This document shows positions 1-64,000 of a stretch of 64,000 nucleotides of DNA, piece by piece (within the stretch, counting starts at the first letter, position 1; the number at the start of each line of letters is the position of its first letter). The notes beneath the pieces were generated by a model, which was given only the letters and a program-made list of their open reading frames with translations, was not told where the DNA came from and did no database searches. The position numbers and the translations under genes were made by a program. This stretch comes from Erythrobacter sp. F6033 (GTDB lineage: Bacteria > Pseudomonadota > Alphaproteobacteria > Sphingomonadales > Sphingomonadaceae), in NCBI RefSeq assembly GCF_023016005.1, contig NZ_JALKAZ010000002.1, forward strand, positions 248,001-312,000, written 5' to 3'.

Positions 1-114
1 GCAAGCCATGTGCTTACCGCCAGTCAGCTATCGATCGCAGGCGCGGATCGCTATGCGCTGGTTTTGCGGGTTCCGAATGGCGGAAAAGTGCTGGCCGCGA
101 GCTGGCTCGAATAG
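1..114 (+). CDS. 3' end of an unidentified protein gene
   Basis: A reading frame is open from the window edge to a TAG at 112-114, giving 37 C-terminal residues that end in a beta-strand-like stretch and the residues ASWLE. It converges on the TauE/SafE gene with only 5 bases between the two stop codons, which fits a real gene end. Nothing in so short a tail identifies a family. The start and most of the gene lie outside the window. Confidence 0.5.
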   Translation, partial: ASHVLTASQLSIAGADRYALVLRVPNGGKVLAASWLE

Positions 115-119
115 CAGGT

Positions 120-866
120 TCAGTAAAGCAGCTTGACCAGTGCAGCGAGCGCTGCTGCTGCCAAAACAAACGCCACAAAGCTGCGCCAGACGGTATCGCT
201 GACTTTGCCGAAAGCGAAACTGCCCAGCCAGTTGCCAAGCAGCACAGCAGGAAACAGGAGCAGCGCGAGCCACAGCAACCGCAATTCAAGCTCGCCAATC
301 GCATAGCCTGACGCCAGCCCCGCAAAAGCCGCAACTGTGAAGATCGCCAGCATGGATGCCTTGGCAATCTCCCGCGCGATTTTGCGCCCGACATAATAGG
401 GTACGACCGGCGGCCCCGGCATACCTGCAAAGCCCGTCAACAGGCCGCTGATAATTCCGGCTCCGACCGTGGTCGCCGCGCCCGGCATCTTCGCTTCGCG
501 AGTGGGCAACAGGATCAGGACAAACGCCGAAAGAGCAACGAGCGCAATGAGCAGCCGCGCAATATCAGGCGGCGTTGCTGCCAAGGCAATCAGCCCGGGT
601 GCGGTGGTGATCAGAACCAGCCCGCTGATCACCCAAGCCGATTTCTCAGCATGTTTCAGGAACATGCGCAGCTCGCTCAGTCCGATAAACAGCGCGAGGA
701 AATTGATGATCAGCACCGCCTCGATTGGCGTAAGCGCCAGCGCGAGGATCGGAACCAGCAGGATCGCCATGCCGAACCCCGCCATCCCCCGCACAAAGGC
801 AGAGGCAAAAGTGGCGATCACGGCAATCGCGATCTGAGCCCACCCAAAACTGGCGAGAAGTTCCAT
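120..866 (-). CDS. TauE/SafE-family anion exporter, membrane protein
   Basis: This encodes 248 residues made almost entirely of hydrophobic helices, about eight, with small-residue-rich repeats such as FVRGMAGFG near residue 25 and GLLTGFAGMPGPPVVPYY near residue 140. That doubled glycine-rich pattern is typical of the TauE/SafE (sulfite exporter, DUF81) family. Members sit in the inner membrane and export sulfite, sulfoacetate or other small organosulfur anions. The substrate here cannot be told. The gene lies 17 bases after thrS on the same strand, so it is probably read through from thrS, although no functional link is obvious. Confidence 0.85.
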   Translation of the reverse strand: MELLASFGWAQIAIAVIATFASAFVRGMAGFGMAILLVPILALALTPIEAVLIINFLALFIGLSELRMFLKHAEKSAWVISGLVLITTAPGLIALAATPPDIARLLIALVALSAFVLILLPTREAKMPGAATTVGAGIISGLLTGFAGMPGPPVVPYYVGRKIAREIAKASMLAIFTVAAFAGLASGYAIGELELRLLWLALLLFPAVLLGNWLGSFAFGKVSDTVWRSFVAFVLAAAALAALVKLLY

Positions 867-883
867 GCGCCCCGTCTGGACCG

Positions 884-2884
884 TTAGACGCGCAGATCCG
901 GCGGGGTGGCTTCTGCATTGAGGAAGGCGACCGCCTCGTCCAGCGTCAGGACCTTCTGATCCTTTTCGCCCAATGTGCGCATCGTAACCTTGCCTTCTTC
1001 CTCTTCGCGCTTGCCGACCACAAGGATGTGCGGAACCTTCGCGAGGCTGTGTTCGCGCACCTTGTAGTTGATCTTTTCATTGCGAAGATCGCTCTTCACG
1101 CGAAGGCCCGCTGCGGTCAGCTTGGCTTCGACCTGCTCGGCATAGCCATCGATGTCGGACACGATGGGCGCGACAACGGCTTGGACGGGCGAAAGCCATA
1201 CCGGCAGACGGCCAGCATAGTGCTCGATCAGAATGCCGATAAAGCGCTCATACGATCCGAAGATCGCCCGGTGCAGCATGACGGGGCGATGCTTGCCGCC
1301 GTCTTCGCCGATATAGGTCGCATCCAAGCGTTCGGGTAGAACGCGGTCGGACTGGATCGTGCCAACCTGCCATGTCCGGCCAATCGCATCGGTCAGGTGC
1401 CATTCCAGCTTCGGCGCATAGAACGCGCCTTCGCCCGGCAGTTCTTCCCAGCCGAATTCTTCGGTCGCCATGCCTGCCTCTGCGACGGCATCGCGCAATT
1501 CCTGCTCGGCCTTGTCCCAATCCTCATCGGAACCGAAACGCTGCTCAGGACGGGTCGCGAGCTTGATTTCGTATTTGAAGCCGAAATCCTGATAAACGGC
1601 GTCGGCCATTTCACAGAACTTGCGCACTTCCTCGACCACCTGATTTTCGGTGCAGAAGATATGTGCATCATCCTGAGTGAACTGGCGCACCCGCATCAGG
1701 CCATGCAGCGCGCCATGCGGCTCGTTACGGTGGCAGCAGCCCATCTCGCCAAGGCGGATCGGCAGATCGCGATATGACGTGATGCCCTGTTTGAAGACGA
1801 GAACATGCGCGGGGCAGTTCATCGGTTTCAACGCCATCCAGTCGGCTTCGCCGCTGATAACAGGCCCGTCATCTTCGGTGTTGGGCACTTCGTCGGGGAT
1901 CACAAACATGTTCTCGCGGTATTTGCCCCAGTGGCCGGATTGCTCCCACTGGCGCGCATCCATGACCTGCGGTGTCTTGATCTCGCGGTAGCCGCCGCCA
2001 TCCATTTTGCGGCGCATATAGCTCTCAAGCTCGCGCCAGACGCGGTAGCCTTTCGGATGCCAGAACACACTGCCATGCGCGACATCGGAGAGGTGGAACA
2101 GGTCCATCTCTCGGCCGAGTTTACGGTGATCGCGCTTGGCCGCTTCTTCGAGCCGCATTAGGTGCTGGTTGAGCTGTTTCTTGTTGAGCCAGCCCGTGCC
2201 GTAAATACGCGTCAGCTGCGCATTTGCTTGGTCACCGCGCCAATATGCGCCCGCAACCCGCATCAGCTTGAACGCCTGCGGGTCGAGTTTCCCGGTGGAG
2301 GGCAGGTGCGGCCCGCGGCACATATCGAGCCAGTCATCGCCCGACCAATAGACCGTCAGTTCTTCGTTTTCGGGCAGTTCCTTGGCCCATTCGGCCTTAA
2401 ACGTTTCGCCTTCGGATTCCCATTTTTGGATCAGGGCCGCGCGTGACCAAGCCTCGCGCCGCAGCGGTTTGTCCGCCTTGATGATCTCGCGCATTTTCGC
2501 TTCGATATCGGGCAGGTCTTCGCTGCTGAACGGTTCGCGGCTGGCCGGTGCCATCACGTCGTAATAGAAGCCGTCATCGGTCGCTGGACCAAATGTGATT
2601 TGCGTGCCTGGATAGAGCGCCTGCACCGCCTCGGCGAGGACGTGGGCAAAATCGTGCCGCGCCAGTTCCAGCGCATCTTCCTCGTCCTTGGAGGTGATCA
2701 AAGCGAGCTCGCTGTCACCTTCAAATGGACGGCCAAGATCGCGCACCTCACCGTTTACACGCGCCGCGAGCGCGGCTTTCGCAAGGCCGGGGCCAATCGC
2801 AGCAGCGACATCAGCGGGAGTGCTGCCCGGCTCCATTTCGCGCACGGAGCCATCGGGCAGGCTGATCTTAAGCAGTTCGGTCAT
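884..2884 (-). CDS. thrS: Threonyl-tRNA synthetase
   Basis: ThrRS charges tRNA-Thr in the cytoplasm. The 666-residue product has the full family layout: an N-terminal TGS domain (about 1-64), the editing domain with an HxxxH motif (HDFAHVLAE, about residue 75), the class II catalytic core with the zinc-site segment PMNCPAHVLVF (about residue 345) and a C-terminal anticodon-binding domain ending in the KVPHILVVG region. The start at 2884 gives MTELLKISLPDG and follows a GGAAG ribosome-binding site. An upstream in-frame ATG at 2926 would add 14 non-conserved residues. A threonine-codon leader lies 140 bases upstream, so charging of tRNA-Thr probably controls expression. Confidence 0.97.
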   Translation of the reverse strand: MTELLKISLPDGSVREMEPGSTPADVAAAIGPGLAKAALAARVNGEVRDLGRPFEGDSELALITSKDEEDALELARHDFAHVLAEAVQALYPGTQITFGPATDDGFYYDVMAPASREPFSSEDLPDIEAKMREIIKADKPLRREAWSRAALIQKWESEGETFKAEWAKELPENEELTVYWSGDDWLDMCRGPHLPSTGKLDPQAFKLMRVAGAYWRGDQANAQLTRIYGTGWLNKKQLNQHLMRLEEAAKRDHRKLGREMDLFHLSDVAHGSVFWHPKGYRVWRELESYMRRKMDGGGYREIKTPQVMDARQWEQSGHWGKYRENMFVIPDEVPNTEDDGPVISGEADWMALKPMNCPAHVLVFKQGITSYRDLPIRLGEMGCCHRNEPHGALHGLMRVRQFTQDDAHIFCTENQVVEEVRKFCEMADAVYQDFGFKYEIKLATRPEQRFGSDEDWDKAEQELRDAVAEAGMATEEFGWEELPGEGAFYAPKLEWHLTDAIGRTWQVGTIQSDRVLPERLDATYIGEDGGKHRPVMLHRAIFGSYERFIGILIEHYAGRLPVWLSPVQAVVAPIVSDIDGYAEQVEAKLTAAGLRVKSDLRNEKINYKVREHSLAKVPHILVVGKREEEEGKVTMRTLGEKDQKVLTLDEAVAFLNAEATPPDLRV

Positions 2885-2976
2885 TGTTCTTCCGTCTCGT
2901 TTCCCTTGCGCCCATGGCACACTCATGCACGCGCTTGAAGAGAGGTGCCTTGATATTTCCAGATTTCAGGAAGCTG

Positions 2977-3059
2977 ACACCGCGCCGCCCGAAACCGGTA
3001 GTCCGGGGCGCGGGTGTGGCTGGGTCAGACCAACAGCAACCGGCCCCGGAAAACCGGGG
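2977..3059 (-). promoter_or_regulatory. Predicted threonine-responsive attenuator of thrS
   Basis: On the minus strand four segments can form alternative stems. Segment 1, CCCCGG (3059-3054), pairs with segment 2, CCGGGG (3049-3044), across a TTTT loop. Segment 2, extended to CCGGGGC (3049-3043), can instead pair with segment 3, GCCCCGG (3009-3003). Segment 3 region 3017-3007 otherwise pairs with segment 4, GGCGCGGTGT (2986-2977), over 10 base pairs with one bulged C. The 2:3 and 3:4 stems exclude each other, as in classical amino-acid attenuators. The 3:4 stem is not followed by a clear U run, so how it would stop expression is uncertain. Confidence 0.55.
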
Positions 3060-3096
3060 TGGTGGTAGTGGTGGTGGTCGTCACACGGTTGGCCAT
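3025..3096 (-). CDS. Threonine-rich leader peptide upstream of thrS
   Basis: A 23-codon frame begins at ATG 3096-3094. It contains eight threonine codons in a row at 3081-3058 (ACG, three ACC, ACT, three ACC), then Pro-Val-Phe-Arg-Gly-Arg-Leu-Leu-Leu-Val and TGA at 3027-3025. It lies 140 bases before thrS on the same strand. The first stem of the predicted attenuator starts inside the last threonine codon, so a ribosome stalled for lack of Thr-tRNA would mask it. No good ribosome-binding site precedes the ATG. In-frame alternatives are GTG 3132, GTG 3168 and ATG 3177. The use of thr leaders in proteobacteria is established; this one is inferred. Confidence 0.55.
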   Translation of the reverse strand: MANRVTTTTTTTTPVFRGRLLLV

Positions 3097-3191
3097 GGCC
3101 AGCGAGATAGCGATGCGCGGCGCGGTTGTCACCCACCCAGCACACGAGCGCCACAAAACGGAAAGCACCCGCTCCATATTGGAAAGTTAGC

Positions 3192-3217
3192 TTGACATTC
3201 ATGCGAATCAATGACAA
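3192..3217. promoter_or_regulatory. Imperfect palindrome before the membrane-protein/regulator operon
   Basis: TTGACATT (3192-3199) and AATGACAA (3210-3217) form an inverted repeat with 7 of 8 pairs and a 10-base centre. The left arm contains a -35-like TTGACA. A second small palindrome, CTTTC...GAAAG (3223-3239), follows, and then a further CTTTC. The site lies 35 bases before the small membrane protein gene whose operon encodes a Cro/C1-type regulator, so autoregulation is plausible. No convincing -10 element is visible. Confidence 0.3.
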
Positions 3218-3251
3218 GTGTGCTTTCCATAAGTGAAAGGGAGCTTTCCGA

Positions 3252-3428
3252 ATGACACGTACAACACAAGCATTGATCTGGGCCGCGATCATCATCGCAG
3301 CCGCGCTGATCTCCGCCTCTTATGGACTGAGCAATGCCGCTAGCTTTGGCATTATTTCCGGTCTCAGCGGCGCAGCATGGGGCTCGCTCCAAGCGGACTC
3401 GCCTTGTGTACGGGGATGCTTGCAATGA
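3252..3428 (+). CDS. Small hydrophobic membrane protein, first gene of a three-gene module
   Basis: This 58-residue frame starts at ATG 3252 after a good ribosome-binding site (AGGGAG, 8 bases upstream). It encodes a hydrophobic helix at about residues 8-28, a glycine- and alanine-rich second segment at about 32-48, and a short tail with two cysteines. Its stop overlaps the start of the next membrane protein in the ATGA arrangement, and that gene in turn overlaps an HTH regulator. The tight coupling, not similarity, is the main support. The function is unknown. Confidence 0.6.
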   Translation: MTRTTQALIWAAIIIAAALISASYGLSNAASFGIISGLSGAAWGSLQADSPCVRGCLQ

Positions 3429-4036
3429 GCGGTGCCCGGACTCAAACAAAGTGCAAACCCGTCTTGCCGTGGTTTGTCGTCTTCTTCGCCTTTCTGATCG
3501 GTTCTTTGGTCGCAATCGATTTGCTTGACGTGAAAAACCCGCTGATCGCCAACGGCTTGATCCTGCTTTCAATGATCCCTCTTGCGAAGGCCGGGCTGAA
3601 TGCCTCTGCCAATGCCGCTTCACGCGGAGAGGTGGGCAATGCAACGCGCAATTACCTGATCCGTATGTTGGTGGTCAGCGTTGCCTATATCGGGGCGGTT
3701 TTCGCAGCGAGCCAATTGATTGACGATGGCGATCCGGTGACCGTTCTAAGCGTGATCATTGCGCTGGTTCCGGGCCTTGCGATTGCGCTCTATTTCTGGG
3801 CGATGGGCAAGTATCTGGCCGAGCAGCAGGATGAGTTCTTGCGAATGCTGATGGTTCGCCAGGCGCTCATCGCGACCGCGATTGCCTTTTCTGCCGCAGC
3901 GATCTGGGGCTTTCTCGAAAGCTTTGGCCAAGTCCCCCACATTGACGCGTATTGGTGGCCCATAGTCTGGTTCTTGGGGATCGGCATCGGCGCAATCTTC
4001 AACAAAGTTCAATATGGAACCGTCGGAGAGCTTTGA
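3425..4036 (+). CDS. Multi-pass membrane protein of unknown function
   Basis: This product of 203 residues has five or six predicted membrane helices, including LPWFVVFFAFLIGSLVAIDLL near the N-terminus, a pair of helices near residues 75-120 and a C-terminal pair around residues 150-195. The start at 3425 overlaps the stop of the upstream small protein (ATGA). The frame is open further, to ATG 3377, but that would lie deep inside the upstream gene. The stop overlaps the start of the HTH gene. Small Cro/C1-type regulators of this kind are often paired with uncharacterised membrane proteins, so the two may act in one circuit. No family is recognised with certainty. Confidence 0.75.
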   Translation: MSGARTQTKCKPVLPWFVVFFAFLIGSLVAIDLLDVKNPLIANGLILLSMIPLAKAGLNASANAASRGEVGNATRNYLIRMLVVSVAYIGAVFAASQLIDDGDPVTVLSVIIALVPGLAIALYFWAMGKYLAEQQDEFLRMLMVRQALIATAIAFSAAAIWGFLESFGQVPHIDAYWWPIVWFLGIGIGAIFNKVQYGTVGEL

Positions 4037-4227
4037 TGAACAACCGCCTCAAAGTGCTCCGCGCCGAGCGGGACTGGTCGCAGCAGGATCTGGCTGAACG
4101 ACTCGGCGTGAGCCGCCAGAGTGTGAATGCGATTGAAAAGGGCCGCTATGACCCGTCGCTTCCGCTGGCCTTCACGATCTCCGAAACCTTCGGCTTACCC
4201 ATCGAAGAAATCTTCAGCCGCGACTGA
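4036..4227 (+). CDS. Small Cro/C1-type (XRE) transcriptional regulator
   Basis: This encodes 63 residues that are essentially one helix-turn-helix domain. The recognition segment is QQDLAERLGVSRQSVNAIEKG (about residues 17-37), followed by the YDPSLPLAFTISETFGLPIEEIF pattern of the YozG-like stand-alone XRE regulators. Its start codon shares an A with the stop of the upstream membrane protein, so translation is probably coupled. The likely targets are its own operon and the palindromes around 3192-3239, but that is inference. It ends 4 bases before the convergent phoD gene. Confidence 0.9.
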   Translation: MNNRLKVLRAERDWSQQDLAERLGVSRQSVNAIEKGRYDPSLPLAFTISETFGLPIEEIFSRD

Positions 4228-4231
4228 GCCA

Positions 4232-5896
4232 CTACGTCTTCAGTGAGTGCGACCCCGCCGCACTTTCGACCCGCTTCGTCCCCGCGAGGCGGGTCGATCG
4301 CGTCTTGATGCCCGCTATAAAGCGGTATTCGGTGATCGCTTTGGTGGGCGTCAGCTCGACCGCCATATAGCCGCGCTGCGATGTGTCCGCCCACTTCAAT
4401 TCATCATTGGCGCGCACCACTAGGCTCGCCATTTTATCGGGTGCGATCACAGGCAAATAGGTTTCGAAACCGGGCGAACTCACCGAGCACACGCCGAGCT
4501 CAACGCCCACTTTCTCACCTTCATGGCCAAGCTCGAATGCCCAGCCATTGTGTGTGTCACCAGCGAGCACCAACAGGTTCGCATCCGCTTCGAGCGCGCT
4601 TTCAAACACGCGGTCACGCGCGGCGGGGTAGCCGTCCCAAGCGTCCATATTGAGCGGCAGACCAGCCTGACTTGCCATGGCCGATGCCGCGACACGGTTG
4701 CGCACAAAGGGCGGTATGCCCTCGCCCAGCATGTCCAGCAGATCGGGCGCAGCAGAGAGTTTACCCATCAGCACTTGCTGGACCAGCACCTGCCATACGG
4801 TGCCGTCTGACTTTGACCGGGCCAGCCCATCCGCAAGCCATTGTTCCTGCGCCTCGCCCATCAATTGCCGCTCGGGATCGGCCCATTCGCCTTCGCGAAA
4901 CTTCGTCAGCGCAGCGATCATCGCATCGGGATTTTCCTGACCCTCCAACACCTTTTGCAAAGAGAACTGCTCATCGCGTCCCTCCAGCCGTGTGTCGAGC
5001 CGGAACAGAGTCGCCAGATTGCCAATGTCATAGGCAGCATAGGGCTCATCCGAAACCGGCATCCATTCGCGGTAAACGCGCTTCGCCACTGCTTTGCGCA
5101 CCTCCCAATCGCCTTCGGTTGCCTCCTGATGGTTTTGGGCGCCGTCTTTCCAGCTGTCATTGGCGCTTTCGTGATCGTCCCAAACCGCGATCATCGGCAT
5201 CACCTGATGCAGCCGCCTCAAATCTGGGTCGGCGCGGTATGTCGCATAGCGAAGCCGGTAGTCCGCCAGCGCAACAATCTCGCTTTCGGGGGCCAGTACT
5301 CGTTCCGCCACCGCTGCACCCGCCGACGGATAGGTACCTGCACCATATTCGTAAATGTAATCGCCAAGATGCAGCGCTAGGTCGCAGTCATTAGCCTCGG
5401 CCGCATGGGCATAGGCATTGAAATAGCCAAAGCCGAAATTGGAGCATGAGAAGACAGCGAGTTTGAAACTGCTTTTCGGCCCTTCCGGCAAAGTGCGAGT
5501 CCGGCCAATTTCAGATTGAGTGCCATCCGGCGCGCCGAATTGAAAATAGTACCAAGTGTCCGGCTCCAGCCCCTCTTTGGCGATCGCCTTAACGCAGTAA
5601 TCGCGCTGTTCTGTGACAAGCGCATACCCTTCACTCACTGGCTGAGAGAGGTCAGCGTTCTTTGATATCCTCCAGGTGAGCGTATCCACCTCACCAACAT
5701 ACCGTGTCCACAAAAGGACGCTGTCCGAGTGCGGCTCCCCACTGGCGACGCCATGGGTAAAGCCGGTGCCAAATGTTCGTGCAGAGGCAGGAGTCGCGGC
5801 CACGGCAGCCGATGCTCCCGCCAGAGCAAACAGGTTGCGGCGGGATATGCCTGTTTTGGCGCGGGCGGGCATTTCGGCAGCGTCAGTTTTCATCAT
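4232..5896 (-). CDS. phoD: PhoD-family alkaline phosphatase, Tat-exported
   Basis: PhoD enzymes hydrolyse phosphomono- or diesters in the periplasm or outside the cell, using iron and calcium. The 554-residue product starts at 5896 after GGGGAGAGAAG and carries a twin-arginine signal (SRRNLFALAGASAA, about residues 18-32). The metal-site motifs of the family are present: HLGDYIYEYG, the DDHE segment in AVWDDHESAND and GDTHNGWAFE near the C-terminus. An upstream in-frame ATG at 5974 would bury the Tat motif and is less likely. It is divergent from the next hydrolase gene. No Pho box was recognised. Confidence 0.93.
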   Translation of the reverse strand: MMKTDAAEMPARAKTGISRRNLFALAGASAAVAATPASARTFGTGFTHGVASGEPHSDSVLLWTRYVGEVDTLTWRISKNADLSQPVSEGYALVTEQRDYCVKAIAKEGLEPDTWYYFQFGAPDGTQSEIGRTRTLPEGPKSSFKLAVFSCSNFGFGYFNAYAHAAEANDCDLALHLGDYIYEYGAGTYPSAGAAVAERVLAPESEIVALADYRLRYATYRADPDLRRLHQVMPMIAVWDDHESANDSWKDGAQNHQEATEGDWEVRKAVAKRVYREWMPVSDEPYAAYDIGNLATLFRLDTRLEGRDEQFSLQKVLEGQENPDAMIAALTKFREGEWADPERQLMGEAQEQWLADGLARSKSDGTVWQVLVQQVLMGKLSAAPDLLDMLGEGIPPFVRNRVAASAMASQAGLPLNMDAWDGYPAARDRVFESALEADANLLVLAGDTHNGWAFELGHEGEKVGVELGVCSVSSPGFETYLPVIAPDKMASLVVRANDELKWADTSQRGYMAVELTPTKAITEYRFIAGIKTRSTRLAGTKRVESAAGSHSLKT

Positions 5897-5972
5897 TGTC
5901 TTCTCTCCCCAGAGCCGGCTCACATACATCGGAGCTTGCGCGCCGTGCACAGGTGCGGGCATGATAGCTGTC

Positions 5973-6704
5973 ATGTCAAATGTGCAGTTTCATGAAATGC
6001 CCGATCGGCGTAAAATCGCTTATCGTCACACCTCGGGGAGCGGGCCGACACTGGTGTTCTTGCCCGGCTACATGTCCGATATGGATGGCGGCAAAGCAAC
6101 ATCGCTGTTTGCAGAGGCAAAGGCACTGGGCCGCTCTTGTCTGCTGCTCGATTATTCAGGCTGCGGCGCAAGCTCCGGCGATTTTGCGGACGGCACGCTG
6201 TCGAAATGGCGCGATGAAGTGCTGGCTTTGATCAAGGCCCATGCGACCGGCCCGATCCTGCTAATCGGATCATCAATGGGCGGCTGGCTGATGTTGATGG
6301 TAGCAGAGAAGTTGGGAGACCGGCTTGCAGGGATTGTCGGCATCGCATCTGCACCCGATTTCACCGAATGGGGCCGCAGCGAAGCGGATCAGGCCAAACT
6401 ATTGGCAGGCGAAACGGTTTATGACGAAAACCCTTACGGGCCTGAGCCAACGCCGATGCACCCCGGCTTTTGGGCGGACGGTCAGGCCAACCGCATGCTC
6501 GACAGCGAGATTGCAATCCACTGCCCCGTCCACCTGCTCCACGGACAGCGCGATGCCGATGTTCCGTGGGAAATCAGTATGCGACTCAGCAAAGCCCTGC
6601 GTTCGGACGCGGTACAGGTGACACTGGTAAAGGACGGCGATCACCGCTTGTCGCGCGATTCTGATATCGCGCTGCTTAAGGCGGCTGTCTCCAGCTTTTA
6701 CTAA
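5973..6704 (+). CDS. Alpha/beta hydrolase
   Basis: This 243-residue alpha/beta-hydrolase-fold protein has no signal peptide. The nucleophile elbow is GSSMGG with Ser101. The oxyanion region is FLPGYMSDM (about 30), and a C-terminal HLLHGQRDADVPW plus DGDHRLS supplies the acid and histidine. The layout resembles short carboxylesterases or palmitoyl-thioesterase-like proteins, but the substrate cannot be named. A second in-frame ATG lies at 5961. It is the first gene of a run with the TPR, luciferase-like and GDH genes, and starts 76 bases from the divergent phoD start. Confidence 0.85.
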   Translation: MSNVQFHEMPDRRKIAYRHTSGSGPTLVFLPGYMSDMDGGKATSLFAEAKALGRSCLLLDYSGCGASSGDFADGTLSKWRDEVLALIKAHATGPILLIGSSMGGWLMLMVAEKLGDRLAGIVGIASAPDFTEWGRSEADQAKLLAGETVYDENPYGPEPTPMHPGFWADGQANRMLDSEIAIHCPVHLLHGQRDADVPWEISMRLSKALRSDAVQVTLVKDGDHRLSRDSDIALLKAAVSSFY

Positions 6705-6715
6705 CGGAAATCATC

Positions 6716-7561
6716 GTGTCACTGCTTCTCGCAACTCTTCTTCAGGCGGCCCACGGCAATACCGGCGCGATGCCGAATTTGCCCGACGACCTGATCCATC
6801 GCCCGCCACGGTCAAATGTGATCGAAGCGCCCGCAAATCCCACCAGCGCATGGCTGTCGGAATGTCTGGATCAGCTTGCCGAGGACCCGGCGCGTGCGCA
6901 TTCGAAAGCGCAAATCCGCCGCACCGAAACCAGCGGCGCGGACCGTGTGATTGCGAACCATTGCCTGGGGCTTGCATCGACGGAACTGGGGCTGTGGGAT
7001 GACGCCAGAGCCGCTTTCCTCGCCGCACGTGACGAAACACCTGAAGGCGAAAACAGTGCCCGCGCGCGGTTCGGCACGATGGCTGGCAACGCTGCTCTCG
7101 CTGGCGGCGATGCGGAGGCTGCCGCTGCCATGCTGACTGCAGCGCGCCAGGATGCCAGCACAGCAGCCTCAGCGACTTTGGAGGCTCTCGCTGCAATCGA
7201 TCAAGCCCGCGCATTGGTTGCCCTGAACCGCGGAGAGGACGCCTTGAATGCGCTGAGCGCCGCGACACAACTTGAACCGGCGATGGTGGAAGGCTGGCTG
7301 TTCAAGGCGACGCTTTTGCGCAGGATGGACAGGCTTGACGAAGCCCAAACCGCGATTGAGCGCGCTTCCGATCTCGCTCCGGTCGATGGGCAGATCGGTT
7401 TGGAAGCCGGCGTGATCGCGGTGCTTTCGGGCCGCGAAGACTCAGCGCGAAAGAGCTGGCAATCGGTGGTCAACACTCAGCCCGACAGTCCCGCTGCGCA
7501 AACCGCCAAAAGCTATCTTGCGCAAATCGGCCCAGCGGCAGACACACCTGCAGAACCATGA
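6716..7561 (+). CDS. Tetratricopeptide-repeat protein
   Basis: The 281-residue product starts at GTG 6716, 11 bases after the hydrolase stop. Alanine-rich helical pairs run through the protein. The clearest TPR-like units are at about 85-120, 165-200 and 200-260 (for example LEPAMVEGWLFKATLLRRMDRLDEA). TPR proteins serve as interaction scaffolds. Nothing shows the partner. The N-terminal 20 residues are mildly hydrophobic and could be a weak signal peptide. The stop overlaps the start of the luciferase-like gene (ATGA), which indicates co-translation. Confidence 0.8.
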   Translation: MSLLLATLLQAAHGNTGAMPNLPDDLIHRPPRSNVIEAPANPTSAWLSECLDQLAEDPARAHSKAQIRRTETSGADRVIANHCLGLASTELGLWDDARAAFLAARDETPEGENSARARFGTMAGNAALAGGDAEAAAAMLTAARQDASTAASATLEALAAIDQARALVALNRGEDALNALSAATQLEPAMVEGWLFKATLLRRMDRLDEAQTAIERASDLAPVDGQIGLEAGVIAVLSGREDSARKSWQSVVNTQPDSPAAQTAKSYLAQIGPAADTPAEP

Positions 7562-8565
7562 CCCAATTCTCTGTCCTCGATCTTGTCCCGGTTAGCGAAG
7601 GCCGCACGCTGGGCGATGCTTTCGAGGCAAGCGTTGCGCTTGCAAGGACAGCCGAAAGACTGGGCTGCAAGCGCTACTGGGTGGCCGAACATCACGCCAT
7701 GGAAGGCATCGCAGGGGGTGCGACATCGGTGGTGCTGGCCCATATCGGCAACGCCACGAGCAGCATTCGCATCGGGTCTGGCGGCATCATGCTTCCCAAC
7801 CACACGCCGTTCCAGATTGCGGAACAGTTCGGCACGCTTGATGCGCTTTTCCCCGGACGGATCGATCTGGGCCTTGGCCGCGCTCCGGGAGCTGGACCCG
7901 AATTGCAGCGAGCGCTGCGCAAAGACCTGCATCAGGCTTCTGAGTACTTCCCTCAGGATGTGGTCGAACTTCGCGCGCTCCTGACCGGAGACCTCGACTT
8001 GCCAATCAAGGCGACGCCGGGTCTAGGCGCGAATGTCGATTTTTGGATGCTGGGGTCAAGTCTGTTCGGCGCCCAGCTCGCTGCGAAACTTGGGCTGCCC
8101 TATGCGTTTGCCGCGCACTTTGCGCCCGATCATCTGGACAATGCACTCGAGATTTATCGCCGCGGCTTTCAGCCATCCAACGCGCTGGTGAAACCTTATG
8201 TCGCGGTTGCCATGAACGTCTTTGCCGCGTCCAACGATGGCGAGGCGGAATATCTCGCATCCAGCCAACAGCAGGCATTCGTTGCCTTGCGCACTGGCAC
8301 ACCGGGCAAGCTCAAGCCGCCAATTGAAGGCTACAAGGCGACGCTCCCTGCGCCTCATCGCGCGATGCTCGATCATTTGAGCCAAGCCGCAGCCGTCGGA
8401 ACGCCTGCAACGGTTTGTGAGAAGATCGTTGCCTTTGCGGATCGCACCAAAGCGGATGAGATTATCCTGTGCGGATCGACTTTTGATCCTGATGCTCGGG
8501 TCCGCTCGCTTGAGCTCACGATGGAGGGACTTGCAGCTTCTCAGGCGGCGTCCATTCCTGCGTAG
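7558..8565 (+). CDS. Luciferase-like (LLM) flavin-dependent oxidoreductase
   Basis: This is a 335-residue TIM-barrel protein of the bacterial luciferase-like monooxygenase group (MsnO8/YhbW-like). The N-terminal VLDLVPVSEG, the segment RYWVAEHHAMEGIAGGATSVVLAHI (about residues 40-64) and IRIGSGGIMLPNHTPFQIAEQF (about 72-93) are signatures of this subgroup. Members use reduced flavin and oxygen on substrates that are mostly unknown. The gene overlaps the upstream TPR gene by 4 bases and precedes the large glutamate dehydrogenase by about 95 bases. No flavin reductase is nearby. Confidence 0.92.
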   Translation: MTQFSVLDLVPVSEGRTLGDAFEASVALARTAERLGCKRYWVAEHHAMEGIAGGATSVVLAHIGNATSSIRIGSGGIMLPNHTPFQIAEQFGTLDALFPGRIDLGLGRAPGAGPELQRALRKDLHQASEYFPQDVVELRALLTGDLDLPIKATPGLGANVDFWMLGSSLFGAQLAAKLGLPYAFAAHFAPDHLDNALEIYRRGFQPSNALVKPYVAVAMNVFAASNDGEAEYLASSQQQAFVALRTGTPGKLKPPIEGYKATLPAPHRAMLDHLSQAAAVGTPATVCEKIVAFADRTKADEIILCGSTFDPDARVRSLELTMEGLAASQAASIPA

Positions 8566-8660
8566 TTTTCCGGATGATCGCGCTTGCACACCTTAGGCAA
8601 AAGCGAGTAAGCCGTAACGATAAAACAAACCAGCATAATAATGTTGCTCGGAGCAGGATC

Positions 8661-11600
8661 ATGGTGTCGAAGGCGTCGGAGAAATCCGCTAAGCAGCCCG
8701 CTAAACAAGCAGGCGCTTCCAATGCGTTGCTCACTTCGCTGAAAAAGCATCTGAAGGCATCGATTTTACCGGGCGACACCTCGCTCGACGGGCCAGCGCT
8801 TGCTGAAGCGGCCGAATTTATCCTCGAAGCGGCGCATCAGCGCGATTCCCAACGATCATCGCTCCGGCTCGAATCGGCGGCGGGTGAACGGCGCAAGATG
8901 CGCATCGCCATCATCAATGACGATATGCCGTTTCTGGTGGATTCGATTGCTGCGACGATTGCAGCGCAATCGCTCAGCATCGACCGGCTCGTGCACCCGG
9001 TCCTTTGCGCAGAGCGCAACGAAGCTGGCGAGCTGATTCGTTTGAGCGATGCCAAGAGCGACGGCCTGCCATTGGAATCGTTGATCTACATCGAAACACC
9101 GCGTGTCGATGCGCGCCAACGCCGTGAGTTGGAACAGGCTCTGCGTGTTACCCTTGGTGATGTCCGCGCGGCTGTTACCGATTGGCCCAAGATGCAGGCC
9201 CTGATGGCATCGGACATAGAGGCAATAGGCGATGATGAATCGCAAGCCCTTATGACCTGGCTGAACAAAGGGATGCTGACGCAGCTCGGTCATGTAAAAC
9301 GCGACCGTGATGGCAAACAAAGCGAAGCTAAGGGTATCTGCCGTAAGAGTACGCGTGATATTCTGGCCGAGGCCTCGATAGAACGTGCGTTCGATTGGTT
9401 CGATGATTGTGATACGCGCAATGATCGGCACGATTTGCTGGTCATCAAAGCCAACCGCCTTTCCCATGTGCATCGGCGCATCCCGCTCGATCTGTTTATC
9501 GTTGGCCTGCGCGATACGAAGAGCGGCAAGGTGCAGACGCTGTCGATTCATGCTGGCATCTGGACAAGCGCTGCGATGGCGACCCCGCCAACAGAAGTGC
9601 CCGTGTTGCGGGCCGACCTTGAAGCGATCTCGCAAAAGCTTGGCTTCAGTACGGGCGGTCACGCAAGCAAAGCGTTGATCCATGCATTCACCGCATTGCC
9701 GAATGATCTGCTGATCGGCTTCACTCAGGATTCCATCGCTCGCCTCGCCACCACGATGATGAGCCTTGTCGACCGGCCCCGCCCGCGTCTTGCGCTGATC
9801 ACATCACGGCTCGATCGGCACATTTACGCGTTCGTCTGGCAGCCACGCGATACAGTCTCGACTCAGGTCCGCTTGCAAATCGAAGATATGTTCACGGCGC
9901 ATGAAGGCACAGCGGTGCTGGATTGGACCCTTGAAGTCGAAGGCGGCACGCTGGCCATGCTGCAATTCGTAATCGACATTCGCGAAGCGAAACAATTGCC
10001 GAATGAAGCAGCGCTTGAGCTGCAGTTCCAGGACATGCTGCGCGGTTGGGGCGAAGCGGTCGAGAAGCAACTGTCCGAAACTATGGACCCGTCGCGCGCA
10101 GCGGCACTGGCTTCGCGATATGCCGACGCTCTGCCAATGAACTACCGCGGGCGTTATGACGCAGCGGAGGCGGCCCTCGACATCACCTGCCTTCGCGGTC
10201 TGAACAGCGATCTTGAAAATAGGCGCGGTGTCCGCCTCTATTGCATCGGCAAGGATCCTGCGCACCGGCTACGCCTTAAGATTTATCAGCAGGAAGGCGC
10301 GCTGCCGCTGTCAGACGCTGTGCCCGCTCTCGAAAACTTCGGCTTCCGAGTGATCAAGGAAATCCCCGTCACGCTGGATGAGGGCAAGCTTGGCACGATC
10401 CACGAATTCACCGTCGACCTGCCCGAAGGCGCATCGGCTGCCAAACTGCTGGAGCGCGCGCACGCAATCGAGCCCGCAATCGCCGAAGTGCTGAACGGCG
10501 GAGCGGAAGATGATCCGTTCAACCGTTTGGTAGTAAGCACCGGTCTTGCCGCGCGGGAAACCGAATGGCTGCGGGCGATTTATCGCTATCTGCGCCAAAC
10601 CGGCATGGGCTTCACCATCTACACTGTGGTTGATGCGTTGGGACGCGCCCCTGATGTTACCCGCGCAATGATCGACCTGTTCGTTGCCAAGCATAACCCC
10701 GGCTTTTCGAGCAGCCGGGATGAAGCGGTTTCAGGCGCGGGGGCTGCGTTCAATCGCGGTCTCGCCAAAGTCTCCGCGATCAACGATGATCGCTTGCTGC
10801 GCCTGTACCGCGCCGTGATCGACGCGGTCTTGCGCACCAACGCGTTTGCGCCAGCCGCAGCCGAAGCGCTTGCGTTCAAAATTGATTCCGCCCTTGTGCC
10901 GAACCTGCCGAAGCCTGTGCCGTGGCGCGAGATTTTCGTTTATTCGCGCCGCGTCGAAGGCATCCATTTGCGCTCAGGCGCGATTGCCCGCGGCGGCCTG
11001 CGCTGGTCCGACCGGCGCGACGATTTCCGCACCGAAATTCTTGGCCTGATGAAAGCGCAGCGGGTGAAGAACGCTGTCATCGTGCCGACCGGTGCGAAAG
11101 GCGGCTTCTACCCGAAACAATTGCCATCACCTGCAACCGACCGCGAAGGTTGGGCCGCGGAAGGCCAAGGCAGCTATGAAGTGTTCATCAGAACGCTGCT
11201 GTCTGTCACCGACAACATCGTCGATGGCAAAGTCGTCCATCCTGAAAAAGTCGCGATCCATGACGGAGAAGACCCCTATTTCGTAGTCGCCGCCGACAAA
11301 GGCACTGCGCGGTTCTCGGACGTGGCAAACGGGATCGCTGGAAGCCGCGATTTTTGGCTCGACGATGCCTTCGCAAGCGGCGGCTCAAACGGATACGACC
11401 ACAAGGCGATGGGCATCACCGCGCGCGGCGCGTGGGTTTCTGTGCAGCGACACTTCCTCGAAATGGGTGTCGACGTTCAGAAAGACAGTATCCGCGTCGC
11501 AGGGTGCGGCGATATGTCCGGCGATGTCTTTGGCAATGGCATGCTGCTGTCGAAAGCGATTAAGCTGGTCGCGGCGTTTGATCACCGCCACATCTTTATT

Positions 11601-13382
11601 GACCCCGATCCCGATCCCGCAGCCAGCTGGAAAGAGCGCAAGCGCCTTTACGACCTGCCGCGCTCGAGCTGGGAGGAATACAATTCCGATCTCATTTCCA
11701 AAGGCGGCGGCGTCTATTCGCGCGACCTGAAACGCATCAAGCTTTCCAAGAAAGCGCGCGAGATGCTCGGCATCGAAGAGAAAGAAATCGAACCTGATGC
11801 ACTGGTCAGCGCAATCCTTAAGGCAGAGCTGGACCTGATCTGGTTTGGCGGCATCGGCACTTACATCAAAGCGGAACACGAAGGCCATCTGGCAGTTGGC
11901 GATCCCGCCAACGATGCGTTGCGCGTAGACGCAGCGGAGCTGCGCACCAAAGTCATCGGCGAAGGCGCAAACCTTGGCATTACGCAAGCGGGCCGCATCG
12001 CGTTTTCGATGAATGGCGGGCGCATCAACACCGACTTTATCGACAATTCGGCGGGCGTCGATTGCTCGGATAACGAAGTGAACATCAAGATCGCTTTGGC
12101 TGCCGCAACGCGCGAAGGCGCGCTGACCGAGAAGAAGCGCAACAATCTGCTAGCCAAGATGACGGATGAAGTTGCGGAAATCGTGCTGGAAGACAATCGC
12201 CTCCAAGCACTGGCGCTTTCCGTCGCAGAGGCGGCAGGGCCGGAAGCCACTGCATCCTATATCCGCCTGATCGAGCAGCTTGAAGAGATCGGCGATCTCG
12301 ACCGGCGAACAGAGGGGCTTGCGCAAAGCGACGCCTTCACGCGCCGCGCCGCTGATGGCAAAGGCCTGACACGGCCAGAGCTCGCAGTGCTGCTCTCTTC
12401 AGCCAAGCTGGCTTTGCAGGACGCCATCGAAGGAAGTGGATTGCCGGATGATCCAATGCTGGAATCCTCTCTCATCGCACTCTTCCCAGAGCCGATGCGT
12501 AAGAGCTTTACTCCGCAAATTCAGGGCCACCGCCTCCGCCGCGAGCTGGTCGCGACTGACCTTTCCAACCGCATCGTAAACCGGCTTGGTCTGGTCCACG
12601 CATTCGAGCTTGCAGAAGAAGAGGGTGTGGGCCTTTCAGATGTCGCCGCTGCTTTCGTGGTGGTTGAACGGATGTTCGATCTCGGCACGCTTTGGGAAGA
12701 GCTCGACACCGCGAAAATGAGCGAAGCGGCCCGATTGACTTTGTTTGACCGCGCTGCCGCGGCAGTCGGAAATTTGATGTCTGACGTGCTGCGAACTGCA
12801 GCAGGTCAGGTGCAAGCTGGCGAATTGGTCGAAACGCTCCATTCGCGCATCGGCATATTGAAAGAGGCACACAGCGAGCTTTTGTCGAGCGAAACGCGAG
12901 AGAGATCGGAGCAACTGCGCCGTCATTTCGTTGATCAGGGTTGCCCCGATGCACTCGCTCTCAAAGTGGCGAACCTGTTTGATTATGATGGATCAATCGG
13001 GCTGGCTCAGCTGTCTCTCACGACGGATCTCGATCCCAAACAGATAACCCACGCCTTTACCGATATTGGCGGACGGATCGGGCTGGATTGGGCGCAGGGC
13101 ACCGCCGCGCACATGTCTCCATCCGATATCTGGGAACGACTCCTCGTCGACGGGCTTGCGCGCGATTTCCAGCATATGCGGCTTGAATTTCTTCGCCGCT
13201 TGCTCCGCCGAAAGGGTGGTAAAGACGATCCGCAGGGCGCGATTGCCGATTGGGCAGCGCGCAATGAGAACGCCGTTGCGCAATTCCGCGCGATGATTAC
13301 GCGGGCTCAGGCGCGGCCTCCAATCGCTCCGGCGGTGCTGGCGCAGATCGCCAGTCAGGCCCGCAACTTGCTGGAACGCTAA
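8661..13382 (+). CDS. Large (180-kDa class) NAD-dependent glutamate dehydrogenase
   Basis: This enzyme converts glutamate to 2-oxoglutarate and ammonia with NAD and is mainly catabolic. At 1573 residues it has the family's characteristic size: a long N-terminal regulatory half with ACT-like segments, then the catalytic domain with GGLRWSDRRDDFRTE and KGGFYPK (about residues 775-820) and the nucleotide-binding part around VIGEGANLGIT. The chosen start at ATG 8661 follows a GGAG site. The frame is open to 8574 but those extra residues look non-native. It is the longest gene in the window and stands at the end of the hydrolase-TPR-LLM run. Confidence 0.96.
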   Translation: MVSKASEKSAKQPAKQAGASNALLTSLKKHLKASILPGDTSLDGPALAEAAEFILEAAHQRDSQRSSLRLESAAGERRKMRIAIINDDMPFLVDSIAATIAAQSLSIDRLVHPVLCAERNEAGELIRLSDAKSDGLPLESLIYIETPRVDARQRRELEQALRVTLGDVRAAVTDWPKMQALMASDIEAIGDDESQALMTWLNKGMLTQLGHVKRDRDGKQSEAKGICRKSTRDILAEASIERAFDWFDDCDTRNDRHDLLVIKANRLSHVHRRIPLDLFIVGLRDTKSGKVQTLSIHAGIWTSAAMATPPTEVPVLRADLEAISQKLGFSTGGHASKALIHAFTALPNDLLIGFTQDSIARLATTMMSLVDRPRPRLALITSRLDRHIYAFVWQPRDTVSTQVRLQIEDMFTAHEGTAVLDWTLEVEGGTLAMLQFVIDIREAKQLPNEAALELQFQDMLRGWGEAVEKQLSETMDPSRAAALASRYADALPMNYRGRYDAAEAALDITCLRGLNSDLENRRGVRLYCIGKDPAHRLRLKIYQQEGALPLSDAVPALENFGFRVIKEIPVTLDEGKLGTIHEFTVDLPEGASAAKLLERAHAIEPAIAEVLNGGAEDDPFNRLVVSTGLAARETEWLRAIYRYLRQTGMGFTIYTVVDALGRAPDVTRAMIDLFVAKHNPGFSSSRDEAVSGAGAAFNRGLAKVSAINDDRLLRLYRAVIDAVLRTNAFAPAAAEALAFKIDSALVPNLPKPVPWREIFVYSRRVEGIHLRSGAIARGGLRWSDRRDDFRTEILGLMKAQRVKNAVIVPTGAKGGFYPKQLPSPATDREGWAAEGQGSYEVFIRTLLSVTDNIVDGKVVHPEKVAIHDGEDPYFVVAADKGTARFSDVANGIAGSRDFWLDDAFASGGSNGYDHKAMGITARGAWVSVQRHFLEMGVDVQKDSIRVAGCGDMSGDVFGNGMLLSKAIKLVAAFDHRHIFIDPDPDPAASWKERKRLYDLPRSSWEEYNSDLISKGGGVYSRDLKRIKLSKKAREMLGIEEKEIEPDALVSAILKAELDLIWFGGIGTYIKAEHEGHLAVGDPANDALRVDAAELRTKVIGEGANLGITQAGRIAFSMNGGRINTDFIDNSAGVDCSDNEVNIKIALAAATREGALTEKKRNNLLAKMTDEVAEIVLEDNRLQALALSVAEAAGPEATASYIRLIEQLEEIGDLDRRTEGLAQSDAFTRRAADGKGLTRPELAVLLSSAKLALQDAIEGSGLPDDPMLESSLIALFPEPMRKSFTPQIQGHRLRRELVATDLSNRIVNRLGLVHAFELAEEEGVGLSDVAAAFVVVERMFDLGTLWEELDTAKMSEAARLTLFDRAAAAVGNLMSDVLRTAAGQVQAGELVETLHSRIGILKEAHSELLSSETRERSEQLRRHFVDQGCPDALALKVANLFDYDGSIGLAQLSLTTDLDPKQITHAFTDIGGRIGLDWAQGTAAHMSPSDIWERLLVDGLARDFQHMRLEFLRRLLRRKGGKDDPQGAIADWAARNENAVAQFRAMITRAQARPPIAPAVLAQIASQARNLLER

Positions 13383-13430
13383 GTCTCTAACGGCTTGACG
13401 GACACGCAATTTGCGGCGACCCATTCGCGC

Positions 13431-14681
13431 ATGACGCAAGAGGGAAATGCTCCGGACCACGCAGATGTGGTGATCGTCGGCACCGGCCATGGCGGCGCGC
13501 AAGCAGCGATTGCGTTGCGCCAGCAGGGCCATGAAGGTTCGATCCTGATGATCGGGCGCGACAGCATCCCGCCCTATGAACGCCCGCCCTTGTCCAAGGA
13601 ATATCTGGCGGGCGATAAGGGATTTGAGCGGATCATGATCCGGCCCGAGAAATTCTGGGCCGACAAGAATATTGATCTGCTGCTCGGCAGCGGCGTAACC
13701 GAAATCGACTGGATGGGGCACAACCTCACGCTCTCGAACGGAAGCGCAATCGGCTATCGCAAGCTGATCTGGTCGGGCGGCGGCGATCCGCGACGCTTGG
13801 GCTGTCCTGGCGCGAATCTGAAAGGCGTGTTCTACGTTCGTGACAAGCGCGATGCTGATGCAATGATGGCTGCGCTGGAAGCCGGAGCGAAACGCGCTGT
13901 TGTAATAGGCGGCGGTTATATTGGACTGGAAGCAGCCGCTGTCCTGCGAAAGCTCAGCTGCGAAGTGACGCTAGTGGAAACGCTGCCGCGCGTTCTTGCC
14001 CGTGTCGCTGGCGAGGACCTCTCAAATTTCTACCAAGCCGAGCACCGCAGACAAGGCGTCGATATACGTCTTGAAACCAGCGTAACCGAGATTGTCGGCA
14101 CTGACGGACACGTCTCCAGCGTGACGCTCGACAATGGCGAGGGTGTCGAGTGCGATATGGTCGTGGTGGGCATCGGGATTGTGCCAGCGGTGGCGCCGCT
14201 GATCGCTGCGGGAGCGGCTGGATCCAACGGGGTCGATGTCGATTTCTGCTGCCGCACGACTTTGGACGATATCTACGCGATTGGTGACTGCGCCGCGCAC
14301 GCCAATCCCTATGCGGATAGCGCCGTCATCCGCTTGGAGTCGGTCCAGAACGCGCATGATATGGCGAACATCGTTGCCAAGGCGATCATGGGCGACAAAC
14401 AGGAATACAATTCCCTGCCCTGGTTCTGGTCCAACCAATATGATCTGAAATTGCAGACGGCGGGACTGAGCCTTGGCTATGATGAGACTGTCTTGCGCGG
14501 CGACCCGGACACGCGGAAATTCACCGTCGTCTATCTCAAAGAGGGCAAACCAATCGCCTTTGACTGCGTTGGCACGATGAAAGACTATGTGCAGGGCCGC
14601 AAAATGCTCGAAGCGGGAACCGAGAAAGTGGATCGGGACTTACTCGCCGACCCTGACATACCGCTCAAAGAAATGCTGTAA
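13431..14681 (+). CDS. Ferredoxin-reductase-type FAD/NAD(P)H oxidoreductase
   Basis: This 416-residue flavoprotein is related to rhodocoxin, putidaredoxin and other ferredoxin reductases. It has an FAD-binding [15 protein letters not shown] (about residues 10-25), [13 protein letters not shown], an NAD-binding [13 protein letters not shown] (about 160) and the second FAD site [12 protein letters not shown] (about 285), then a reductase C-terminal domain. Such proteins pass electrons from NADH to a ferredoxin that feeds P450s or dioxygenases. A TTG at 13395 is an alternative start. Neither start has a strong ribosome-binding site. No ferredoxin gene is in the window. The P450 5 kb downstream is a possible end user. 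Confidence 0.9.
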
Positions 14682-14693
14682 GGGCTCGCCCCA

Positions 14694-15854
14694 ATGATAA
14701 GTGCCAATGACGGAAAGCCGATGCTCGAAGGCGTGGAGGTCATTGACCTGACCAGCGTCGTTTTCGGCCCCTATGCCACGCAAATCCTGTCAGATTACGG
14801 CGCGGATGTCATCAAAATCGAAGGGCCTAGTGGCGATGCCTATCGCCACGGTGCAAAGCCCGCCCAAACGCCAGGCATGGGGCCAGGCTTTATCGCGCTC
14901 AATCGCGGCAAGAAGTCGCTCGTTCTCGACCTTAAGAACCCCGACGATGCAACGACGCTTCGCGATCTTTTGAGCACCGCCGATGTGTTCGTCCACAATG
15001 TCCGTGAAGCGGCGATTGCACGTCTTGGGTTCGACTATGACACGGTCAAAGCGCTGAATCCGGCCATCATCTATGTCCATTGCGTCGGCTTTGGATCGGG
15101 CGGACCCTATGCCGGATTGCAAGCCTATGACGATGTCATTCAAGCCGCGACGGGCACCACCACCCTATTGCCGCGCGTCGATGGAGATGAGCGCCCGCGT
15201 TACCTGCCGTCGCTGATCGCGGATAAGGTCGCGGGGCTACACGCCGCCTACGCCACGCTCGCCGCGATCACCCACCGTCTCCGCACGGGCAAAGGCCAGC
15301 ATGTCGAAGTGCCGATGTTCGAGGCTTTTGCCAGTTTCATGCTGAAAGAGCATCTCGACGCGAAAACATTTGATCCGCCAAATGGTGATGCGGGTTATGG
15401 CCGTCAGGTCGACCCCGATCGTCAGCCGATGATGACCAAAGATGGCTGGATCAGCATCGTGCCATACACTCTGCCGCAATTCCCCAAAGTTGTGGCGCTG
15501 CTGGGCGATCCTGAACTGGTGGGCGAAGAACGGTTCAAGGACCCGCGCGGGATCATCGCCGCCGCGCCCGAGCTCTATCAGCGCATGGCCGCACTCACTC
15601 CTCTAAAAACGACCAGCGAGTGGCTGGAGATCCTGCGCGAGCACAACATCCCATGCATGGCAGTGACCGACCTAGATGATGTGATCGACGACCCGCATTT
15701 GCGCGAGACTGGCTTTTTCGAGCTTTCCGAGCATCCAAGCGAAGGGGCGCTGTATCAGATGCGCGATCCCAACACGTTCAGCGATTGGTCCCCCGAAGCG
15801 CCGGGCCACGCTCCGCGTCTGGGCGAGCATAATAGCGAGTTTGGTAAGAACTAG
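14694..15854 (+). CDS. Class III CoA-transferase (CaiB/BaiF family)
   Basis: This 386-residue protein begins with the family signature [26 protein letters not shown] (about residues 17-42), followed by [11 protein letters not shown] (about 70) and a segment with the probable catalytic aspartate, [10 protein letters not shown] (about 145). Family III enzymes move CoA between acyl groups (formyl-, succinyl-, carnitinyl-CoA and others). The substrate is not evident. It lies 12 bases after the flavoprotein gene and so probably shares its transcript. It overlaps the convergent queG stop by 4 bases. Confidence 0.93.
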
Positions 15855-16915
15855 GCCAACCGCGCCGCTGCCCATTCGGCAGCATCTGCTACCACCGGAT
15901 CGGGATCGCTTTTCAGCGCCATGACCTGCGGCATCAATCTGGCATCACCGCTATTGCCCGCCGCATAAAGGCAGTTGCGCACGAACCGATTTCGCCCGAT
16001 CCGTTTGATAGGAGAGCCGGAGAAGAAAGAACGAAAGCCCGCATCATCCAGCGCCAGCAACTCGCCAAGGCGCGGCGCTACCAATTCGGCGCGCGGTAAG
16101 AATTCACGCATCGCATGCGCTTGATCGGCAAACTTGTTCCATGGGCACACGGCAAGGCAATCGTCGCAGCCGTAGATCCGGTTGCCCATCGCCTCGCGGA
16201 ATTCCTCCGCCACCGGGCCTTTGTGTTCAATCGTAAGGTAGGAAATGCAGCGCCGCGCATCGAGCTTGTAAGGCTGCGGAAAGGCATCGGTCGGGCAGCT
16301 ATCAAGGCAGGCGCGGCATGACCCGCATTGATCGCGCTGCGGCTCACTTACGGGCAGGTCGAGCGTCGTGTAGATCGCACCAAGAAACAGCCAGCTGCCA
16401 TGCTCGGGACTGACAAGGTTCGTGTGCTTACCCTGCCAGCCGATCCCCGCTGCTTCACCCAGCGGCTTTTCCATAACCGGGGCGGTATCGACGAACACCT
16501 TCACTCGGGCGTCGGGTTGATCAGCAACCAGCCAACGGGCCAGCGCCTTCAGCTTCTTTTTGACGACATCGTGGTAATCCTTGCCCTGCGCATAGACCGA
16601 TATCCGCGCGTGGCTTTTCGCGTCTTCCAGCGCCATCGGATCATTCGCAGGCGCGTAGCTCATACCAAGCGCGATAACGCTGCGCGCTTCGGGCCATAAC
16701 CCTTGCGGAGAGCGGCGATGCTCCAGCCGGGTCTCCATCCACTCCATCGAACCGTGATTGCCTTCGCCCAGCCATGTCTCAAGCCGTTCGGCCCGCACAG
16801 GATCCGTACCCGCGCTGGCTATCCCGAACGCAGCAAAACCTAAGCTGCGCGCTTCTTCCTCCAAGCAATCCACCAGGGCAGTCTCGGGGTTATCGGTAAC
16901 TGCGCTGTTAACCAC
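15851..16915 (-). CDS. queG: Epoxyqueuosine reductase
   Basis: QueG carries out the last step of queuosine synthesis, reducing epoxyqueuosine to queuosine in tRNA, with cobalamin and two [4Fe-4S] clusters. The 354-residue product shows both cluster motifs, [14 protein letters not shown] (about residues 200-214) and [13 protein letters not shown] (about 250-262), then a C-terminal HEAT-like segment ([12 protein letters not shown]). The start is a GTG at 16915. No other queuosine gene is in the window. The gene is divergent from the ABC transporter genes and converges on the CoA-transferase gene. Confidence 0.95.
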
Positions 16916-16954
16916 GCTTGGGGTTGCTCCCGTTCAGTTTCGCGCGTTAACCAC
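16907..16954. repeat. Two GTTAACCAC repeats in the queG/ABC transporter divergent region
   Basis: GTTAACCAC occurs at 16907-16915, where it includes the queG start codon, and again at 16946-16954. Both copies are followed by a similar CGC/GCG context and lie 39 bases apart. The core contains TTAAC, the half-site of alphaproteobacterial CtrA boxes, but the spacing does not match a canonical TTAA-N7-TTAA box. It may be a regulatory site shared by the two divergent genes. Confidence 0.25.
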
Positions 16955-16985
16955 CGCGCTTATGCATATGACAGTAGGCGAACAC

Positions 16986-17960
16986 ATGACGGCTCACAAC
17001 GTCGCAGAACCCGGTGCGGATGATCGACCGCTCGCAATTGAAGCGCGCGGGCTGGTCAAAGACTTTGACGGAACACGTGCAGTAGACGGCGTTGACATCT
17101 CGGTACCCGAAGGCGCGATCTATGGCATTCTTGGCCCTAATGGTGCGGGCAAGACCACAACTTTGCGGATGCTGCTCGGCATTATTGACCCTGATGAGGG
17201 TATCCGCCGCGTGTTCGGGCATGATCGTCCGCACGACATCGGCCGCTTGATCGGCTATCTTCCCGAAGAGCGCGGGCTGTATCCGGCAATGAAATCGGTT
17301 GAAGCCATCGCTTTTATGGGCGCGCTGCGCGGGCTACCGTTGGCCGAAGGGCGCAAGCGCGGGATGGAATTGCTTGAACGGCACAATCTTACCCATGCGG
17401 CTGATCGCCAGATCCGTCAGCTCTCCAAAGGCATGGCGCAGACCGTGCAATTGCTCGGCACGCTGGTTCACCGGCCGCGCCTTGTTGTTCTAGATGAGCC
17501 ATTTTCCGGCCTCGATGCCATCAATCAGGGCAAGCTCGAAGGGATGATCCGCAACCTCGCCGATGACGGCGTGACCGTGATCTTCTCGACCCACGTGATC
17601 CATCATGCAGAGCGCCTCTGCGAAGGCGTAGCGATCATTGCAGGGGGCAAAGTTCCCTATGCGGGCAGCGTCGAGAGCGCACGAGACCGTATTCCAGCGC
17701 AAGTTCGCCTCGAGACACGCGCCCGCGAGGGTGCATGGACCAACGCCATGCCGGATGATGCACGGCGCGAAGGCGACTTCTTCTATTTCTCGCTTCCCGA
17801 AACCGGTGTTGAGCCTTTGCTCAAACGCCTGATCGAAGGCGAAGCAGGCATTATGTCGCTTTCTATCGAGCGCGCCGGTTTGCACGATGCATTTGTCGCT
17901 ATCGCGGGTGAAGCTGCGGCCCGACAACTTGAGACGGATCAGGCGGGAGGTGCATCATGA
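16986..17960 (+). CDS. ABC transporter ATP-binding protein (NatA-like)
   Basis: This 324-residue ATPase has Walker A GPNGAGKTTTLR (about residues 55-66), signature-like QLSKGMAQ (about 155), Walker B RLVVLDEPFSG (about 175) and an H-loop VIFSTHVIHHAE (about 207). A C-terminal extension of about 90 residues is typical of exporters of the NatA/DUF4162 type. ATG 16986 is preferred because AGTAGGCG lies just upstream. In-frame ATGs at 16962 and 16968 are alternatives. The gene overlaps the permease gene by 4 bases (ATGA). The transported substrate is unknown; sodium or a lipid- or drug-like compound is possible. Confidence 0.93.
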   Translation: MTAHNVAEPGADDRPLAIEARGLVKDFDGTRAVDGVDISVPEGAIYGILGPNGAGKTTTLRMLLGIIDPDEGIRRVFGHDRPHDIGRLIGYLPEERGLYPAMKSVEAIAFMGALRGLPLAEGRKRGMELLERHNLTHAADRQIRQLSKGMAQTVQLLGTLVHRPRLVVLDEPFSGLDAINQGKLEGMIRNLADDGVTVIFSTHVIHHAERLCEGVAIIAGGKVPYAGSVESARDRIPAQVRLETRAREGAWTNAMPDDARREGDFFYFSLPETGVEPLLKRLIEGEAGIMSLSIERAGLHDAFVAIAGEAAARQLETDQAGGAS

Positions 17961-19273
17961 GCAATCACGATCAAGCCGCCATCGACGCGCGTCCGCGCCT
18001 CTCTCGTCTTGAGGCCGCATGGGTAATTGCCCGGCGCGACTTTATTGCTGTGCTCTTCAGCCGTGCATTTTTGTTCTTTCTGATCGGGCCGCTCTTCCCC
18101 GTATTGGTTGGCGGGCTTGCTGGCAGCATTGGCGGGCAGAATTCCCGTGCAGCTGTCAGCAGCGAGATCGGCCTTGCCATGAGCGCCGAAGACAACGCCG
18201 CGATGATCGCTGCAGCAGCCAATCTGAAGCCGCAATTGCGCGGCGGTGTGCCCGATCTCGTTACAGTGCCTGAGGCGGCGGATAATCCGAATTTCGACGC
18301 CCGGGAGCACCTGGAACAGCGCAAGGGCAACTACGTCGCCATAGTTGGCGGCTCGCTTTCAGCGCCTGCGATCACGGGAACCGAAGGGCAAATCAACCGG
18401 TGGAAAGGCCCCGTCGAACTCCTCGCCGGAACTGCAATGAGCGCTGCACCAAGCACTTTCCCACAAAGTTCGACCACGCTGGTCACTTCCAGCGCTGCTT
18501 CGGAGCGCTCTTTGCGCCTGCGCACAGCGGGGGCAGCACAGATGATCCTGTTCCTTCTGACGATGCTGCTCGGTGGAATGGTCCTCTCCAACCTCGCCGA
18601 GGAAAAGGGTAACAAGATTATCGAAATCCTCGCCGCCGCACTGCCTATGGATGCGGTTTTTATGGGCAAGCTGTTTGCCATGTTGGGCGTCAGTTTTGTC
18701 GGCATCGCCGTGTGGGGCGCGTTTGGATGGGGTTTCTGGGCTGTGGCCGAAGATGCCATCGTCACCGTGACGCAAACCAATTACCGCGAGCTTCCCGGCC
18801 CCGCTGTCGGCTGGCCGATGTTTATGACGCTGGCGATCCTGTATTTCTCGATGGCGTATCTGCTGCTCGGGTCTTTGTTCCTGACAATCGGGGGCATGGC
18901 GAGCACCGTGCGCGAAGTGCAGACAATGTCGATGCCGGTCACAATGATGCAGCTGATGGTGTTCTTCCTCGCCGCCTACACGGTGACCATGCCGGGATCG
19001 GCGCTTGAAACGGTTGCAATCATTTTCCCGCTGTCGTCGCCATTCGCGATGCTGGCTCGGGCCGCCCTCGAAGAGACGCTGTGGACCCATGCTCTTGCTC
19101 TACTTTGGCAGGCATTCGCTGTGATCGTCTTGGTCAAAGGCGGATCAATGCTGTTCCGCAAGCGTGTAATGAAATCGGGCGGCGGAGGTCATGCGAAAAA
19201 GCGTCGCAATTGGTTCGGTAAACGGGGCCCCACCAATTCGGCGCAACAATCTTCCATCGAGCCGGCAGAATAA
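17957..19273 (+). CDS. ABC-2 type transporter permease (NatB-like)
   Basis: The 438-residue inner-membrane protein has one helix near residues 30-55, a large extracytoplasmic domain (about 60-190) and a C-terminal bundle of about five helices from 195 on (for example AAQMILFLLTMLLGGMVLSNL). That topology defines the ABC2_membrane_3/NatB group. AEEKGNKIIEIL directly after the second helix is the conserved coupling segment. The C-terminus is basic and glycine-rich. It pairs with the upstream ATPase, overlapping by 4 bases, and the two form a complete exporter. Confidence 0.92.
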   Translation: MSNHDQAAIDARPRLSRLEAAWVIARRDFIAVLFSRAFLFFLIGPLFPVLVGGLAGSIGGQNSRAAVSSEIGLAMSAEDNAAMIAAAANLKPQLRGGVPDLVTVPEAADNPNFDAREHLEQRKGNYVAIVGGSLSAPAITGTEGQINRWKGPVELLAGTAMSAAPSTFPQSSTTLVTSSAASERSLRLRTAGAAQMILFLLTMLLGGMVLSNLAEEKGNKIIEILAAALPMDAVFMGKLFAMLGVSFVGIAVWGAFGWGFWAVAEDAIVTVTQTNYRELPGPAVGWPMFMTLAILYFSMAYLLLGSLFLTIGGMASTVREVQTMSMPVTMMQLMVFFLAAYTVTMPGSALETVAIIFPLSSPFAMLARAALEETLWTHALALLWQAFAVIVLVKGGSMLFRKRVMKSGGGGHAKKRRNWFGKRGPTNSAQQSSIEPAE

Positions 19274-19295
19274 GTCGCATTTCGCAACCGAGTAT

Positions 19296-19309
19296 TGACA
19301 CCTGTGTCA
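19296..19309. promoter_or_regulatory. Palindrome TGACAC-CT-GTGTCA upstream of the P450 gene
   Basis: TGACAC (19296-19301) and GTGTCA (19304-19309) are perfect inverted repeats separated by two bases and end 57 bases before the P450 start. A TTGACA -35-like hexamer (19295-19300) overlaps the left arm, so a bound protein would block polymerase. The geometry suits a dimeric repressor such as a TetR-family protein. No regulator gene lies next to the P450, so the factor would be encoded elsewhere. Confidence 0.4.
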
Positions 19310-19366
19310 GTTACGGCAGGATGCGGGCCCAGAGACAGGAACACGTTGTCCTGACGGGAGAGAGAT

Positions 19367-20704
19367 ATGGCCACGATTGCCCCAAAGCGCCCTGAAGTGC
19401 GCACATCGCCGACTGCTTATGAAGCTATCAAAGAGCACTACGAGAACAATCCAGGCGAACGCCCCGAGCATCCGCACAAGTGGGATGTGAGCCGCAGCGA
19501 TATCTATTTCGAGGACAAGTGGCAGCCGATCTTTGCTGAGATGCAGGAAGCCGGCCCGCTCCACTACATTCCCGAAAGCCCATACGGCCCGTACTGGGCG
19601 GTGGTTGGCCATAAAGCGATCCAGCATATCGAGGCCCTTCCAGAAACCTTCTCGTCCAGCTGGGAGCATGGCGGGATTACAATCCTAGAGCGCTTGACAG
19701 AGGAAGAGGCTGAGGCCGCCGGGGCTGACACGCGCGAGCTGCCGATGTTTATCGCGATGGACCGCCCGCAACATACTGGCCAGCGCCGTACGGTTGCCCC
19801 CAAATTCACACCGTCGGCGATGGTCGATATGGAAACAGAGATTCGGCGGCGCACAGGCGAGTTGCTCGACACTCTGCCGCGCGGCGAAACCTTCGACTGG
19901 GTTGAAGAGGTTTCTATCGAATTGACCACGGGCATGCTGGCAATCCTGTTCGGTTTCCCGTGGGAAGACCGCCACTTGCTGACATTCTGGTCCGACTGGT
20001 CAGGTGATACAGAGCTTGCCACTGTGCGCGATCTGGACGCGACCCGCTGGGAAATCCTGCAAGAGATGGCTGGCTATTTCCAGTCGCTCTGGATCGAACG
20101 CACTCAGGACAAAGAGCCCGGCGATGATCTCATTTCGATGATGATCCATTCCGAAGCGATGAACCAAATGCGCCCCGAAGAGTTCATGGGCAATCTGGTA
20201 CTGCTTATCGTAGGCGGAAACGACACCACCCGCAATTCGATGAGCGGCTTCATTCATGCGCTCGACAAGTTCCCGGATCAGCGCAAAGTGTTCGAGGAAA
20301 ACCCCGATGTAATCCCGAACGCCGTACAGGAAATGCTGCGCGTGCAGACGCCGCTCGCGCATATGCGCCGTACCTGCACCGAAGACACCGAAGTTTTTGG
20401 ACAGACAATCAAAAAAGGCGACAAAGTCGTCTTGTGGTATCTCGCCGCCAATCACGAAGAAGGCGTGTTCGAAGAGCCGCACAAGCTCGATCTGCGCCGT
20501 GACAATGCCCGCCGCCATATCGCTTTTGGTTACGGCATTCACCGCTGCGTCGGTGCGCGCTTGGCCGAATTGCAATTGCGCATTCTTCTTGAAGAGATGC
20601 ACAAGCGCCGGATGCGGGTGCATGTGGCCGGTGATGTGGAGCGTGTACGGGCGAACTTCGTCCACGGCTTTCGCAAACTTGAAGTCGAAATCACCGATTT
20701 CTGA
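19367..20704 (+). CDS. Cytochrome P450, CYP153-like
   Basis: This is a soluble 445-residue P450. The I-helix oxygen-activation motif reads VGGNDTTRNS (about residues 284-293). The heme loop FGYGIHRCVG carries the cysteine ligand Cys394. The segments DVSRSDIYFEDKWQPIF and YGPYWAVV near the N-terminus and RANFVHGFRKLEVE at the end match the CYP153 alkane and fatty-acid omega-hydroxylase pattern as I know it. The family assignment is by eye. CYP153 enzymes need a ferredoxin and a ferredoxin reductase. A reductase-type gene lies at 13.4 kb, but no ferredoxin gene is present. A palindrome upstream suggests control by a repressor. Confidence 0.88.
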   Translation: MATIAPKRPEVRTSPTAYEAIKEHYENNPGERPEHPHKWDVSRSDIYFEDKWQPIFAEMQEAGPLHYIPESPYGPYWAVVGHKAIQHIEALPETFSSSWEHGGITILERLTEEEAEAAGADTRELPMFIAMDRPQHTGQRRTVAPKFTPSAMVDMETEIRRRTGELLDTLPRGETFDWVEEVSIELTTGMLAILFGFPWEDRHLLTFWSDWSGDTELATVRDLDATRWEILQEMAGYFQSLWIERTQDKEPGDDLISMMIHSEAMNQMRPEEFMGNLVLLIVGGNDTTRNSMSGFIHALDKFPDQRKVFEENPDVIPNAVQEMLRVQTPLAHMRRTCTEDTEVFGQTIKKGDKVVLWYLAANHEEGVFEEPHKLDLRRDNARRHIAFGYGIHRCVGARLAELQLRILLEEMHKRRMRVHVAGDVERVRANFVHGFRKLEVEITDF

Positions 20705-20791
20705 GCTGGCCTAAGCGCCCAAGTGAAACTTTTTGGACGTTTCCAACGTAAACAGAGGTGAGACACTTTTGTTTTGTCGGGAGCAAAACGC

Positions 20792-21292
20792 ATGAAATTT
20801 GGACTATCCAGCCGCCGCCGCTTTATCGCGAGCGCCGCAATCGCAGCCTCCATGCCAGTGCTTGCGAGCTGCGGAGCTACCCCTGCGCAGGCCCGCAAAG
20901 ATTTCCGCATTCGGAAAACCGAAGGGCAATGGCGCCGCTCCCTGACCCGTTCGGAATTCCAAATTCTGCGCGAAGCGGGGACCGAACGCGCGTGGACCTC
21001 ACCGCTGAACAAGGAAAAGCGCAAAGGCACATACAAATGCGCCGGATGCGGGAATGCAATTTACTCGTCAGCCCACAAATATGACAGTCGCAGCGGTTGG
21101 CCGGCATTCTACAAAGCCATCGACAAAGGCGCAGTCGGCACATCCGTCGATTACAAGATCGGCTATGCCCGCACAGAGGTGCACTGCGCGGATTGCGGTG
21201 GGCATCTGGGACACATCTTTGGAGACGGCCCCAAGCCAACAGGCAAGCGTCACTGTATCAATGGGATCGCAATGGACTTTGTCCCGGCATAA
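20792..21292 (+). CDS. msrB: Peptide-methionine (R)-S-oxide reductase, exported
   Basis: MsrB reduces the R-epimer of methionine sulfoxide in proteins. The 166-residue product has two zinc-binding CxxC pairs (CAGCG and CADCGG), the segment SGWPAFYKAI and the catalytic RHCINGIAMDF with Cys155. Unusually, it starts with a twin-arginine-like signal, SRRRFIASAAIAASM (residues 7-21), and a lipobox LASC at residues 24-27. It is therefore probably a Tat-exported lipoprotein that repairs envelope proteins. ATG 20792 has GGGAG upstream. An exported MsrA lies at 35.3 kb. Confidence 0.94.
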   Translation: MKFGLSSRRRFIASAAIAASMPVLASCGATPAQARKDFRIRKTEGQWRRSLTRSEFQILREAGTERAWTSPLNKEKRKGTYKCAGCGNAIYSSAHKYDSRSGWPAFYKAIDKGAVGTSVDYKIGYARTEVHCADCGGHLGHIFGDGPKPTGKRHCINGIAMDFVPA

Positions 21293-21324
21293 GCAGTTCG
21301 GGCAGTCATCTGGACCTGAGGGGC

Positions 21325-21954
21325 TTAGTCGGAAAGAAGCGTAGGCGACTGTAACTTGGCTGCCAATCGAGCGAAGTCGCCAAGCGTGAACGTGTCATCG
21401 AACACCACGCCATACTGGTTGTCTCGCCGCCAGCGTACTTTCGCACGAACTTCCTTTAATCCCTCAGGGCTGGAAAGACGCAAAGTCTGATCAATTGCAA
21501 ACACACCGTCGCATTCGAATCGCGCGCCTTGCTGCGACAGGTTTTCGACAACAGCTTCGCATGACTGAGTCAGCGTACCGACCGTGATGGGGAAGAAAAC
21601 GCCCAGACGCAGTCCGCGTTTCGGGTATTCGCCAGCCTCATTGATAAGTTGAGCGACATCAACGGAATTTGTGAATTCAAAACCGGCTTCGTTGTTGCGT
21701 TCCCAGACGGGCCTCACTTCGTAGCGTCCGCCGCCAGGCATATGCAGTTCCAGCGGGTCACCTTTCGGCAGCCCATGGAACAAACGCACGCTCACGCCAG
21801 TCTCGGACACGTCGCGGATCACGCAGACAAATTCCCCCTCATGCGCGACCAAACGCGCAGCCCGGATAAGCAGCGTAAAGCGCGGTGCAACGCGCAGTTC
21901 GGCTGCATTGTCCGGTTCTGTTTCAACGCGCGGATTGGTCGCCATATTGTCCAT
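21325..21954 (-). CDS. Tandem PilZ-domain protein
   Basis: The product of 209 residues has two successive beta-rich domains that look like PilZ folds. The first carries the segment RDVSETGVSVRLFHGL (about residues 50-65) and the second VVENLSQQGARFECDGVF (about 140-157). Both resemble the DxSxxG motif of PilZ c-di-GMP receptors; the canonical RxxxR is only partly visible (LRVAPRF). A role as a c-di-GMP sensor or as a structural PilZ protein is possible. ATG 21954 is chosen; ATG 21978 is an alternative. It is transcribed alone and converges on msrB. Confidence 0.75.
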   Translation of the reverse strand: MDNMATNPRVETEPDNAAELRVAPRFTLLIRAARLVAHEGEFVCVIRDVSETGVSVRLFHGLPKGDPLELHMPGGGRYEVRPVWERNNEAGFEFTNSVDVAQLINEAGEYPKRGLRLGVFFPITVGTLTQSCEAVVENLSQQGARFECDGVFAIDQTLRLSSPEGLKEVRAKVRWRRDNQYGVVFDDTFTLGDFARLAAKLQSPTLLSD

Positions 21955-22103
21955 TTCTGGTCGCCTTGCACCCTGCATAATCCTGATCAGATGCAGAGAA
22001 CCGAGAGTGGTCGTAAAGATTCGAAAAGAATCGATAGGTCCAGACCGGTTAAGACGGCGATAATGCCGGGCTATGGTTGGCAGATAATTGGAGAGTTGGC
22101 AGC

Positions 22104-22188
22104 TGGTGCGGGTGGCGGGACTCGAACCCGCACGATCAAAGATCAGGGGATTTTAAGTCCCCGGCGTCTACCATTCCGCCACACCCGC
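22104..22188 (-). tRNA. tRNA-Leu(TAA)
   Basis: The 85-base gene folds into a full cloverleaf. The acceptor stem is GCGGGTG/CACCCGC, the anticodon stem GGGGA/TCCCC with loop CTTAAAA and anticodon TAA, and the T-arm GCGGG TTCGAGT CCCGC. A long variable arm (about 14 bases) is typical of leucine tRNAs. The discriminator is A and the CCA end is encoded. It reads UUA and UUG leucine codons. Confidence 0.97.
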
Positions 22189-22319
22189 CGATGCAATTGC
22201 CCAGCTGAAATTGCGCGATAGCCAGCGGAGCTCGACACGGCAACCGATCAAACACCTCGCTTGCCACTTCGCACTTTAGGCCCCATTTGCCAGAGCCAAC
22301 GCATCATTCAGGGACAGCT

Positions 22320-24002
22320 ATGGCAGGCGAACTTCACGACGCGCATTCAGTGGTCGCCACAATCCAACCGGCGATTACCTTGCTTGGCCTCGGAATAGGG
22401 GCCGCGCTAATCTCGCGCGCGTGCCGCCTCAATCCGATTGTCGGCTATCTCGGGCTGGGGCTCGGGATTGCGGCACTTGGCTATGCCGATGACTTTAGCG
22501 GTCCGGTGGTCGCAGCAATGGCTGAAGCTGGCGTGATGTTTCTGCTGTTTAATCTCGGACTGCACTTCTCGCTTGGACGCATAAAAGCCGAGGCCGCCAA
22601 TATCTTCGGTTTCGGCAGCTTGCAGATGCTCATCGCAGGGGGCGGATTTGCTGCCCTATTCTGGGCGATCGGATTGCCCGTTGAGTTCGCCATTATCGGT
22701 GGCTTTGCCATGGGCCTGTCTTCGACTGCGGTTGTCATTGGCCTCGTACGCGAGCGCGATCAGGAAGATTGCCCGGTCGGGCGCGCCTCGCAATCAATCC
22801 TGATCTTTCAGGACATCGCCGCGATCCTCCTTCTTGTCGCAGCAGGAGCATTGGGAAGTGGCGGGGCCATTGCGCCGCAACTGGGCCTGGCCGGCCTCAA
22901 AGCACTGGCGGCATTTGGGATTGCAGTCGTGTTTGCGCGCTATCTGATCGGTCCGCTGTTCAAACTTATCGCGAGAGCCGGCAGCAGCGAGGTGTACACC
23001 GCAACCGCGCTGTTCATTGCGCTAGCTGCTGGTTGGGCGACTGGGGTTGCGGGTCTTTCGCTCACCCTTGGGGCGTTTCTCGGCGGTATGGCAGTGGCGG
23101 ACTCCCGTTATCGCATCATGGTGCAGACGGAAATTGACGCGTTTCGTGGGCTATTTCTCAGCTTCTTCTTTATCTCGGTCGGCTTGGCGATCGATCCGGC
23201 AATCATCGCCGAGAATTGGATCTTGGTGATCGCCGCCGCGGTTGGATTGATTGTCCTTAAATGCGGATTCAACGTGCTCGCGGGGCTGGCGAACCGTTGG
23301 TCTGTGCCAGGCTCGATCCAGCTTGGTTTTCTTCTTGGACAGGGCAGCGAGTTTGCGCTGGTTCTGTTCGCGATCCCGGCTGTTGCTGGTCTGGTCGATA
23401 GCGAGGCGCTTTCGATCCTTGTGTCAGCCATCGCGATCAGCCTTGCCGTGACGCCGCTCGTTTCGAATATCGGCCGGAAACTGGCAGGCAAATTGCGGGC
23501 TGGCCCAGCAGACAAAAAGCTCGAAGGTGATGATGCGCCGGTTGTCATAATCGGGCTGGGGCCGGTCGGGCGCGGCGTCGCCGATGCGCTCGCATACAAC
23601 GACATCGGCTATCTTGCTGTGGAACCCAATGTAGCGCGCTTCGAAACCGCTTTGGCAGATGGTTACCACGTGCATCAGGCCAATGCAGGCGATCCGCGCA
23701 GCTGGGATGCAATCGGCATGGGTAAGCGCGAAGTTGTTGTCGTTGCTACAAACAATCTCAACGTTTCACGCGAACTTGCGCCGCTTGTTGAAGATCGGCT
23801 GCCCAATATTGAACGGGTGATCGGCTTGCCGGGGCCCGAAGGTCTCGAGGAATTTGCCGAGCTTGGGATGATGCCAGTCGACGTGACACGCGAAGGCGGG
23901 CCCGATCAGGTCGTCGACATGGTGTTTGCCGCGCTTAATCGCGAGCGCAAATTGCCGAACTCCAACTTCGTCAATGACGAGGCTGAGCGGGTCACTGCAT
24001 GA
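22320..24002 (+). CDS. CPA2-family cation:proton antiporter with RCK domain (KefB/YbaL-like)
   Basis: This encodes 560 residues. The first 390 form about 12 membrane helices of the Na+/H+ exchanger fold (GYLGLGLGIAALGYADDF, then GLSSTAVVIGLV). The rest is a cytoplasmic RCK-N domain with the nucleotide-binding VVIIGLGPVGRGVADAL (about residues 415-431). Such proteins export potassium or sodium in exchange for protons and respond to nucleotides or thiols. ATG 22320 is preceded by AGGGA. A TTG at 22287 is an alternative. It converges on ihfB. Confidence 0.93.
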   Translation: MAGELHDAHSVVATIQPAITLLGLGIGAALISRACRLNPIVGYLGLGLGIAALGYADDFSGPVVAAMAEAGVMFLLFNLGLHFSLGRIKAEAANIFGFGSLQMLIAGGGFAALFWAIGLPVEFAIIGGFAMGLSSTAVVIGLVRERDQEDCPVGRASQSILIFQDIAAILLLVAAGALGSGGAIAPQLGLAGLKALAAFGIAVVFARYLIGPLFKLIARAGSSEVYTATALFIALAAGWATGVAGLSLTLGAFLGGMAVADSRYRIMVQTEIDAFRGLFLSFFFISVGLAIDPAIIAENWILVIAAAVGLIVLKCGFNVLAGLANRWSVPGSIQLGFLLGQGSEFALVLFAIPAVAGLVDSEALSILVSAIAISLAVTPLVSNIGRKLAGKLRAGPADKKLEGDDAPVVIIGLGPVGRGVADALAYNDIGYLAVEPNVARFETALADGYHVHQANAGDPRSWDAIGMGKREVVVVATNNLNVSRELAPLVEDRLPNIERVIGLPGPEGLEEFAELGMMPVDVTREGGPDQVVDMVFAALNRERKLPNSNFVNDEAERVTA

Positions 24003-24020
24003 TAGGAATGATGAGCGGCG

Positions 24021-24302
24021 TTAGGAGCCGTTCAAACGCTGCCGAATTTCTTTGCCAGCTTTGAAATACGGCACACGTTTCGCCGGTACTTCGACAGATT
24101 CGCCGGTGCGCGGATTGCGTCCTGTGCGAGCATCGCGTTCTCGTGTCGAGAATGCCCCAAAACCGCGAAGTTCGACCCGGCCACCTTCGGCCAGCCGCTG
24201 CGTAATCTCGTCAAAGAAGATATCGACGACCTGCTCGATCTCTTCAGCGCGCAATTCCGGATTGTCATTGTGCAATTGCTGCAGCAATTCGGATCTAATC
24301 AT
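24021..24302 (-). CDS. ihfB: Integration host factor, beta subunit
   Basis: IHF is a DNA-bending heterodimer used in transcription, replication and recombination. The 93-residue product is full length and begins [18 protein letters not shown], as IHF-beta does, and not as HU. The DNA-contacting arm [25 protein letters not shown] (about residues 60-84) is intact and includes the Pro of the intercalating loop. The alpha subunit is not in the window. Confidence 0.95.
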
Positions 24303-24482
24303 ATCTTTGACTTCCCAGTGATCCAGGACGGACGCATGAATGTATGCAATCCGTCGTGCCCCTCAACTATGCCCCGACCCAAAGGCGCTTCATGAACAAA
24401 CGCTGCCATGCCCGCGCCCATGTGGCAAGTCGGAGGTGGCATAAAGTTGCATTTTTCTCATTACGGCACAGGAATTTGCCGT

Positions 24483-24821
24483 TTAAGTGCACTCGGCCAG
24501 CTCAGCGAGGTCCAATCCGAGTCGGCGCATCCGCGCACGAATTTCCGGCCATTCCTCCTGGAGGAACTGTTCTTTCTCGCGAGTGCGCAATTGCTCAGCC
24601 GCGCCCTCGACAACATACATGCCGACGCCGCGCTGGACCTCGACTAACCCGTCATTCTGAAACTGCTGATACGCTTTGGCCACTGTCAGCGGATTTGCGC
24701 CTTGCTCAGCCGCAAGCGCGCGCACCGACGGCAACATTTTGCCCTCGGCATATTCGCCTTGAATGATGGACGCGGCGATTTGATCGCGCAGTTTCAGGTA
24801 AACAGGTCGGCTTTGGCTCAT
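24483..24821 (-). CDS. GntR-family regulator, YtrA subfamily
   Basis: The 112-residue protein has an N-terminal winged helix (YLKLRDQIAASIIQGEYAEGKMLPSVRALAAEQGANPLTVAKAYQQF, residues 8-54, by pieces) and only a short helical C-terminal tail. This is the minimal YtrA layout. YtrA-type regulators usually control ABC transporter operons in their own locus. None is adjacent here. The divergent neighbour is the POT peptide transporter 184 bases away, which could be its target. The 184-base gap holds AGTGC repeats around 24836 but no certain operator. Confidence 0.9.
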   Translation of the reverse strand: MSQSRPVYLKLRDQIAASIIQGEYAEGKMLPSVRALAAEQGANPLTVAKAYQQFQNDGLVEVQRGVGMYVVEGAAEQLRTREKEQFLQEEWPEIRARMRRLGLDLAELAECT

Positions 24822-25005
24822 AACATCCTCGCAAAGTGCAGTAGTGCCATAATACAGCGAAGCGCGTCAAGTTCCCGCCCTTTGTGAGGCGTGCGACGAA
24901 CCGTGCAACAAAAGCTTCACAGCGCCGAAACACACGTTAGGGTGCGCCGCTTGATGCGCCCGTGGGGTCGGGCGCGACGATAAGATAAATAGGGATCTGC
25001 AGAAC

Positions 25006-26679
25006 ATGGGCGAACTTAAAGAATTTGCGATGTGGGGATATGGGGACTGGGCCATGGTCGTGGCCTCGATCGTCCTTGGTATCTTTCTGATCGGCGGCGC
25101 TTGGGCGGTAACCCGCCCTCAAGAAGAGGTCATGGGTCACCCCAAAGGACTCTACATGCTGTTCTTTGCCGAGATGTGGGAGCGTTTCTCTTACTACGGC
25201 ATGCGCGCCTTGCTTACGCTCTATCTGGTCAAGCACTGGATGTATTCGGATGGCAGCGCCAACCTGATTTATGGTGCCTATACCAGCCTCGTATACATCA
25301 CGCCGGTGCTCGGCGGTTGGCTGGCTGACCGATACTTGGGACAACGCAAAGCGGTTCTGTTCGGCGCTGTTCTGCTGACACTCGGTCACTTCTTTATGGC
25401 GTTCGAAGGCGACGGCTCGGGCTATGCCAACGATCCAACGCTCAACGTATTCTGGCTCGCTCTGGCATTGATCATTGTTGGCTCAGGCTTCCTCAAAGCG
25501 AACATCTCCGTGATCGTGGGTCAACTGTACCCGCGCACAGATATTCGCCGCGATAGTGCTTACACGATCTTCTACATGGGCATTAACCTCGGCGCAGCGG
25601 CAGGCGTTCTGATCGCCGCGTATCTGGGTGAAACTGTCAGCTGGGCGCTCGGCTTTGGCCTTGCTGGCTTCGGTATGCTGCTCGGCCTGATCGTGTTCAT
25701 CATCGGCAAGCCGCTGTTGAAGGGCAAAGGCGAAAGCCCGAACCCTGCGAAGTTGAAAGAGAAAGTCGGCGGCATTAGCCTCGAATGGCTGCTGTACGGT
25801 GTCGGCTTCGCCGGTGTCGCGGTGATCTGGTTCCTGATCCAGTATCAAAGCCTTGTCGGTGGCATCTTGCTGGCTTCGGGCATCGCGCTTCTCGCATACG
25901 TTCTGTTTGAAGCGTTCAAGCTCGACAAAGAAGCACGCGAACGTGTGTTCGCGATGATCTTCCTGATCTTGCTGATGCCTTTGTTCTGGGGTTTGTTCGA
26001 GCAAGCTGGCGGTTCGCTTAACCTGTTTACCGATCGCCACGTTGATAAGGGCGGTATTCCAACCACCTTCTTCCAATCGATCAACCCGATCTACATCATC
26101 CTGCTTGGCCCGCTTTTCGCAGGTCTGTGGCAGTGGATGGCACGCAAAGGGATTGAACCCTCAACGCCTGCCAAAATGGGATTGGGCATCGCGCAGATGG
26201 GCCTCGCCTTTATCGTAATGGTCTGGGGCGCTGAAACCTTCAGCACCACTGGCGAAGCTGGCGCGATTATGATGCCAGTGCTCTTCCTGTTCATCTTCTA
26301 CCTGCTGTCGACCACTGGTGAGCTTTGCTTGTCACCGGTCGGCCTCTCGGCGATGAACCGGCTGTCCGTGAAGCACATGGCCAGCCTGATGATGGCAGCG
26401 TTCTTCTTCGGCACGGCAGGCGGCAATTATGTCGCAGGCTTCATGGGCTCGCTCATGGGTGAAGGCGAAGGCGGCAACATGACCCGCGAAGGCGCTCTTG
26501 AAGCGTACTGGACCATGGGTCTCGTCGCTTTTGTCGTCGGCATCTTGGTTTGTTTCGTCAGCCCGCTGGTGAAGAAGCTGATGCATCTCGACACGCTGAA
26601 AGACGAAGAAGACGATCACCTTGCTGGCGAAGCCGAACTTGGCGAACCTGCAGCTGCTGGCACTCACCCGGCGCAATAA
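25006..26679 (+). CDS. Proton-dependent oligopeptide transporter (POT/PTR family)
   Basis: The 557-residue membrane protein imports di- and tripeptides with protons. The POT signature is present: the helix-1 ExxERF element is FFAEMWERFSYYGMRALL (about residues 49-66) and the PTR2 motif is FYMGINLGAAAGVLIA (about 188-203). About 14 membrane helices follow, with an acidic C-terminal tail. It is followed 20-26 bases later by two amidohydrolase genes of a peptidase-related superfamily. An operon for peptide use is plausible. Confidence 0.95.
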   Translation: MGELKEFAMWGYGDWAMVVASIVLGIFLIGGAWAVTRPQEEVMGHPKGLYMLFFAEMWERFSYYGMRALLTLYLVKHWMYSDGSANLIYGAYTSLVYITPVLGGWLADRYLGQRKAVLFGAVLLTLGHFFMAFEGDGSGYANDPTLNVFWLALALIIVGSGFLKANISVIVGQLYPRTDIRRDSAYTIFYMGINLGAAAGVLIAAYLGETVSWALGFGLAGFGMLLGLIVFIIGKPLLKGKGESPNPAKLKEKVGGISLEWLLYGVGFAGVAVIWFLIQYQSLVGGILLASGIALLAYVLFEAFKLDKEARERVFAMIFLILLMPLFWGLFEQAGGSLNLFTDRHVDKGGIPTTFFQSINPIYIILLGPLFAGLWQWMARKGIEPSTPAKMGLGIAQMGLAFIVMVWGAETFSTTGEAGAIMMPVLFLFIFYLLSTTGELCLSPVGLSAMNRLSVKHMASLMMAAFFFGTAGGNYVAGFMGSLMGEGEGGNMTREGALEAYWTMGLVAFVVGILVCFVSPLVKKLMHLDTLKDEEDDHLAGEAELGEPAAAGTHPAQ

Positions 26680-26705
26680 CCCGTTAAGTGAACAGGGGAA
26701 TGAAT

Positions 26706-28103
26706 GTGACTAAGAAAGTCTGGATTGCAGCAGCAAGCGCCTTTGCGCTTGCTGGCTGCGCGACGACCGGTTCGGCCAATACGGCTGGCGACGATAGCGG
26801 ATCCGATGATGCGCCTCGCTTTGCTGCCCAAACCGAAGCGGAAGGGCCATTCCCCTCAACTTACAATGCCTATCCGGGCACGCCGACCGCTCTGGTTGGC
26901 GCGACCGTGTATGACGGTGCGGGCAATCGGATCGAGGGCGGCACTGTCCTCTTCCGCAATGGCAAAGTCGAAGCTGTCGGCGGCAGCGATCTTTCGACCG
27001 AAGGCTACGCAGTCCTCGATGGCACCGGTAAATTCGTCACACCCGGGATCATCGATATCCACTCGCACCTTGGCGATTATCCATCACCGGGTGTTCAGGC
27101 ACACAATGACGGCAATGAAGCCACCGCGCCGACTACACCGGATGTCTGGGCCGAACATTCGGTGTGGCCGCAAGATCCCGGTTTCAGCCGCGCGCTCGCC
27201 AATGGCGGCATTACCTCGCTGCAAATCCTGCCCGGCTCAGCCAACCTGATGGGTGGTCGCTCTGTCACGCTTAAAAACGTGCCAAGCCGCACTGTGCAAG
27301 GCATGAAGTTCCCCGGTGCGCCATACGGCTTTAAAATGGCCTGCGGTGAGAACCCAAAACGCGTTTACGGCGGACGCGGGCGTAAGCCTTCGACACGCAT
27401 GGGCAACTTCGCAGTCAACCGTCAGACTTGGTACGACGCAATCGAATATGCGAATAATGACGATGCCAAACGCAACCTCGGCAAAGAAACGCTGAAAGGC
27501 GTTCTCGAAGGCGACATCCTCGTCCACAACCATTGCTACCGCGCGGATGAGATGGCGCTGGTGATGGATATGGCCAAAGAGGTTGGCTACAAAGTCACCG
27601 CGTTCCACCACGCGGTCGAAGCCTACAAAATCGGCGATCTGCTGCGCGAGAATGGCGTATGCAGCGCAATCTGGGCCGACTGGTATGGCTTCAAGATGGA
27701 AGCCTATGACGCGATCATGGAAAACGCCGCGCTGCTCCAGAAAGAGGGCGCCTGCGTGGTCATCCACTCAGACAGCCAAAACGATATTCAACGCCTCAAT
27801 CAGGAAGCTTCCAAAGCGCAGGCAGCCGGTGCGCGGATGGGCATCGAAATTTCCGACGCGGACGTGATCGGATGGATCACTCTCAACGCTGCGAAGGCCA
27901 TGGGCATCGACGATATGACTGGCAGCCTTGAAGAAGGCAAAATGGCCGACGTTGTCCTTTGGAACGGCGATCCTCTGTCCGTCTATTCACGGCCTGAAAA
28001 GGTCTGGATCGACGGGGCTCTTATGTATGATGCGATGGACCGCAAACGCCGTCCGGTTAGCGATTTCGAGCTTGGCCAACCCGGCGAAGGAGATGTGAAA
28101 TGA
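26706..28103 (+). CDS. Amidohydrolase lipoprotein with intact metal site
   Basis: This 465-residue amidohydrolase-superfamily protein resembles imidazolonepropionase and Xaa-Pro dipeptidase-like enzymes. The metal ligands of the TIM barrel are visible: HxH in DIHSHLGD (about residues 117-124), LVHNHCYRADEM (about 268), VTAFHHAVEA (about 298) and the aspartate in VIHSDSQND (about 353). A signal peptide ends in a lipobox LAGC (residues 15-18). GTG 26706 is best spaced (6 bases) from the AGGGGA site; ATG 26700 is the alternative. It overlaps the next gene by 4 bases. Substrate unknown; a peptide or cyclic amide is likely. Confidence 0.88.
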   Translation: MTKKVWIAAASAFALAGCATTGSANTAGDDSGSDDAPRFAAQTEAEGPFPSTYNAYPGTPTALVGATVYDGAGNRIEGGTVLFRNGKVEAVGGSDLSTEGYAVLDGTGKFVTPGIIDIHSHLGDYPSPGVQAHNDGNEATAPTTPDVWAEHSVWPQDPGFSRALANGGITSLQILPGSANLMGGRSVTLKNVPSRTVQGMKFPGAPYGFKMACGENPKRVYGGRGRKPSTRMGNFAVNRQTWYDAIEYANNDDAKRNLGKETLKGVLEGDILVHNHCYRADEMALVMDMAKEVGYKVTAFHHAVEAYKIGDLLRENGVCSAIWADWYGFKMEAYDAIMENAALLQKEGACVVIHSDSQNDIQRLNQEASKAQAAGARMGIEISDADVIGWITLNAAKAMGIDDMTGSLEEGKMADVVLWNGDPLSVYSRPEKVWIDGALMYDAMDRKRRPVSDFELGQPGEGDVK

Positions 28104-29410
28104 AGCGCCTCCTAACTCTCGCGGCTTCGGCCATCGCTCTTTCTGCAACCCCGGCCTTGGCTCAGGATGTGGTTATCGCAAATGCGACCGTCGTAACTGG
28201 GGATGGCAGCGAGCCGATCCAAAACGGCGTCGTTATGGTCGAGAATGGCCGCGTCACCTATGCAGGCACGGCAAACGGTCAATCGTTCGCGACAGACTTG
28301 GTTGTGGATGCGGATGGCGCCTGGGTCACACCGGGCATCTTTGCAACCGTCACAACGCTCGGGCTCGTCGATGTCGGCGCGGTGAGCGAATCCAATGATA
28401 GCCGTGCGGGCGGTGCTCCGTTCAGCGCGTCGCTCGATGTCGCTCCTGCGGTCAATCCAAACTCGCAGAATATCATGATCCACCGCGCCGCAGGGATCAC
28501 CCGCGCTGCGACAACCACGCTTCCTTCGGCTTCGATTTTTGCCGGACAAGGCGCGATCATTGATCTGGATTCCGACGGCACGCCCATTGTGAAAGCCCGC
28601 GCTTTCCAGATGGTCGACCTCGGCGAAGGCGGTGCGCGCCGTGCCGGTGGCAGCCGCGCTGCGACCTACACCTTGTTCCGTGCATCCTTGCGCGAAGCTC
28701 AGGCGCTATCCGGAGGGGGAACTCCGCAAACGACCGAAATCACCGCCGACGGCGAGGTACTGCTAGGCCGCTTCGATGCCGAGGCTTTGAAGCCAGTGGT
28801 TGCGGGCACGCAAAAACTTTATGTCGGGGTCGAGCGCGCAGCAGACATTCGCAGCGTGCTCGCGCTCAAATCCGAATTCCCGCGCCTCGACATGGTGCTA
28901 GTGGGTGCGAGCGAAGGCTGGCTGGTAGCCAACGAAATCGCGGCCGCTGGTGTGCCAGTGCTCGCTGATCCGCTGGACGCATTGCCGACCGGTTTCGATC
29001 AGCTTGCTTCCACTCAAAGCAATGTTGGCCGAATGAAGCGCGCTGGCGTAAAAGTCGGCTTGAACGCGGCGAGCATCGAGAATCCACGGCGTTTGGCACA
29101 GCAGGCCGGCAATCTCGTCGGTCTCGCGAAAATGCCTGGAGCAGCCGGACTGACATGGGGCGAGGCGTTCGCCTCGATCAGCTCAATCCCAGCCGATATA
29201 AGCGGGATGGGCGGCAAAGCGGGCGTGTTGAAACAAGGCGCTCTCGGTGATGTCGTGATCTGGGATGGTGATCCGCTGGAAGTGACATCCGTCCCGACCA
29301 AAGTGTTTATCGGCGGTGTTGAGCAGCCTTTGGACAGCCATCAAAGCCGTTTGAAAGAGCGGTACCGCGATCTTGACGAAAGCGATCTGCCAAAGGCTTA
29401 CGATTGGTGA
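28100..29410 (+). CDS. Amidohydrolase-like exported protein lacking the metal-binding residues
   Basis: This 436-residue protein has a signal peptide (MKRLLTLAASAIALSATPALA) and the flanking beta-sandwich strands of amidohydrolases at both ends (DVVIANATVVTGDG; GVLKQGALGDVVIWDGDPLE). The place of the HxH motif reads VTPGIFATVTTLGLVDVG, and no later histidine ligands are seen in the barrel. It therefore looks like a catalytically dead paralogue. It is translationally coupled (ATGA) to the intact amidohydrolase upstream, so a partner or heterodimer role is likely. Confidence 0.85.
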   Translation: MKRLLTLAASAIALSATPALAQDVVIANATVVTGDGSEPIQNGVVMVENGRVTYAGTANGQSFATDLVVDADGAWVTPGIFATVTTLGLVDVGAVSESNDSRAGGAPFSASLDVAPAVNPNSQNIMIHRAAGITRAATTTLPSASIFAGQGAIIDLDSDGTPIVKARAFQMVDLGEGGARRAGGSRAATYTLFRASLREAQALSGGGTPQTTEITADGEVLLGRFDAEALKPVVAGTQKLYVGVERAADIRSVLALKSEFPRLDMVLVGASEGWLVANEIAAAGVPVLADPLDALPTGFDQLASTQSNVGRMKRAGVKVGLNAASIENPRRLAQQAGNLVGLAKMPGAAGLTWGEAFASISSIPADISGMGGKAGVLKQGALGDVVIWDGDPLEVTSVPTKVFIGGVEQPLDSHQSRLKERYRDLDESDLPKAYDW

Positions 29411-29910
29411 TGCGGGCGATTGCAGCGGCGGCGCTTGCCGTTTCGATGATCAGTGCGCGCCCTGCAATTGCGCAGGAAGACACGGTAGAGGAAACCGCCG
29501 AGCAGGCGGTGAATGACATCGCCTGGCACACCGCCCAGCAAACCTATCTGTTCGATCTGAAAACTGCGGATGGCTGGCGTTATATGGATGGCGGCCTGCG
29601 GTGGCGATGGACCCGATATAACGGTTCTGAAGAGAGGCCGAGCGTCGCCGATACGGTGACCCTGCATTACGAAGGCAAACTCATCGACGGGACGGTGTTC
29701 GACAGCTCCTATCCACGCGGAGAACCTGCGACTTTCCCTCTCGGACGTTTGATTGAAGGCTGGAAAATGGCTGTGCCGAATATGGCAGTGGGCGAAGAGA
29801 TCGAAATCGCGATTCCTTCTGACCTTGCTTACGGCGCTGAAGGTAGAGGCCCGATCCCGCCCAATGCCACTCTGCTGTTCAAAGTTGAGCTGATCGCTAT
29901 CGCAGAGTAA
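29410..29910 (+). CDS. FKBP-type peptidyl-prolyl cis-trans isomerase, exported
   Basis: The product has 166 residues: a signal peptide (about 1-20, ending ARPAIAQ), a linker of about 60 residues with two tryptophans, then an FKBP domain from about 75 to the end. The domain contains VTLHYEGKLIDGTVFDSSY, the core IEGWKMAVPNMAVGE and the terminal YGAEGRGPIPPNATLLFKVEL. FKBPs assist protein folding in the periplasm. The ATG shares a base with the stop of the amidohydrolase-like gene (TGATG), so it belongs to the same operon. Confidence 0.92.
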   Translation: MRAIAAAALAVSMISARPAIAQEDTVEETAEQAVNDIAWHTAQQTYLFDLKTADGWRYMDGGLRWRWTRYNGSEERPSVADTVTLHYEGKLIDGTVFDSSYPRGEPATFPLGRLIEGWKMAVPNMAVGEEIEIAIPSDLAYGAEGRGPIPPNATLLFKVELIAIAE

Positions 29911-29937
29911 GTTGACGGCAATCTAGGGGGATTGCTC

Positions 29938-30609
29938 ATGTCTGCGCTCACGGAACTTGTTGCTGCAAACGTAGCTTTTGTTGGCACACATTTCGCCATG
30001 TCGCACCCTTTGCGCGCGCCTTTGGTTGGGGTGCTTGGCAATGTCGGCTTTCAGATCGCTTATTCGCTGGTCAGCTTTGCGACGCTTGGGTGGATCTACT
30101 TCGCGTTCAAGGCAGCGCCAGCAGCTGACCTACCCGGTTCGGGCGATTTTGGCTGGATCATTGCTACGATCATCACTCTGCCCGCGATGATCTTGCTGGC
30201 GGGTTCGTATGTCAGCAACCCTGCAATGCCAACGCCAAAAGCCGCAGAACAAGCCCGCGCAGAACCGAAAGGCGTGTTCAAAGTCACCCGTCACCCGATG
30301 ATGTGGAGTTTTGCACTGTGGGCATTCTCCCACATCGCCATCCATTACAGCTGGCGCACCATGATCACCGCATCGGCGATGGGTTTTCTCGCGCTGGTCG
30401 GAGCGCATCTTCAGGACCGTAAGAAACAAGTTCTTATGGGCGAAGCGTGGGCCGAATGGGAAAGCAAGACCAGCTTTTGGCCGCGTTGGAGCGCGATCTT
30501 TGGCGCCGGAGCCTTTCCTTGGGCGGTGGGGCTGATCTTCTTCGTTTTCTTCTGCTGGCTCCACTTGCCAATTGGCGGCGTTCCTGCGGGCATTTGGCGC
30601 TGGTTCTAA
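29938..30609 (+). CDS. NnrU-family membrane protein
   Basis: The 223-residue inner-membrane protein has about six helices and the conserved histidines of the NnrU/isoprenylcysteine-methyltransferase-like group: FVGTHFAMSHPLR at the N-terminus and VTRHPMMWSFALWAFSHI at about residues 117-135. NnrU was first linked to nitrite and nitric oxide reduction in Rhodobacter, and the family is much broader than that. No denitrification gene is nearby, so its role here is open. ATG 29938 follows the FKBP stop by 27 bases. Confidence 0.85.
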   Translation: MSALTELVAANVAFVGTHFAMSHPLRAPLVGVLGNVGFQIAYSLVSFATLGWIYFAFKAAPAADLPGSGDFGWIIATIITLPAMILLAGSYVSNPAMPTPKAAEQARAEPKGVFKVTRHPMMWSFALWAFSHIAIHYSWRTMITASAMGFLALVGAHLQDRKKQVLMGEAWAEWESKTSFWPRWSAIFGAGAFPWAVGLIFFVFFCWLHLPIGGVPAGIWRWF

Positions 30610-31403
30610 CGCTCAAAATCGAGCGACAAAATCCAGTCTCGCCGGGCTTCTTGGGATCGGCGCTCAAAACTCAGCCCATGACCGGAGCCGTCAAAGGTTT
30701 GAAATTCGTGCTCCTTGGCAAGCGCGGCGAGCGCCCGCCCATGTTCGTACGGCACGACAAAATCGTCCGTGCCGTGCTGGATCAGGATCGGCATATCAAG
30801 CTGCCCGATCTTGGCTGCGTTGTCATATTGCTCTCGGACAAGGCTGCGCGCGGGAAGCCACCACAGGTTGCTCTGCGCCGCATCGGGCAATGACGTGAAC
30901 GGCGCGATGAGCACAAGAGCCGCTGGGTCATGGCGCAGGGCCATTTCCGTACCCACGCCGCCTCCGATCGAATTGGCGACGATGACCGTTTTTTCCGGAT
31001 AGATTCCTGCCTCAGCAAGCCAAGCCATCGCGGCGTCACCGTCGAGGTAGAGCCCCTTTTCCGAGGGATCACCCGGATTGCCGCCATAGCCGCGATACTC
31101 AACCATAAAGACGCCGAAACCAGCCTCAGCAAAGGTCATATTGGAAGCGCTCGCCGCCTCGAGAGTGCCGCCATTGCCGTGAAAATAGACAATTGTGGGA
31201 AGCCCCTCTTGCGCAGGGCGGTAAAACGATCGGAGGTTCAACCCATCCGAAGTCTGCAGCGTGACCTCCTCATAGCCAGGCGTCAGCACGGCTGGAGACT
31301 GCGGAGCCGGATAGATGAAATGCGATTGAAACGCCCACATGATCACCAACACCGTGACATAGCACGTCGCAACCATAACCAGCGCGGATCGGAGCCATTT
31401 CAT
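30606..31403 (-). CDS. Membrane-anchored alpha/beta hydrolase (Bem46-like)
   Basis: The 265-residue product has an N-terminal membrane anchor (LVMVATCYVTVLVIMWAF, about residues 8-25) and an alpha/beta hydrolase domain. The oxyanion segment is VYFHGNGG (about 72), the nucleophile lies in VANSIGGGVG (about Ser145), and the C-terminal acid and histidine lie in QHGTDDFVVPYEHG and GSGHGLSF. This matches Bem46/YfhR-type serine hydrolases of unknown substrate. The stop codon converges on and overlaps the NnrU gene end by 4 bases. Confidence 0.87.
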   Translation of the reverse strand: MKWLRSALVMVATCYVTVLVIMWAFQSHFIYPAPQSPAVLTPGYEEVTLQTSDGLNLRSFYRPAQEGLPTIVYFHGNGGTLEAASASNMTFAEAGFGVFMVEYRGYGGNPGDPSEKGLYLDGDAAMAWLAEAGIYPEKTVIVANSIGGGVGTEMALRHDPAALVLIAPFTSLPDAAQSNLWWLPARSLVREQYDNAAKIGQLDMPILIQHGTDDFVVPYEHGRALAALAKEHEFQTFDGSGHGLSFERRSQEARRDWILSLDFER

Positions 31404-31415
31404 GCGGGCGGCAGC

Positions 31416-32213
31416 CTATTCGCCCTTAAAGGTTGCAGCGCGCTTTTCGATAAGCGCGGCGACACCCTCAGCATGGTCTCCGGTCGTATGCATCATCGCC
31501 TGAGTGTTGGCCGCCATTTCCAGCGCCGTGTCATAATTCACCTGAGTGCCCTGCCGCAGCAGCATCTTGGACTGACGCAGTGAGTGGGGCGGCATCGCTG
31601 CGATCTTCGTCGCCATCTCCTGAGCTTCGGCCAGCAAGTCATCATGCGGTACGACGCGGCTGACGAGGCCCCAATCCTGCGCTTGCTGAGCGCCGATAAC
31701 ATCGCCGGTGTAGAACAATTCCGATGCGCGGCTCATCCCGATCACGCGCGGCAGGATCCACGTTCCACCATCGCCGGGAATAATGCCCAGTTTCAGGAAA
31801 GTGACGCCGAACTTGGCCTTGTCGCTCGCAATGCGAATATCGGCGAGGCATGAGACATCGCAGCCAAGACCAATAGCAGGCCCGTTGACCGCAGCGATAA
31901 CTGGCACGCGGATAGCGTGGAGGGCGCGCAGCATCATATGAATATTGTCGCGGTATCCATCGGAGATTGCAGGCGTGGAGCCGCCAAACGTGCCGGTCTT
32001 GCTCTGCATAGCTTTGATATCGCCGCCCGCGCTAAAGGCCCTGCCTGCGCCCGTCAGAATGACGCAGCGCACATCGATATCGCGATTGATCGCATCGCAA
32101 GCGGCGCGGAATTCCTCCCCATCCCCCGGCGCGCCTAGCGGGTTCATCGTATCGGCGCGGTCGATGGTCAGAGTGGTGACGGGGCCGTCGCGTGTAGTCT
32201 GGAGCAGGGGCAT
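31416..32213 (-). CDS. Enoyl-CoA hydratase/isomerase (crotonase) family protein
   Basis: This is a 265-residue crotonase-fold enzyme. The oxyanion-hole strands are AGRAFSAGGDIKAM (about residues 54-67) and AAVNGPAIGLGCDVSC (about 107-122), and the helix before the active site contains FLKLGIIPGDGGTWILPRVIG. A glycine follows the position of one catalytic glutamate (GDGG), while hydratases often have a second glutamate there, so isomerase or another activity is possible. ATG 32213 has GAGGAA upstream. It probably acts in fatty-acid or CoA-ester breakdown. Confidence 0.92.
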   Translation of the reverse strand: MPLLQTTRDGPVTTLTIDRADTMNPLGAPGDGEEFRAACDAINRDIDVRCVILTGAGRAFSAGGDIKAMQSKTGTFGGSTPAISDGYRDNIHMMLRALHAIRVPVIAAVNGPAIGLGCDVSCLADIRIASDKAKFGVTFLKLGIIPGDGGTWILPRVIGMSRASELFYTGDVIGAQQAQDWGLVSRVVPHDDLLAEAQEMATKIAAMPPHSLRQSKMLLRQGTQVNYDTALEMAANTQAMMHTTGDHAEGVAALIEKRAATFKGE

Positions 32214-32269
32214 CGGGTTCCTCAAGTGATTGCGATGCTTCGGTCTAGCACAAAAGGCCGCTTTGAACA

Positions 32270-32376
32270 GTTGGATGCGGATGACACTTTTCCCAACATG
32301 TCACCCTGTTTTCTGGGGCGTTACTTCGTCTTTTCAGAGGGTTGGTGATGTTGGATACAGGTGACACTTGTCCAAC
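32270..32376. repeat. Two-copy repeat with GTTGGAT...CCAAC ends
   Basis: Copies at 32270-32297 and 32350-32376 share GTTGGAT at the left, a central GATGACACTT or GGTGACACTT, and TCC(C)AAC at the right, so each copy also has inverted ends (GTTGGA/TCCAAC). They are 80 bases apart in the same orientation. The 283-base gap between the crotonase gene and the small membrane protein gene holds these, the hairpin at 32468 and no credible gene. A dispersed extragenic element or a binding site are both possible. Confidence 0.45.
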
Positions 32377-32467
32377 TCTGGGAGTTTTATTGAGGCATTT
32401 GTACGGCGGGGGCATGGCCTAACCGCTATGCCAGCGACGCATGATGTAGGAAAGGCAGCCACAGCTT

Positions 32468-32495
32468 CGTCACCCCTGCGGAGGCAGGGGTGACG
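32468..32495. repeat. Perfect 12-bp palindrome, REP-like hairpin or terminator
   Basis: CGTCACCCCTGC (32468-32479) and GCAGGGGTGACG (32484-32495) form a perfect 12-bp stem with a GGAG loop, right after the stop of the dxs-coupled membrane protein gene on the minus strand. GTCACCCC-type palindromes of this form are common dispersed elements in sphingomonad genomes. There is no strong T tract on either side, so it is a better candidate for a dispersed palindromic repeat than for an intrinsic terminator. Confidence 0.6.
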
Positions 32496-32496
32496 A

Positions 32497-32727
32497 TTAG
32501 TCAAAAATCGAAAGCAGCCTTCGTGTTCCGAGACCAATTGCCGTCAAGATCGCAAGCCATAACGCGGTGACCACAAGTTGAGCGACGGGGTCCAACGGCT
32601 CGCTTGTGGTCGCGCCTCCGTTGGCAAACCAAGTGAACGCGTAGATAAGCGTGACGACCAGCGCCAAGACTACGCCTAAGGCCCTGATTATAATTTCGGC
32701 AAAGGTTTCAACCAGCCAGCGCGGCAT
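32497..32727 (-). CDS. Small two-helix membrane protein coupled to dxs
   Basis: This 76-residue protein has two hydrophobic helices (about residues 10-33 and 48-68) and a short basic C-terminus. Its ATG overlaps the dxs stop codon by one base (TGATG), so it is almost certainly co-translated with dxs. Similar small membrane proteins after dxs are uncharacterised. No function in isoprenoid synthesis can be claimed. Confidence 0.7.
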   Translation of the reverse strand: MPRWLVETFAEIIIRALGVVLALVVTLIYAFTWFANGGATTSEPLDPVAQLVVTALWLAILTAIGLGTRRLLSIFD

Positions 32728-34652
32728 CAGGCCGAAGCCTCCTCAGCAACCCCCGCGCTGTTATGCTTCAGCGCCTTCAAAACCGTATCGACGATCTGCG
32801 GCGCGTTCAGACCTGCTTCGTCATACTGCTTCGCCGGGTCATCGTGATCCTGGAATGTGTCCGGCAGGCGCATCGTGCGAACCTTCAAACCGCTATCCGT
32901 CAGCCCCTCATCCGAAGCATAGGTGAGAACGTGTGCACCGAGGCCGCCGATGGCGCCTTCCTCTACCGTGATCACCACTTCATGCTCGCGCATCAGTTTG
33001 GCGATCAGGTCTTCGTCGAGCGGCTTGGCAAAGCGCATATCGGCGACGGTGGTCGAAAGCCCCTTTGCCTCCAGCGTGTCAGCCGCCTTCTTTGCCTCTT
33101 CAAGACGCGCACCGAGTGACAGGATAGCGACCTTGGTGCCTTCGCGCACCACGCGTCCCTTGCCGATCTCTAGCTTTTCAAGCGTGTCAGGGATCGCAAC
33201 ACCCACGCCATTTCCGCGCGGATAGCGGAAGGCAATCGGCCCGTCGTCATATTCGACCGCAGTGTAGGTCATATGCGCCAGCTCGGCTTCGTCAGCCGCC
33301 GCCATCACCACCATATTCGGCAGTGTCGCAAGATAGGTAATGTCGAACGCGCCAGCATGGGTGCAGCCATCCGCACCGACCAGCCCGGCACGGTCAATCG
33401 CAAAGCGGACCGGCAGGTTCTGGATCGCAACGTCATGGACGACTTGGTCATAGGCGCGCTGTAGGAAGGTCGAATAGATCGCAGCGAATGGACGCATGCC
33501 CTGCGCGGCGAGACCGGCAGCGAATGTCACGCCGTGTTGTTCGGCAATGCCGACGTCAAAACTGCGCTCCGGATGCGCTTTTGCAAAACGGTCTACACCG
33601 GTGCCCGATGGCATCGCGGCGGTAATCGCGCAGATACGGCTGTCGGTTTCAGCAAGCTTCGCCAGAGTATCGCCAAAAACGTTCTGATAGGCGGGCGGAC
33701 CGGCAGCGCTTTTCTTTTTCTCGCCTGTGACAACATCGAATTTGGGCACGCCGTGATATTTGTCGGCGCTTTCTTCGGCGTATTTGTAGCCTTTGCCCTT
33801 CTGCGTAACGACATGGATCAACACCGGGCCTTCAGATGTGTCGCGTACATTCTCGAGCACAGGGATCAAGTGATCAAGATTGTGCCCGTCGATTGGCCCA
33901 ACGTAATAAAAGCCGAGCTCTTCAAACAGCGTGCCGCCGGTGACCATACCGCGCGTATATTCTTCAGCCTTGCGAATGCCTTGGTGCATCCGGCGGCTCA
34001 TTTTCTTGACTGCTTTTGAAGCAAGACTGCGCAGGCCAAGATATTCGCTCGAAGAAACCATCCGCGCGAGATAGGCGGAAAGACCGCCCACCGGCGGCGC
34101 GATCGACATATCATTGTCGTTGAGGATCACGACGAGACGATTGCCCGCCTGCTCGGCGTTGTTCATCGCCTCATAAGCCATGCCAGCGCTCATCGCGCCA
34201 TCACCGATCACCGCGATACCGCGACCCGGCTTGTCGTTCAGCTTGTTTGCCATGGCAAAGCCAAGCGCGGCCGAAATCGATGTCGACGAGTGCGCTGCGC
34301 CAAACGGATCATATTCGCTTTCCGTGCGCTTAGTAAAACCTGACAGCCCACCGCCCTGGCGCAGGGTGCGGATACGGTCGCGCCGTCCGGTTAGGATTTT
34401 GTGCGGATAGCACTGGTGCCCCACATCCCAGACGAGTTTGTCATCGGGCGTATTGAAAACATAGTGGATCGCCACAGTAAGCTCGACCACGCCGAGGCCC
34501 GATCCCAAATGGCCGCCAGATGTGCTGACAGCATCGATCATTTCGGTGCGCAATTCGTCTGCGAGCTGGCGGAGTTGTTCTGGCTCTAAATCACGAAGCT
34601 CGTCTGGTGTAGGCACTTGATCGAGCAGTGGAGTGTGGGGCTTTTGATTCAT
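32727..34652 (-). CDS. dxs: 1-deoxy-D-xylulose-5-phosphate synthase
   Basis: DXS joins pyruvate and glyceraldehyde 3-phosphate with thiamine diphosphate, the first step of the MEP isoprenoid pathway. The 641-residue length is typical. The thiamine-binding motif [19 protein letters not shown]...LNDNDMSI (about residues 150-185), the [19 protein letters not shown] start of the transketolase fold (about 45) and the C-terminal transketolase domain are intact. Carotenoid- or hopanoid-forming bacteria rely on this pathway. It is followed by a coupled small membrane protein gene. Confidence 0.97.
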
Positions 34653-34793
34653 GAGAAGCGCTTTACACCCTCAAAATGAAACTGTCGATGAACGGCTCGC
34701 CGCTCATAGAGAACGCTTCAGCGCTCGATCAGACCCTCCACTCAAGCTCAGATGCGCCTTTTGCACCTTTCCCTTCGGCTCGCGGCAAACTGT

Positions 34794-35255
34794 TTAAGCG
34801 CATGCACGGCAGACGCCGCGAATCTCCAAGACAGGGCGTTCAGCCTTGAAATTCTTCGCCGCGGCAAGAGCACGCACGGTCCGGCTAACCTCTTCATCAT
34901 CAACGTGGGTCGCATCGCCGCATTCATCGCAAACGAGGAAGATGCAGTCATGCTCGCAGCCCGGGTGAGTATTCGCGAGATAGGCGTTGGAGCTTTCCAC
35001 GCGCAGCGCGAGATTGTTCGAAACAAACAGATCGAGAATGCGGTAAACGCTGTTGGGTGCCACCCGCTTGCCGCGCGCAGCGGAAAGATTATCGGCGATG
35101 TCATAGGCCGAGACCGGGCGTTCGTGCTTGGCAAGCTCGGCAAACACGGTTTCGCGCATGCCGGTCCATTGTTCGCCCGAGCCCGTCAACGCATTGCGCG
35201 CCGCCTCAACCAGCGTTTCTCCGGAATGTTCGTGGTGCGCGTGATCATGTGCCAT
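34794..35255 (-). CDS. Fur-family transcriptional regulator, Zur-like
   Basis: This 153-residue protein has a His-rich N-terminus (MAHDHAHHEHSG), a winged helix (RPVSAYDIADNLSA...VAPNSVYRILDLFVSNNLA) and two cysteine pairs, CDECGD (about 109) and CRACA at the very C-terminus, which form the structural zinc site. The N-terminal His stretch and the absence of the usual Fur iron-sensing HHDH pattern favour a zinc-uptake (Zur) regulator over Fur, but this is an inference. ATG 35255 is chosen. It lies 49 bases downstream of msrA on the same strand. Confidence 0.85.
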   Translation of the reverse strand: MAHDHAHHEHSGETLVEAARNALTGSGEQWTGMRETVFAELAKHERPVSAYDIADNLSAARGKRVAPNSVYRILDLFVSNNLALRVESSNAYLANTHPGCEHDCIFLVCDECGDATHVDDEEVSRTVRALAAAKNFKAERPVLEIRGVCRACA

Positions 35256-35304
35256 GCGCGATGATATAGGCGCGGATTGGTCCCTCGCCAAGCAGCGGCA
35301 GTGC

Positions 35305-35991
35305 TTAAGCCCCGTCGCGGAGGAACTTGGTCCTGTAATCACGCGGGAACATAACACGCAACGCCTTCACTTTAGGGGCGTCCCAGCGGACGATGTAACC
35401 GTGACGCGGGTTCTTCGCCATAAAGTCCTGATGGTACTTTTCAGCAGCGTAGAATTTCCGGTGCTTCTCGATTTTAGTGACGATCGGGCGCTTCCAGATA
35501 CCGGATGCGCTCATCTGCTTGAGATAGGCTTTGGCAACCGCATTCTGCTCGGCATTCAACGGAACAAGTGCGCTGCGATAATGCGCTCCAACATCAGGCC
35601 CCTGACGATTCTTTAGTGTCGGATCGGTGACCACCGAAAAGAAGATTTGCACCAGCTCGTCATAACGCACGACATAGGGGTCATAGGTGATCATCACCGC
35701 TTCGGCGTGATTGGTGCCGCCCGCGATAATGCGGTTGTATTTGGCCGTTCCTGCAGAGCCGCCATGGAAACCAGAGACCGCTGATTTCACGCCTTTGACG
35801 TGGCTGAAAACGCCTTCCACGCCCCAGAAACAACCGCCTGCAAAAATGGCGGTTTTGAGGCCCGCGCCCTCTTTGGCTATCCGCTTGGGCGCGGGTGCGT
35901 TGACTGGCTCTTCCAATGCTAGTGCGGGAGAGGAACAGGCCGATAGGCCCATAGAGATAGCGGCCAGGCCGAGGACAAGAGTGCGCTTCAT
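35305..35991 (-). CDS. msrA: Peptide-methionine (S)-S-oxide reductase, lipoprotein
   Basis: MsrA reduces the S-epimer of methionine sulfoxide. The 228-residue product carries the catalytic GGCFWGVE with Cys54, GGTNHAEAVMITYDP (about 90) and a typical C-terminal part. The N-terminus is a lipoprotein signal (MKRTLVLGLAAISMGLSAC) with lipobox LSAC and lipid-bearing Cys19. It should therefore act in the periplasm on the envelope. The start overlaps the stop of the upstream small protein by 4 bases. Confidence 0.95.
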   Translation of the reverse strand: MKRTLVLGLAAISMGLSACSSPALALEEPVNAPAPKRIAKEGAGLKTAIFAGGCFWGVEGVFSHVKGVKSAVSGFHGGSAGTAKYNRIIAGGTNHAEAVMITYDPYVVRYDELVQIFFSVVTDPTLKNRQGPDVGAHYRSALVPLNAEQNAVAKAYLKQMSASGIWKRPIVTKIEKHRKFYAAEKYHQDFMAKNPRHGYIVRWDAPKVKALRVMFPRDYRTKFLRDGA

Positions 35992-36167
35992 TCGGAAATG
36001 CTCCAGAAATCATCCGAAGGCTGCGGCGCTTCCAGTGTCACAGCGGCGTTCGCCGGCGACGAGATTTGATCGCCCCATTGATCAATCGTCGCCGCACCAA
36101 CAATCACTGCTCCAACGGCAAAACCAAGAGCAAAGTTGCGATAAAGATCAGGGGCAAAGAGGTTCAT
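35988..36167 (-). CDS. Small membrane protein coupled to msrA
   Basis: A 59-residue frame from ATG 36167 has one hydrophobic segment (FALGFAVGAVIVGAATI, about residues 12-28) followed by a short outward or periplasmic tail. Its stop overlaps the msrA start by 4 bases (ATGA), which is the main support that it is real. A TTG at 36179 is an alternative start. The function is unknown; a membrane partner for the exported MsrA is one possibility. Confidence 0.6.
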   Translation of the reverse strand: MNLFAPDLYRNFALGFAVGAVIVGAATIDQWGDQISSPANAAVTLEAPQPSDDFWSISE

Positions 36168-36318
36168 AGGGATTCTCAAGATTTCGTTTTGCGTGTCTCA
36201 AGCGCCCCATTGCACCGCGCCGGATTGCGCGAAAATGAATGCGGCCTTCATGCGACAATTCGCGACAAAGTTCGATTTAGTTACGCCTCTAGAGAGAAAA
36301 AGATGCCAAGCCGTTAAC

Positions 36319-36543
36319 CTTGTTTGTTTCGCGCCCTCAAACGCCGGGCGCGGGCCATCCGGCCCGCTTGGCTTCCTCGCATAAGCTCGGGCGGCCGGTC
36401 GGCCTTGCGATACCTTCGGCATCGAATCGGTGCGAAAGCTTAGGTAAAGCTGCGGAGCACGGCGCGCAGCGCCGCAAGGGCGACCGCCCGCCCGCAGGTC
36501 CGAAGGGCCTAGGAAAGCGCACCCCGGATGGGGTGCGCAAAAC
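36319..36543 (-). repeat. Dispersed repeat element, copy 1, directly after purH
   Basis: Read on the minus strand, this 225-base stretch starts 1-2 bases after the purH stop. It opens with a GC-rich hairpin (GCACCCC/GGGGTGC, about 36538-36518), continues through a core GCGGGCGG...GTCGCCCTTGCGG (about 36494-36472) and a second core near 36426-36390, and ends in GAAACAAACAAG. The stretch at 54511-54746 follows the same order and base pattern on the plus strand. One frame (36540-36337) encodes 67 residues including FDAEGIARPTGR. The 36168-36318 part of the gap holds no gene I can support. Confidence 0.75.
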
Positions 36544-36544
36544 A

Positions 36545-38167
36545 TCAATGCCTAAAGTGCCGCATGCTGGTCAGGACCATTGCGAGGCCTGCCTCATCAG
36601 CCGCCGCGATCACTTCTTCGTCTCTAATCGAGCCGCCAGGTTGGATCACAGCAGTTGCCCCCGCTTCGGCGGCTGAGATCAGTCCGTCGGCAAACGGGAA
36701 GAACGCATCCGATGCAACCGCACTACCAACGGTGCGCGGCTCAGACCATTCATAGGTTTCCGCAGCCTCTTTCGCCTTGATCGCCGCTATGCGGGCTGAA
36801 TCTCGGCGGTTCATCTGCCCCGCTCCGATGCCAGCCGTCGCCCCGTCTTTGGCATAGACTATTGCGTTAGATTTGACGTGGCGTGCCACCGTCCATGCAA
36901 ACAGGCAGTCTTTGAGTTCTTGCTCTGTCGGCTCACGCTTCGTCACCACCTTCAGATCATCGAGCGTCACCGCGCCATTATCGCGCCCTTGGATCAGCAT
37001 GCCGCCTGCGATGGTCTTCATTGCAAAGCCGCCCCGGCGCGGATCGGGCAAAGTTCCGCATTCAAGCAGGCGCAGGTTTTTCTTCTTGGCAAAGACCTCG
37101 CGTGCTTCGGCGCTGACTTTCGGCGCGATCACAACTTCTGTGAAGATGCTGGCGATGGCTTCGGCAGTTGCGCCGTCCAATTCCGTATTCACCGCAACGA
37201 TACCGCCAAAAGCTGAAACACTGTCGCATTGAAGCGCATCATTCCAAGCCGCCAGCAGCGAACTGCCTTGCGCCACACCGCATGGGTTGGCGTGTTTGAC
37301 GATCACAACCGCAGGGTCTTGTCCGGCAAATTCAGCGACCAGTTCCAGCGCCGCATCAGCGTCGTTCAAATTGTTATAGCTCAGCGCCTTGCCTTGAAGC
37401 TGTTCAGCCTGCGGAACGCCGCTCGTACCAGTCACTTGCGGGACATAGATCGCCGCTGATTGGTGGGGGTTTTCGCCGTAACGCAGGATATCTTCGCGTT
37501 TGAAAGCCAGTGGCATGGTGTCGGTGAAAGGCGTGGCCTTGAGAGCTTCCGGACCAAGCGGATTGGTAAAGGCATCGCCAAAGGCGAACCAGTTCGCAAT
37601 CGCCGCATCATAGGCGGCCGTGCGCGCATAGGCCTTGCCCGCCATGCGGATACGGAACGCATCTGACGTCGCGCCATCATTCGCGTCCAGCTCTTCGAGA
37701 AGCTCGGCGTAGTCCGCCGCGTCTGTCATGATCGTCACAAAGCCATGGTTCTTGGCCGCGCTGCGGACCATGCTCGGCCCGCCAATGTCGATATTCTCGA
37801 TCACTTCCGCGCGTTCCGCGCCTTTGGCGACAGTAGCCTCAAACGGATAGAGATTGACCACAACGAGATCGATCGCGCCGATACTGTGTTCGTTCATCGC
37901 GGCGACGTGTTCGTCATTATCACGCAGCGCCAACAATCCGCCGTGGACGGTCGGGTGCAGCGTCTTAACGCGGCCATCCATCATTTCCGGAAATCCGGTA
38001 AGTTCAGACACATCGAGCACATCGAGACCCGCATCGCGCAATGCCTTGGCCGTGCCGCCTGTGCTCACCAGCTCAACGCCGCGTGCTGCCAGTGCCTTGC
38101 CCAAATCCGCAAGGCCACTTTTGTCGGACACCGAAAGCAGCGCCCGCTTGATTACCGTTTTTGCCAA
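36545..38167 (-). CDS. purH: Bifunctional AICAR transformylase/IMP cyclohydrolase
   Basis: PurH performs the last two steps of de novo IMP synthesis. The 540-residue product has an N-terminal methylglyoxal-synthase-like cyclohydrolase domain ([19 protein letters not shown], then [14 protein letters not shown] and [12 protein letters not shown]) and the C-terminal transformylase domain with [14 protein letters not shown]. The natural start appears to be TTG 38167, which follows GATTAGAGAA and lies 20 bases after the heparinase gene. The frame is open to 38311, but that part overlaps the upstream gene. It is the third gene of an rpe-heparinase-purH operon. Confidence 0.96.
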
Positions 38168-38187
38168 TTCTCTAATCCCTTTGGGTT

Positions 38188-40065
38188 TTAACCCATCTTC
38201 TTGAGCAGCCAGGAGAATTGACCCCCGCCGCGTGACGTCAAACCTTCGATCACCAATTGCTCTGTCGGATGCGGACGACCATCGCCATCGACCCACAAGC
38301 TGTCTTCGCATTTCAGCGCGACATCCGCCGCGCCCGCCGCGTCACCGCGCAAGCGGAACTGCCACAGCTTTCCATCCGGCGTGAGCAAGCTTGCACCGCG
38401 TCCGTCTTCGGACAGATGCGCCTCAACCCCGCGCCCGAGATGGAAACGGATCGCAAAGCCGATCTTGCCGCGTTTGCCCTTGCGCGAGACGGGCAAAAGG
38501 ATGTCTTCACCCGCCAACTCGCTGCCATCCGTACGGAGGGAAAGGACCCGCTGGTGCGTGAGGCCAAAGCGGGCGCCGTAGCCATCGTGGCTGGCCTCAA
38601 TCCGGTGCGCTTCGCGGCCATGTTTGCTCAGCACTTTGCGCTCAACGTCAACCGTTTCCGCCCCGCGCCCAAGCTTACCGTGCAGCAGCACAGCTGTGGA
38701 GTTGGCATTGTCGAGAATAAGAGTGGAATGCGCCGCAGTCGCGCGCAGGCCTTGCCCAATTCTCGCAGGGATCTGGCCACCTGAAAGCGACGATCCGCCA
38801 CAATTGACGATCAGGCGAGACGGGCCGTCTGAAACTTCAAAAGCAAGCGTCGATGCGCAGCCATTGCGAACATGGCGCGCGCGGGGAGGCGGAGCGGCGT
38901 CAAATTGCACCACTGTTTTGCCGCCGCGCAGCCGGTGAAAGCCCCAATGCTCAACTTCCTTGAGCGGGCGCGTGCGAATGCCCGTTGCCGCAAGCAATGA
39001 CGCCACTCGGTCGGCGGCGATTGCGCCATTGCCTTGCCAACTGCCCAAACCGCCATCGCCGTGACGCAGCACCAGCAGCGGCGGCACCAAAAGCTCGCGC
39101 ATCACAATCAGCGCTTCGGGAACATCGACCTCAACTGCTTCATAGCACGCGATCAAGTTGGTCAGAACCGCGATGGCGTCCATTTGCGCCTCTGGGCAGC
39201 GAGCCAGCACGCCGCCATCTTCGCCAACCAATTCCCCAAGCGCGCGAATAAGCGCAGCTTCGCCATAAAGGCGTCGAGGCTTGCCTTCCGGCAACAAAAG
39301 CCCGGCTGCCGTCACGCCAGCAAGACCAGCAATCTGGCCAAGCCCTGCGCCTGTGCGGACCGCTTTGCGGTCAAGCCAACCGGCTGTTTCCTGAATGGCG
39401 GCAAGCAGGCGAGGCCGCAACTCACCACCTTTGGTGCCGAGGATTAGAGGCGCGTGGACCAGCCAAGCGAGCAGGCGGAGGCCGACATTCTCCACCTCCC
39501 ACGCCGGGCCTTTTGCAGGTTCACCATTCGCTTCGAGCCAACGCAAGGTGATCCGTTCAGCAGAACTGATGCAGTCTTCGCGCGGCGCGCTAGCAGCGAG
39601 GTCCGCCAGCCAAGAGAAAGAGTGCAAGGTGCGCTCAACCCGCGGCGCCGACTTAGCAGTGGCCTCAAAATTGACCTGGGCGATCGGCAGTTTGACGCCA
39701 TCGATCAGAAAATGCCCCGCTCTGATCGCAGTCCCGGCGGCACGATTGCCAATGGCGGGAGCATCGACCGTGGCGAGAATACGCACAGGTGCCGCGCGGC
39801 GGAAGGGAGCCGCGAGCGCATGACCGGGCACACCCATACGGTATGCCATGCGGATCAAAGCCTCACCTGCGCTGGAACGCGGCGCGATAACATCCGTCAG
39901 CGCGAGAGCGCGCGATGTTTCGACTTCGGGATGGAGGCTATCTTCATCGCCAGCAACAACGGCCAAACCGCCCGCATGCTCATTTCCCCCGCCTAGGGGA
40001 AGGGCGGCATCATCAGCAATATCCTCGATCTCGTCTTCGGGAGTATCGCGGAACAGGGTTGCCAT
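38188..40065 (-). CDS. Heparinase II/III family protein
   Basis: The 625-residue protein has an alpha-helical N-terminal half (about 60-350, an alpha/alpha toroid) and a C-terminal beta-sandwich with the heparinase II/III-like start [14 protein letters not shown] (about 415) and [18 protein letters not shown] (about 440). Such proteins may be polysaccharide lyases. A copy between rpe and purH is a recurring arrangement in alphaproteobacteria, and its true substrate is not known to me. The start overlaps the rpe stop by one base (TAATG). No signal peptide is seen. Confidence 0.88.
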
Positions 40066-40727
40066 TACCTCTCGCCCTTAAGCGCGGCGATATTGGCAGC
40101 GTATTGATCGGGACCGCCTTTGAATGTGGCTGACCCTGCGACCAGCACATCGGCGCCGGCCTCTTCGCACAATCGCGCAGTTTCCGGGTTTACTCCGCCA
40201 TCAACTTCGAGGTGGATCGGGCGACCCTCTTTTTCGATCATGGCGCGGATGCGGCGCACTTTATCGAGCTGTGAATGGATAAACGTCTGCCCGCCGAAAC
40301 CCGGATTGACGCTCATCACAAGCACCAGATCGACGAGGTCCATCAGATTATCGAGCACCTCGACCGGCGTGCCGGGGTTGAGCACCACACCGGCCTTTTT
40401 GCCCAGCGCGCGGATCGCCTGAAGCGTCCGGTGGACGTGGGGCCCTGCTTCGGGGTGAACGGTGATGATGTCCGCGCCAGCCTCGGCAAAAGCCTCCAGA
40501 TACGGATCGACAGGCGCGATCATAAGGTGGACGTCAAATGTCTTGCTTGTGTGCGGGCGCAGAGCCTTAACAACATCTGGTCCGATTGTGATGTTGGGCA
40601 CATAATGTCCGTCCATCACATCGATATGCACCCAATCTGCACCGGCTGCGTCAATCGCTCGCACCTCCTCACCCAACTTCGAAAAGTCAGCGGAAAGAAT
40701 TGAAGGAGAGATCAGTGGTGCTGGCAT
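40065..40727 (-). CDS. rpe: Ribulose-phosphate 3-epimerase
   Basis: Rpe interconverts ribulose 5-phosphate and xylulose 5-phosphate in the pentose phosphate pathway. The TIM-barrel protein has 220 residues with the metal and catalytic motifs [15 protein letters not shown] (about 6-20), [12 protein letters not shown] (about 34-45), VHPEAGPH and [11 protein letters not shown] (about 140-150), and a phosphate-binding end. ATG 40727 gives the usual N-terminus. Further upstream codons, to 40784, are not conserved-looking. It is the first gene of the rpe-heparinase-purH operon. Confidence 0.96.
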
Positions 40728-40772
40728 AATTGTATCTTCGGGTGTGGGAAAAGTCCCGTATCGCGCTGCTCC

Positions 40773-40802
40773 ACCATACGGCACGCACGAATCCTCTCAC
40801 AA
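40773..40802 (-). promoter_or_regulatory. Candidate sigma-70-type promoter for rpe-heparinase-purH
   Basis: On the minus strand, TTGTGA (40802-40797) and TATGGT (40778-40773) are separated by 18 bases and end 45 bases before the rpe start. Both hexamers keep four of six consensus positions. It is the only plausible promoter I see before the operon. Confidence 0.4.
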
Positions 40803-40945
40803 GCGCGGGCCGAACCCTTTTCCACCGGTGTAAGGCTCAGTTTTGGGTCAATTCAGGTGGAATTCAGCGCGCCTGTGCCATTTGTCGATGCATATTGGGC
40901 CCCGTGAAACGGCCACGAATGTATTTGAAGGTTTGGAATACGACT

Positions 40946-41461
40946 ATGAAACCAATGGCAATTGGCTTTGGAGCGCTGGGCGCTCTGGCGCTCGGTTCAG
41001 CGCTGGCAATCGCGCCAGCTGCCTCCGCACAAACGGCTTACGCCCAGGTAAGCGGCAACGATATGAGCAAGTGCGCCGCGGGCAACGGCCCTGCGGTGCG
41101 TCTCCGTGTGAGCGGATTGAAGTCTTCCAGCGGCAATTTGTTCGTACGCGTTTATTTCGCCAAGAGCGGCGATTGGCTCAAAAGCAAACGGTACCTCACC
41201 CGCATCGACACGAAACCGCGCCAGGGGTCTATGACAGTCTGCGTGCCAGTGCCGCGCGCAGGCAACTACGCCATCGCTGTTCAGCATGATGCGAACGGCA
41301 ACCGCGAAATGGACTTTTCGAAAGACGGTGCCGGCATGTCGAACAATCCGAAGATTGGTTCGTTTCTCGGTATCCCGCGCCCACCTTCGGCGAAGAAAGC
41401 CAGCTTCAGCGTTGGAAACGGCGTCAAGCCACTCGCCATTACAGTCCGCTACCGCGACTGA
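40946..41461 (+). CDS. DUF2141 exported protein
   Basis: This 171-residue protein has a clear signal peptide (MKPMAIGFGALGALALGSALAIAPAASA, by pieces residues 1-28). A DUF2141-like domain follows, with NLFVRVYFAKSGDWL (about 65) and the family end GNYAIAVQHDANGNREMDFSKDG (about 105-127), which resembles a calcium-loop turn. The DUF2141 family is of unknown function and is found in the periplasm or outer envelope. A second DUF2141 gene lies at 44.7 kb. An upstream in-frame ATG at 40919 is less likely because it would displace the signal peptide. Confidence 0.85.
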   Translation: MKPMAIGFGALGALALGSALAIAPAASAQTAYAQVSGNDMSKCAAGNGPAVRLRVSGLKSSSGNLFVRVYFAKSGDWLKSKRYLTRIDTKPRQGSMTVCVPVPRAGNYAIAVQHDANGNREMDFSKDGAGMSNNPKIGSFLGIPRPPSAKKASFSVGNGVKPLAITVRYRD

Positions 41462-41506
41462 CTTTAACCGCTATGCGCGCGGGGCAGGCAGCGCTAACCT
41501 GCCGTC

Positions 41507-42712
41507 ATGCTAACCGACACACTTCTCGATTCCGCCCGCGCACTCGCGCCTGATATCATTGCGCTGCGCCGCGCCATCCACGCCGAACCGGAACTGGGCC
41601 TACACACGCCGCTGACCATGGCGAAGGTGCGAGAGGCGCTGTCCGATCTGCCGCTTGAATGGAAGACCGGCCCGTCAACGACAGGCGCTGTCGCGACACT
41701 CACAGGCGGAAAGGCCGGCGCAGATGCTCCCCGCGTGCTGCTACGCGGCGATATGGACGCGCTGCCTATGGACGAGAAAACCGATCTCGATTTCGCATCC
41801 ACCATTCCGGGCCGGATGCATGCCTGCGGTCACGACACTCACACCGCAATGCTAACGGGTGCCGCGCGAATTCTCGCCGCGCAGCAAAGCGAGTTGACCG
41901 GCACTGTCGATTTCATGTTCCAGCCGGGCGAAGAAGGGTATCATGGCGCGCGCTTTATGCTGGATGATGGCCTGATTGATCCGCTGCCCGATGCCGCGTT
42001 TGCGCTCCATATTATGCCCAACGCCGCATACGGTGTTCTCGCGGGCCGCGCAGGGCCGCTAATGGCAGCAGCTGATCAATTCACCATCACCGTCAAAGGA
42101 CGCGGCGGGCATGCCTCCATGCCGCATGATTGCGCCGATCCCGTGCCAGCCGCAGCGGCGATTGTCGGTGCGATCCAAGCCATGGTGACGCGCCGTTTTA
42201 AAGCCACCAATGCTGTGGTTGTGACCGTGACCCAGATTCACGCAGGCACCGCCCACAACGTAATTCCGGACGATGTCGTTCTGGGCGGCACGATCCGCAC
42301 GCTTTCCGCCGATCACCGGGAGAAAGTGCACGGCCTCATCGCAGAAACCGCGCGCCAAACCGCGGCTGCATACGGCGTCGAGGCAACATGCGAGCTTGAG
42401 TTCGGCTTTCCCGTGACGCTGTGCGATACAAGGGCTGTCAATCTGGGCGAGAAAGTCGCGAAGCAGCTAGGCGGAGCAGAAGGTTGGCGCGATCTACCCG
42501 ACCCGATCATGGGCGCAGAGGATTTCTCCTACCTGCTCGAAAAAGTGCCGGGCGCGATGTTCTTTTTGGGCGTTGCGCCCGATGGCGAGGACTGGACACA
42601 GTGCTGCGCGATCCACTCCCCTCGAATGCATGTAGACGAAGGCGCATTACCACACGGGGCAGCAATGCTCGCAGGCTGCGCGCTCGAATTCATCGAAAAC
42701 GGGTTCGCGTAG
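41507..42712 (+). CDS. M20-family amidohydrolase (hippurate hydrolase/IAA-amino acid hydrolase-like)
   Basis: This 401-residue zinc peptidase-like enzyme cleaves N-acyl or amide bonds of amino acids. The metal ligands appear in [15 protein letters not shown] (about 103-117), [14 protein letters not shown] (about 140), [10 protein letters not shown] (about 166) and [16 protein letters not shown] near the C-terminus. The N-terminus [14 protein letters not shown] is typical of the amidohydrolase branch of M20. No signal peptide is seen. It lies 45 bases after the DUF2141 gene. Confidence 0.93.
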
Positions 42713-42720
42713 AGAAAAAA

Positions 42721-42797
<77 letters not shown>

Positions 42798-42939
42798 CGA
42801 TTGCCTGACGCTACAATCACGCCGGGCGCGCCGATTAGCAAGGCTTATGCCGCTTCGCCAGCCAATAATCGACATCGGGCGCAAATGGCCAATCCAACAT
42901 TAACCAAAAGACAAGGCGTTCGCGTCTATACAGCGCTCC

Positions 42940-43341
42940 ATGTCAGCACTACCTCCAGAGCAGATGCGCGTAATGCGCGAAACGGCCGAGCAGGCCACAC
43001 GCCCCATCCAGGCGCTCGCGCAGAAATGGGATGACCTGCACAGCAGAGCTGCTGAGGTCGCGGCTCTGGCGCAGCTTGCACCCGAAAAATCGGATCAGGA
43101 CGCTGACCGCTTCGCGACAGCGCTTGGTCAATCTGCCGAATGGCAACGCGAACTGGCGTGGCAGGGCATCGAGGATATCGATGCAATGATGCAGCCCGGA
43201 TTAAGAGCGCTAAAAGTCATCACGGCTCGCGGCATGGATGCAAATGCTCCCGCACTGGCGCTTTGGCGCGAATTCCATATGGCACGCGAAGGGGTCCTGC
43301 ATGTGCTCGTGACCGACAGGCGCGCGGTGCCCCGCGACTAA
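42940..43341 (+). CDS. Hypothetical protein, 133 residues
   Basis: This cytoplasmic protein of 133 residues is mostly helical and rich in Ala, Gln and Glu, with no signal peptide or recognisable motif. Helices are predicted at about 8-30, 38-75 and 80-125. It begins at ATG 42940 and ends 17 bases before the LexA box of mmcB. Codon use looks like that of its neighbours. I do not recognise its family. Confidence 0.65.
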
Positions 43342-43358
43342 GTCAGCAGGTTGACCTT

Positions 43359-43373
43359 GTTCGCGGTATGTTC
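43359..43373 (+). promoter_or_regulatory. LexA (SOS) box upstream of mmcB
   Basis: GTTC (43359-43362), seven bases, then GTTC (43370-43373) is exactly the direct-repeat SOS box of alphaproteobacterial LexA. It ends 12 bases before the chosen mmcB start, where a bound repressor would block transcription. The motif position also argues against an in-frame ATG at 43368 as the mmcB start. Confidence 0.75.
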
Positions 43374-43385
43374 CAATCATGCCGC

Positions 43386-43877
43386 ATGACTTCTACCGTT
43401 CCAGACACAATTGATTCGCCTTCAACTGCTCAGGATGTGGCGCGCGGCATCATGCGCCTATTCGCGCGCAACGATATCTGGTGTCTGCCAGAGGTTCCGC
43501 TCAAGAATGGGCGGCGATCTGATTTGATGGGCGTTGATGCCAAGGGCCTGATCGTGATTGTCGAGATCAAGGTCGCTCGCGGCGATCTGCTCGGCGACAG
43601 CAAATGGCCCGATTATCTCGATTATTGCGACCGCTTTTTTTGGGGCGTGCCGCCAGGGCTCGACCGAAGCCCGCTGGAAAGCGAAGCGTACCGGCCTGAT
43701 GCCTGCGGCGTCATAGTGGGCGATGGCTATGACGCAGAGATATTGCGCCATGCCCCTCTCGATCCGCTCGCAGCTGCCCGGCGCAAGGTTCAGGTCGAAC
43801 GGCTCGCCCGAATGGCGATGCGACGCCACACCGTCTTACATGATCCGCATTGCGGCGATCCGGTAAGCGCGGGATAG
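43386..43877 (+). CDS. mmcB: MmcB-family DNA repair protein
   Basis: This 163-residue protein belongs to a family related to PD-(D/E)XK nucleases. A catalytic-like core is seen in NGRRSDLMGVDAKGLIVIVEIKVARGDLLGD (about residues 40-70), with D46 and the ExK of EIK. In Caulobacter, mmcB is SOS-induced and contributes to resistance to mitomycin C. The upstream GTTC-N7-GTTC LexA box supports the same regulation here. The product is cytoplasmic. Confidence 0.9.
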   Translation: MTSTVPDTIDSPSTAQDVARGIMRLFARNDIWCLPEVPLKNGRRSDLMGVDAKGLIVIVEIKVARGDLLGDSKWPDYLDYCDRFFWGVPPGLDRSPLESEAYRPDACGVIVGDGYDAEILRHAPLDPLAAARRKVQVERLARMAMRRHTVLHDPHCGDPVSAG

Positions 43878-43916
43878 GACTGTTTTCGGTAAGCTTTCTG
43901 CGTCATACATGGCGCC

Positions 43917-44687
43917 ATGCTATCGCCTGACACGCCCATCCTACTTGCCTTATTGATCGTTAGCCTCGTGACGTCGGGATTTGTCGCGGCCCGGTACTTC
44001 GCGTCCAGTGGGCTTTTCGCATGGATCACTCAGCGGGTTCGCCCGGGTCTCTATGATGGACAGCGGGCGCAAATTGGCCGCGAGATCCGCTGGTCCTTGC
44101 TCGCCACGGTCATTTACGGCGCGCCCGCCGGGATGCTTTTCTGGAGCTGGAACCACTTTGGCTGGACACAGCTTTATGCAGGTTTCACCGACTATCCGCT
44201 GTGGTACCTGCCGCTTTCGGTGCTGATCTATCTCTTCGCGCAGGACACGTGGTTTTACTGGACCCACCGCGCGATGCATGAACCCCGATTGTTCAAAGTG
44301 ATGCATAAAGTCCATCACGACAGCAAACCGCCAACCGCGTGGACAGCAATGAGTTTCCATTGGCTGGAATCGATCATTGGGGCGGCGCTGATCCCTGCAA
44401 TGCTGCTCATTGTGCCAATCCACATCGCTATGCTGGGCGTGGTGCTGTCCATCGCAACCCTGATGGGCGTCACCAATCACATGGGTTGGGAGATTTTCCC
44501 GCGATGGCTTGTTCATTCCCCGTTGGGACAATGGGTGATAACAGCCAGCCATCATGAAAAGCATCACGAGGAGTATCGATGCAACTTCGGTCTGTATTTC
44601 CGTTTCTGGGATCGCGTTTGCGGGACCGATCGCGGCTTCTCGAAACGCATCGTGAGCGAAGCCGGGCACGAAAGCGCCCAAGCATGA
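43917..44687 (+). CDS. Fatty-acid hydroxylase/sterol desaturase superfamily membrane protein
   Basis: This 256-residue integral membrane di-iron enzyme has four or five helices and the eight-histidine pattern of the superfamily: HRAMH (about 118-122), HKVHH (about 131-135) and HHEKHHEEY (about 214-222). Members hydroxylate lipids; in sphingomonads the related CrtZ/CrtG enzymes act on carotenoids, but the exact product cannot be read here. The stop overlaps the start of the DUF2141 gene by 4 bases, so the two are probably co-translated. Confidence 0.9.
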   Translation: MLSPDTPILLALLIVSLVTSGFVAARYFASSGLFAWITQRVRPGLYDGQRAQIGREIRWSLLATVIYGAPAGMLFWSWNHFGWTQLYAGFTDYPLWYLPLSVLIYLFAQDTWFYWTHRAMHEPRLFKVMHKVHHDSKPPTAWTAMSFHWLESIIGAALIPAMLLIVPIHIAMLGVVLSIATLMGVTNHMGWEIFPRWLVHSPLGQWVITASHHEKHHEEYRCNFGLYFRFWDRVCGTDRGFSKRIVSEAGHESAQA

Positions 44688-45121
44688 TACGCTCCGTGGT
44701 TCTTGCCGCGGGCACCGCTTTGACAGCGATGGCTGCGCCCGTCGCCGCGAGCGAAGTCACGATCACGGTCACCAATTTGCGATCAACCGAAGGGGTTGTG
44801 CGAGCCTGCATCACCGCCCTCGAAAAGGCTTTCCCCAAGTGCAAGAAAGACCCTGAATCGCTCCGCACCGTCGTGCCAGCAGGTGAAACTGTGACCATTA
44901 CGTTCAAAGGTGTGAAACCCGGCAAATATGCCATCGCGCTGCTGCATGATGAAAACAACAACGGCAAAGCCGATCGTGCCTTGGGCATGATGCCAAAGGA
45001 AGGATATGGCTTTTCGCGCGATGCACCGGTCCGGATGGCGCCGCCGAAATTCAAAGATGCGGTGTTCGATCTTGGCGAAGCACCACAAAACCTGACGATA
45101 AAGATGCGCTACTTCCTCTAG
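44684..45121 (+). CDS. DUF2141 exported protein, second copy
   Basis: The 145-residue product has a signal peptide (MIRSVVLAAGTALTAMAAPVAA) and a compact DUF2141 domain: VTITVTNLRSTEGVVRACI, two cysteines (CITALEKAFPKC, about residues 42-53) and the hallmark AIALLHDENNNGKADRALGMMPKEGYG (about 85-112). The ATG overlaps the stop of the fatty-acid hydroxylase-like gene. It is a paralogue of the gene at 40946. Its role in the envelope is unknown. Confidence 0.9.
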   Translation: MIRSVVLAAGTALTAMAAPVAASEVTITVTNLRSTEGVVRACITALEKAFPKCKKDPESLRTVVPAGETVTITFKGVKPGKYAIALLHDENNNGKADRALGMMPKEGYGFSRDAPVRMAPPKFKDAVFDLGEAPQNLTIKMRYFL

Positions 45122-45262
45122 GCAAGCACGCAATTGGCTGACTGACGTCACTGGCCCTATCGCTCGCAATTCTCAGAATTCCAGCATGCACTTAACGGGA
45201 TGTTTACCACGCATCTCCAGAACCCCAGACGGTAAACGTTAAGCAAGGGGCGTGTTAAGGCC

Positions 45263-47152
45263 ATGGACAATCTGCGGGGTACTTTTGATTCCAGCGATCC
45301 GATCGGCAACGATCAGGACTGGGATGCCCACGAAGACGAGGTGGCGCGCGAATTGCCGCCCGAAGCAATCGGCCAGGATGAGCGCCGTATGCAAGTGCGC
45401 GCTTATAATCACTGGGCCAGCCTGCTTGCCGATAACAGCTTTCCTTCGATCGAAGATCTTGAGCCGCACAATCTCCATGATTTCGGCCCGAACAGCGTGC
45501 TGCTCGATTTTTCTGCTGGCGTTGAAGACCCCGCCGTTCAGTATCTGGGGGACCAGCTTGCTGAAGAATGCGGCACAGACGGATCGATCAAACAGCTGTC
45601 AGACGTGCCGCCGCGCTCTTTGTTGAGCCGGATTACCGATCACTATATGCAGATCCTCGCCAATCAGGCGCCAATCGGCTTCGAAGCGGAATTCGTGAAC
45701 CAGCGCGGTTCCTCGATCATGTATCGCGGTATCCTGCTGCCATTTTCGAGCGACGATGAAACCATCGATTTCATCTATGGCGTGATCAATTGGAAAGAAA
45801 TCGCGGACCAGGTCACTTCGGACGAATTGCTGCTTGAAATCGATCAAGCACTCGAAGCAAGCGACGAGCCAGCCGAAGATGAAGACGAACCGCAAAAGCA
45901 TCATGCCGATCAGCTTGTCGACGCACCCAGCGCCGACATTTTTGAACTCGGGGCAGAAGCCGAAATTTCTGAAGAAGCCCCGGCATTTGAGCCAGAGTTC
46001 AGCGACAATGTCGCCTCGCTTAGCGGCGACTATGAAAGCCCCAAAGACGAGAACGATCTGCCGCTTCCCGACTTCGGGCAATATTCGCTTGACGATCCTG
46101 ATGATGAGGAAGACGAAGAAGAAAGCGATGCAGGATACAGCTTCGCTTCCCTATCGGACTACATCGAAACGCCTACCAAAAAGGCAGTCGACCTCGAAGC
46201 AGATCATTTTGATGCTGCGGACTATCAGGCCGAGTACAACGATGACGTGCCTGAGAGTGATGACAGCGAATTCTCGGACTACGCACCGCTTTCCGATGAG
46301 ATTGCGGAAGAGGACACTCCGGCTGAACCCAAAGCGAAAATGCCGATCGACCTCGGCAGCTTTGGCGAGCCAGAAGAATTCAGCGAACCTTCTATTGAAG
46401 AAGTGAGCGAGATCGAAGAGCCTGTCAGCGAACCGCTTTACGACGAAGAAGAAGCGGTGGAAGAAGAGAGCTTCGTTGCCGAGCAACCTGCTCCTGAACC
46501 GATCGATGTCCCAGCGGCTCCCGACATTAACGACGAGCTTGGCGAAAATGCCGACCTGTATGATTTCCTCGCGGCCGCACGTGAGCTTGCACAGTCGGCA
46601 AATGTTGCGGAAGATCGCAGCCGCACCGCGCTCTATAGCGCCGTTGGCCGCGCCTATGACTTCTCGCTAGCCGCGAAAGCCGCGCCTGAGGAATATAACG
46701 AACTGCTCGAAGAGAGCGGCCTGAGTGTTCAGGATCGCGCGCCGATGACCCCGGTCGTCAAGCTCGTGTTTGGCAGCAATTACGACAAGACCCGCCTGAC
46801 CGAATATGCTGCCGTTCTGGCGCATGCTCACCGCCATGAAATGGAAAGCGGATCGCTCGCAGAATTCCTGGAGAACGCCGATGGCGGTCTTAAAGGTGTC
46901 GTCGCGGCAGAACGCCGTCTGCGCCGCGAGGAAGCAGGCAAAGAAGTCGAGGCAGCCGATGAAGTCCGCCGCGCGCTCGCCAAGAAACTGCGCGAGTTGG
47001 AGGAGCTGACATTTGAGGCTCTGTCTGGCGACGGTGCAGAATTCTCGCTCGTCGTGGTACGCCGCGATGGCGCTGGCAACGTGTCCATGATCGGCGAAAT
47101 CGATGACGATATTCCGATGATTGAACGCGCTGCCAGAAAGCTCGTCGGCTAA
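45263..47152 (+). CDS. Long acidic protein with an N-terminal PAS-type domain
   Basis: The product has 629 residues. The first about 190 form a PAS-like domain (RMQVRAYNHWASLLADNSFPS...VQYLGDQLAEECG...IYGVINWKEIA), comparable to the PAS_5 type. Residues 195-440 are a low-complexity acidic stretch with runs of D and E, with repeats of the SDY/LSDE kind, and probably disordered. Residues 445-629 are helical and end in a basic-acidic coiled coil. No catalytic domain is seen. It may be a scaffold or a signal-responsive regulator. It stands alone after the DUF2141 gene. Confidence 0.7.
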   Translation: MDNLRGTFDSSDPIGNDQDWDAHEDEVARELPPEAIGQDERRMQVRAYNHWASLLADNSFPSIEDLEPHNLHDFGPNSVLLDFSAGVEDPAVQYLGDQLAEECGTDGSIKQLSDVPPRSLLSRITDHYMQILANQAPIGFEAEFVNQRGSSIMYRGILLPFSSDDETIDFIYGVINWKEIADQVTSDELLLEIDQALEASDEPAEDEDEPQKHHADQLVDAPSADIFELGAEAEISEEAPAFEPEFSDNVASLSGDYESPKDENDLPLPDFGQYSLDDPDDEEDEEESDAGYSFASLSDYIETPTKKAVDLEADHFDAADYQAEYNDDVPESDDSEFSDYAPLSDEIAEEDTPAEPKAKMPIDLGSFGEPEEFSEPSIEEVSEIEEPVSEPLYDEEEAVEEESFVAEQPAPEPIDVPAAPDINDELGENADLYDFLAAARELAQSANVAEDRSRTALYSAVGRAYDFSLAAKAAPEEYNELLEESGLSVQDRAPMTPVVKLVFGSNYDKTRLTEYAAVLAHAHRHEMESGSLAEFLENADGGLKGVVAAERRLRREEAGKEVEAADEVRRALAKKLRELEELTFEALSGDGAEFSLVVVRRDGAGNVSMIGEIDDDIPMIERAARKLVG

Positions 47153-47207
47153 ACACCGCTAAAGTCATGCTTGGACTATAGAGCGCTCGCCGCTAGGCGC
47201 AGCGTCT

Positions 47208-48299
47208 ATGGTTTTTGGCCGCGCATCCCGAACTCCCGTCAGGGTACAACCGTTCTTCGGCTATCGCAGTGCGTCGGCGTTATTTCTAACCGCGCGCGCT
47301 TTAGCCCAACCAGAGCCATTGTTTGAAAAGCGCGGCTTTTGGCGCAGTCTTTCGGTGATGTTCGGGCAATATGCGTCGCGCGAAGTGGCAGGGCTTAACG
47401 TGCAGCTCGAGTTTGCACTCGGCACAGGCGAGACTATCCGCGAAACGGCGACAAGCGATGAAGAGGGCTTTGTCCATTTCAAGATCGCCTTCCAGCAGGC
47501 CCACGAACTGCCCGTTCAAACAGGCTGGGATGCGGCGGCGCTAACTTGGCGTCCTGCCCCCAAAAGCCCCGAACGCTCAAAGACTGCATATATTCTCGCG
47601 CCCGGGAAAAACGCGGCAACGGGCGTGATTTCCGATATCGATGACACAATCCTCGAAACAGGCATCACCGGAAGCGCGCGGGCAATTCTGCGCAATTGGA
47701 AACGTGTTCTAGCGCAAATGCCAGGCGAGCGGATTGTCGTGCCCGGTGCGCCGGAATTCTATTCGGATTTGGGCGGCGGCACAGGGCGCAAACCGTCGGA
47801 TCGCGGCCCTTACAATGCGCCCGTTCCGCAGCCGATCCCCCGGCCTGTCTTCTACGTCTCATCAAGCCCGTGGAACCTGTTTTCGTACCTCGTTACATTC
47901 AAGCATCAACGCGATTTACCGCTCGGGCCGATCATGCTGCGCGATTGGGGGTTGAACCGGGAAACTCTTGGCTCTCAGGGGCACGGATCGCACAAACAAC
48001 GGGCAGTGGAGCGGCTGCTTGCAACTTATCCGGATATGCGGTTCGTGCTGGTCGGCGATGATACGCAGAAAGATCTGACAGTCTTCGGTGAAACCGCCCT
48101 CGCTTTACCCGATCGGATTGCAGGTGTGTTCATCCGTCAGGTCGCGAACCGCAAATTGAACGATGCCGAAAAGGCGATTCACGTAGGGCTAGAGGCATCA
48201 CCAGTTCCGTTTTGGACGGGATCGGACTACGCCGCAGCTCGTAACTTTCTAGCCGCTGCGAATTTGCGCGGTGATGTAGCGCCAAATAAGGTCAATTGA
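47208..48299 (+). CDS. App1-like phosphatidate phosphatase (DUF2183)
   Basis: The 363-residue protein has the HAD-type motif DIDDT at residues 143-147, with the second motif YVSSSPWNL (about 222-230) and the lysine/aspartate motifs SHKQRAVERLL and LVGDDTQKDL further on. This is the bacterial App1/DUF2183 family, related to yeast phosphatidate phosphatase App1, which suggests lipid phosphate hydrolysis. The function in bacteria is inferred. The start follows the previous stop by 55 bases. The next gene starts one base after its stop. Confidence 0.88.
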   Translation: MVFGRASRTPVRVQPFFGYRSASALFLTARALAQPEPLFEKRGFWRSLSVMFGQYASREVAGLNVQLEFALGTGETIRETATSDEEGFVHFKIAFQQAHELPVQTGWDAAALTWRPAPKSPERSKTAYILAPGKNAATGVISDIDDTILETGITGSARAILRNWKRVLAQMPGERIVVPGAPEFYSDLGGGTGRKPSDRGPYNAPVPQPIPRPVFYVSSSPWNLFSYLVTFKHQRDLPLGPIMLRDWGLNRETLGSQGHGSHKQRAVERLLATYPDMRFVLVGDDTQKDLTVFGETALALPDRIAGVFIRQVANRKLNDAEKAIHVGLEASPVPFWTGSDYAAARNFLAAANLRGDVAPNKVN

Positions 48300-49265
48300 A
48301 TGAACGGAAAAAGGATGCGCCGAATGATTGTCTGGACGCTCGGCGGGCTGGTTGTTGTTGGCGTTATCGGCGCGCTGGTATTGCAATATGCGATTGCGCA
48401 GAACGGCCCTGCCGTGCTGAGCGCGGTTGACCGGCTCACCGGTGGCGACGGCGGTGCGGAGCAGTTGGCCGTCGTCTCTACCGGCGATCACCCCCAACAA
48501 AAGCTGGTCGTTTGGGGGCCGGACACGCAAGAGCATGCGCGCAGCGGAAAGCCCCGCCCTGTCCTGTTGTTTGTCCATGGCGGCAGCTGGCGATCTGGCG
48601 ATCCGGAGGACTATGACTTTGTTGGCCGCGCTTTTGTCGAACGCGGTTTCCTTGTCGTCTTGGCGGGATACCGGCTTGAAGAAGCAGGCAAATATCCGGC
48701 CATGTTGACCGACACCGCAAGCGCTATCGGCTGGACCCATCGCGAAATCGCAAATCATGGCGGGGACCCGGAAAACATTGTTGTCGCTGGCCATTCTGCC
48801 GGAGCTTACAATGTCGTAATGGCTGCGCTTGAAGACAAATGGCTCGCCGAAGAGGGGCTGTCGTCTGATGACATCAAGGGCGTGATCGGCATGTCTGGTC
48901 CGTATGATTTTTATCCTTTTGATAGCGATTCCACTATCGCAGCCTTTGGTGAAGCGCCTGAGCCTGAAATCACCCAACCGATCGCCCATATCACTGGCAA
49001 CGCGCCGCAAATGCTGTTTCTCCATGGCGAAGAAGACACCACCGTGCGCCCGCGCAACAGCCGAATCCTGGCAGAGAAATTGAAAGACGAAGGCGGGCAC
49101 GCGCTCACCGTCTTCTTCCCTAAGAAAGATCATATCGATCCACTGACGTCACTCGCGGCCCCATGGCGATCACGGCGCGAAGTGGCCGATTTGATTGCCG
49201 GGTTTGCGACCGGCGTTACCAGTTCTGACACGGTTTCAGTTCCTGTTCAGGAGGAAACGCGTTAG
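48300..49265 (+). CDS. Alpha/beta hydrolase, esterase/lipase (BD-FAE/HSL-like)
   Basis: This is a 321-residue exported or anchored hydrolase. An N-terminal membrane helix (about 9-29) is followed by the oxyanion motif VHGGSW with His93 and the nucleophile GHSAGA with Ser166. The C-terminal acid and histidine lie in LHGEEDTTVRP and KKDHIDPL. The arrangement matches esterases of the hormone-sensitive-lipase/BD-FAE kind. It starts immediately after the App1-like gene stop and ends 10 bases before the M48 protease gene, so an operon is likely. Confidence 0.9.
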   Translation: MNGKRMRRMIVWTLGGLVVVGVIGALVLQYAIAQNGPAVLSAVDRLTGGDGGAEQLAVVSTGDHPQQKLVVWGPDTQEHARSGKPRPVLLFVHGGSWRSGDPEDYDFVGRAFVERGFLVVLAGYRLEEAGKYPAMLTDTASAIGWTHREIANHGGDPENIVVAGHSAGAYNVVMAALEDKWLAEEGLSSDDIKGVIGMSGPYDFYPFDSDSTIAAFGEAPEPEITQPIAHITGNAPQMLFLHGEEDTTVRPRNSRILAEKLKDEGGHALTVFFPKKDHIDPLTSLAAPWRSRREVADLIAGFATGVTSSDTVSVPVQEETR

Positions 49266-49275
49266 CAGGAGCCCA

Positions 49276-50655
49276 ATGCGCCCGCTCCAAAATCTCTCGC
49301 TCACGCGCTTTTGCGCCTATTGTCTGGCTCTGCTTGCCAGCAGCCTCATCACGCTGAACCCGGCGGCTGCGCAATCTATTCTGCGCGATGCAGAGACCGA
49401 AGCCCTGCTGCGCGATATGACCGCCCCTCTGGTCGAAGCTTCGGAGCTGGAGCCCGGCAATGTCGATATTGTTCTGATCAATGATCCGTCGATCAACGCC
49501 TTTGTGGCGGGCGGCCAGGTCATTTATGTCCATGCGGGCCTGATCAACGCTGCCGAAACCGCCAACGAAGTGCAAGGCGTGCTCGCTCATGAGCTTGGCC
49601 ATATTACCGCCGGTCACGTTGTCCGATTTAATGAGCGCACGACCGCCGCAAACGGAATCAGCATCTTGTCGCTGCTCATTGGTGTCGGTGCGGCGCTTGC
49701 CGGGGCTGGTGATGCAGCGATTGGCGCTATCATGGCCGGTCAACGCGCGGCGCTGGGCAGTTTTCTCGCCTTCAACCGCAATCAGGAAGCCTCAACCGAT
49801 CTTGCCGGCGCTCGCTATTTGTCGGGCGCAGGTATTTCAGGCCGGGGAATGCTGAAATTCTTTGACCGTCTGCGCGATCTCGAAATTCGCCGCGGCTTTA
49901 GCCAAGGCGATGAAGCCACTTACACCCGCACCCACCCGCTTTCCGGCGACCGTATCCAGACACTGCGCGATCTTTTGCAGGAAGATGCCGCATGGGATGC
50001 TCCCGATGATGCGGAGTTGCAGGAGCGTTTCTTGCGCGTGCGCGCCAAATTGTTCGGCTATCTCGCCGAGCCGCGCCGGACGTTTACGATGTACCCGGAG
50101 AGCGATACGAGCGCACCAGCTCGCTATGCCCGCGCCTATGCCTATCACAAGGACGCACAGGTAGAGAAAGCGCTGGCGGAAACCGACGCGCTCCTCGCAA
50201 CCGATCCAGACAATCCGTATTTCCTCGAAGTGCAGGGCCAGATCCTGCTGGAATCAGGCCGCGTAGAAGACGCGCTGATCCCGCTTCGCCGCGCAACTGA
50301 CATTACACTGAACCAGCCGCTCATCGCAGGAATGTTCGGGCACGCATTGATCGCGACCGAGGACAGAGATAACTACGCCGAGGCCGAAAAAGTGCTCCGC
50401 GCGGCGGTGGCCAAAGATCGGTTCAATCCCTTCGCTTGGTATCAGCTGGGCGTTGTTTACGCGGCCAAAGGCGATATTCCGCGAGCGAAGCTTGCCAGCG
50501 CCGAACAACAAGTGATGAACCGGGACTATCCTCAGGCGCTGCGCAATGCTCAGGCAGCCGAAGCGGGATTGCCGGTCGGTTCGCCCGATTGGCTGCGCGC
50601 TCAAGATGTCGCGCTTCAGGCGCGCTCCGAATTGGAGCGCCTGCGGGACCAATAA
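49276..50655 (+). CDS. M48-family metalloprotease with TPR repeats (BepA-like)
   Basis: This 459-residue periplasmic zinc protease has a signal peptide (about 1-38, ending NPAAAQ), the zinc motif HELGH at residues 105-109 and the third-ligand segment NQEASTD. TPR repeats follow at about 260-450. This is the BepA/YfgC layout. In E. coli, BepA helps outer-membrane protein assembly and degrades misfolded ones. ATG 49276 has AGGAG upstream. It is followed by the DsbA-like gene. Confidence 0.92.
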   Translation: MRPLQNLSLTRFCAYCLALLASSLITLNPAAAQSILRDAETEALLRDMTAPLVEASELEPGNVDIVLINDPSINAFVAGGQVIYVHAGLINAAETANEVQGVLAHELGHITAGHVVRFNERTTAANGISILSLLIGVGAALAGAGDAAIGAIMAGQRAALGSFLAFNRNQEASTDLAGARYLSGAGISGRGMLKFFDRLRDLEIRRGFSQGDEATYTRTHPLSGDRIQTLRDLLQEDAAWDAPDDAELQERFLRVRAKLFGYLAEPRRTFTMYPESDTSAPARYARAYAYHKDAQVEKALAETDALLATDPDNPYFLEVQGQILLESGRVEDALIPLRRATDITLNQPLIAGMFGHALIATEDRDNYAEAEKVLRAAVAKDRFNPFAWYQLGVVYAAKGDIPRAKLASAEQQVMNRDYPQALRNAQAAEAGLPVGSPDWLRAQDVALQARSELERLRDQ

Positions 50656-50707
50656 GGCAGATATGATCTGCTGGCGTTTTGAATAGGCCACGTTACTAGT
50701 CACCAAC

Positions 50708-51409
50708 ATGGAAAACGGCATGCGTACTTCGCTTCTCACCGCGCTGTTGGCGCTCGTATTCGGCTTTCTGGGCGCTGGGGTGTGGTCTTTGGCGGGCCTC
50801 GCCGACAACCGCACGCGCGGGTACTTGGTAGAAAATCCAGAAATCCTCGAAGAAATGGCGATGGCGCTGCAGGATAATCAAGCGCGTGAACGGCTCGCCA
50901 AAGCAGGGGACGAGATTTACGAGGCGTTTCCCGGCGCGGTTATGGGCAATCCGGATGGCAGCAGAGTGCTGGTGGAATTCACAGACTACAATTGCCCCTA
51001 TTGCGAAGCGAGCCTGGCTGATGTGAACCGCTTGATCTCGGAAGATCCCGATTTGAAGGTTGTGATGCGGGAATGGCCGATTTTCGAAGGCAGCGATGCC
51101 GCCGCAAGAATGGCTTTGGCTGCCGGGCTTCAGGGCAAATACGCCGCATTTCACGAAACGATGTTCAAACTGGGCCCGACCACTCCCGAAGCCATCGAAG
51201 CTGCCGCTATCGAAGTGGGTTTGGATCTCGACCGGGCACGAAATGATGCGGCCTCTGATGCGGTTTCGGTAGAACTTGCCAAGAATCTCAGTTTCGCCCG
51301 CTCGCTCGGTTTTAGCGGAACTCCCGCTTGGATCGCTGGTGACAACGCAATGGGCGGAATGGTCGGATACGAAGCGCTGAAAGAGGCGCTCGACGAAATC
51401 GAAAGCTGA
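50708..51409 (+). CDS. DsbA-family thioredoxin-fold protein
   Basis: The 233-residue protein has an N-terminal membrane anchor or signal helix (about 5-30), a helical spacer (about 35-80) and a thioredoxin-fold domain with the redox motif CPYC at residues 96-99 (FTDYNCPYCEASL). The cis-proline site is seen in SGTPAWI near residue 200. The spacer is a feature of ScsC/BdbD-like disulfide enzymes. It acts in the periplasm as a thiol-disulfide oxidase or isomerase. The stop overlaps the next gene's start by one base (TGATG). Confidence 0.92.
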   Translation: MENGMRTSLLTALLALVFGFLGAGVWSLAGLADNRTRGYLVENPEILEEMAMALQDNQARERLAKAGDEIYEAFPGAVMGNPDGSRVLVEFTDYNCPYCEASLADVNRLISEDPDLKVVMREWPIFEGSDAAARMALAAGLQGKYAAFHETMFKLGPTTPEAIEAAAIEVGLDLDRARNDAASDAVSVELAKNLSFARSLGFSGTPAWIAGDNAMGGMVGYEALKEALDEIES

Positions 51410-52401
51410 TGATCCGCAGTTTCGCAATCTGCGGAATTGGCGCTGCGTTGCTCGCCACGGCGGCGCTCGCATCTGCGTTTGATCGCAGAGCGGTCGACTA
51501 CGCCGCAGAGCGCGCCGCGATCGAAGAGTTTCAAGAGCTCGATCAAAGATTGCAGGATGTCGGCTGGAAGCTTGCGCGCGCTAACGCCGATTTTTGCCCC
51601 CGCACTGCCCCTTCCATCGGTCTGCAATTGCAGGATATGGCGAGTTATGGCTCGCCCGATATCGCCCGCCGTGCGCTTAACTTGATAGCTGACTTCGCGG
51701 TGCAAACCGCCGCACAAGGATCGCCATCCGCGCAGTCCGGTGCCTTTCCCCGTAACCGCGAAATCGTAGCGGCTGACGACCTCCGCTTTGGTGAATGGTC
51801 AGCCAAGCCGCGCCTCGACTGGCAGCGGCTGGTCCGCGCGCATGATGCCATTGATGCCACGCTTGAAAGCGACGGTGAAATAACCTTCCGGTTCAGCGAT
51901 GCTTCGACCGAGACAATCAAACCCGTGACCGTTTGCCAAACCCGTTTCGAATTGTCGGGCGAGGGCGAACGCGCCGTGGCCGATGGCAAACGTGTGGTGA
52001 TCGGCTCGCGCTTTTACGGCTTCACTTATGTCGAAGAGCTGTTCGCCGCGGCTGTCGCGCATGAGCTTGCACACAACCTGCTCGGTCATCGCGATTGGCT
52101 CGATAAAAACGGGCGAAAGCGCCGCAATGTCCGCGCAACCGAACGCGAAGCTGACAAATTGATGCCGTGGCTGCTCGCCAATGCTGGCTATGACCCTGCC
52201 GCCGCCGCCCAGTTCTTTCGCGAATACCAACCCAGCAGCGGCGGTGCGTTTCTCCTGCCCGGATCGCACGATTCCTGGCAAAAGCGCGCCAGAGCTGTCG
52301 AAGCCGAAGTGCCGCGCATTCAATCCTTGATTGAAGCCGGCGGGAAGGCCGATTGGTCCGCCCAGTTCGAGCGCCTGATCGAGCCAATAGAGCCGCGCTA
52401 A
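51409..52401 (+). CDS. M48-like exported metalloprotease
   Basis: The 330-residue protein has a signal peptide (about 1-23). The zinc motif is HELAH at residues 218-222 and the third-ligand segment ATEREADKL follows near residue 243. The N-terminal 200 residues carry three cysteines (FCPR, VCQTRF) and no known domain. It is the second zinc protease in this locus and is coupled to the DsbA-like gene. The cysteines make a disulfide-stabilised exported protein likely. Confidence 0.82.
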   Translation: MIRSFAICGIGAALLATAALASAFDRRAVDYAAERAAIEEFQELDQRLQDVGWKLARANADFCPRTAPSIGLQLQDMASYGSPDIARRALNLIADFAVQTAAQGSPSAQSGAFPRNREIVAADDLRFGEWSAKPRLDWQRLVRAHDAIDATLESDGEITFRFSDASTETIKPVTVCQTRFELSGEGERAVADGKRVVIGSRFYGFTYVEELFAAAVAHELAHNLLGHRDWLDKNGRKRRNVRATEREADKLMPWLLANAGYDPAAAAQFFREYQPSSGGAFLLPGSHDSWQKRARAVEAEVPRIQSLIEAGGKADWSAQFERLIEPIEPR

Positions 52402-52493
52402 ACAGCAAAACCTGCGCCCAGCCGGTGCGCACCTGCGCCGATCCATGCAAAACACACTGCTAACCGGCTAAAATTGAGCTATGGGTAAAGAAT

Positions 52494-53708
52494 ATGGCAG
52501 TGCTTCAAATTCAGCCAGCACCGTTTTTCGCGAGCAAAAACCGCGCCTTTTGGAATCTCCAGCTGGCCGGCTGGGGCGGTGCGTTTCTGCTGCGCGCGGT
52601 GAATGCTGCCGCCAATGGATTGCCATACAGCCAGCTAATCCTGATCCTGATTATGACTATCTCAGGCTTTTCTATCAGTCTGGTTCTCTCGGTTATCTAT
52701 CGCCAATTGATCGGTCGCCGTCCTTTGGTCACATGGGGCGGCACGGTGCTGGTCCTGATCGGTGCAGTGATCGTTTACGCTTCGATAGATGCCTGGGTTC
52801 AGGTTCTTTATTATGGCGATGCGCGCGAGGCGACATTTGCGCAGCGGTTCATCGGCTTGTCGTTTATTCCGCTAACACTGCTGGGCGCGTGGAGCGCGCT
52901 GTATTTTGCGATCAATTACTTCCTGACGGTTGAGCAACAGGCCGACCGGCTGGAGCGGTTGGAAGCGCAAACCACCGCAGCCCAGCTTGCGATGCTGCGG
53001 TACCAGCTGAATCCCCACTTCTTGTTCAACACGCTGAATTCAATCAGCACGTTGGTTCTGCTCAAACAAACCGAGCCCGCAAACGCGATGCTTACCCGGC
53101 TTTCAAGCTTTCTTCGCCACACGCTGATTGCTGAACCTGGCAGTCAGGTGACGCTCGATCAGGAAGTCGAGACCCTTGGCCTCTATCTCGATATTGAGCG
53201 TATGCGGTTCGAAGAGCGGCTGCGCACCCATTTTGAGATTGAAGAAAAGGCCCGCGTGGCATGCCTGCCTTCGATGCTGCTTCAGCCGCTGGTTGAAAAC
53301 GCGATCAAATATGCGGTCAGCCCGCAAGAGGAAGGCGCACGTATCTCTGTGACCGCACGCGTCGTTGGCGAGCGGCTTCGCATGACTGTTGAAGATAGCG
53401 GCCCCGGCGTTGATGGGCCGATGCAAAACACGATGATTGACCATCTCGGCAACCCCTCGCCCAGTCAGACCGTGTCGACGGGTGTCGGCCTCGCCAATAT
53501 CCGCAACCGTTTGATGCAGGCTTATGGCGACAGCCATCTCTTCGAGACACGCTCTGAGCCCGGCGGCGGCTTCACAGTTATGATCGAAATCCCATATCAG
53601 CCTTTAAGAGAGGCTACGCCCGACAACCCCGAAGCAGACGATGCTGGATCACCCCCCGATGCCAGCAACGTCATAGAATTAAACCCCCAACGCGCCACTG
53701 GATCATAG
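52494..53708 (+). CDS. LytS/AlgZ-type sensor histidine kinase
   Basis: The product has 404 residues. About four membrane helices (about 25-145) are followed by the His_kinase phosphoacceptor segment NPHFLFNTLNS with His175, and an ATPase domain with ENAIKYA (about 265) and GVGLANIRNRL (about 333). There is no periplasmic sensor domain. It is immediately followed by its cognate LytTR response regulator 2 bases later. The signal and the target genes are unknown. Confidence 0.94.
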   Translation: MAVLQIQPAPFFASKNRAFWNLQLAGWGGAFLLRAVNAAANGLPYSQLILILIMTISGFSISLVLSVIYRQLIGRRPLVTWGGTVLVLIGAVIVYASIDAWVQVLYYGDAREATFAQRFIGLSFIPLTLLGAWSALYFAINYFLTVEQQADRLERLEAQTTAAQLAMLRYQLNPHFLFNTLNSISTLVLLKQTEPANAMLTRLSSFLRHTLIAEPGSQVTLDQEVETLGLYLDIERMRFEERLRTHFEIEEKARVACLPSMLLQPLVENAIKYAVSPQEEGARISVTARVVGERLRMTVEDSGPGVDGPMQNTMIDHLGNPSPSQTVSTGVGLANIRNRLMQAYGDSHLFETRSEPGGGFTVMIEIPYQPLREATPDNPEADDAGSPPDASNVIELNPQRATGS

Positions 53709-53710
53709 TT

Positions 53711-54508
53711 ATGACTATTCGCACCATCCTCGTCGACGATGAGAAACTCGCTATTCAGGGCCTGCAAGTGCGGCTCGAACCTTTTGAAGACGTCGAAGTG
53801 ATCGAAACCTGCTCGAATGGCCGCGAAGCCATCCGCAAGATCAAGACCGAAAAACCCGACCTTGTCTTCCTCGACATTCAAATGCCCGGTTTTGATGGAT
53901 TTTCCGTCGTCAAAGGCGTGATGGAAATCGAACCCCCGCTGTTCGTTTTCGTAACCGCTTATGAAGAACACGCGATCCGCGCGTTTGAAGCCAACGCCGT
54001 CAACTACCTGATGAAACCGGTGGATGAGGACAAGCTCGCCGACACAATCGAGCGTGTGCGCCAACGCATTGCCGAGAAGAAATCGTCTGAAGATGCCGAC
54101 AAATTGCTCGACGTGCTGGCCGAGGTCGCACCAGACCGCGCCGCCAATTTCAGCGAGGGCGATGATGCTGGAGCGGATCGTTTTGAAAAACTGATCAACG
54201 TGAAAGATCGCGGCCAGATTTTCCGCGTCGAGGTTGAAAGCATCGAGCATATCGAAGCGGCGGGCGATTACATGTGCATCTATACTGGCGACAACTCGCT
54301 GATCCTGCGCGAGACGATGAAGGATCTGGAGCGGCGCCTTGATCCGCGCAAATTCCAGCGCGTCCACCGTTCGACAATCGTCAATCTCGACCAAGTGCGT
54401 CAGGTGAAGCCGCACACCAATGGCGAATGCTTCCTCGTGCTGGATAGCGGCGCAGAAGTGAAAGTTTCGCGGTCTTACAGAGATGTGGTCGCGCGTTTCG
54501 TGCATTAA
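53711..54508 (+). CDS. LytTR-type response regulator
   Basis: This 265-residue regulator has a receiver domain (about 1-120, phosphoacceptor D55 in VFLDIQMPG, K-containing LMKPVDEDK) and a LytTR DNA-binding domain (about 160-262, with VHRSTIVNLDQVRQV). It forms the two-component pair with the upstream kinase and is probably co-transcribed. The stop is followed at once by repeat element copy 2. Confidence 0.95.
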   Translation: MTIRTILVDDEKLAIQGLQVRLEPFEDVEVIETCSNGREAIRKIKTEKPDLVFLDIQMPGFDGFSVVKGVMEIEPPLFVFVTAYEEHAIRAFEANAVNYLMKPVDEDKLADTIERVRQRIAEKKSSEDADKLLDVLAEVAPDRAANFSEGDDAGADRFEKLINVKDRGQIFRVEVESIEHIEAAGDYMCIYTGDNSLILRETMKDLERRLDPRKFQRVHRSTIVNLDQVRQVKPHTNGECFLVLDSGAEVKVSRSYRDVVARFVH

Positions 54509-54510
54509 GG

Positions 54511-54746
54511 CTTTGCGAATGCGCATCCGCGCATTCGTCCTCGCTAGATGCGCAGCAGAGCTGCGCCCGCTGCGGGCGGGCCGTCGCCCTTGCGGTCGCT
54601 TTGCGACCGATCTTCGCCGCTAGCCTTCCAATTTGGCACCGGTTCGACGCCGCAGGCGTCGCAAGCCCGACGGGGCGTCGCGCCTGATGGCGCGCAGCCA
54701 AGTGAGCGGATGCGAACGCTGGCGCTTGAAGCGAAAAACAAAAAAC
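54511..54746 (+). repeat. Dispersed repeat element, copy 2, directly after the LytTR regulator
   Basis: This element follows the stop of the response regulator gene by 2 bases and has the same arrangement as copy 1 at 36319-36543. It starts with a hairpin (GAATGCG...CGCATTC, about 54517-54537), has the core GCGGGCGG...GTCGCCCTTGCGG (about 54572-54595, 23 of 25 bases as in copy 1) and the second core around 54643-54675, and ends in GCGAAAAACAAAAAAC. In the frame of copy 1 it contains internal TGA codons, but the final TGA aligns. In another frame it is open and in frame with nadC. The 54509-54790 gap holds nothing else that I can support. Confidence 0.75.
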
Positions 54747-54790
54747 TCCTCCGCTTGCGCAAAGCAAACGACTCCGCCAAACCCGATCTC

Positions 54791-55651
54791 ATGGCTTTCA
54801 CACTCCTCGGTTTTGACCTCGACAAATTTGTTCGCGAAACTCTTGATGAAGACCTCGGCGTCGGCCTTGAAGGCGGCGGGGCGGATGTCACCTCGACCAG
54901 CGTGATCCCCGCCGATGCACGCTTTTCAGGCGTGATGGACAGTCGCGATCCTGTAGTGGTTGCGGGCTTACCGTTGGCCGAAGCGTTCTTCCGTTCGCTT
55001 GATCCCGGCGTTGAGATTGAAACGCTTGTCGCTGACGGCGACAGTGTGAATTCAGGCACCGACCTGATGCGGCTTAAGGGCAATGCTCGTGCGCTCCTTA
55101 CCGCAGAGCGGAGCGCGCTCAATATCGTGCAACACCTCTCAGGCATTGCGACCATGGCGCGCGAATATGTCGATGCGATGGACAACCCCGATTGCACTTT
55201 GCTCGACACACGCAAGACCCTTCCCGGGCTGCGCGTGCTGGAGAAATACGCGGTCCGCATGGGCGGCGCGCAGAACCACCGAATGGGCTTGTGGGATGCC
55301 GCCATGATTAAAGACAACCACGTCGCGGTCGCTGGCAGTGTTGGCGAAGCGGTGCGGCGCGCGCGCGATGCAGGCGTCAAACCGATCATTTGCGAAGTCG
55401 ACCGGCTCGACCAGATCGAACCTGCTATCGAAGCGGGCGCGCACCACCTGTTGCTCGACAACATGTCACCGGATGTCCTTAAAGATGCGGTCGCCATCGT
55501 CGCAGGCCGCACCGCCACCGAAGCAAGCGGCGGGATCAATCTCGATACGATCAAGGCAAAGGCCGCGAGCGGCGTTGACTATTGCTCCGTCGGCCGGCTC
55601 ACGCAAAGCGCCCCCGCCGCCGATGTCGGGCTGGATTTCACGCCGCTGTGA
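54791..55651 (+). CDS. nadC: Nicotinate-nucleotide pyrophosphorylase (quinolinate phosphoribosyltransferase)
   Basis: NadC converts quinolinate and PRPP to nicotinate mononucleotide in NAD synthesis. The 286-residue product matches the family: AERSALNIVQHLSGIAT (about 94-110), LDTRKTLPGLRVLEKYAVRMGGAQNHRMGL (about 137-167 by pieces), IKDNH, and GSASGGINLDT-like end. The start at ATG 54791 gives the usual length. The frame is open upstream for 81 more codons through the repeat element, but that part is not family sequence. The stop overlaps the next gene (GTGA). Confidence 0.96.
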   Translation: MAFTLLGFDLDKFVRETLDEDLGVGLEGGGADVTSTSVIPADARFSGVMDSRDPVVVAGLPLAEAFFRSLDPGVEIETLVADGDSVNSGTDLMRLKGNARALLTAERSALNIVQHLSGIATMAREYVDAMDNPDCTLLDTRKTLPGLRVLEKYAVRMGGAQNHRMGLWDAAMIKDNHVAVAGSVGEAVRRARDAGVKPIICEVDRLDQIEPAIEAGAHHLLLDNMSPDVLKDAVAIVAGRTATEASGGINLDTIKAKAASGVDYCSVGRLTQSAPAADVGLDFTPL

Positions 55652-56079
55652 GGATTGCCAAAGGTCCCCGGCCTTGGTCCATCAATCTGTTCGCGGGCAT
55701 CCTGTTGATCCTAGCGCTCTGGAATCTGTCTGTCGCGCTGTTCGATCTGCCCGCGCAAGAGGAGTTTCTGCGCTCGCTTGGCTTGGGGCTCGACTGGAAC
55801 CGCGACTGGACCATTGTGACAAGCTCGGCATGGTTCACCATTGAGCTGATCCCGATTGCTTTGGTCTGGGTGGCCGCCAGCCGCTTTGCTCGCGTCTTCG
55901 TCGGCTGCATGGCGGGATTGAAGGCGGTATTGCTTCTCACCAACCTTCCCGCGCTCTATGCCTTGCCCGGAATGCTCGCGGGACAATCGATTTCGCTTGC
56001 AGCGGTCGCGTTGCTCTTCACAAAGGGTGCCAATGACTGGTTTTCTGCGAAGGAAGCAGACCCTGAAATATTCGAATGA
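55648..56079 (+). CDS. Membrane protein of unknown function coupled to nadC
   Basis: This 143-residue protein starts at GTG 55648, overlapping the nadC stop by 4 bases. It has four hydrophobic helices (about 13-32, 53-72, 80-95 and 105-125) and a short C-terminal tail. No charged motif or family is recognised. The frame is also open upstream inside nadC. The coupling favours co-expression with NAD synthesis, without a demonstrated link. Confidence 0.65.
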   Translation: MRIAKGPRPWSINLFAGILLILALWNLSVALFDLPAQEEFLRSLGLGLDWNRDWTIVTSSAWFTIELIPIALVWVAASRFARVFVGCMAGLKAVLLLTNLPALYALPGMLAGQSISLAAVALLFTKGANDWFSAKEADPEIFE

Positions 56080-56100
56080 TCTGCAGTGAGAGAAGAACTT

Positions 56101-56544
56101 ATGAAACCCAAATCCATCATCATGTTCGACAAGCTGTTCTGGATCTCGATGATCTTGGGTCTGCTCTATCTGGCCTACACATGGAACAGCATCTTTGCTG
56201 AGCTGGACACAGCCGAATTCGGCGACGATCCAATGGTCAGAAGCATTCTCATCGGATCGCTGATTGTGGGCCTGCTGTTCGCTTACGGCATATCGATCCT
56301 GCTCTGGTATTTGACTTCACGCAAAGCGAACAATGTCGCCCGCTGGATTTACATCGTGCTGACAGGGCTCGGCGTGCTGATGACTATTGGCGGCCTTTTC
56401 GCGCTGCCGATGGATGAAGTGATCATATCGATCGGACTATCGCTCCTGCAGATTGCAACGGTGGTTTACCTTCTGCTGCCGGATGCCGCCGCTTGGTTTG
56501 CGAACAAAGGCAAGCCTGACACGGACATCTCGACATTCGAATGA
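56101..56544 (+). CDS. Four-helix membrane protein of unknown function
   Basis: A 147-residue membrane protein begins at ATG 56101, with four helices (about 10-27, 50-72, 80-98 and 107-128) and an acidic C-terminus. It lies 21 bases after the preceding membrane protein gene and overlaps the RNase T2 gene by 4 bases (ATGA). The topology resembles other small conserved membrane proteins, but no family name can be given. Confidence 0.65.
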   Translation: MKPKSIIMFDKLFWISMILGLLYLAYTWNSIFAELDTAEFGDDPMVRSILIGSLIVGLLFAYGISILLWYLTSRKANNVARWIYIVLTGLGVLMTIGGLFALPMDEVIISIGLSLLQIATVVYLLLPDAAAWFANKGKPDTDISTFE

Positions 56545-57248
56545 CTCGCACGGCTCAATTGTTCGCTATTGCGGCATTGGCGATACCTGGCCAGCTCGCC
56601 GCTCAGGCCTATCAATGCCGCGCGCCCAATATTGCCAGCGTACCGCAGATTTCCTCGGATAGCCGTCCGCGCAATCTGCCGGTAACTGGCTACACAATGG
56701 CGCTCAGCTGGTCGCCGGAGTTCTGCAAGCCGCGCCAAGACAGCCGCTCTCACAAAGTCCAGTGTTCGGGCGACAATGGGCGGTTTGGCCTGGTGGTGCA
56801 TGGTTTGTGGCCGCAAAGCGCGAATGGCAGCTGGCCGCAATGGTGCCGCGCGCCCGGTGTTCTCACCCCGCAGGAACTCCGCCGCAACATGTGCATGATG
56901 CCCTCGGCCCGCCTCGCAGCGCGCCAATGGGCAAAGCACGGCAGCTGTATGGTCAAAAAGCCGGAGACCTATTTCAAAGTTACGCGCATCCTGTGGGATA
57001 GCTACCGAATTCCTGATTATGACCGGATCAGCCGCGAAGATGATTTGACCGCGGGCCGCATCCGCAAAGCCTTTGCCGATGCTAATCCCAGTGTTTCAGC
57101 CAGCGCGGTGGGCGTAAAGCTCAACAGTCGTGGTTGGCTGCAGGAACTGCGCATTTGTTACGGGAAACGCTTCAGGCCTACGCGCTGCGATGACAGACGC
57201 TTTGGTGCGAGGGATGGTGTCAAAGCGAAGATCTGGCGGGGGTTGTGA
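56541..57248 (+). CDS. Ribonuclease T2 family protein, exported
   Basis: RNase T2 cleaves single-stranded RNA through 2',3'-cyclic phosphates. The 235-residue protein has a signal peptide (about 1-22) and both catalytic regions: CAS I HGLWPQ (about 92-97) and CAS II AKHGSCM (about 130-136). It has many cysteines for disulfides (MCM, CRAP, CKPR). Its substrate is probably extracytoplasmic RNA for nutrient scavenging. The start overlaps the upstream membrane protein gene by 4 bases, so the run nadC-two membrane proteins-RNase T2 appears to be one operon. Confidence 0.9.
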   Translation: MTRTAQLFAIAALAIPGQLAAQAYQCRAPNIASVPQISSDSRPRNLPVTGYTMALSWSPEFCKPRQDSRSHKVQCSGDNGRFGLVVHGLWPQSANGSWPQWCRAPGVLTPQELRRNMCMMPSARLAARQWAKHGSCMVKKPETYFKVTRILWDSYRIPDYDRISREDDLTAGRIRKAFADANPSVSASAVGVKLNSRGWLQELRICYGKRFRPTRCDDRRFGARDGVKAKIWRGL

Positions 57249-57304
57249 AGGCAAATTGATTCAGATCAAGGCGCGGATTTGCGAATCGCAATATTCGAGT
57301 CAGC

Positions 57305-58054
57305 ATGATCAACATCGAAAAACTCTCCGGCAAGGCGCATCACATGGTTGTGATGGGTGAATTCCTTCAGGCAGATGCTCAGCGGCTTGTCGATTTCGCT
57401 GGTGAGTGCAATGCGGTGGGCGGCGGTGGAAACGTCCTCATTGACCTAACAGCGGTTACCGATTTCTCGTTTTCCGCCGTAGCAATCGAATTGGCCCACA
57501 TGCCAACCCTGTTCAAATGGGTGTACGGCCTCGATCGGATCGCAATCATCTCAGACAATGATTGGGTGCGGACCGGAGCCCGGATTGAAAGCGCGTTGCT
57601 GCCCGGTGTCACCTACGAAGTGTATGACGAGGATGAAGTAGACGCAGCCGTCGCTTGGATCAAAGAGGGAGCCGACGGCGCACATACTGGCGCGGTCCGC
57701 GAACTCGACCTCGGCAAACCCGACATCGCGGCATATGAGATATCGGGAAGGCTGGACCGCGAAGAATCCGAACGCGGAACGGCCATGATCCGCTCCCGGT
57801 TCGCCGCATCCGATTGCTCACGCTTGATGCTCGTCATCCGCAATTGGCATGGATTTGATGCAGACACGATGTTCAGCAAGCAAGTTTTTTCAGCCAAGCT
57901 TGAATTGATGAAGCAGCTGGATCGTTATGCAATTGTCGGCGGGCCGAAATGGATCAGAAACATGGCAGGCCTCATAGATCCGCTGATTAAGCCGAAGCTG
58001 CGTTGCTATGAACTGGATGAGCAGGACGAAGCGATTGCGTGGCTGGAAGCCTAA
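57305..58054 (+). CDS. Protein with tandem SpoIIAA-like (STAS) domains
   Basis: This 249-residue cytoplasmic protein has two STAS/SpoIIAA-like halves. The first is about 1-117 (IDLTAVTDFSFSAVAIELAH, then RIAIISDNDWVRTGARI) and the second about 130-249 (LMLVIRNWHGFD, then YAIVGGPKWIRNMAGLI). The repeated motif IAI/AIVG...DWVR/KWIR suggests an internal duplication. The SpoIIAA-like (DUF3478) family is of unknown function and may bind lipid or nucleotide. It stands alone. Confidence 0.8.
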   Translation: MINIEKLSGKAHHMVVMGEFLQADAQRLVDFAGECNAVGGGGNVLIDLTAVTDFSFSAVAIELAHMPTLFKWVYGLDRIAIISDNDWVRTGARIESALLPGVTYEVYDEDEVDAAVAWIKEGADGAHTGAVRELDLGKPDIAAYEISGRLDREESERGTAMIRSRFAASDCSRLMLVIRNWHGFDADTMFSKQVFSAKLELMKQLDRYAIVGGPKWIRNMAGLIDPLIKPKLRCYELDEQDEAIAWLEA

Positions 58055-58098
58055 TCTGAGATTGTAGCTGACCCGATCTCTGTATCACCGCTGCGCCA

Positions 58099-58557
58099 TT
58101 ATTTTCGCCGTTCCTTGAAAAACGCCTTTAGCAATTCTGCCGCTTCACCCTCTCCCATGCCCGAATAGACCTCTGGGCGATGAAGGCATTGCTCTTGTTC
58201 GAAAACCCGTGAGCCGTGCTCCACCGCGCCGCCTTTGGGATCGCTCGCGGCGTAATACAGCCTTGCAATCCGTGCGTGGCTGATGGCTCCTGCGCACATC
58301 GCGCAGGGCTCAAGCGTGACATAGAGATCGCATCCCGTCAGCCGCTCGTCTTCCAGTTTGGTCGCAGCTTCCCGTAGCGCGCGAATTTCTGCGTGACCGG
58401 TCGGATCGGGCGGTGTGCGGGTTGCATTGGCAGCCACCGCGATAACCTCACCGTTCTTCACCACCGCCGCTCCAACGGGCACCTCATCAGCCTGCGCAGC
58501 GTCATGTGCGGCGTCTAGCGCTATCTGCATCGGTTGCGGGATCGGCCATCTGGTCAT
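58099..58557 (-). CDS. tadA: tRNA adenosine(34) deaminase
   Basis: TadA makes inosine at the wobble position of tRNA-Arg(ACG). The 152-residue deaminase has the zinc ligands and catalytic glutamate in GHAEIRAL (about 54-61) and the second ligands in PCAMCAG (about 84-90). A basic C-terminal helix FFKERRK is typical. ATG 58557 gives a standard N-terminus. It diverges from rpmB, with 152 bases between the starts. Confidence 0.95.
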   Translation of the reverse strand: MTRWPIPQPMQIALDAAHDAAQADEVPVGAAVVKNGEVIAVAANATRTPPDPTGHAEIRALREAATKLEDERLTGCDLYVTLEPCAMCAGAISHARIARLYYAASDPKGGAVEHGSRVFEQEQCLHRPEVYSGMGEGEAAELLKAFFKERRK

Positions 58558-58599
58558 AGTCACCGCGCTAGCGATGCAGGCCCACACGCGCAACTTTGC

Positions 58600-58627
58600 T
58601 TGACGATTCGCCAGTGCGGGGTTAAGT
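58600..58627 (+). promoter_or_regulatory. Candidate promoter of rpmB
   Basis: TTGACG (58600-58605) and TTAAGT (58622-58627) are separated by 16 bases and lie 83 bases upstream of the rpmB start. The -35 hexamer has five of six consensus positions. It is the best promoter-like pair in the tadA/rpmB gap. Confidence 0.45.
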
Positions 58628-58709
58628 GCGCCGCTTCCCGGGATAACCCGAGCTTTTGGTCCGCCGAATCATCCGTGCGGCCCGTAACCGTGAACAGACG
58701 AGAGATAAC

Positions 58710-58997
58710 ATGTCGCGTATTTGCGAACTGACCGGCAAAGGTCGCCAGGTGGGCAACAATGTCAGCCACGCCAACAACAAGACCAAGCGCGTTTTTCTGC
58801 CAAACCTGCAGAACGTCACGCTGCTGAGCGAAAAGCTTGATCGTGGTTTCAAATTCCGCGTGTCGACGCACGGTCTGCGCTCGGTTGAGCACAATGGCGG
58901 TCTCGATAACTGGCTGCTCAAAACCAAAGACGAAAAGCTTTCGACTCGCGCTCAAAAAGTGAAGCGTGAACTTAAGAAAGCGGCTGCCGCTTCTTAA
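58710..58997 (+). CDS. rpmB: 50S ribosomal protein L28
   Basis: This 95-residue ribosomal protein has the family signature [27 protein letters not shown], here read in pieces over residues 1-27, and a C-terminal lysine- and alanine-rich tail. ATG 58710 follows GAGAG. It is transcribed alone and is followed by a strong intrinsic terminator. Confidence 0.97.
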
Positions 58998-59021
58998 GCC
59001 TTACGGCTAAAGCGATATGCG

Positions 59022-59055
59022 AAAAGGCGTGCGGAGTTCGCTCCGCGCGCCTTTT
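59022..59055 (+). terminator. Intrinsic terminator of rpmB
   Basis: AAAAGGCGTGCGGAG (59022-59036) and CTCCGCGCGCCTTTT (59041-59055) form a 15-bp stem with one G-T pair and a TTCG loop, ending in a T run. It lies 24 bases after the rpmB stop. Because the stem ends in A4/T4, it may work in both directions and also serve the convergent gene. Confidence 0.85.
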
Positions 59056-59079
59056 GCGTTTCCGGTGCGGCGGCCTACC

Positions 59080-60051
59080 TTATTCGCCGATTGTGTCCGG
59101 ATCGAGGATCAGCTTTGCCAGCAATGTGCGCTGCATAACCGACAGGTTATCATCCGAGATCAGCCAGATCGCGACACGCCCATCGGGTAGAGCGCGTGCA
59201 GCAATCCCTTCGTAATTTTCGCGCGGGATCACGCCTGCCAGATTGAGCGTGACCTGCGGTGCCCAGGTATCCTCGCTGCCTGTTTCGGGAGCCGGCCCGA
59301 TGGCCAACTTGCTCTCAAACGGCGGAATACCGACGGACGGCGCTAGGTTCCGCAGCAACAGCACAATCCGCCCATCGGGCAACTGCACCATATCGGTGGT
59401 CGCATGGCCCGGAACCGGCGGAAGATAGGCGAAGGTGGTGTGGGCCTCCTCTCCAAGAGGATCATCGGAATAGATCAAGCCGGTGCGGCGGCCCTCCGGG
59501 ATCACAACAAACCGCCCGTCATTCAGGCGGGTCATTGCCTCTGCACCGGTGTTATTCGACCAACCAAGCGCTTTTGCATCGAGCTTTAGAATGCCCGTCG
59601 GAGTATGGTCGGCGGTGAAACGGTGAATGCCGTGATTGTTCTCTAATGACGCCCAATAGGTACCGCTTTCGGGATCACGCGTCGCGGCCTCTATGTCGGC
59701 AAGCATGGTTGGCCCGGCGACGGCGAGAGTTTGGCGAATCACGCTTGCCTTGGGATTGGGCTGATCAGGTTCGGTCAGGCTAAAGCGCGCGCCGCGATCA
59801 GACAGGCTGAGGAGGCGGTTATCCGGAAGGGCAATCAGCGAGGAGAACCCGCCGAATATCAGGCTTTCGCCCTCATAATGCCAAACGCCCTCGACGCTCC
59901 ATCCCGGCGTATCCGTCTCGCCCGAAGTCTGAATCTGTTCGGCATTGATTTCGGCGGGCGGTTCCCACGAAACGGGCGTGCGCAGGAAAGTGCCCGGCGC
60001 GCAAAGGCAGGCGATCATGATCGCCGCAAATACGCGGCGGCGCCTGCTCAT
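59080..60051 (-). CDS. Exported phytase-like esterase protein
   Basis: The 323-residue protein has a basic N-terminus with a hydrophobic signal (about 5-22). A beta-propeller follows, made of repeats such as LPDGRIVLLLRN, LPDNRLLSLSDRG and LPDGRVAIWLISD. This is the esterase-like activity of phytase family (PF13449-type). The start is one base away from the M23 gene stop, so the two are probably co-transcribed. Substrate unknown; it probably acts in the periplasm. Confidence 0.85.
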   Translation of the reverse strand: MSRRRRVFAAIMIACLCAPGTFLRTPVSWEPPAEINAEQIQTSGETDTPGWSVEGVWHYEGESLIFGGFSSLIALPDNRLLSLSDRGARFSLTEPDQPNPKASVIRQTLAVAGPTMLADIEAATRDPESGTYWASLENNHGIHRFTADHTPTGILKLDAKALGWSNNTGAEAMTRLNDGRFVVIPEGRRTGLIYSDDPLGEEAHTTFAYLPPVPGHATTDMVQLPDGRIVLLLRNLAPSVGIPPFESKLAIGPAPETGSEDTWAPQVTLNLAGVIPRENYEGIAARALPDGRVAIWLISDDNLSVMQRTLLAKLILDPDTIGE

Positions 60052-60052
60052 C

Positions 60053-60976
60053 TCAGTTCATCGGGCCGGTAAACAGCAGGGGATCAAGCCGGGCATCGTT
60101 CCATTTCAGGCTCCAGTGCAGGTGGGGCCCGGTGGAGCGACCGGTCGAGCCGACATTGCCGATATAATCGCCCTGTTTGACCGTCTGTCCCTCTTTCACC
60201 GCCAGCTTGGACGCGTGAAGAAACGCGCTGTTGAGGCCCGCGCCATGATCGATGATGATAATGTTGCCCTCAAGGCTGAAACCCGTCCGAGCGAGCACCA
60301 CTACACCGTCAGCGGGCGCGACAAACGGCACACCGTTGCCCGGCGCGATATCGATGCCCGAATGATAGCTGCCCGGTTCGCCGCGATAGATGCGCTGGCG
60401 GCCGAAATGACCGGATATGCGCCCTTTCACCGGCCAGACAAAATCCTGCTGCCAGCCAGTCGATCCGGTGACCTTCTCGCGCGCGCCTTTGATCGCCAGC
60501 CATTCCGGCTCGCGCTTCTTCCACCATGCCTCGCTGCTGCCACCGCCGCGCTTGGCGACATTGACCCGCTGGATGTTCCATTTGCGCGGAGCGATCTTGA
60601 GGGTCTTCTTCACAATTATGGCGCCGTGAGCCATTAAGAGGAGCTCTTCAGCACTATCGCGATCGAACGCGGCGAAAAACAAGCCATCATCACCAACAGG
60701 TATTTCCTGACCGTCCAACAACACAACCGTAGTTCCGGTAGGAGCCAAACCCCTAATATAGCCACCTTGAGTCAGCTCGCCAGAATACGAAAAATTCATA
60801 ACAGGATGAATGCTCGGCTCAGGCGGCGGGATGTAAATCACCTCCTGAGCATCCGCGAACGCTATAGGTTTTGCATCGGTTTCAGACGCGCTGGCTTCAA
60901 TAGGCTCAGCGATTTGGACGCCTCCACAGCCGGAAGTCGCGCAAGCCAGCGCCAAGGCAATCCAACTCAATGCCAT
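60053..60976 (-). CDS. M23-family metallopeptidase, lipoprotein
   Basis: This 307-residue protein has a lipoprotein signal (MALSWIALALACATSGC, lipobox ATSGC with Cys17), a beta-rich middle part, and a C-terminal LytM/M23 domain. The zinc ligands lie in YHSGIDIAPGN (His and Asp, about residues 207-217) and HLHWSL (about 285-290). It probably cleaves peptidoglycan cross-links in the periplasm, or is a regulator of amidases. It precedes the DUF2093/xseA genes in a common arrangement of alphaproteobacteria. Confidence 0.92.
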   Translation of the reverse strand: MALSWIALALACATSGCGGVQIAEPIEASASETDAKPIAFADAQEVIYIPPPEPSIHPVMNFSYSGELTQGGYIRGLAPTGTTVVLLDGQEIPVGDDGLFFAAFDRDSAEELLLMAHGAIIVKKTLKIAPRKWNIQRVNVAKRGGGSSEAWWKKREPEWLAIKGAREKVTGSTGWQQDFVWPVKGRISGHFGRQRIYRGEPGSYHSGIDIAPGNGVPFVAPADGVVVLARTGFSLEGNIIIIDHGAGLNSAFLHASKLAVKEGQTVKQGDYIGNVGSTGRSTGPHLHWSLKWNDARLDPLLFTGPMN

Positions 60977-60981
60977 GGGCC

Positions 60982-61185
60982 TCACCCTTCGCCGAGGAGA
61001 CGGCGCGTGGCGATTTCCGGCGAGGCATAGGCCTCCTGATGCTCGGAGCTCCAATAACGCAGCTCCTCAAGCGGAATGACTTCGCCCGAAACGGCGCAAT
61101 AGACGTGTTGGCCGGGCCGCAATACGCGGAAGGCAGAGGGGCCATAATGGAGTTTGGCGGCTTTATCGCCGGAGGACATCAACAT
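60982..61185 (-). CDS. DUF2093-domain small protein
   Basis: This 67-residue cytoplasmic protein has the DUF2093 pattern: LHYGPSAFRVLRPGQHVYCAVSGEVIPLEELRYWS, read in pieces over residues 12-46, and a helical tail. It lies 25 bases after xseA and 5 bases before the M23 gene, and is probably in the same transcript. The function is unknown; the conserved placement after xseA is family knowledge, not shown here. Confidence 0.85.
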   Translation of the reverse strand: MLMSSGDKAAKLHYGPSAFRVLRPGQHVYCAVSGEVIPLEELRYWSSEHQEAYASPEIATRRLLGEG

Positions 61186-61210
61186 GGGTCAGGTCTCTAA
61201 CATCGTGGGT

Positions 61211-62701
61211 TCAGTCAAACAAATCGTTCTGCTGCGGCGGAGTTCCGGTGGCAGGTTTGGGTTTTGGCGCGCGTTTTGGCTTGGGCGATGACGAAGCCAA
61301 GGGCGAAGCACCTGTCGTCACTTCAAGCATGTCATCCTTGAATTGAAGCTTAAGCGCCGCCTCGCGCTCGGCCTGCGCCTTTGACGTTAGCGCCTTTCCG
61401 GAGGCATCGCGGACAATCGCATAACCGCGCTCCAGAGGCCGCTCTGGATGAAGTTGCTCTGCCAATCGCGATAGGGATGCAAGCGCATCGCGTTTATTCG
61501 CCAGCGGGCGCTCGACCAATCCGCGAACCAATCGGGCATTATCAAGCCGCCGCTTTGCATCGCTATGCGCGCGTTTTAGTGCGTTCGGCGATAGCCGCGA
61601 GGCCACTCCAGCGAGGCGTTCACGCCCCTGTCCAGCGCGGTCCATCAATCCGCGTCGCAATCGCTCGGATGCCTCATCGAGCCGCTGCGATTGCGCCTGA
61701 AGAACCTGTTCGGGCTTTGGCAAACGGCGCACCCGCGCCTCCAACCGCTCGCGGCCTAGCTCGACAGGACGATAGACAGCGCGGCGTTGGCGCGCGGCGA
61801 AGTCTGCCAATGTCGCATCCAGATCGACCCGCACCGGAACGGCCATTTCGGCTGCTGCTGTCGGTGTTGGCGCGCGCCGGTCGGCCGCGTAGTCTGCAAG
61901 GGTCGTATCAGTCTCATGCCCGACAGCCGAAATAACCGGAATGGTACATTCCGCTATCGCTCGAACCACCGTCTCTTCGTTGAAGCTCCACAAATCCTCG
62001 ATCGAACCGCCACCGCGCGCGACGATCACGACATCAGGGCGCGCCACTGCACCGCCCTGTGGAAGCTCGGAAAACCCTCTAATCGCTGCAGAAACCTGCT
62101 CTGCTGCGCCTTGGCCCTGAACCAATACAGGCCAGACCACGACATGGCTAGGAAAGCGATCCGCCAGCCGGTGCAGGATATCGCGAATAACCGATCCGGT
62201 CGGCGAAGTAACCACACCGATAGTGCGCGGCAGATAGGGCAAAGCGCGTTTGCGCTCCCGGGAAAACAGCCCCTCCGCCTCCAGCCGCGCTCGGGTTTTC
62301 TCCAGCAAAGCCAGCAAAGCGCCCTCACCCGCCAGCTCAAGGCTATCCATCACGATCTGGTATTTTGACCGGCCCGGATAGGTCGTCAGCTTGCCCGTCG
62401 CGATCACTTCCAACCCGTCTTCTGGCACGAAGGCCATGCGGTTCGTATTGCCGCGCCACATCACGCCATCAAGCACGGCTTTGTCGTCTTTGAGCGCGCA
62501 ATAAAGGTGGCCAGATGCGGCCCGCTTTACACCGGACAATTCCCCGCGCAGACGCACGTGACCGAAACGATCCTCGACACTGCGTTTCAGCGCCTGCGAA
62601 ATCTCGGTGATCGACAGCGGCTCGGCGTTGTCGCCCTGACGCTCTCGCGCTACCAAACCGCCAGATTCGGAATCGTCATAATTTGAGGGGGCGCGAGCCA
62701 T
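61211..62701 (-). CDS. xseA: Exodeoxyribonuclease VII large subunit
   Basis: Together with XseB this enzyme degrades single-stranded DNA in both directions. The 496-residue product has an N-terminal OB-fold domain (about 30-130), the catalytic domain with [14 protein letters not shown] and [20 protein letters not shown] (about 215-235), [30 protein letters not shown] (about 250-280, by pieces) and a long coiled coil (about 295-440). The start at ATG 62701 overlaps the divergent purD start, and AAGGA lies inside purD. The small subunit is not in the window. Confidence 0.94.
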
Positions 62702-63983
62702 GAATGTCCTTTTGCTTGGATCGGGTGGACGCGAACATGCGCTGGCATGGAAGCTGGCGCAATCCCCTACGCTAACCCGGCTGTTTGCTGCCCCCGGAAA
62801 TCCCGGCATTGCCGAGTGTGCGGAGCTGTTGACGCTGGATGCGAGCGATCACAACGCATGCATCGGTTTTTGTCAGGAAAACGCGATTGATCTGGTGGTG
62901 ATCGGGCCGGAAGCGCCCTTGGTCGACGGCCTCGGCGACAGTCTTCGCGCGGCAAACATTGCGGTGTTCGGCCCCGACAAAGCCGCGGCGCAATTGGAAG
63001 GGTCAAAAAGCTTTACCAAACAGCTTTGCGACCGCGCCAATATCCCAACTGCGCGTTACACAGAAGTGTTCAATTACCGCGAAGGGCTCGATGCCCTTGG
63101 CGACTTTGAGAAACCCTATGTCATCAAGGCGGACGGGCTGGCAGCAGGCAAAGGCGTGTTCATCGCGGAACACAATGACGCCGCACGCAACGCGTTTATC
63201 GAAATTTTCGGTACTGACAAAATGGACACTGTAGAGGGTTCAAAAGCGGTGATCGAGGAGTTTATGACAGGCGAGGAAGCGAGCTTCTTTGTCCTGACCG
63301 ATGGCGAGACGATTCTGCCATTTGGCACGGCGCAGGATCACAAACGCGTTGGCGAAGGGGATGAAGGCCCGAACACCGGCGGTATGGGTGCCTATTCACC
63401 CGCACCCGTCCTCACACCAGAGCTGCAACAGCGCGCGATTGACGAAATCATTCGCCCGACAGTCGACACAATGCGCGCCGAAGGCATGCCCTATTCGGGA
63501 GTGCTTTATGCCGGCCTAATGCTGACCGATCAGGGGCCTAAGCTGGTCGAATACAATTGCCGCTTTGGCGATCCAGAATGTCAGGTCCTGATGATGCGCC
63601 TGCAGGGTGACCTTGCCGCAATCATGCTCGCCTGCGCCAAAGGAGAATTGGCCAGCGTTGAAGCGCAGTTTGCCGAGGAAACCGCCCTAACCGTGGTGAT
63701 GGCGGCGGAGGGCTACCCAGCAAGTGCCAAAAAGGGCGGCGCTATTGAACTGGGCGAGGCTGAAGCAAGCGGCGCCAAGGTCTTCCACGCGGGCACGGCG
63801 ATGAAAGACGGCGCGCTGGTCGCAAATGGAGGCCGAGTGCTGAATGTCGCTGCGCGCGGAACGAGTGTTACGGCGGCGCAAAAGTCGGCTTACGAAGCCG
63901 TCGATGCGATCAGCTTCGAAAGCGGGTTTTGCCGCAGGGACATCGGCTGGCGCGAAGTTGAGCGGGAAAATCCGCAAAATTGA
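62700..63983 (+). CDS. purD: Phosphoribosylamine-glycine ligase
   Basis: PurD makes glycinamide ribonucleotide, step 2 of purine synthesis. The 427-residue product is complete, with the N-terminal Rossmann start [19 protein letters not shown], the ATP-grasp domain (about 110-330, with [11 protein letters not shown] and [14 protein letters not shown]) and a C-terminal B-domain. The ATG at 62700 overlaps the start of xseA on the opposite strand, and the GAGGGGG site lies within xseA. purH, another purine gene, lies 26 kb away. Confidence 0.96.
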
Positions 63984-64000
63984 TCTGAGTCAATGAGGCC

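Follow-up and report, generated by a model that had tools for sequence, protein, structure and literature searches.

A threonine-rich, probably leaderless leader upstream of thrS in Erythrobacter sp. F6033 and its relatives: a candidate ribosome-mediated attenuator lacking a U-tract

The minus strand of a 64,000-nucleotide stretch of the Erythrobacter sp. F6033 genome (the window) carries a short, threonine-rich leader open reading frame (ORF) upstream of thrS, the gene of threonyl-tRNA synthetase (ThrRS). This leader is real and not a product of chance. It is conserved and very likely works like a ribosome-mediated attenuator, one with a non-canonical exit step, and we hold with good confidence that it is a threonine attenuator of thrS. 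The leader ORF, the conservation of its Thr codons, a promoter-like spacing in front of it and a folding behavior consistent with a switch can all be read from the sequence. If the assignment is true, thrS in Erythrobacter and its relatives would be subject, at least in part, to charged-tRNA feedback via a leader peptide. The compact, probably leaderless and U-tract-free attenuator would also provide a direct test bed for the exit step in a GC-rich alphaproteobacterium, and natural deletion variants offer a comparison with the intact form.

The features of the region are compiled in Table 1. The preliminary description of this DNA had drawn attention to a short minus-strand frame containing eight Thr codons in a row and ending 140 bases before the synthetase gene; the frame, the run and the distance of 140 nt from the leader stop to the thrS ATG (2884) proved to be exactly as described. 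The run consists, in this order, of one ACG, three ACC, one ACT and again three ACC codons. A short ORF rich in codons of the regulated amino acid thus lies upstream of the gene for that amino acid, which is the arrangement of an attenuator. In the six frames of the window, runs of at least six identical residues number four in total, including the antisense reading of the Thr run. At least six consecutive ACN codons are found in the 3.04-Mb genome in the leader and twice elsewhere, once in a proline-rich linker and once in a long open frame. The latter two are not short leaders; by this search, the genome has no second Thr leader. No Rfam covariance model, the T-box included, matches at the gathering threshold, nor at E up to 1 for positions 2850-3200.

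Table 1. Features of the thrS leader region (window coordinates)
Feature	Position	Strand	Remarks
thrS, threonyl-tRNA synthetase	884..2884	-	Pfam TGS, tRNA_SAD, tRNA-synt_2b, HGTP_anticodon
Conserved 6:7 stretch	2930..2949	-	with CUUC motif; kept in L005 and L013, which have lost the leader
Segment 6, GGCACC	2944..2949	-	partner of 4t
Segment 5, CCTGAAA	2964..2970	-	can pair with TTTCGGG 2994-2988; mutually exclusive with 3:4, both needing the same GGG
Segment 4t, GGTGTC	2976..2981	-	just 3' of segment 4
Segment 4, TTTCGGGCGGCGCGG	2980..2994	-	3:4 is a terminator-like hairpin without U-tract
Segment 3, CCCGCGCCCCGGACTACCGG	2995..3014	-	pairs with 2 (antiterminator) or with 4; small insertion in the window and some relatives
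Leader ORF	3025..3096	-	MANRVTTTTTTTTPVFRGRLLLV, 23 codons, stop TGA; probably leaderless; 23-codon length in 44/87 leaders
Segment 2, CCGGGGCCGG	3040..3049	-	within leader codons for FRGR; nearly invariant in the genus alignment
Segment 1, CCCCGG	3054..3059	-	starts in last Thr codon; can pair with segment 2
Thr-codon run, putative sensor	3058..3081	-	eight consecutive Thr codons
-10-like box, CTATCTC	3104..3110	-	16-17 nt from -35 box; 7-8 nt before ATG
-35-like box, GTGACA	3127..3132	-	putative leader promoter

The decisive evidence that the run is beyond chance comes from relatives, in which the Thr codons are conserved while their third positions change. A leader was defined as an ATG-initiated frame of 16-30 residues with at least 4 Thr within 10 codons, lying at -240 to -180 of thrS. 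Among 61 genomes of the same genus, 56 had a thrS match; 50 of these 56 upstream regions were read, and 43 have the leader. In the same family 149 genomes were searched (the F6033 genome and two of the same genus included), and 44 of 87 further loci carry the leader and 43 do not; these loci comprise the best matches first plus a hand-picked part of the rest and are not a random sample. None of the 20 loci read from other families of the order (118 genomes searched) has a leader by the same definition. A second set of 80 loci, which has several genomes in common with the first, was screened by a somewhat looser rule; 68 loci passed, one of them spuriously (L201), leaving 67 of 80. Carriers include Erythrobacter, Qipengyuania, Croceicoccus, Altererythrobacter, Pontixanthobacter and Pelagerythrobacter, and the leader is absent from all three Aurantiacibacter loci (L188, L203 and L214). 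Conservation of the Thr run, which the preliminary description had left to be looked for in related genomes, is therefore evident.

The leaders contain from 4 to 13 Thr residues with a median of 8 (87 leaders). In 205 pairs of same-length leaders that are at least 75% identical (the pairs are not independent), differences at codon positions 1, 2 and 3 amount to 192, 212 and 698 for Thr codons, a class in which either member of the pair has Thr, vs. 564, 501 and 509 for all other leader codons. Since the differences pile up at the third position, the Thr codons appear to be kept as Thr. From this codon-position bias we infer that the leader is translated; by the same measure, there is no sign of constraint on the peptide outside the Thr codons.

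In the sense of its transcript, the leader is probably leaderless. Relative to the leader ATG, TGAN is found between -33 and -39 in 77 of 87 leaders, and [CT]TA[TG] begins 13-17 nt before the ATG in 75; both the -35-like and -10-like motifs are present in 71, as compared to an average of 0.36 and at most 3 of 87 in shuffled upstream regions. A strict sigma-70 consensus scan of 2600-3600 reveals no promoter. In the F6033 genome the bare promoter-ATG spacing pattern has 15 matches, i.e., 14 elsewhere (3 in a read-backwards control), and the thrS leader is the only one of the 15 that is followed by a Thr-rich ORF. The spacing predicts that transcription starts at the A of the leader ATG (3096) or right beside it, and not downstream of 3025, the adverse case envisaged in the preliminary description. 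A start at this position would make the leader leaderless. SD-like tetramers precede the leader ATG in 6 of 87 cases and thrS itself in 7 of 87. The want of a clear ribosome-binding site, regarded earlier as a weak point, is real in that no such site is present; leaderless initiation would explain it, so that it need not be a weakness.

The alternative pairings outlined in the preliminary description mostly stand. The first stem, formed by segment 1 and CCGGGG (3049-3044), begins in the last Thr codon, and GCCCCGG at 3009-3003 is indeed an alternative partner for its right arm. The stem at 3017-3007/2986-2977 exists as well, but, as we read it, consists of about nine pairs with a bulged C and not of ten continuous base pairs. 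The window sequence was folded with a ribosome occupying each of the eight Thr codons in turn; in every case 2:3 was predicted, accompanied by the hairpin TTTCGGG/CCTGAAA (4:5). When the ribosome was moved to the leader stop, 3:4 was predicted instead. Here 3:4 has a probability of 0.72, compared to a mean of 0.00 over the Thr codons and 0.21 with no ribosome. By our own cut-off (probability of 3:4 above 0.5 at the stop and a drop of more than 0.5 on Thr), a switch is seen in 50 of 87 relatives vs. 88 of 435 shuffled controls, 37 of the 87 relatives falling short. The stems thus appear, in silico, to be mutually exclusive and governed by the position of the ribosome, which lends support to the proposed 1:2, 2:3, 3:4 logic in the window and in those 50 relatives. 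For the 217-nt region as a whole, folding is no better than in dinucleotide-shuffled sequences: z is -0.53, and 58 of 200 of these match or surpass it. The 3:4 stretch exceeds its own shuffles in stability only slightly (median -25.8 vs. -23.4 kcal/mol).

From these predictions we infer where transcription starts, that the ribosome stalls, which way control operates and that termination occurs at 3:4 or beyond it. Transcription would begin at the leader ATG, and ribosomes would initiate on the leaderless 5' end. When charged threonine tRNA is plentiful, the ribosome would reach the leader stop and cover segment 2, whereupon 3:4 could form and less transcription would proceed into thrS. When it is short, the ribosome would stall in the Thr run, segment 2 would pair with 3, and 3:4 would be blocked; segment 4 may then pair with 5, and RNA polymerase would continue into thrS. 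The outcome would be that more ThrRS is made when the charged tRNA is in short supply.

The step that follows 3:4 calls for separate consideration. Of the two halves of an intrinsic terminator, a G+C-rich hairpin and a U-tract behind it, a hairpin is predicted in 3:4, and the U-tract is absent from all 87 leaders. The lack of a U run noted earlier for the window is therefore genuine and general. The richest 8 nt within the 18 nt after 3:4 contain five U in 4 of the 87 leaders, four in 34, three in 38, two in 10 and one in 1. Given the absence of a U-tract, the exit may be intrinsic, Rho-dependent or other; it may not be a canonical intrinsic terminator, and both Rho and an intrinsic mechanism acting on a degenerate tract are possible. 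The 1:2 hairpin (3057-3040) followed by TTGCTGTTGG was flagged by a terminator scan and was given no weight, since the scan found 3 sites vs. 1.2 in shuffles.

According to one variant, which we take seriously but do not favor, stalling senses Thr and the output is something other than intrinsic termination: with plentiful Thr, the stretch behind 3:4, rich in C and poor in G, would be free for Rho or a nuclease to act on. Under Thr shortage, 2:3 and 4:5 would mask this stretch, and 4t:6 and 6:7 would act in the read-through RNA. Besides the missing U-tract, the composition of the stretch agrees with such a variant. At least 7 of the 9 nt after 4t are pyrimidines in 71 of 87 leaders; over the 48 nt that follow 4t, C averages 40% and G 21% (raw composition; 29% and 19% for the window's own leader), and C exceeds G in 86 of 87. 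We know of no rut consensus. The location of segment 6 points in the same direction: it is situated past 3:4, and 4t:6 can therefore have an effect in read-through transcripts only.

Covariation bears on the same variant. In the genus alignment RNAalifold finds 17 pairs, only two of which have double changes, and one 3:4 pair shows a G-C to A-U exchange in 10 of 43 sequences; the MAFFT alignment mis-registers segments 4t and 6. With an APC-corrected G-test, 4 of the top 10 column pairs belong to 3:4, 4:5 or 4t:6. With alignments simulated on the leader's own tree as the null, none of the base pairs reaches significance (best E about 2), and for this reason significant covariation is not claimed. 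Co-changes were further counted, for the 16 pairs of 3:4, 4:5 and 4t:6, on a tree built from thrS coding DNA only. One 4t:6 pair has 8 co-changes vs. 1.8 expected, 7 of which kept it paired (P = 0.0005); one of six 4:5 pairs has 6 vs. 1.2 expected, 5 kept paired (P = 0.002); and one 3:4 pair has 8 vs. 2.3 expected, 6 kept paired (P = 0.0025). A second 4t:6 pair gives P = 0.02, and the other 12 of the 16 are above 0.05. The three best pairs rank 2, 6 and 8 among 181 column pairs with at least 3 pair-keeping co-changes (11,375 tested), the remaining pairs of the first eight ranks being in no named helix. All five 4t:6 pairs are formed in 53 of 87 leaders by a fixed rule, and in 80 sequences segment 4t fits its own partner in 66% vs. 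46% for a swapped one. Helices 4:5 and 4t:6 are regarded as likely, and the switch may be larger than four segments and include both. The excess of co-changes in one pair each of 4:5 and 4t:6 speaks for Rho or a nuclease at the exit, but these helices were first noticed on the same data as were used for the counts, most pairs show no such excess and the tree-simulated null is unbeaten. Moreover, another alphaproteobacterial family with a Thr leader (f61) has a plain terminator.

Natural variants suggest that the attenuator can be lost. The definition used above misses seven loci of the genus; three of them (L048, L043 and L033) still have a Thr-rich leader, which is displaced, in a longer frame or beside a deletion, and in four (L004, L005, L012 and L013) the leader is absent. 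As judged by eye, a promoter-like stretch remains in L004 and L005, where the leader and 3:4 are gone; the 6:7 stretch is still present in L005 and L013; and L033 retains the leader and lacks everything from 3:4 to 6:7. Because 6:7 survives the loss of the leader, it probably has a role of its own. This persistence fits an operator in the 5' UTR at which ThrRS would regulate its own synthesis, as in E. coli thrS, with the short ORF being incidental. We regard such an explanation of the locus as very unlikely, since it leaves the conserved Thr run with its third-position changes unexplained; in addition, the loop of the hairpin before thrS varies (TGTG, TGTC, TCTG, TATG), which would not be expected of a Thr anticodon. 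An anticodon-like ThrRS site in this hairpin was set aside because the loop is not constant.

Very unlikely, too, is the view that the Thr-rich peptide itself is functional, as a trans-acting or arrest peptide. It has a parallel in S. meliloti peTrpL, a leaderless leader peptide acting in trans (PMC7298713, in the part of the text available), but the non-Thr codons of the thrS leader change about equally at all three positions. A functionless triplet-repeat accident can practically be dismissed: ACC repeats do arise easily in GC-rich DNA and some relatives have no run, but every one of the 87 leaders mixes Thr codons (none uses a single one throughout), their place before thrS and their promoter-like spacing are fixed, and the third-position bias contradicts it.

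A ribosome-mediated attenuator at thrS can be set beside several known systems. The enterobacterial thrL-thrABC attenuator likewise has a Thr-rich leader and alternative stems; it differs in controlling biosynthesis, in containing Ile codons too and in having an SD sequence and a U-tract. The E. coli thrS operator and the Firmicutes thrS T-box have the same effect of supplying more ThrRS when Thr-tRNA is short, but the former is bound by ThrRS, the latter binds tRNA directly, and neither involves a leader peptide. Attenuation of amino acid and aminoacyl-tRNA operons is reportedly the subject of Lopatovskaya et al. 2010 (Mol Biol 44:128). No Thr leader at an alphaproteobacterial thrS was found in the literature searched, although that work could contain one. 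The preliminary description, too, knew of none in the class; outside it, there is a precedent in Streptomyces lividans TK24, where a Thr leader at thrS (thrL-thrS) had already been annotated from RNA-seq. To judge from the available portion of that report (PMC8079986), thrL resembles the Erythrobacter leader in being leaderless, in having Thr codons directly upstream of thrS and in its hairpin (a single one) without a U-rich tract. It differs in that it belongs to an actinobacterium and has 18 residues with only two Thr, and this portion reports neither alternative pairing nor conservation. ThrRS self-regulation is mentioned in an excerpt of PMC2965389.

Among the alphaproteobacterial systems, as far as the accessible passages of the sources go, S. 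meliloti trpL (rnTrpL) of trpE(G) shares the leaderless start and ribosome-dependent attenuation, but has Trp codons, a biosynthetic gene and a terminator yielding the sRNA rnTrpL (PMC7298713, PMC10117765). Caulobacter crescentus has a small leader CDS before trpS, an aminoacyl-tRNA synthetase gene, and an ilvBN leader; the genes are different ones, and the words "thrS" and "threonine" are absent from the text of PMC4117421 as far as it was available. S. meliloti SEP5 is a 5'-UTR sORF with six Thr codons, the translation of which has been shown and which has been suggested to encode a leader peptide; it lies upstream of an aspartate dehydrogenase gene and also has three Lys codons, and no alternative stems are reported in the accessible sections (PMC10117765).

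Thr-rich leaders at thrS recur in three other alphaproteobacterial families sampled (f48, f61 and f62). In the class, 153 genomes were searched and 80 thrS upstream regions were read; an ORF with at least 5 Thr in 10 codons was found in 3 of 80 (L258, L261 and L296) vs. 0 of 80 on the reverse strand, and with at least 4 Thr in 10 codons in 6 vs. 1. In f61, the family of L261, 7 of the 8 loci examined have a Thr leader (for example, MTARTTTTATTTRTSCGGP) ahead of thrS and, after it, a hairpin with a run of six T. With the ribosome on some, though not all, of the Thr codons, the predicted probability of this terminator falls to at most 0.08 in 6 of 7 loci and to 0.40 in L330. As a tentative and rather improbable extension, one may envisage a multi-segment relay in a leaderless transcript, in which 1:2, 3:4 and 4t:6 alternate with 2:3, 4:5 and 6:7 and the exit goes via the C-rich stretch behind 3:4, through Rho or another factor, and not via a U-tract; Thr sensing at thrS would then have had several origins within Alphaproteobacteria and would differ in its exits, a U6 terminator in f61 and none in Erythrobacter. 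In f48, a Thr-rich leader is present in 2 of 20 loci read (of 26 matches). In f62, 14 of 25 loci read (of 40 matches) have a leader ORF that reaches at least 4 Thr in 10 codons, and inspection by eye reveals a promoter spacing of the leaderless type together with a hairpin, GGCCGGG/CCCGGCC, that lacks a U-tract.

Threonine-rich leaders occur at thrS in another alphaproteobacterial family (f61), where at seven loci (L323-L328 and L330) a textbook terminator, complete with its six T, comes after the leader. In a third family (f62), the best short ORF upstream of thrS ends in RT and the stop codon at 24 of the 25 loci (L298-L322), and several of these leaders contain few threonine codons.

Between the leader and thrS of the window, the stretch 2930-2949 (minus strand) carries a conserved CUUC and is retained in L005 and L013, two same-genus relatives from which the leader has been lost. 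Upstream of the leader, positions 3181-3228 hold an inverted repeat, GGAAAG...CTTTCC, enclosing CTTGTCA/TGTCAAG; relatives that lack the leader, L004 among them, have this repeat too. It is possibly an operator. Two genes lie near the repeat. The exporter gene that follows thrS may be under the same control as thrS.

Genes flanking the thrS region (window positions)
Feature	Position	Strand	Location
HTH_3 regulator gene	4036-4227	+	near the inverted repeat
Protein gene, no Pfam match	3377-4036	+	near the inverted repeat
TauE/SafE exporter gene	120-866	- (as thrS)	17 nt after thrS

Elsewhere in the window, eight identical serine residues are encoded in a row at 46099-46122 on the minus strand.
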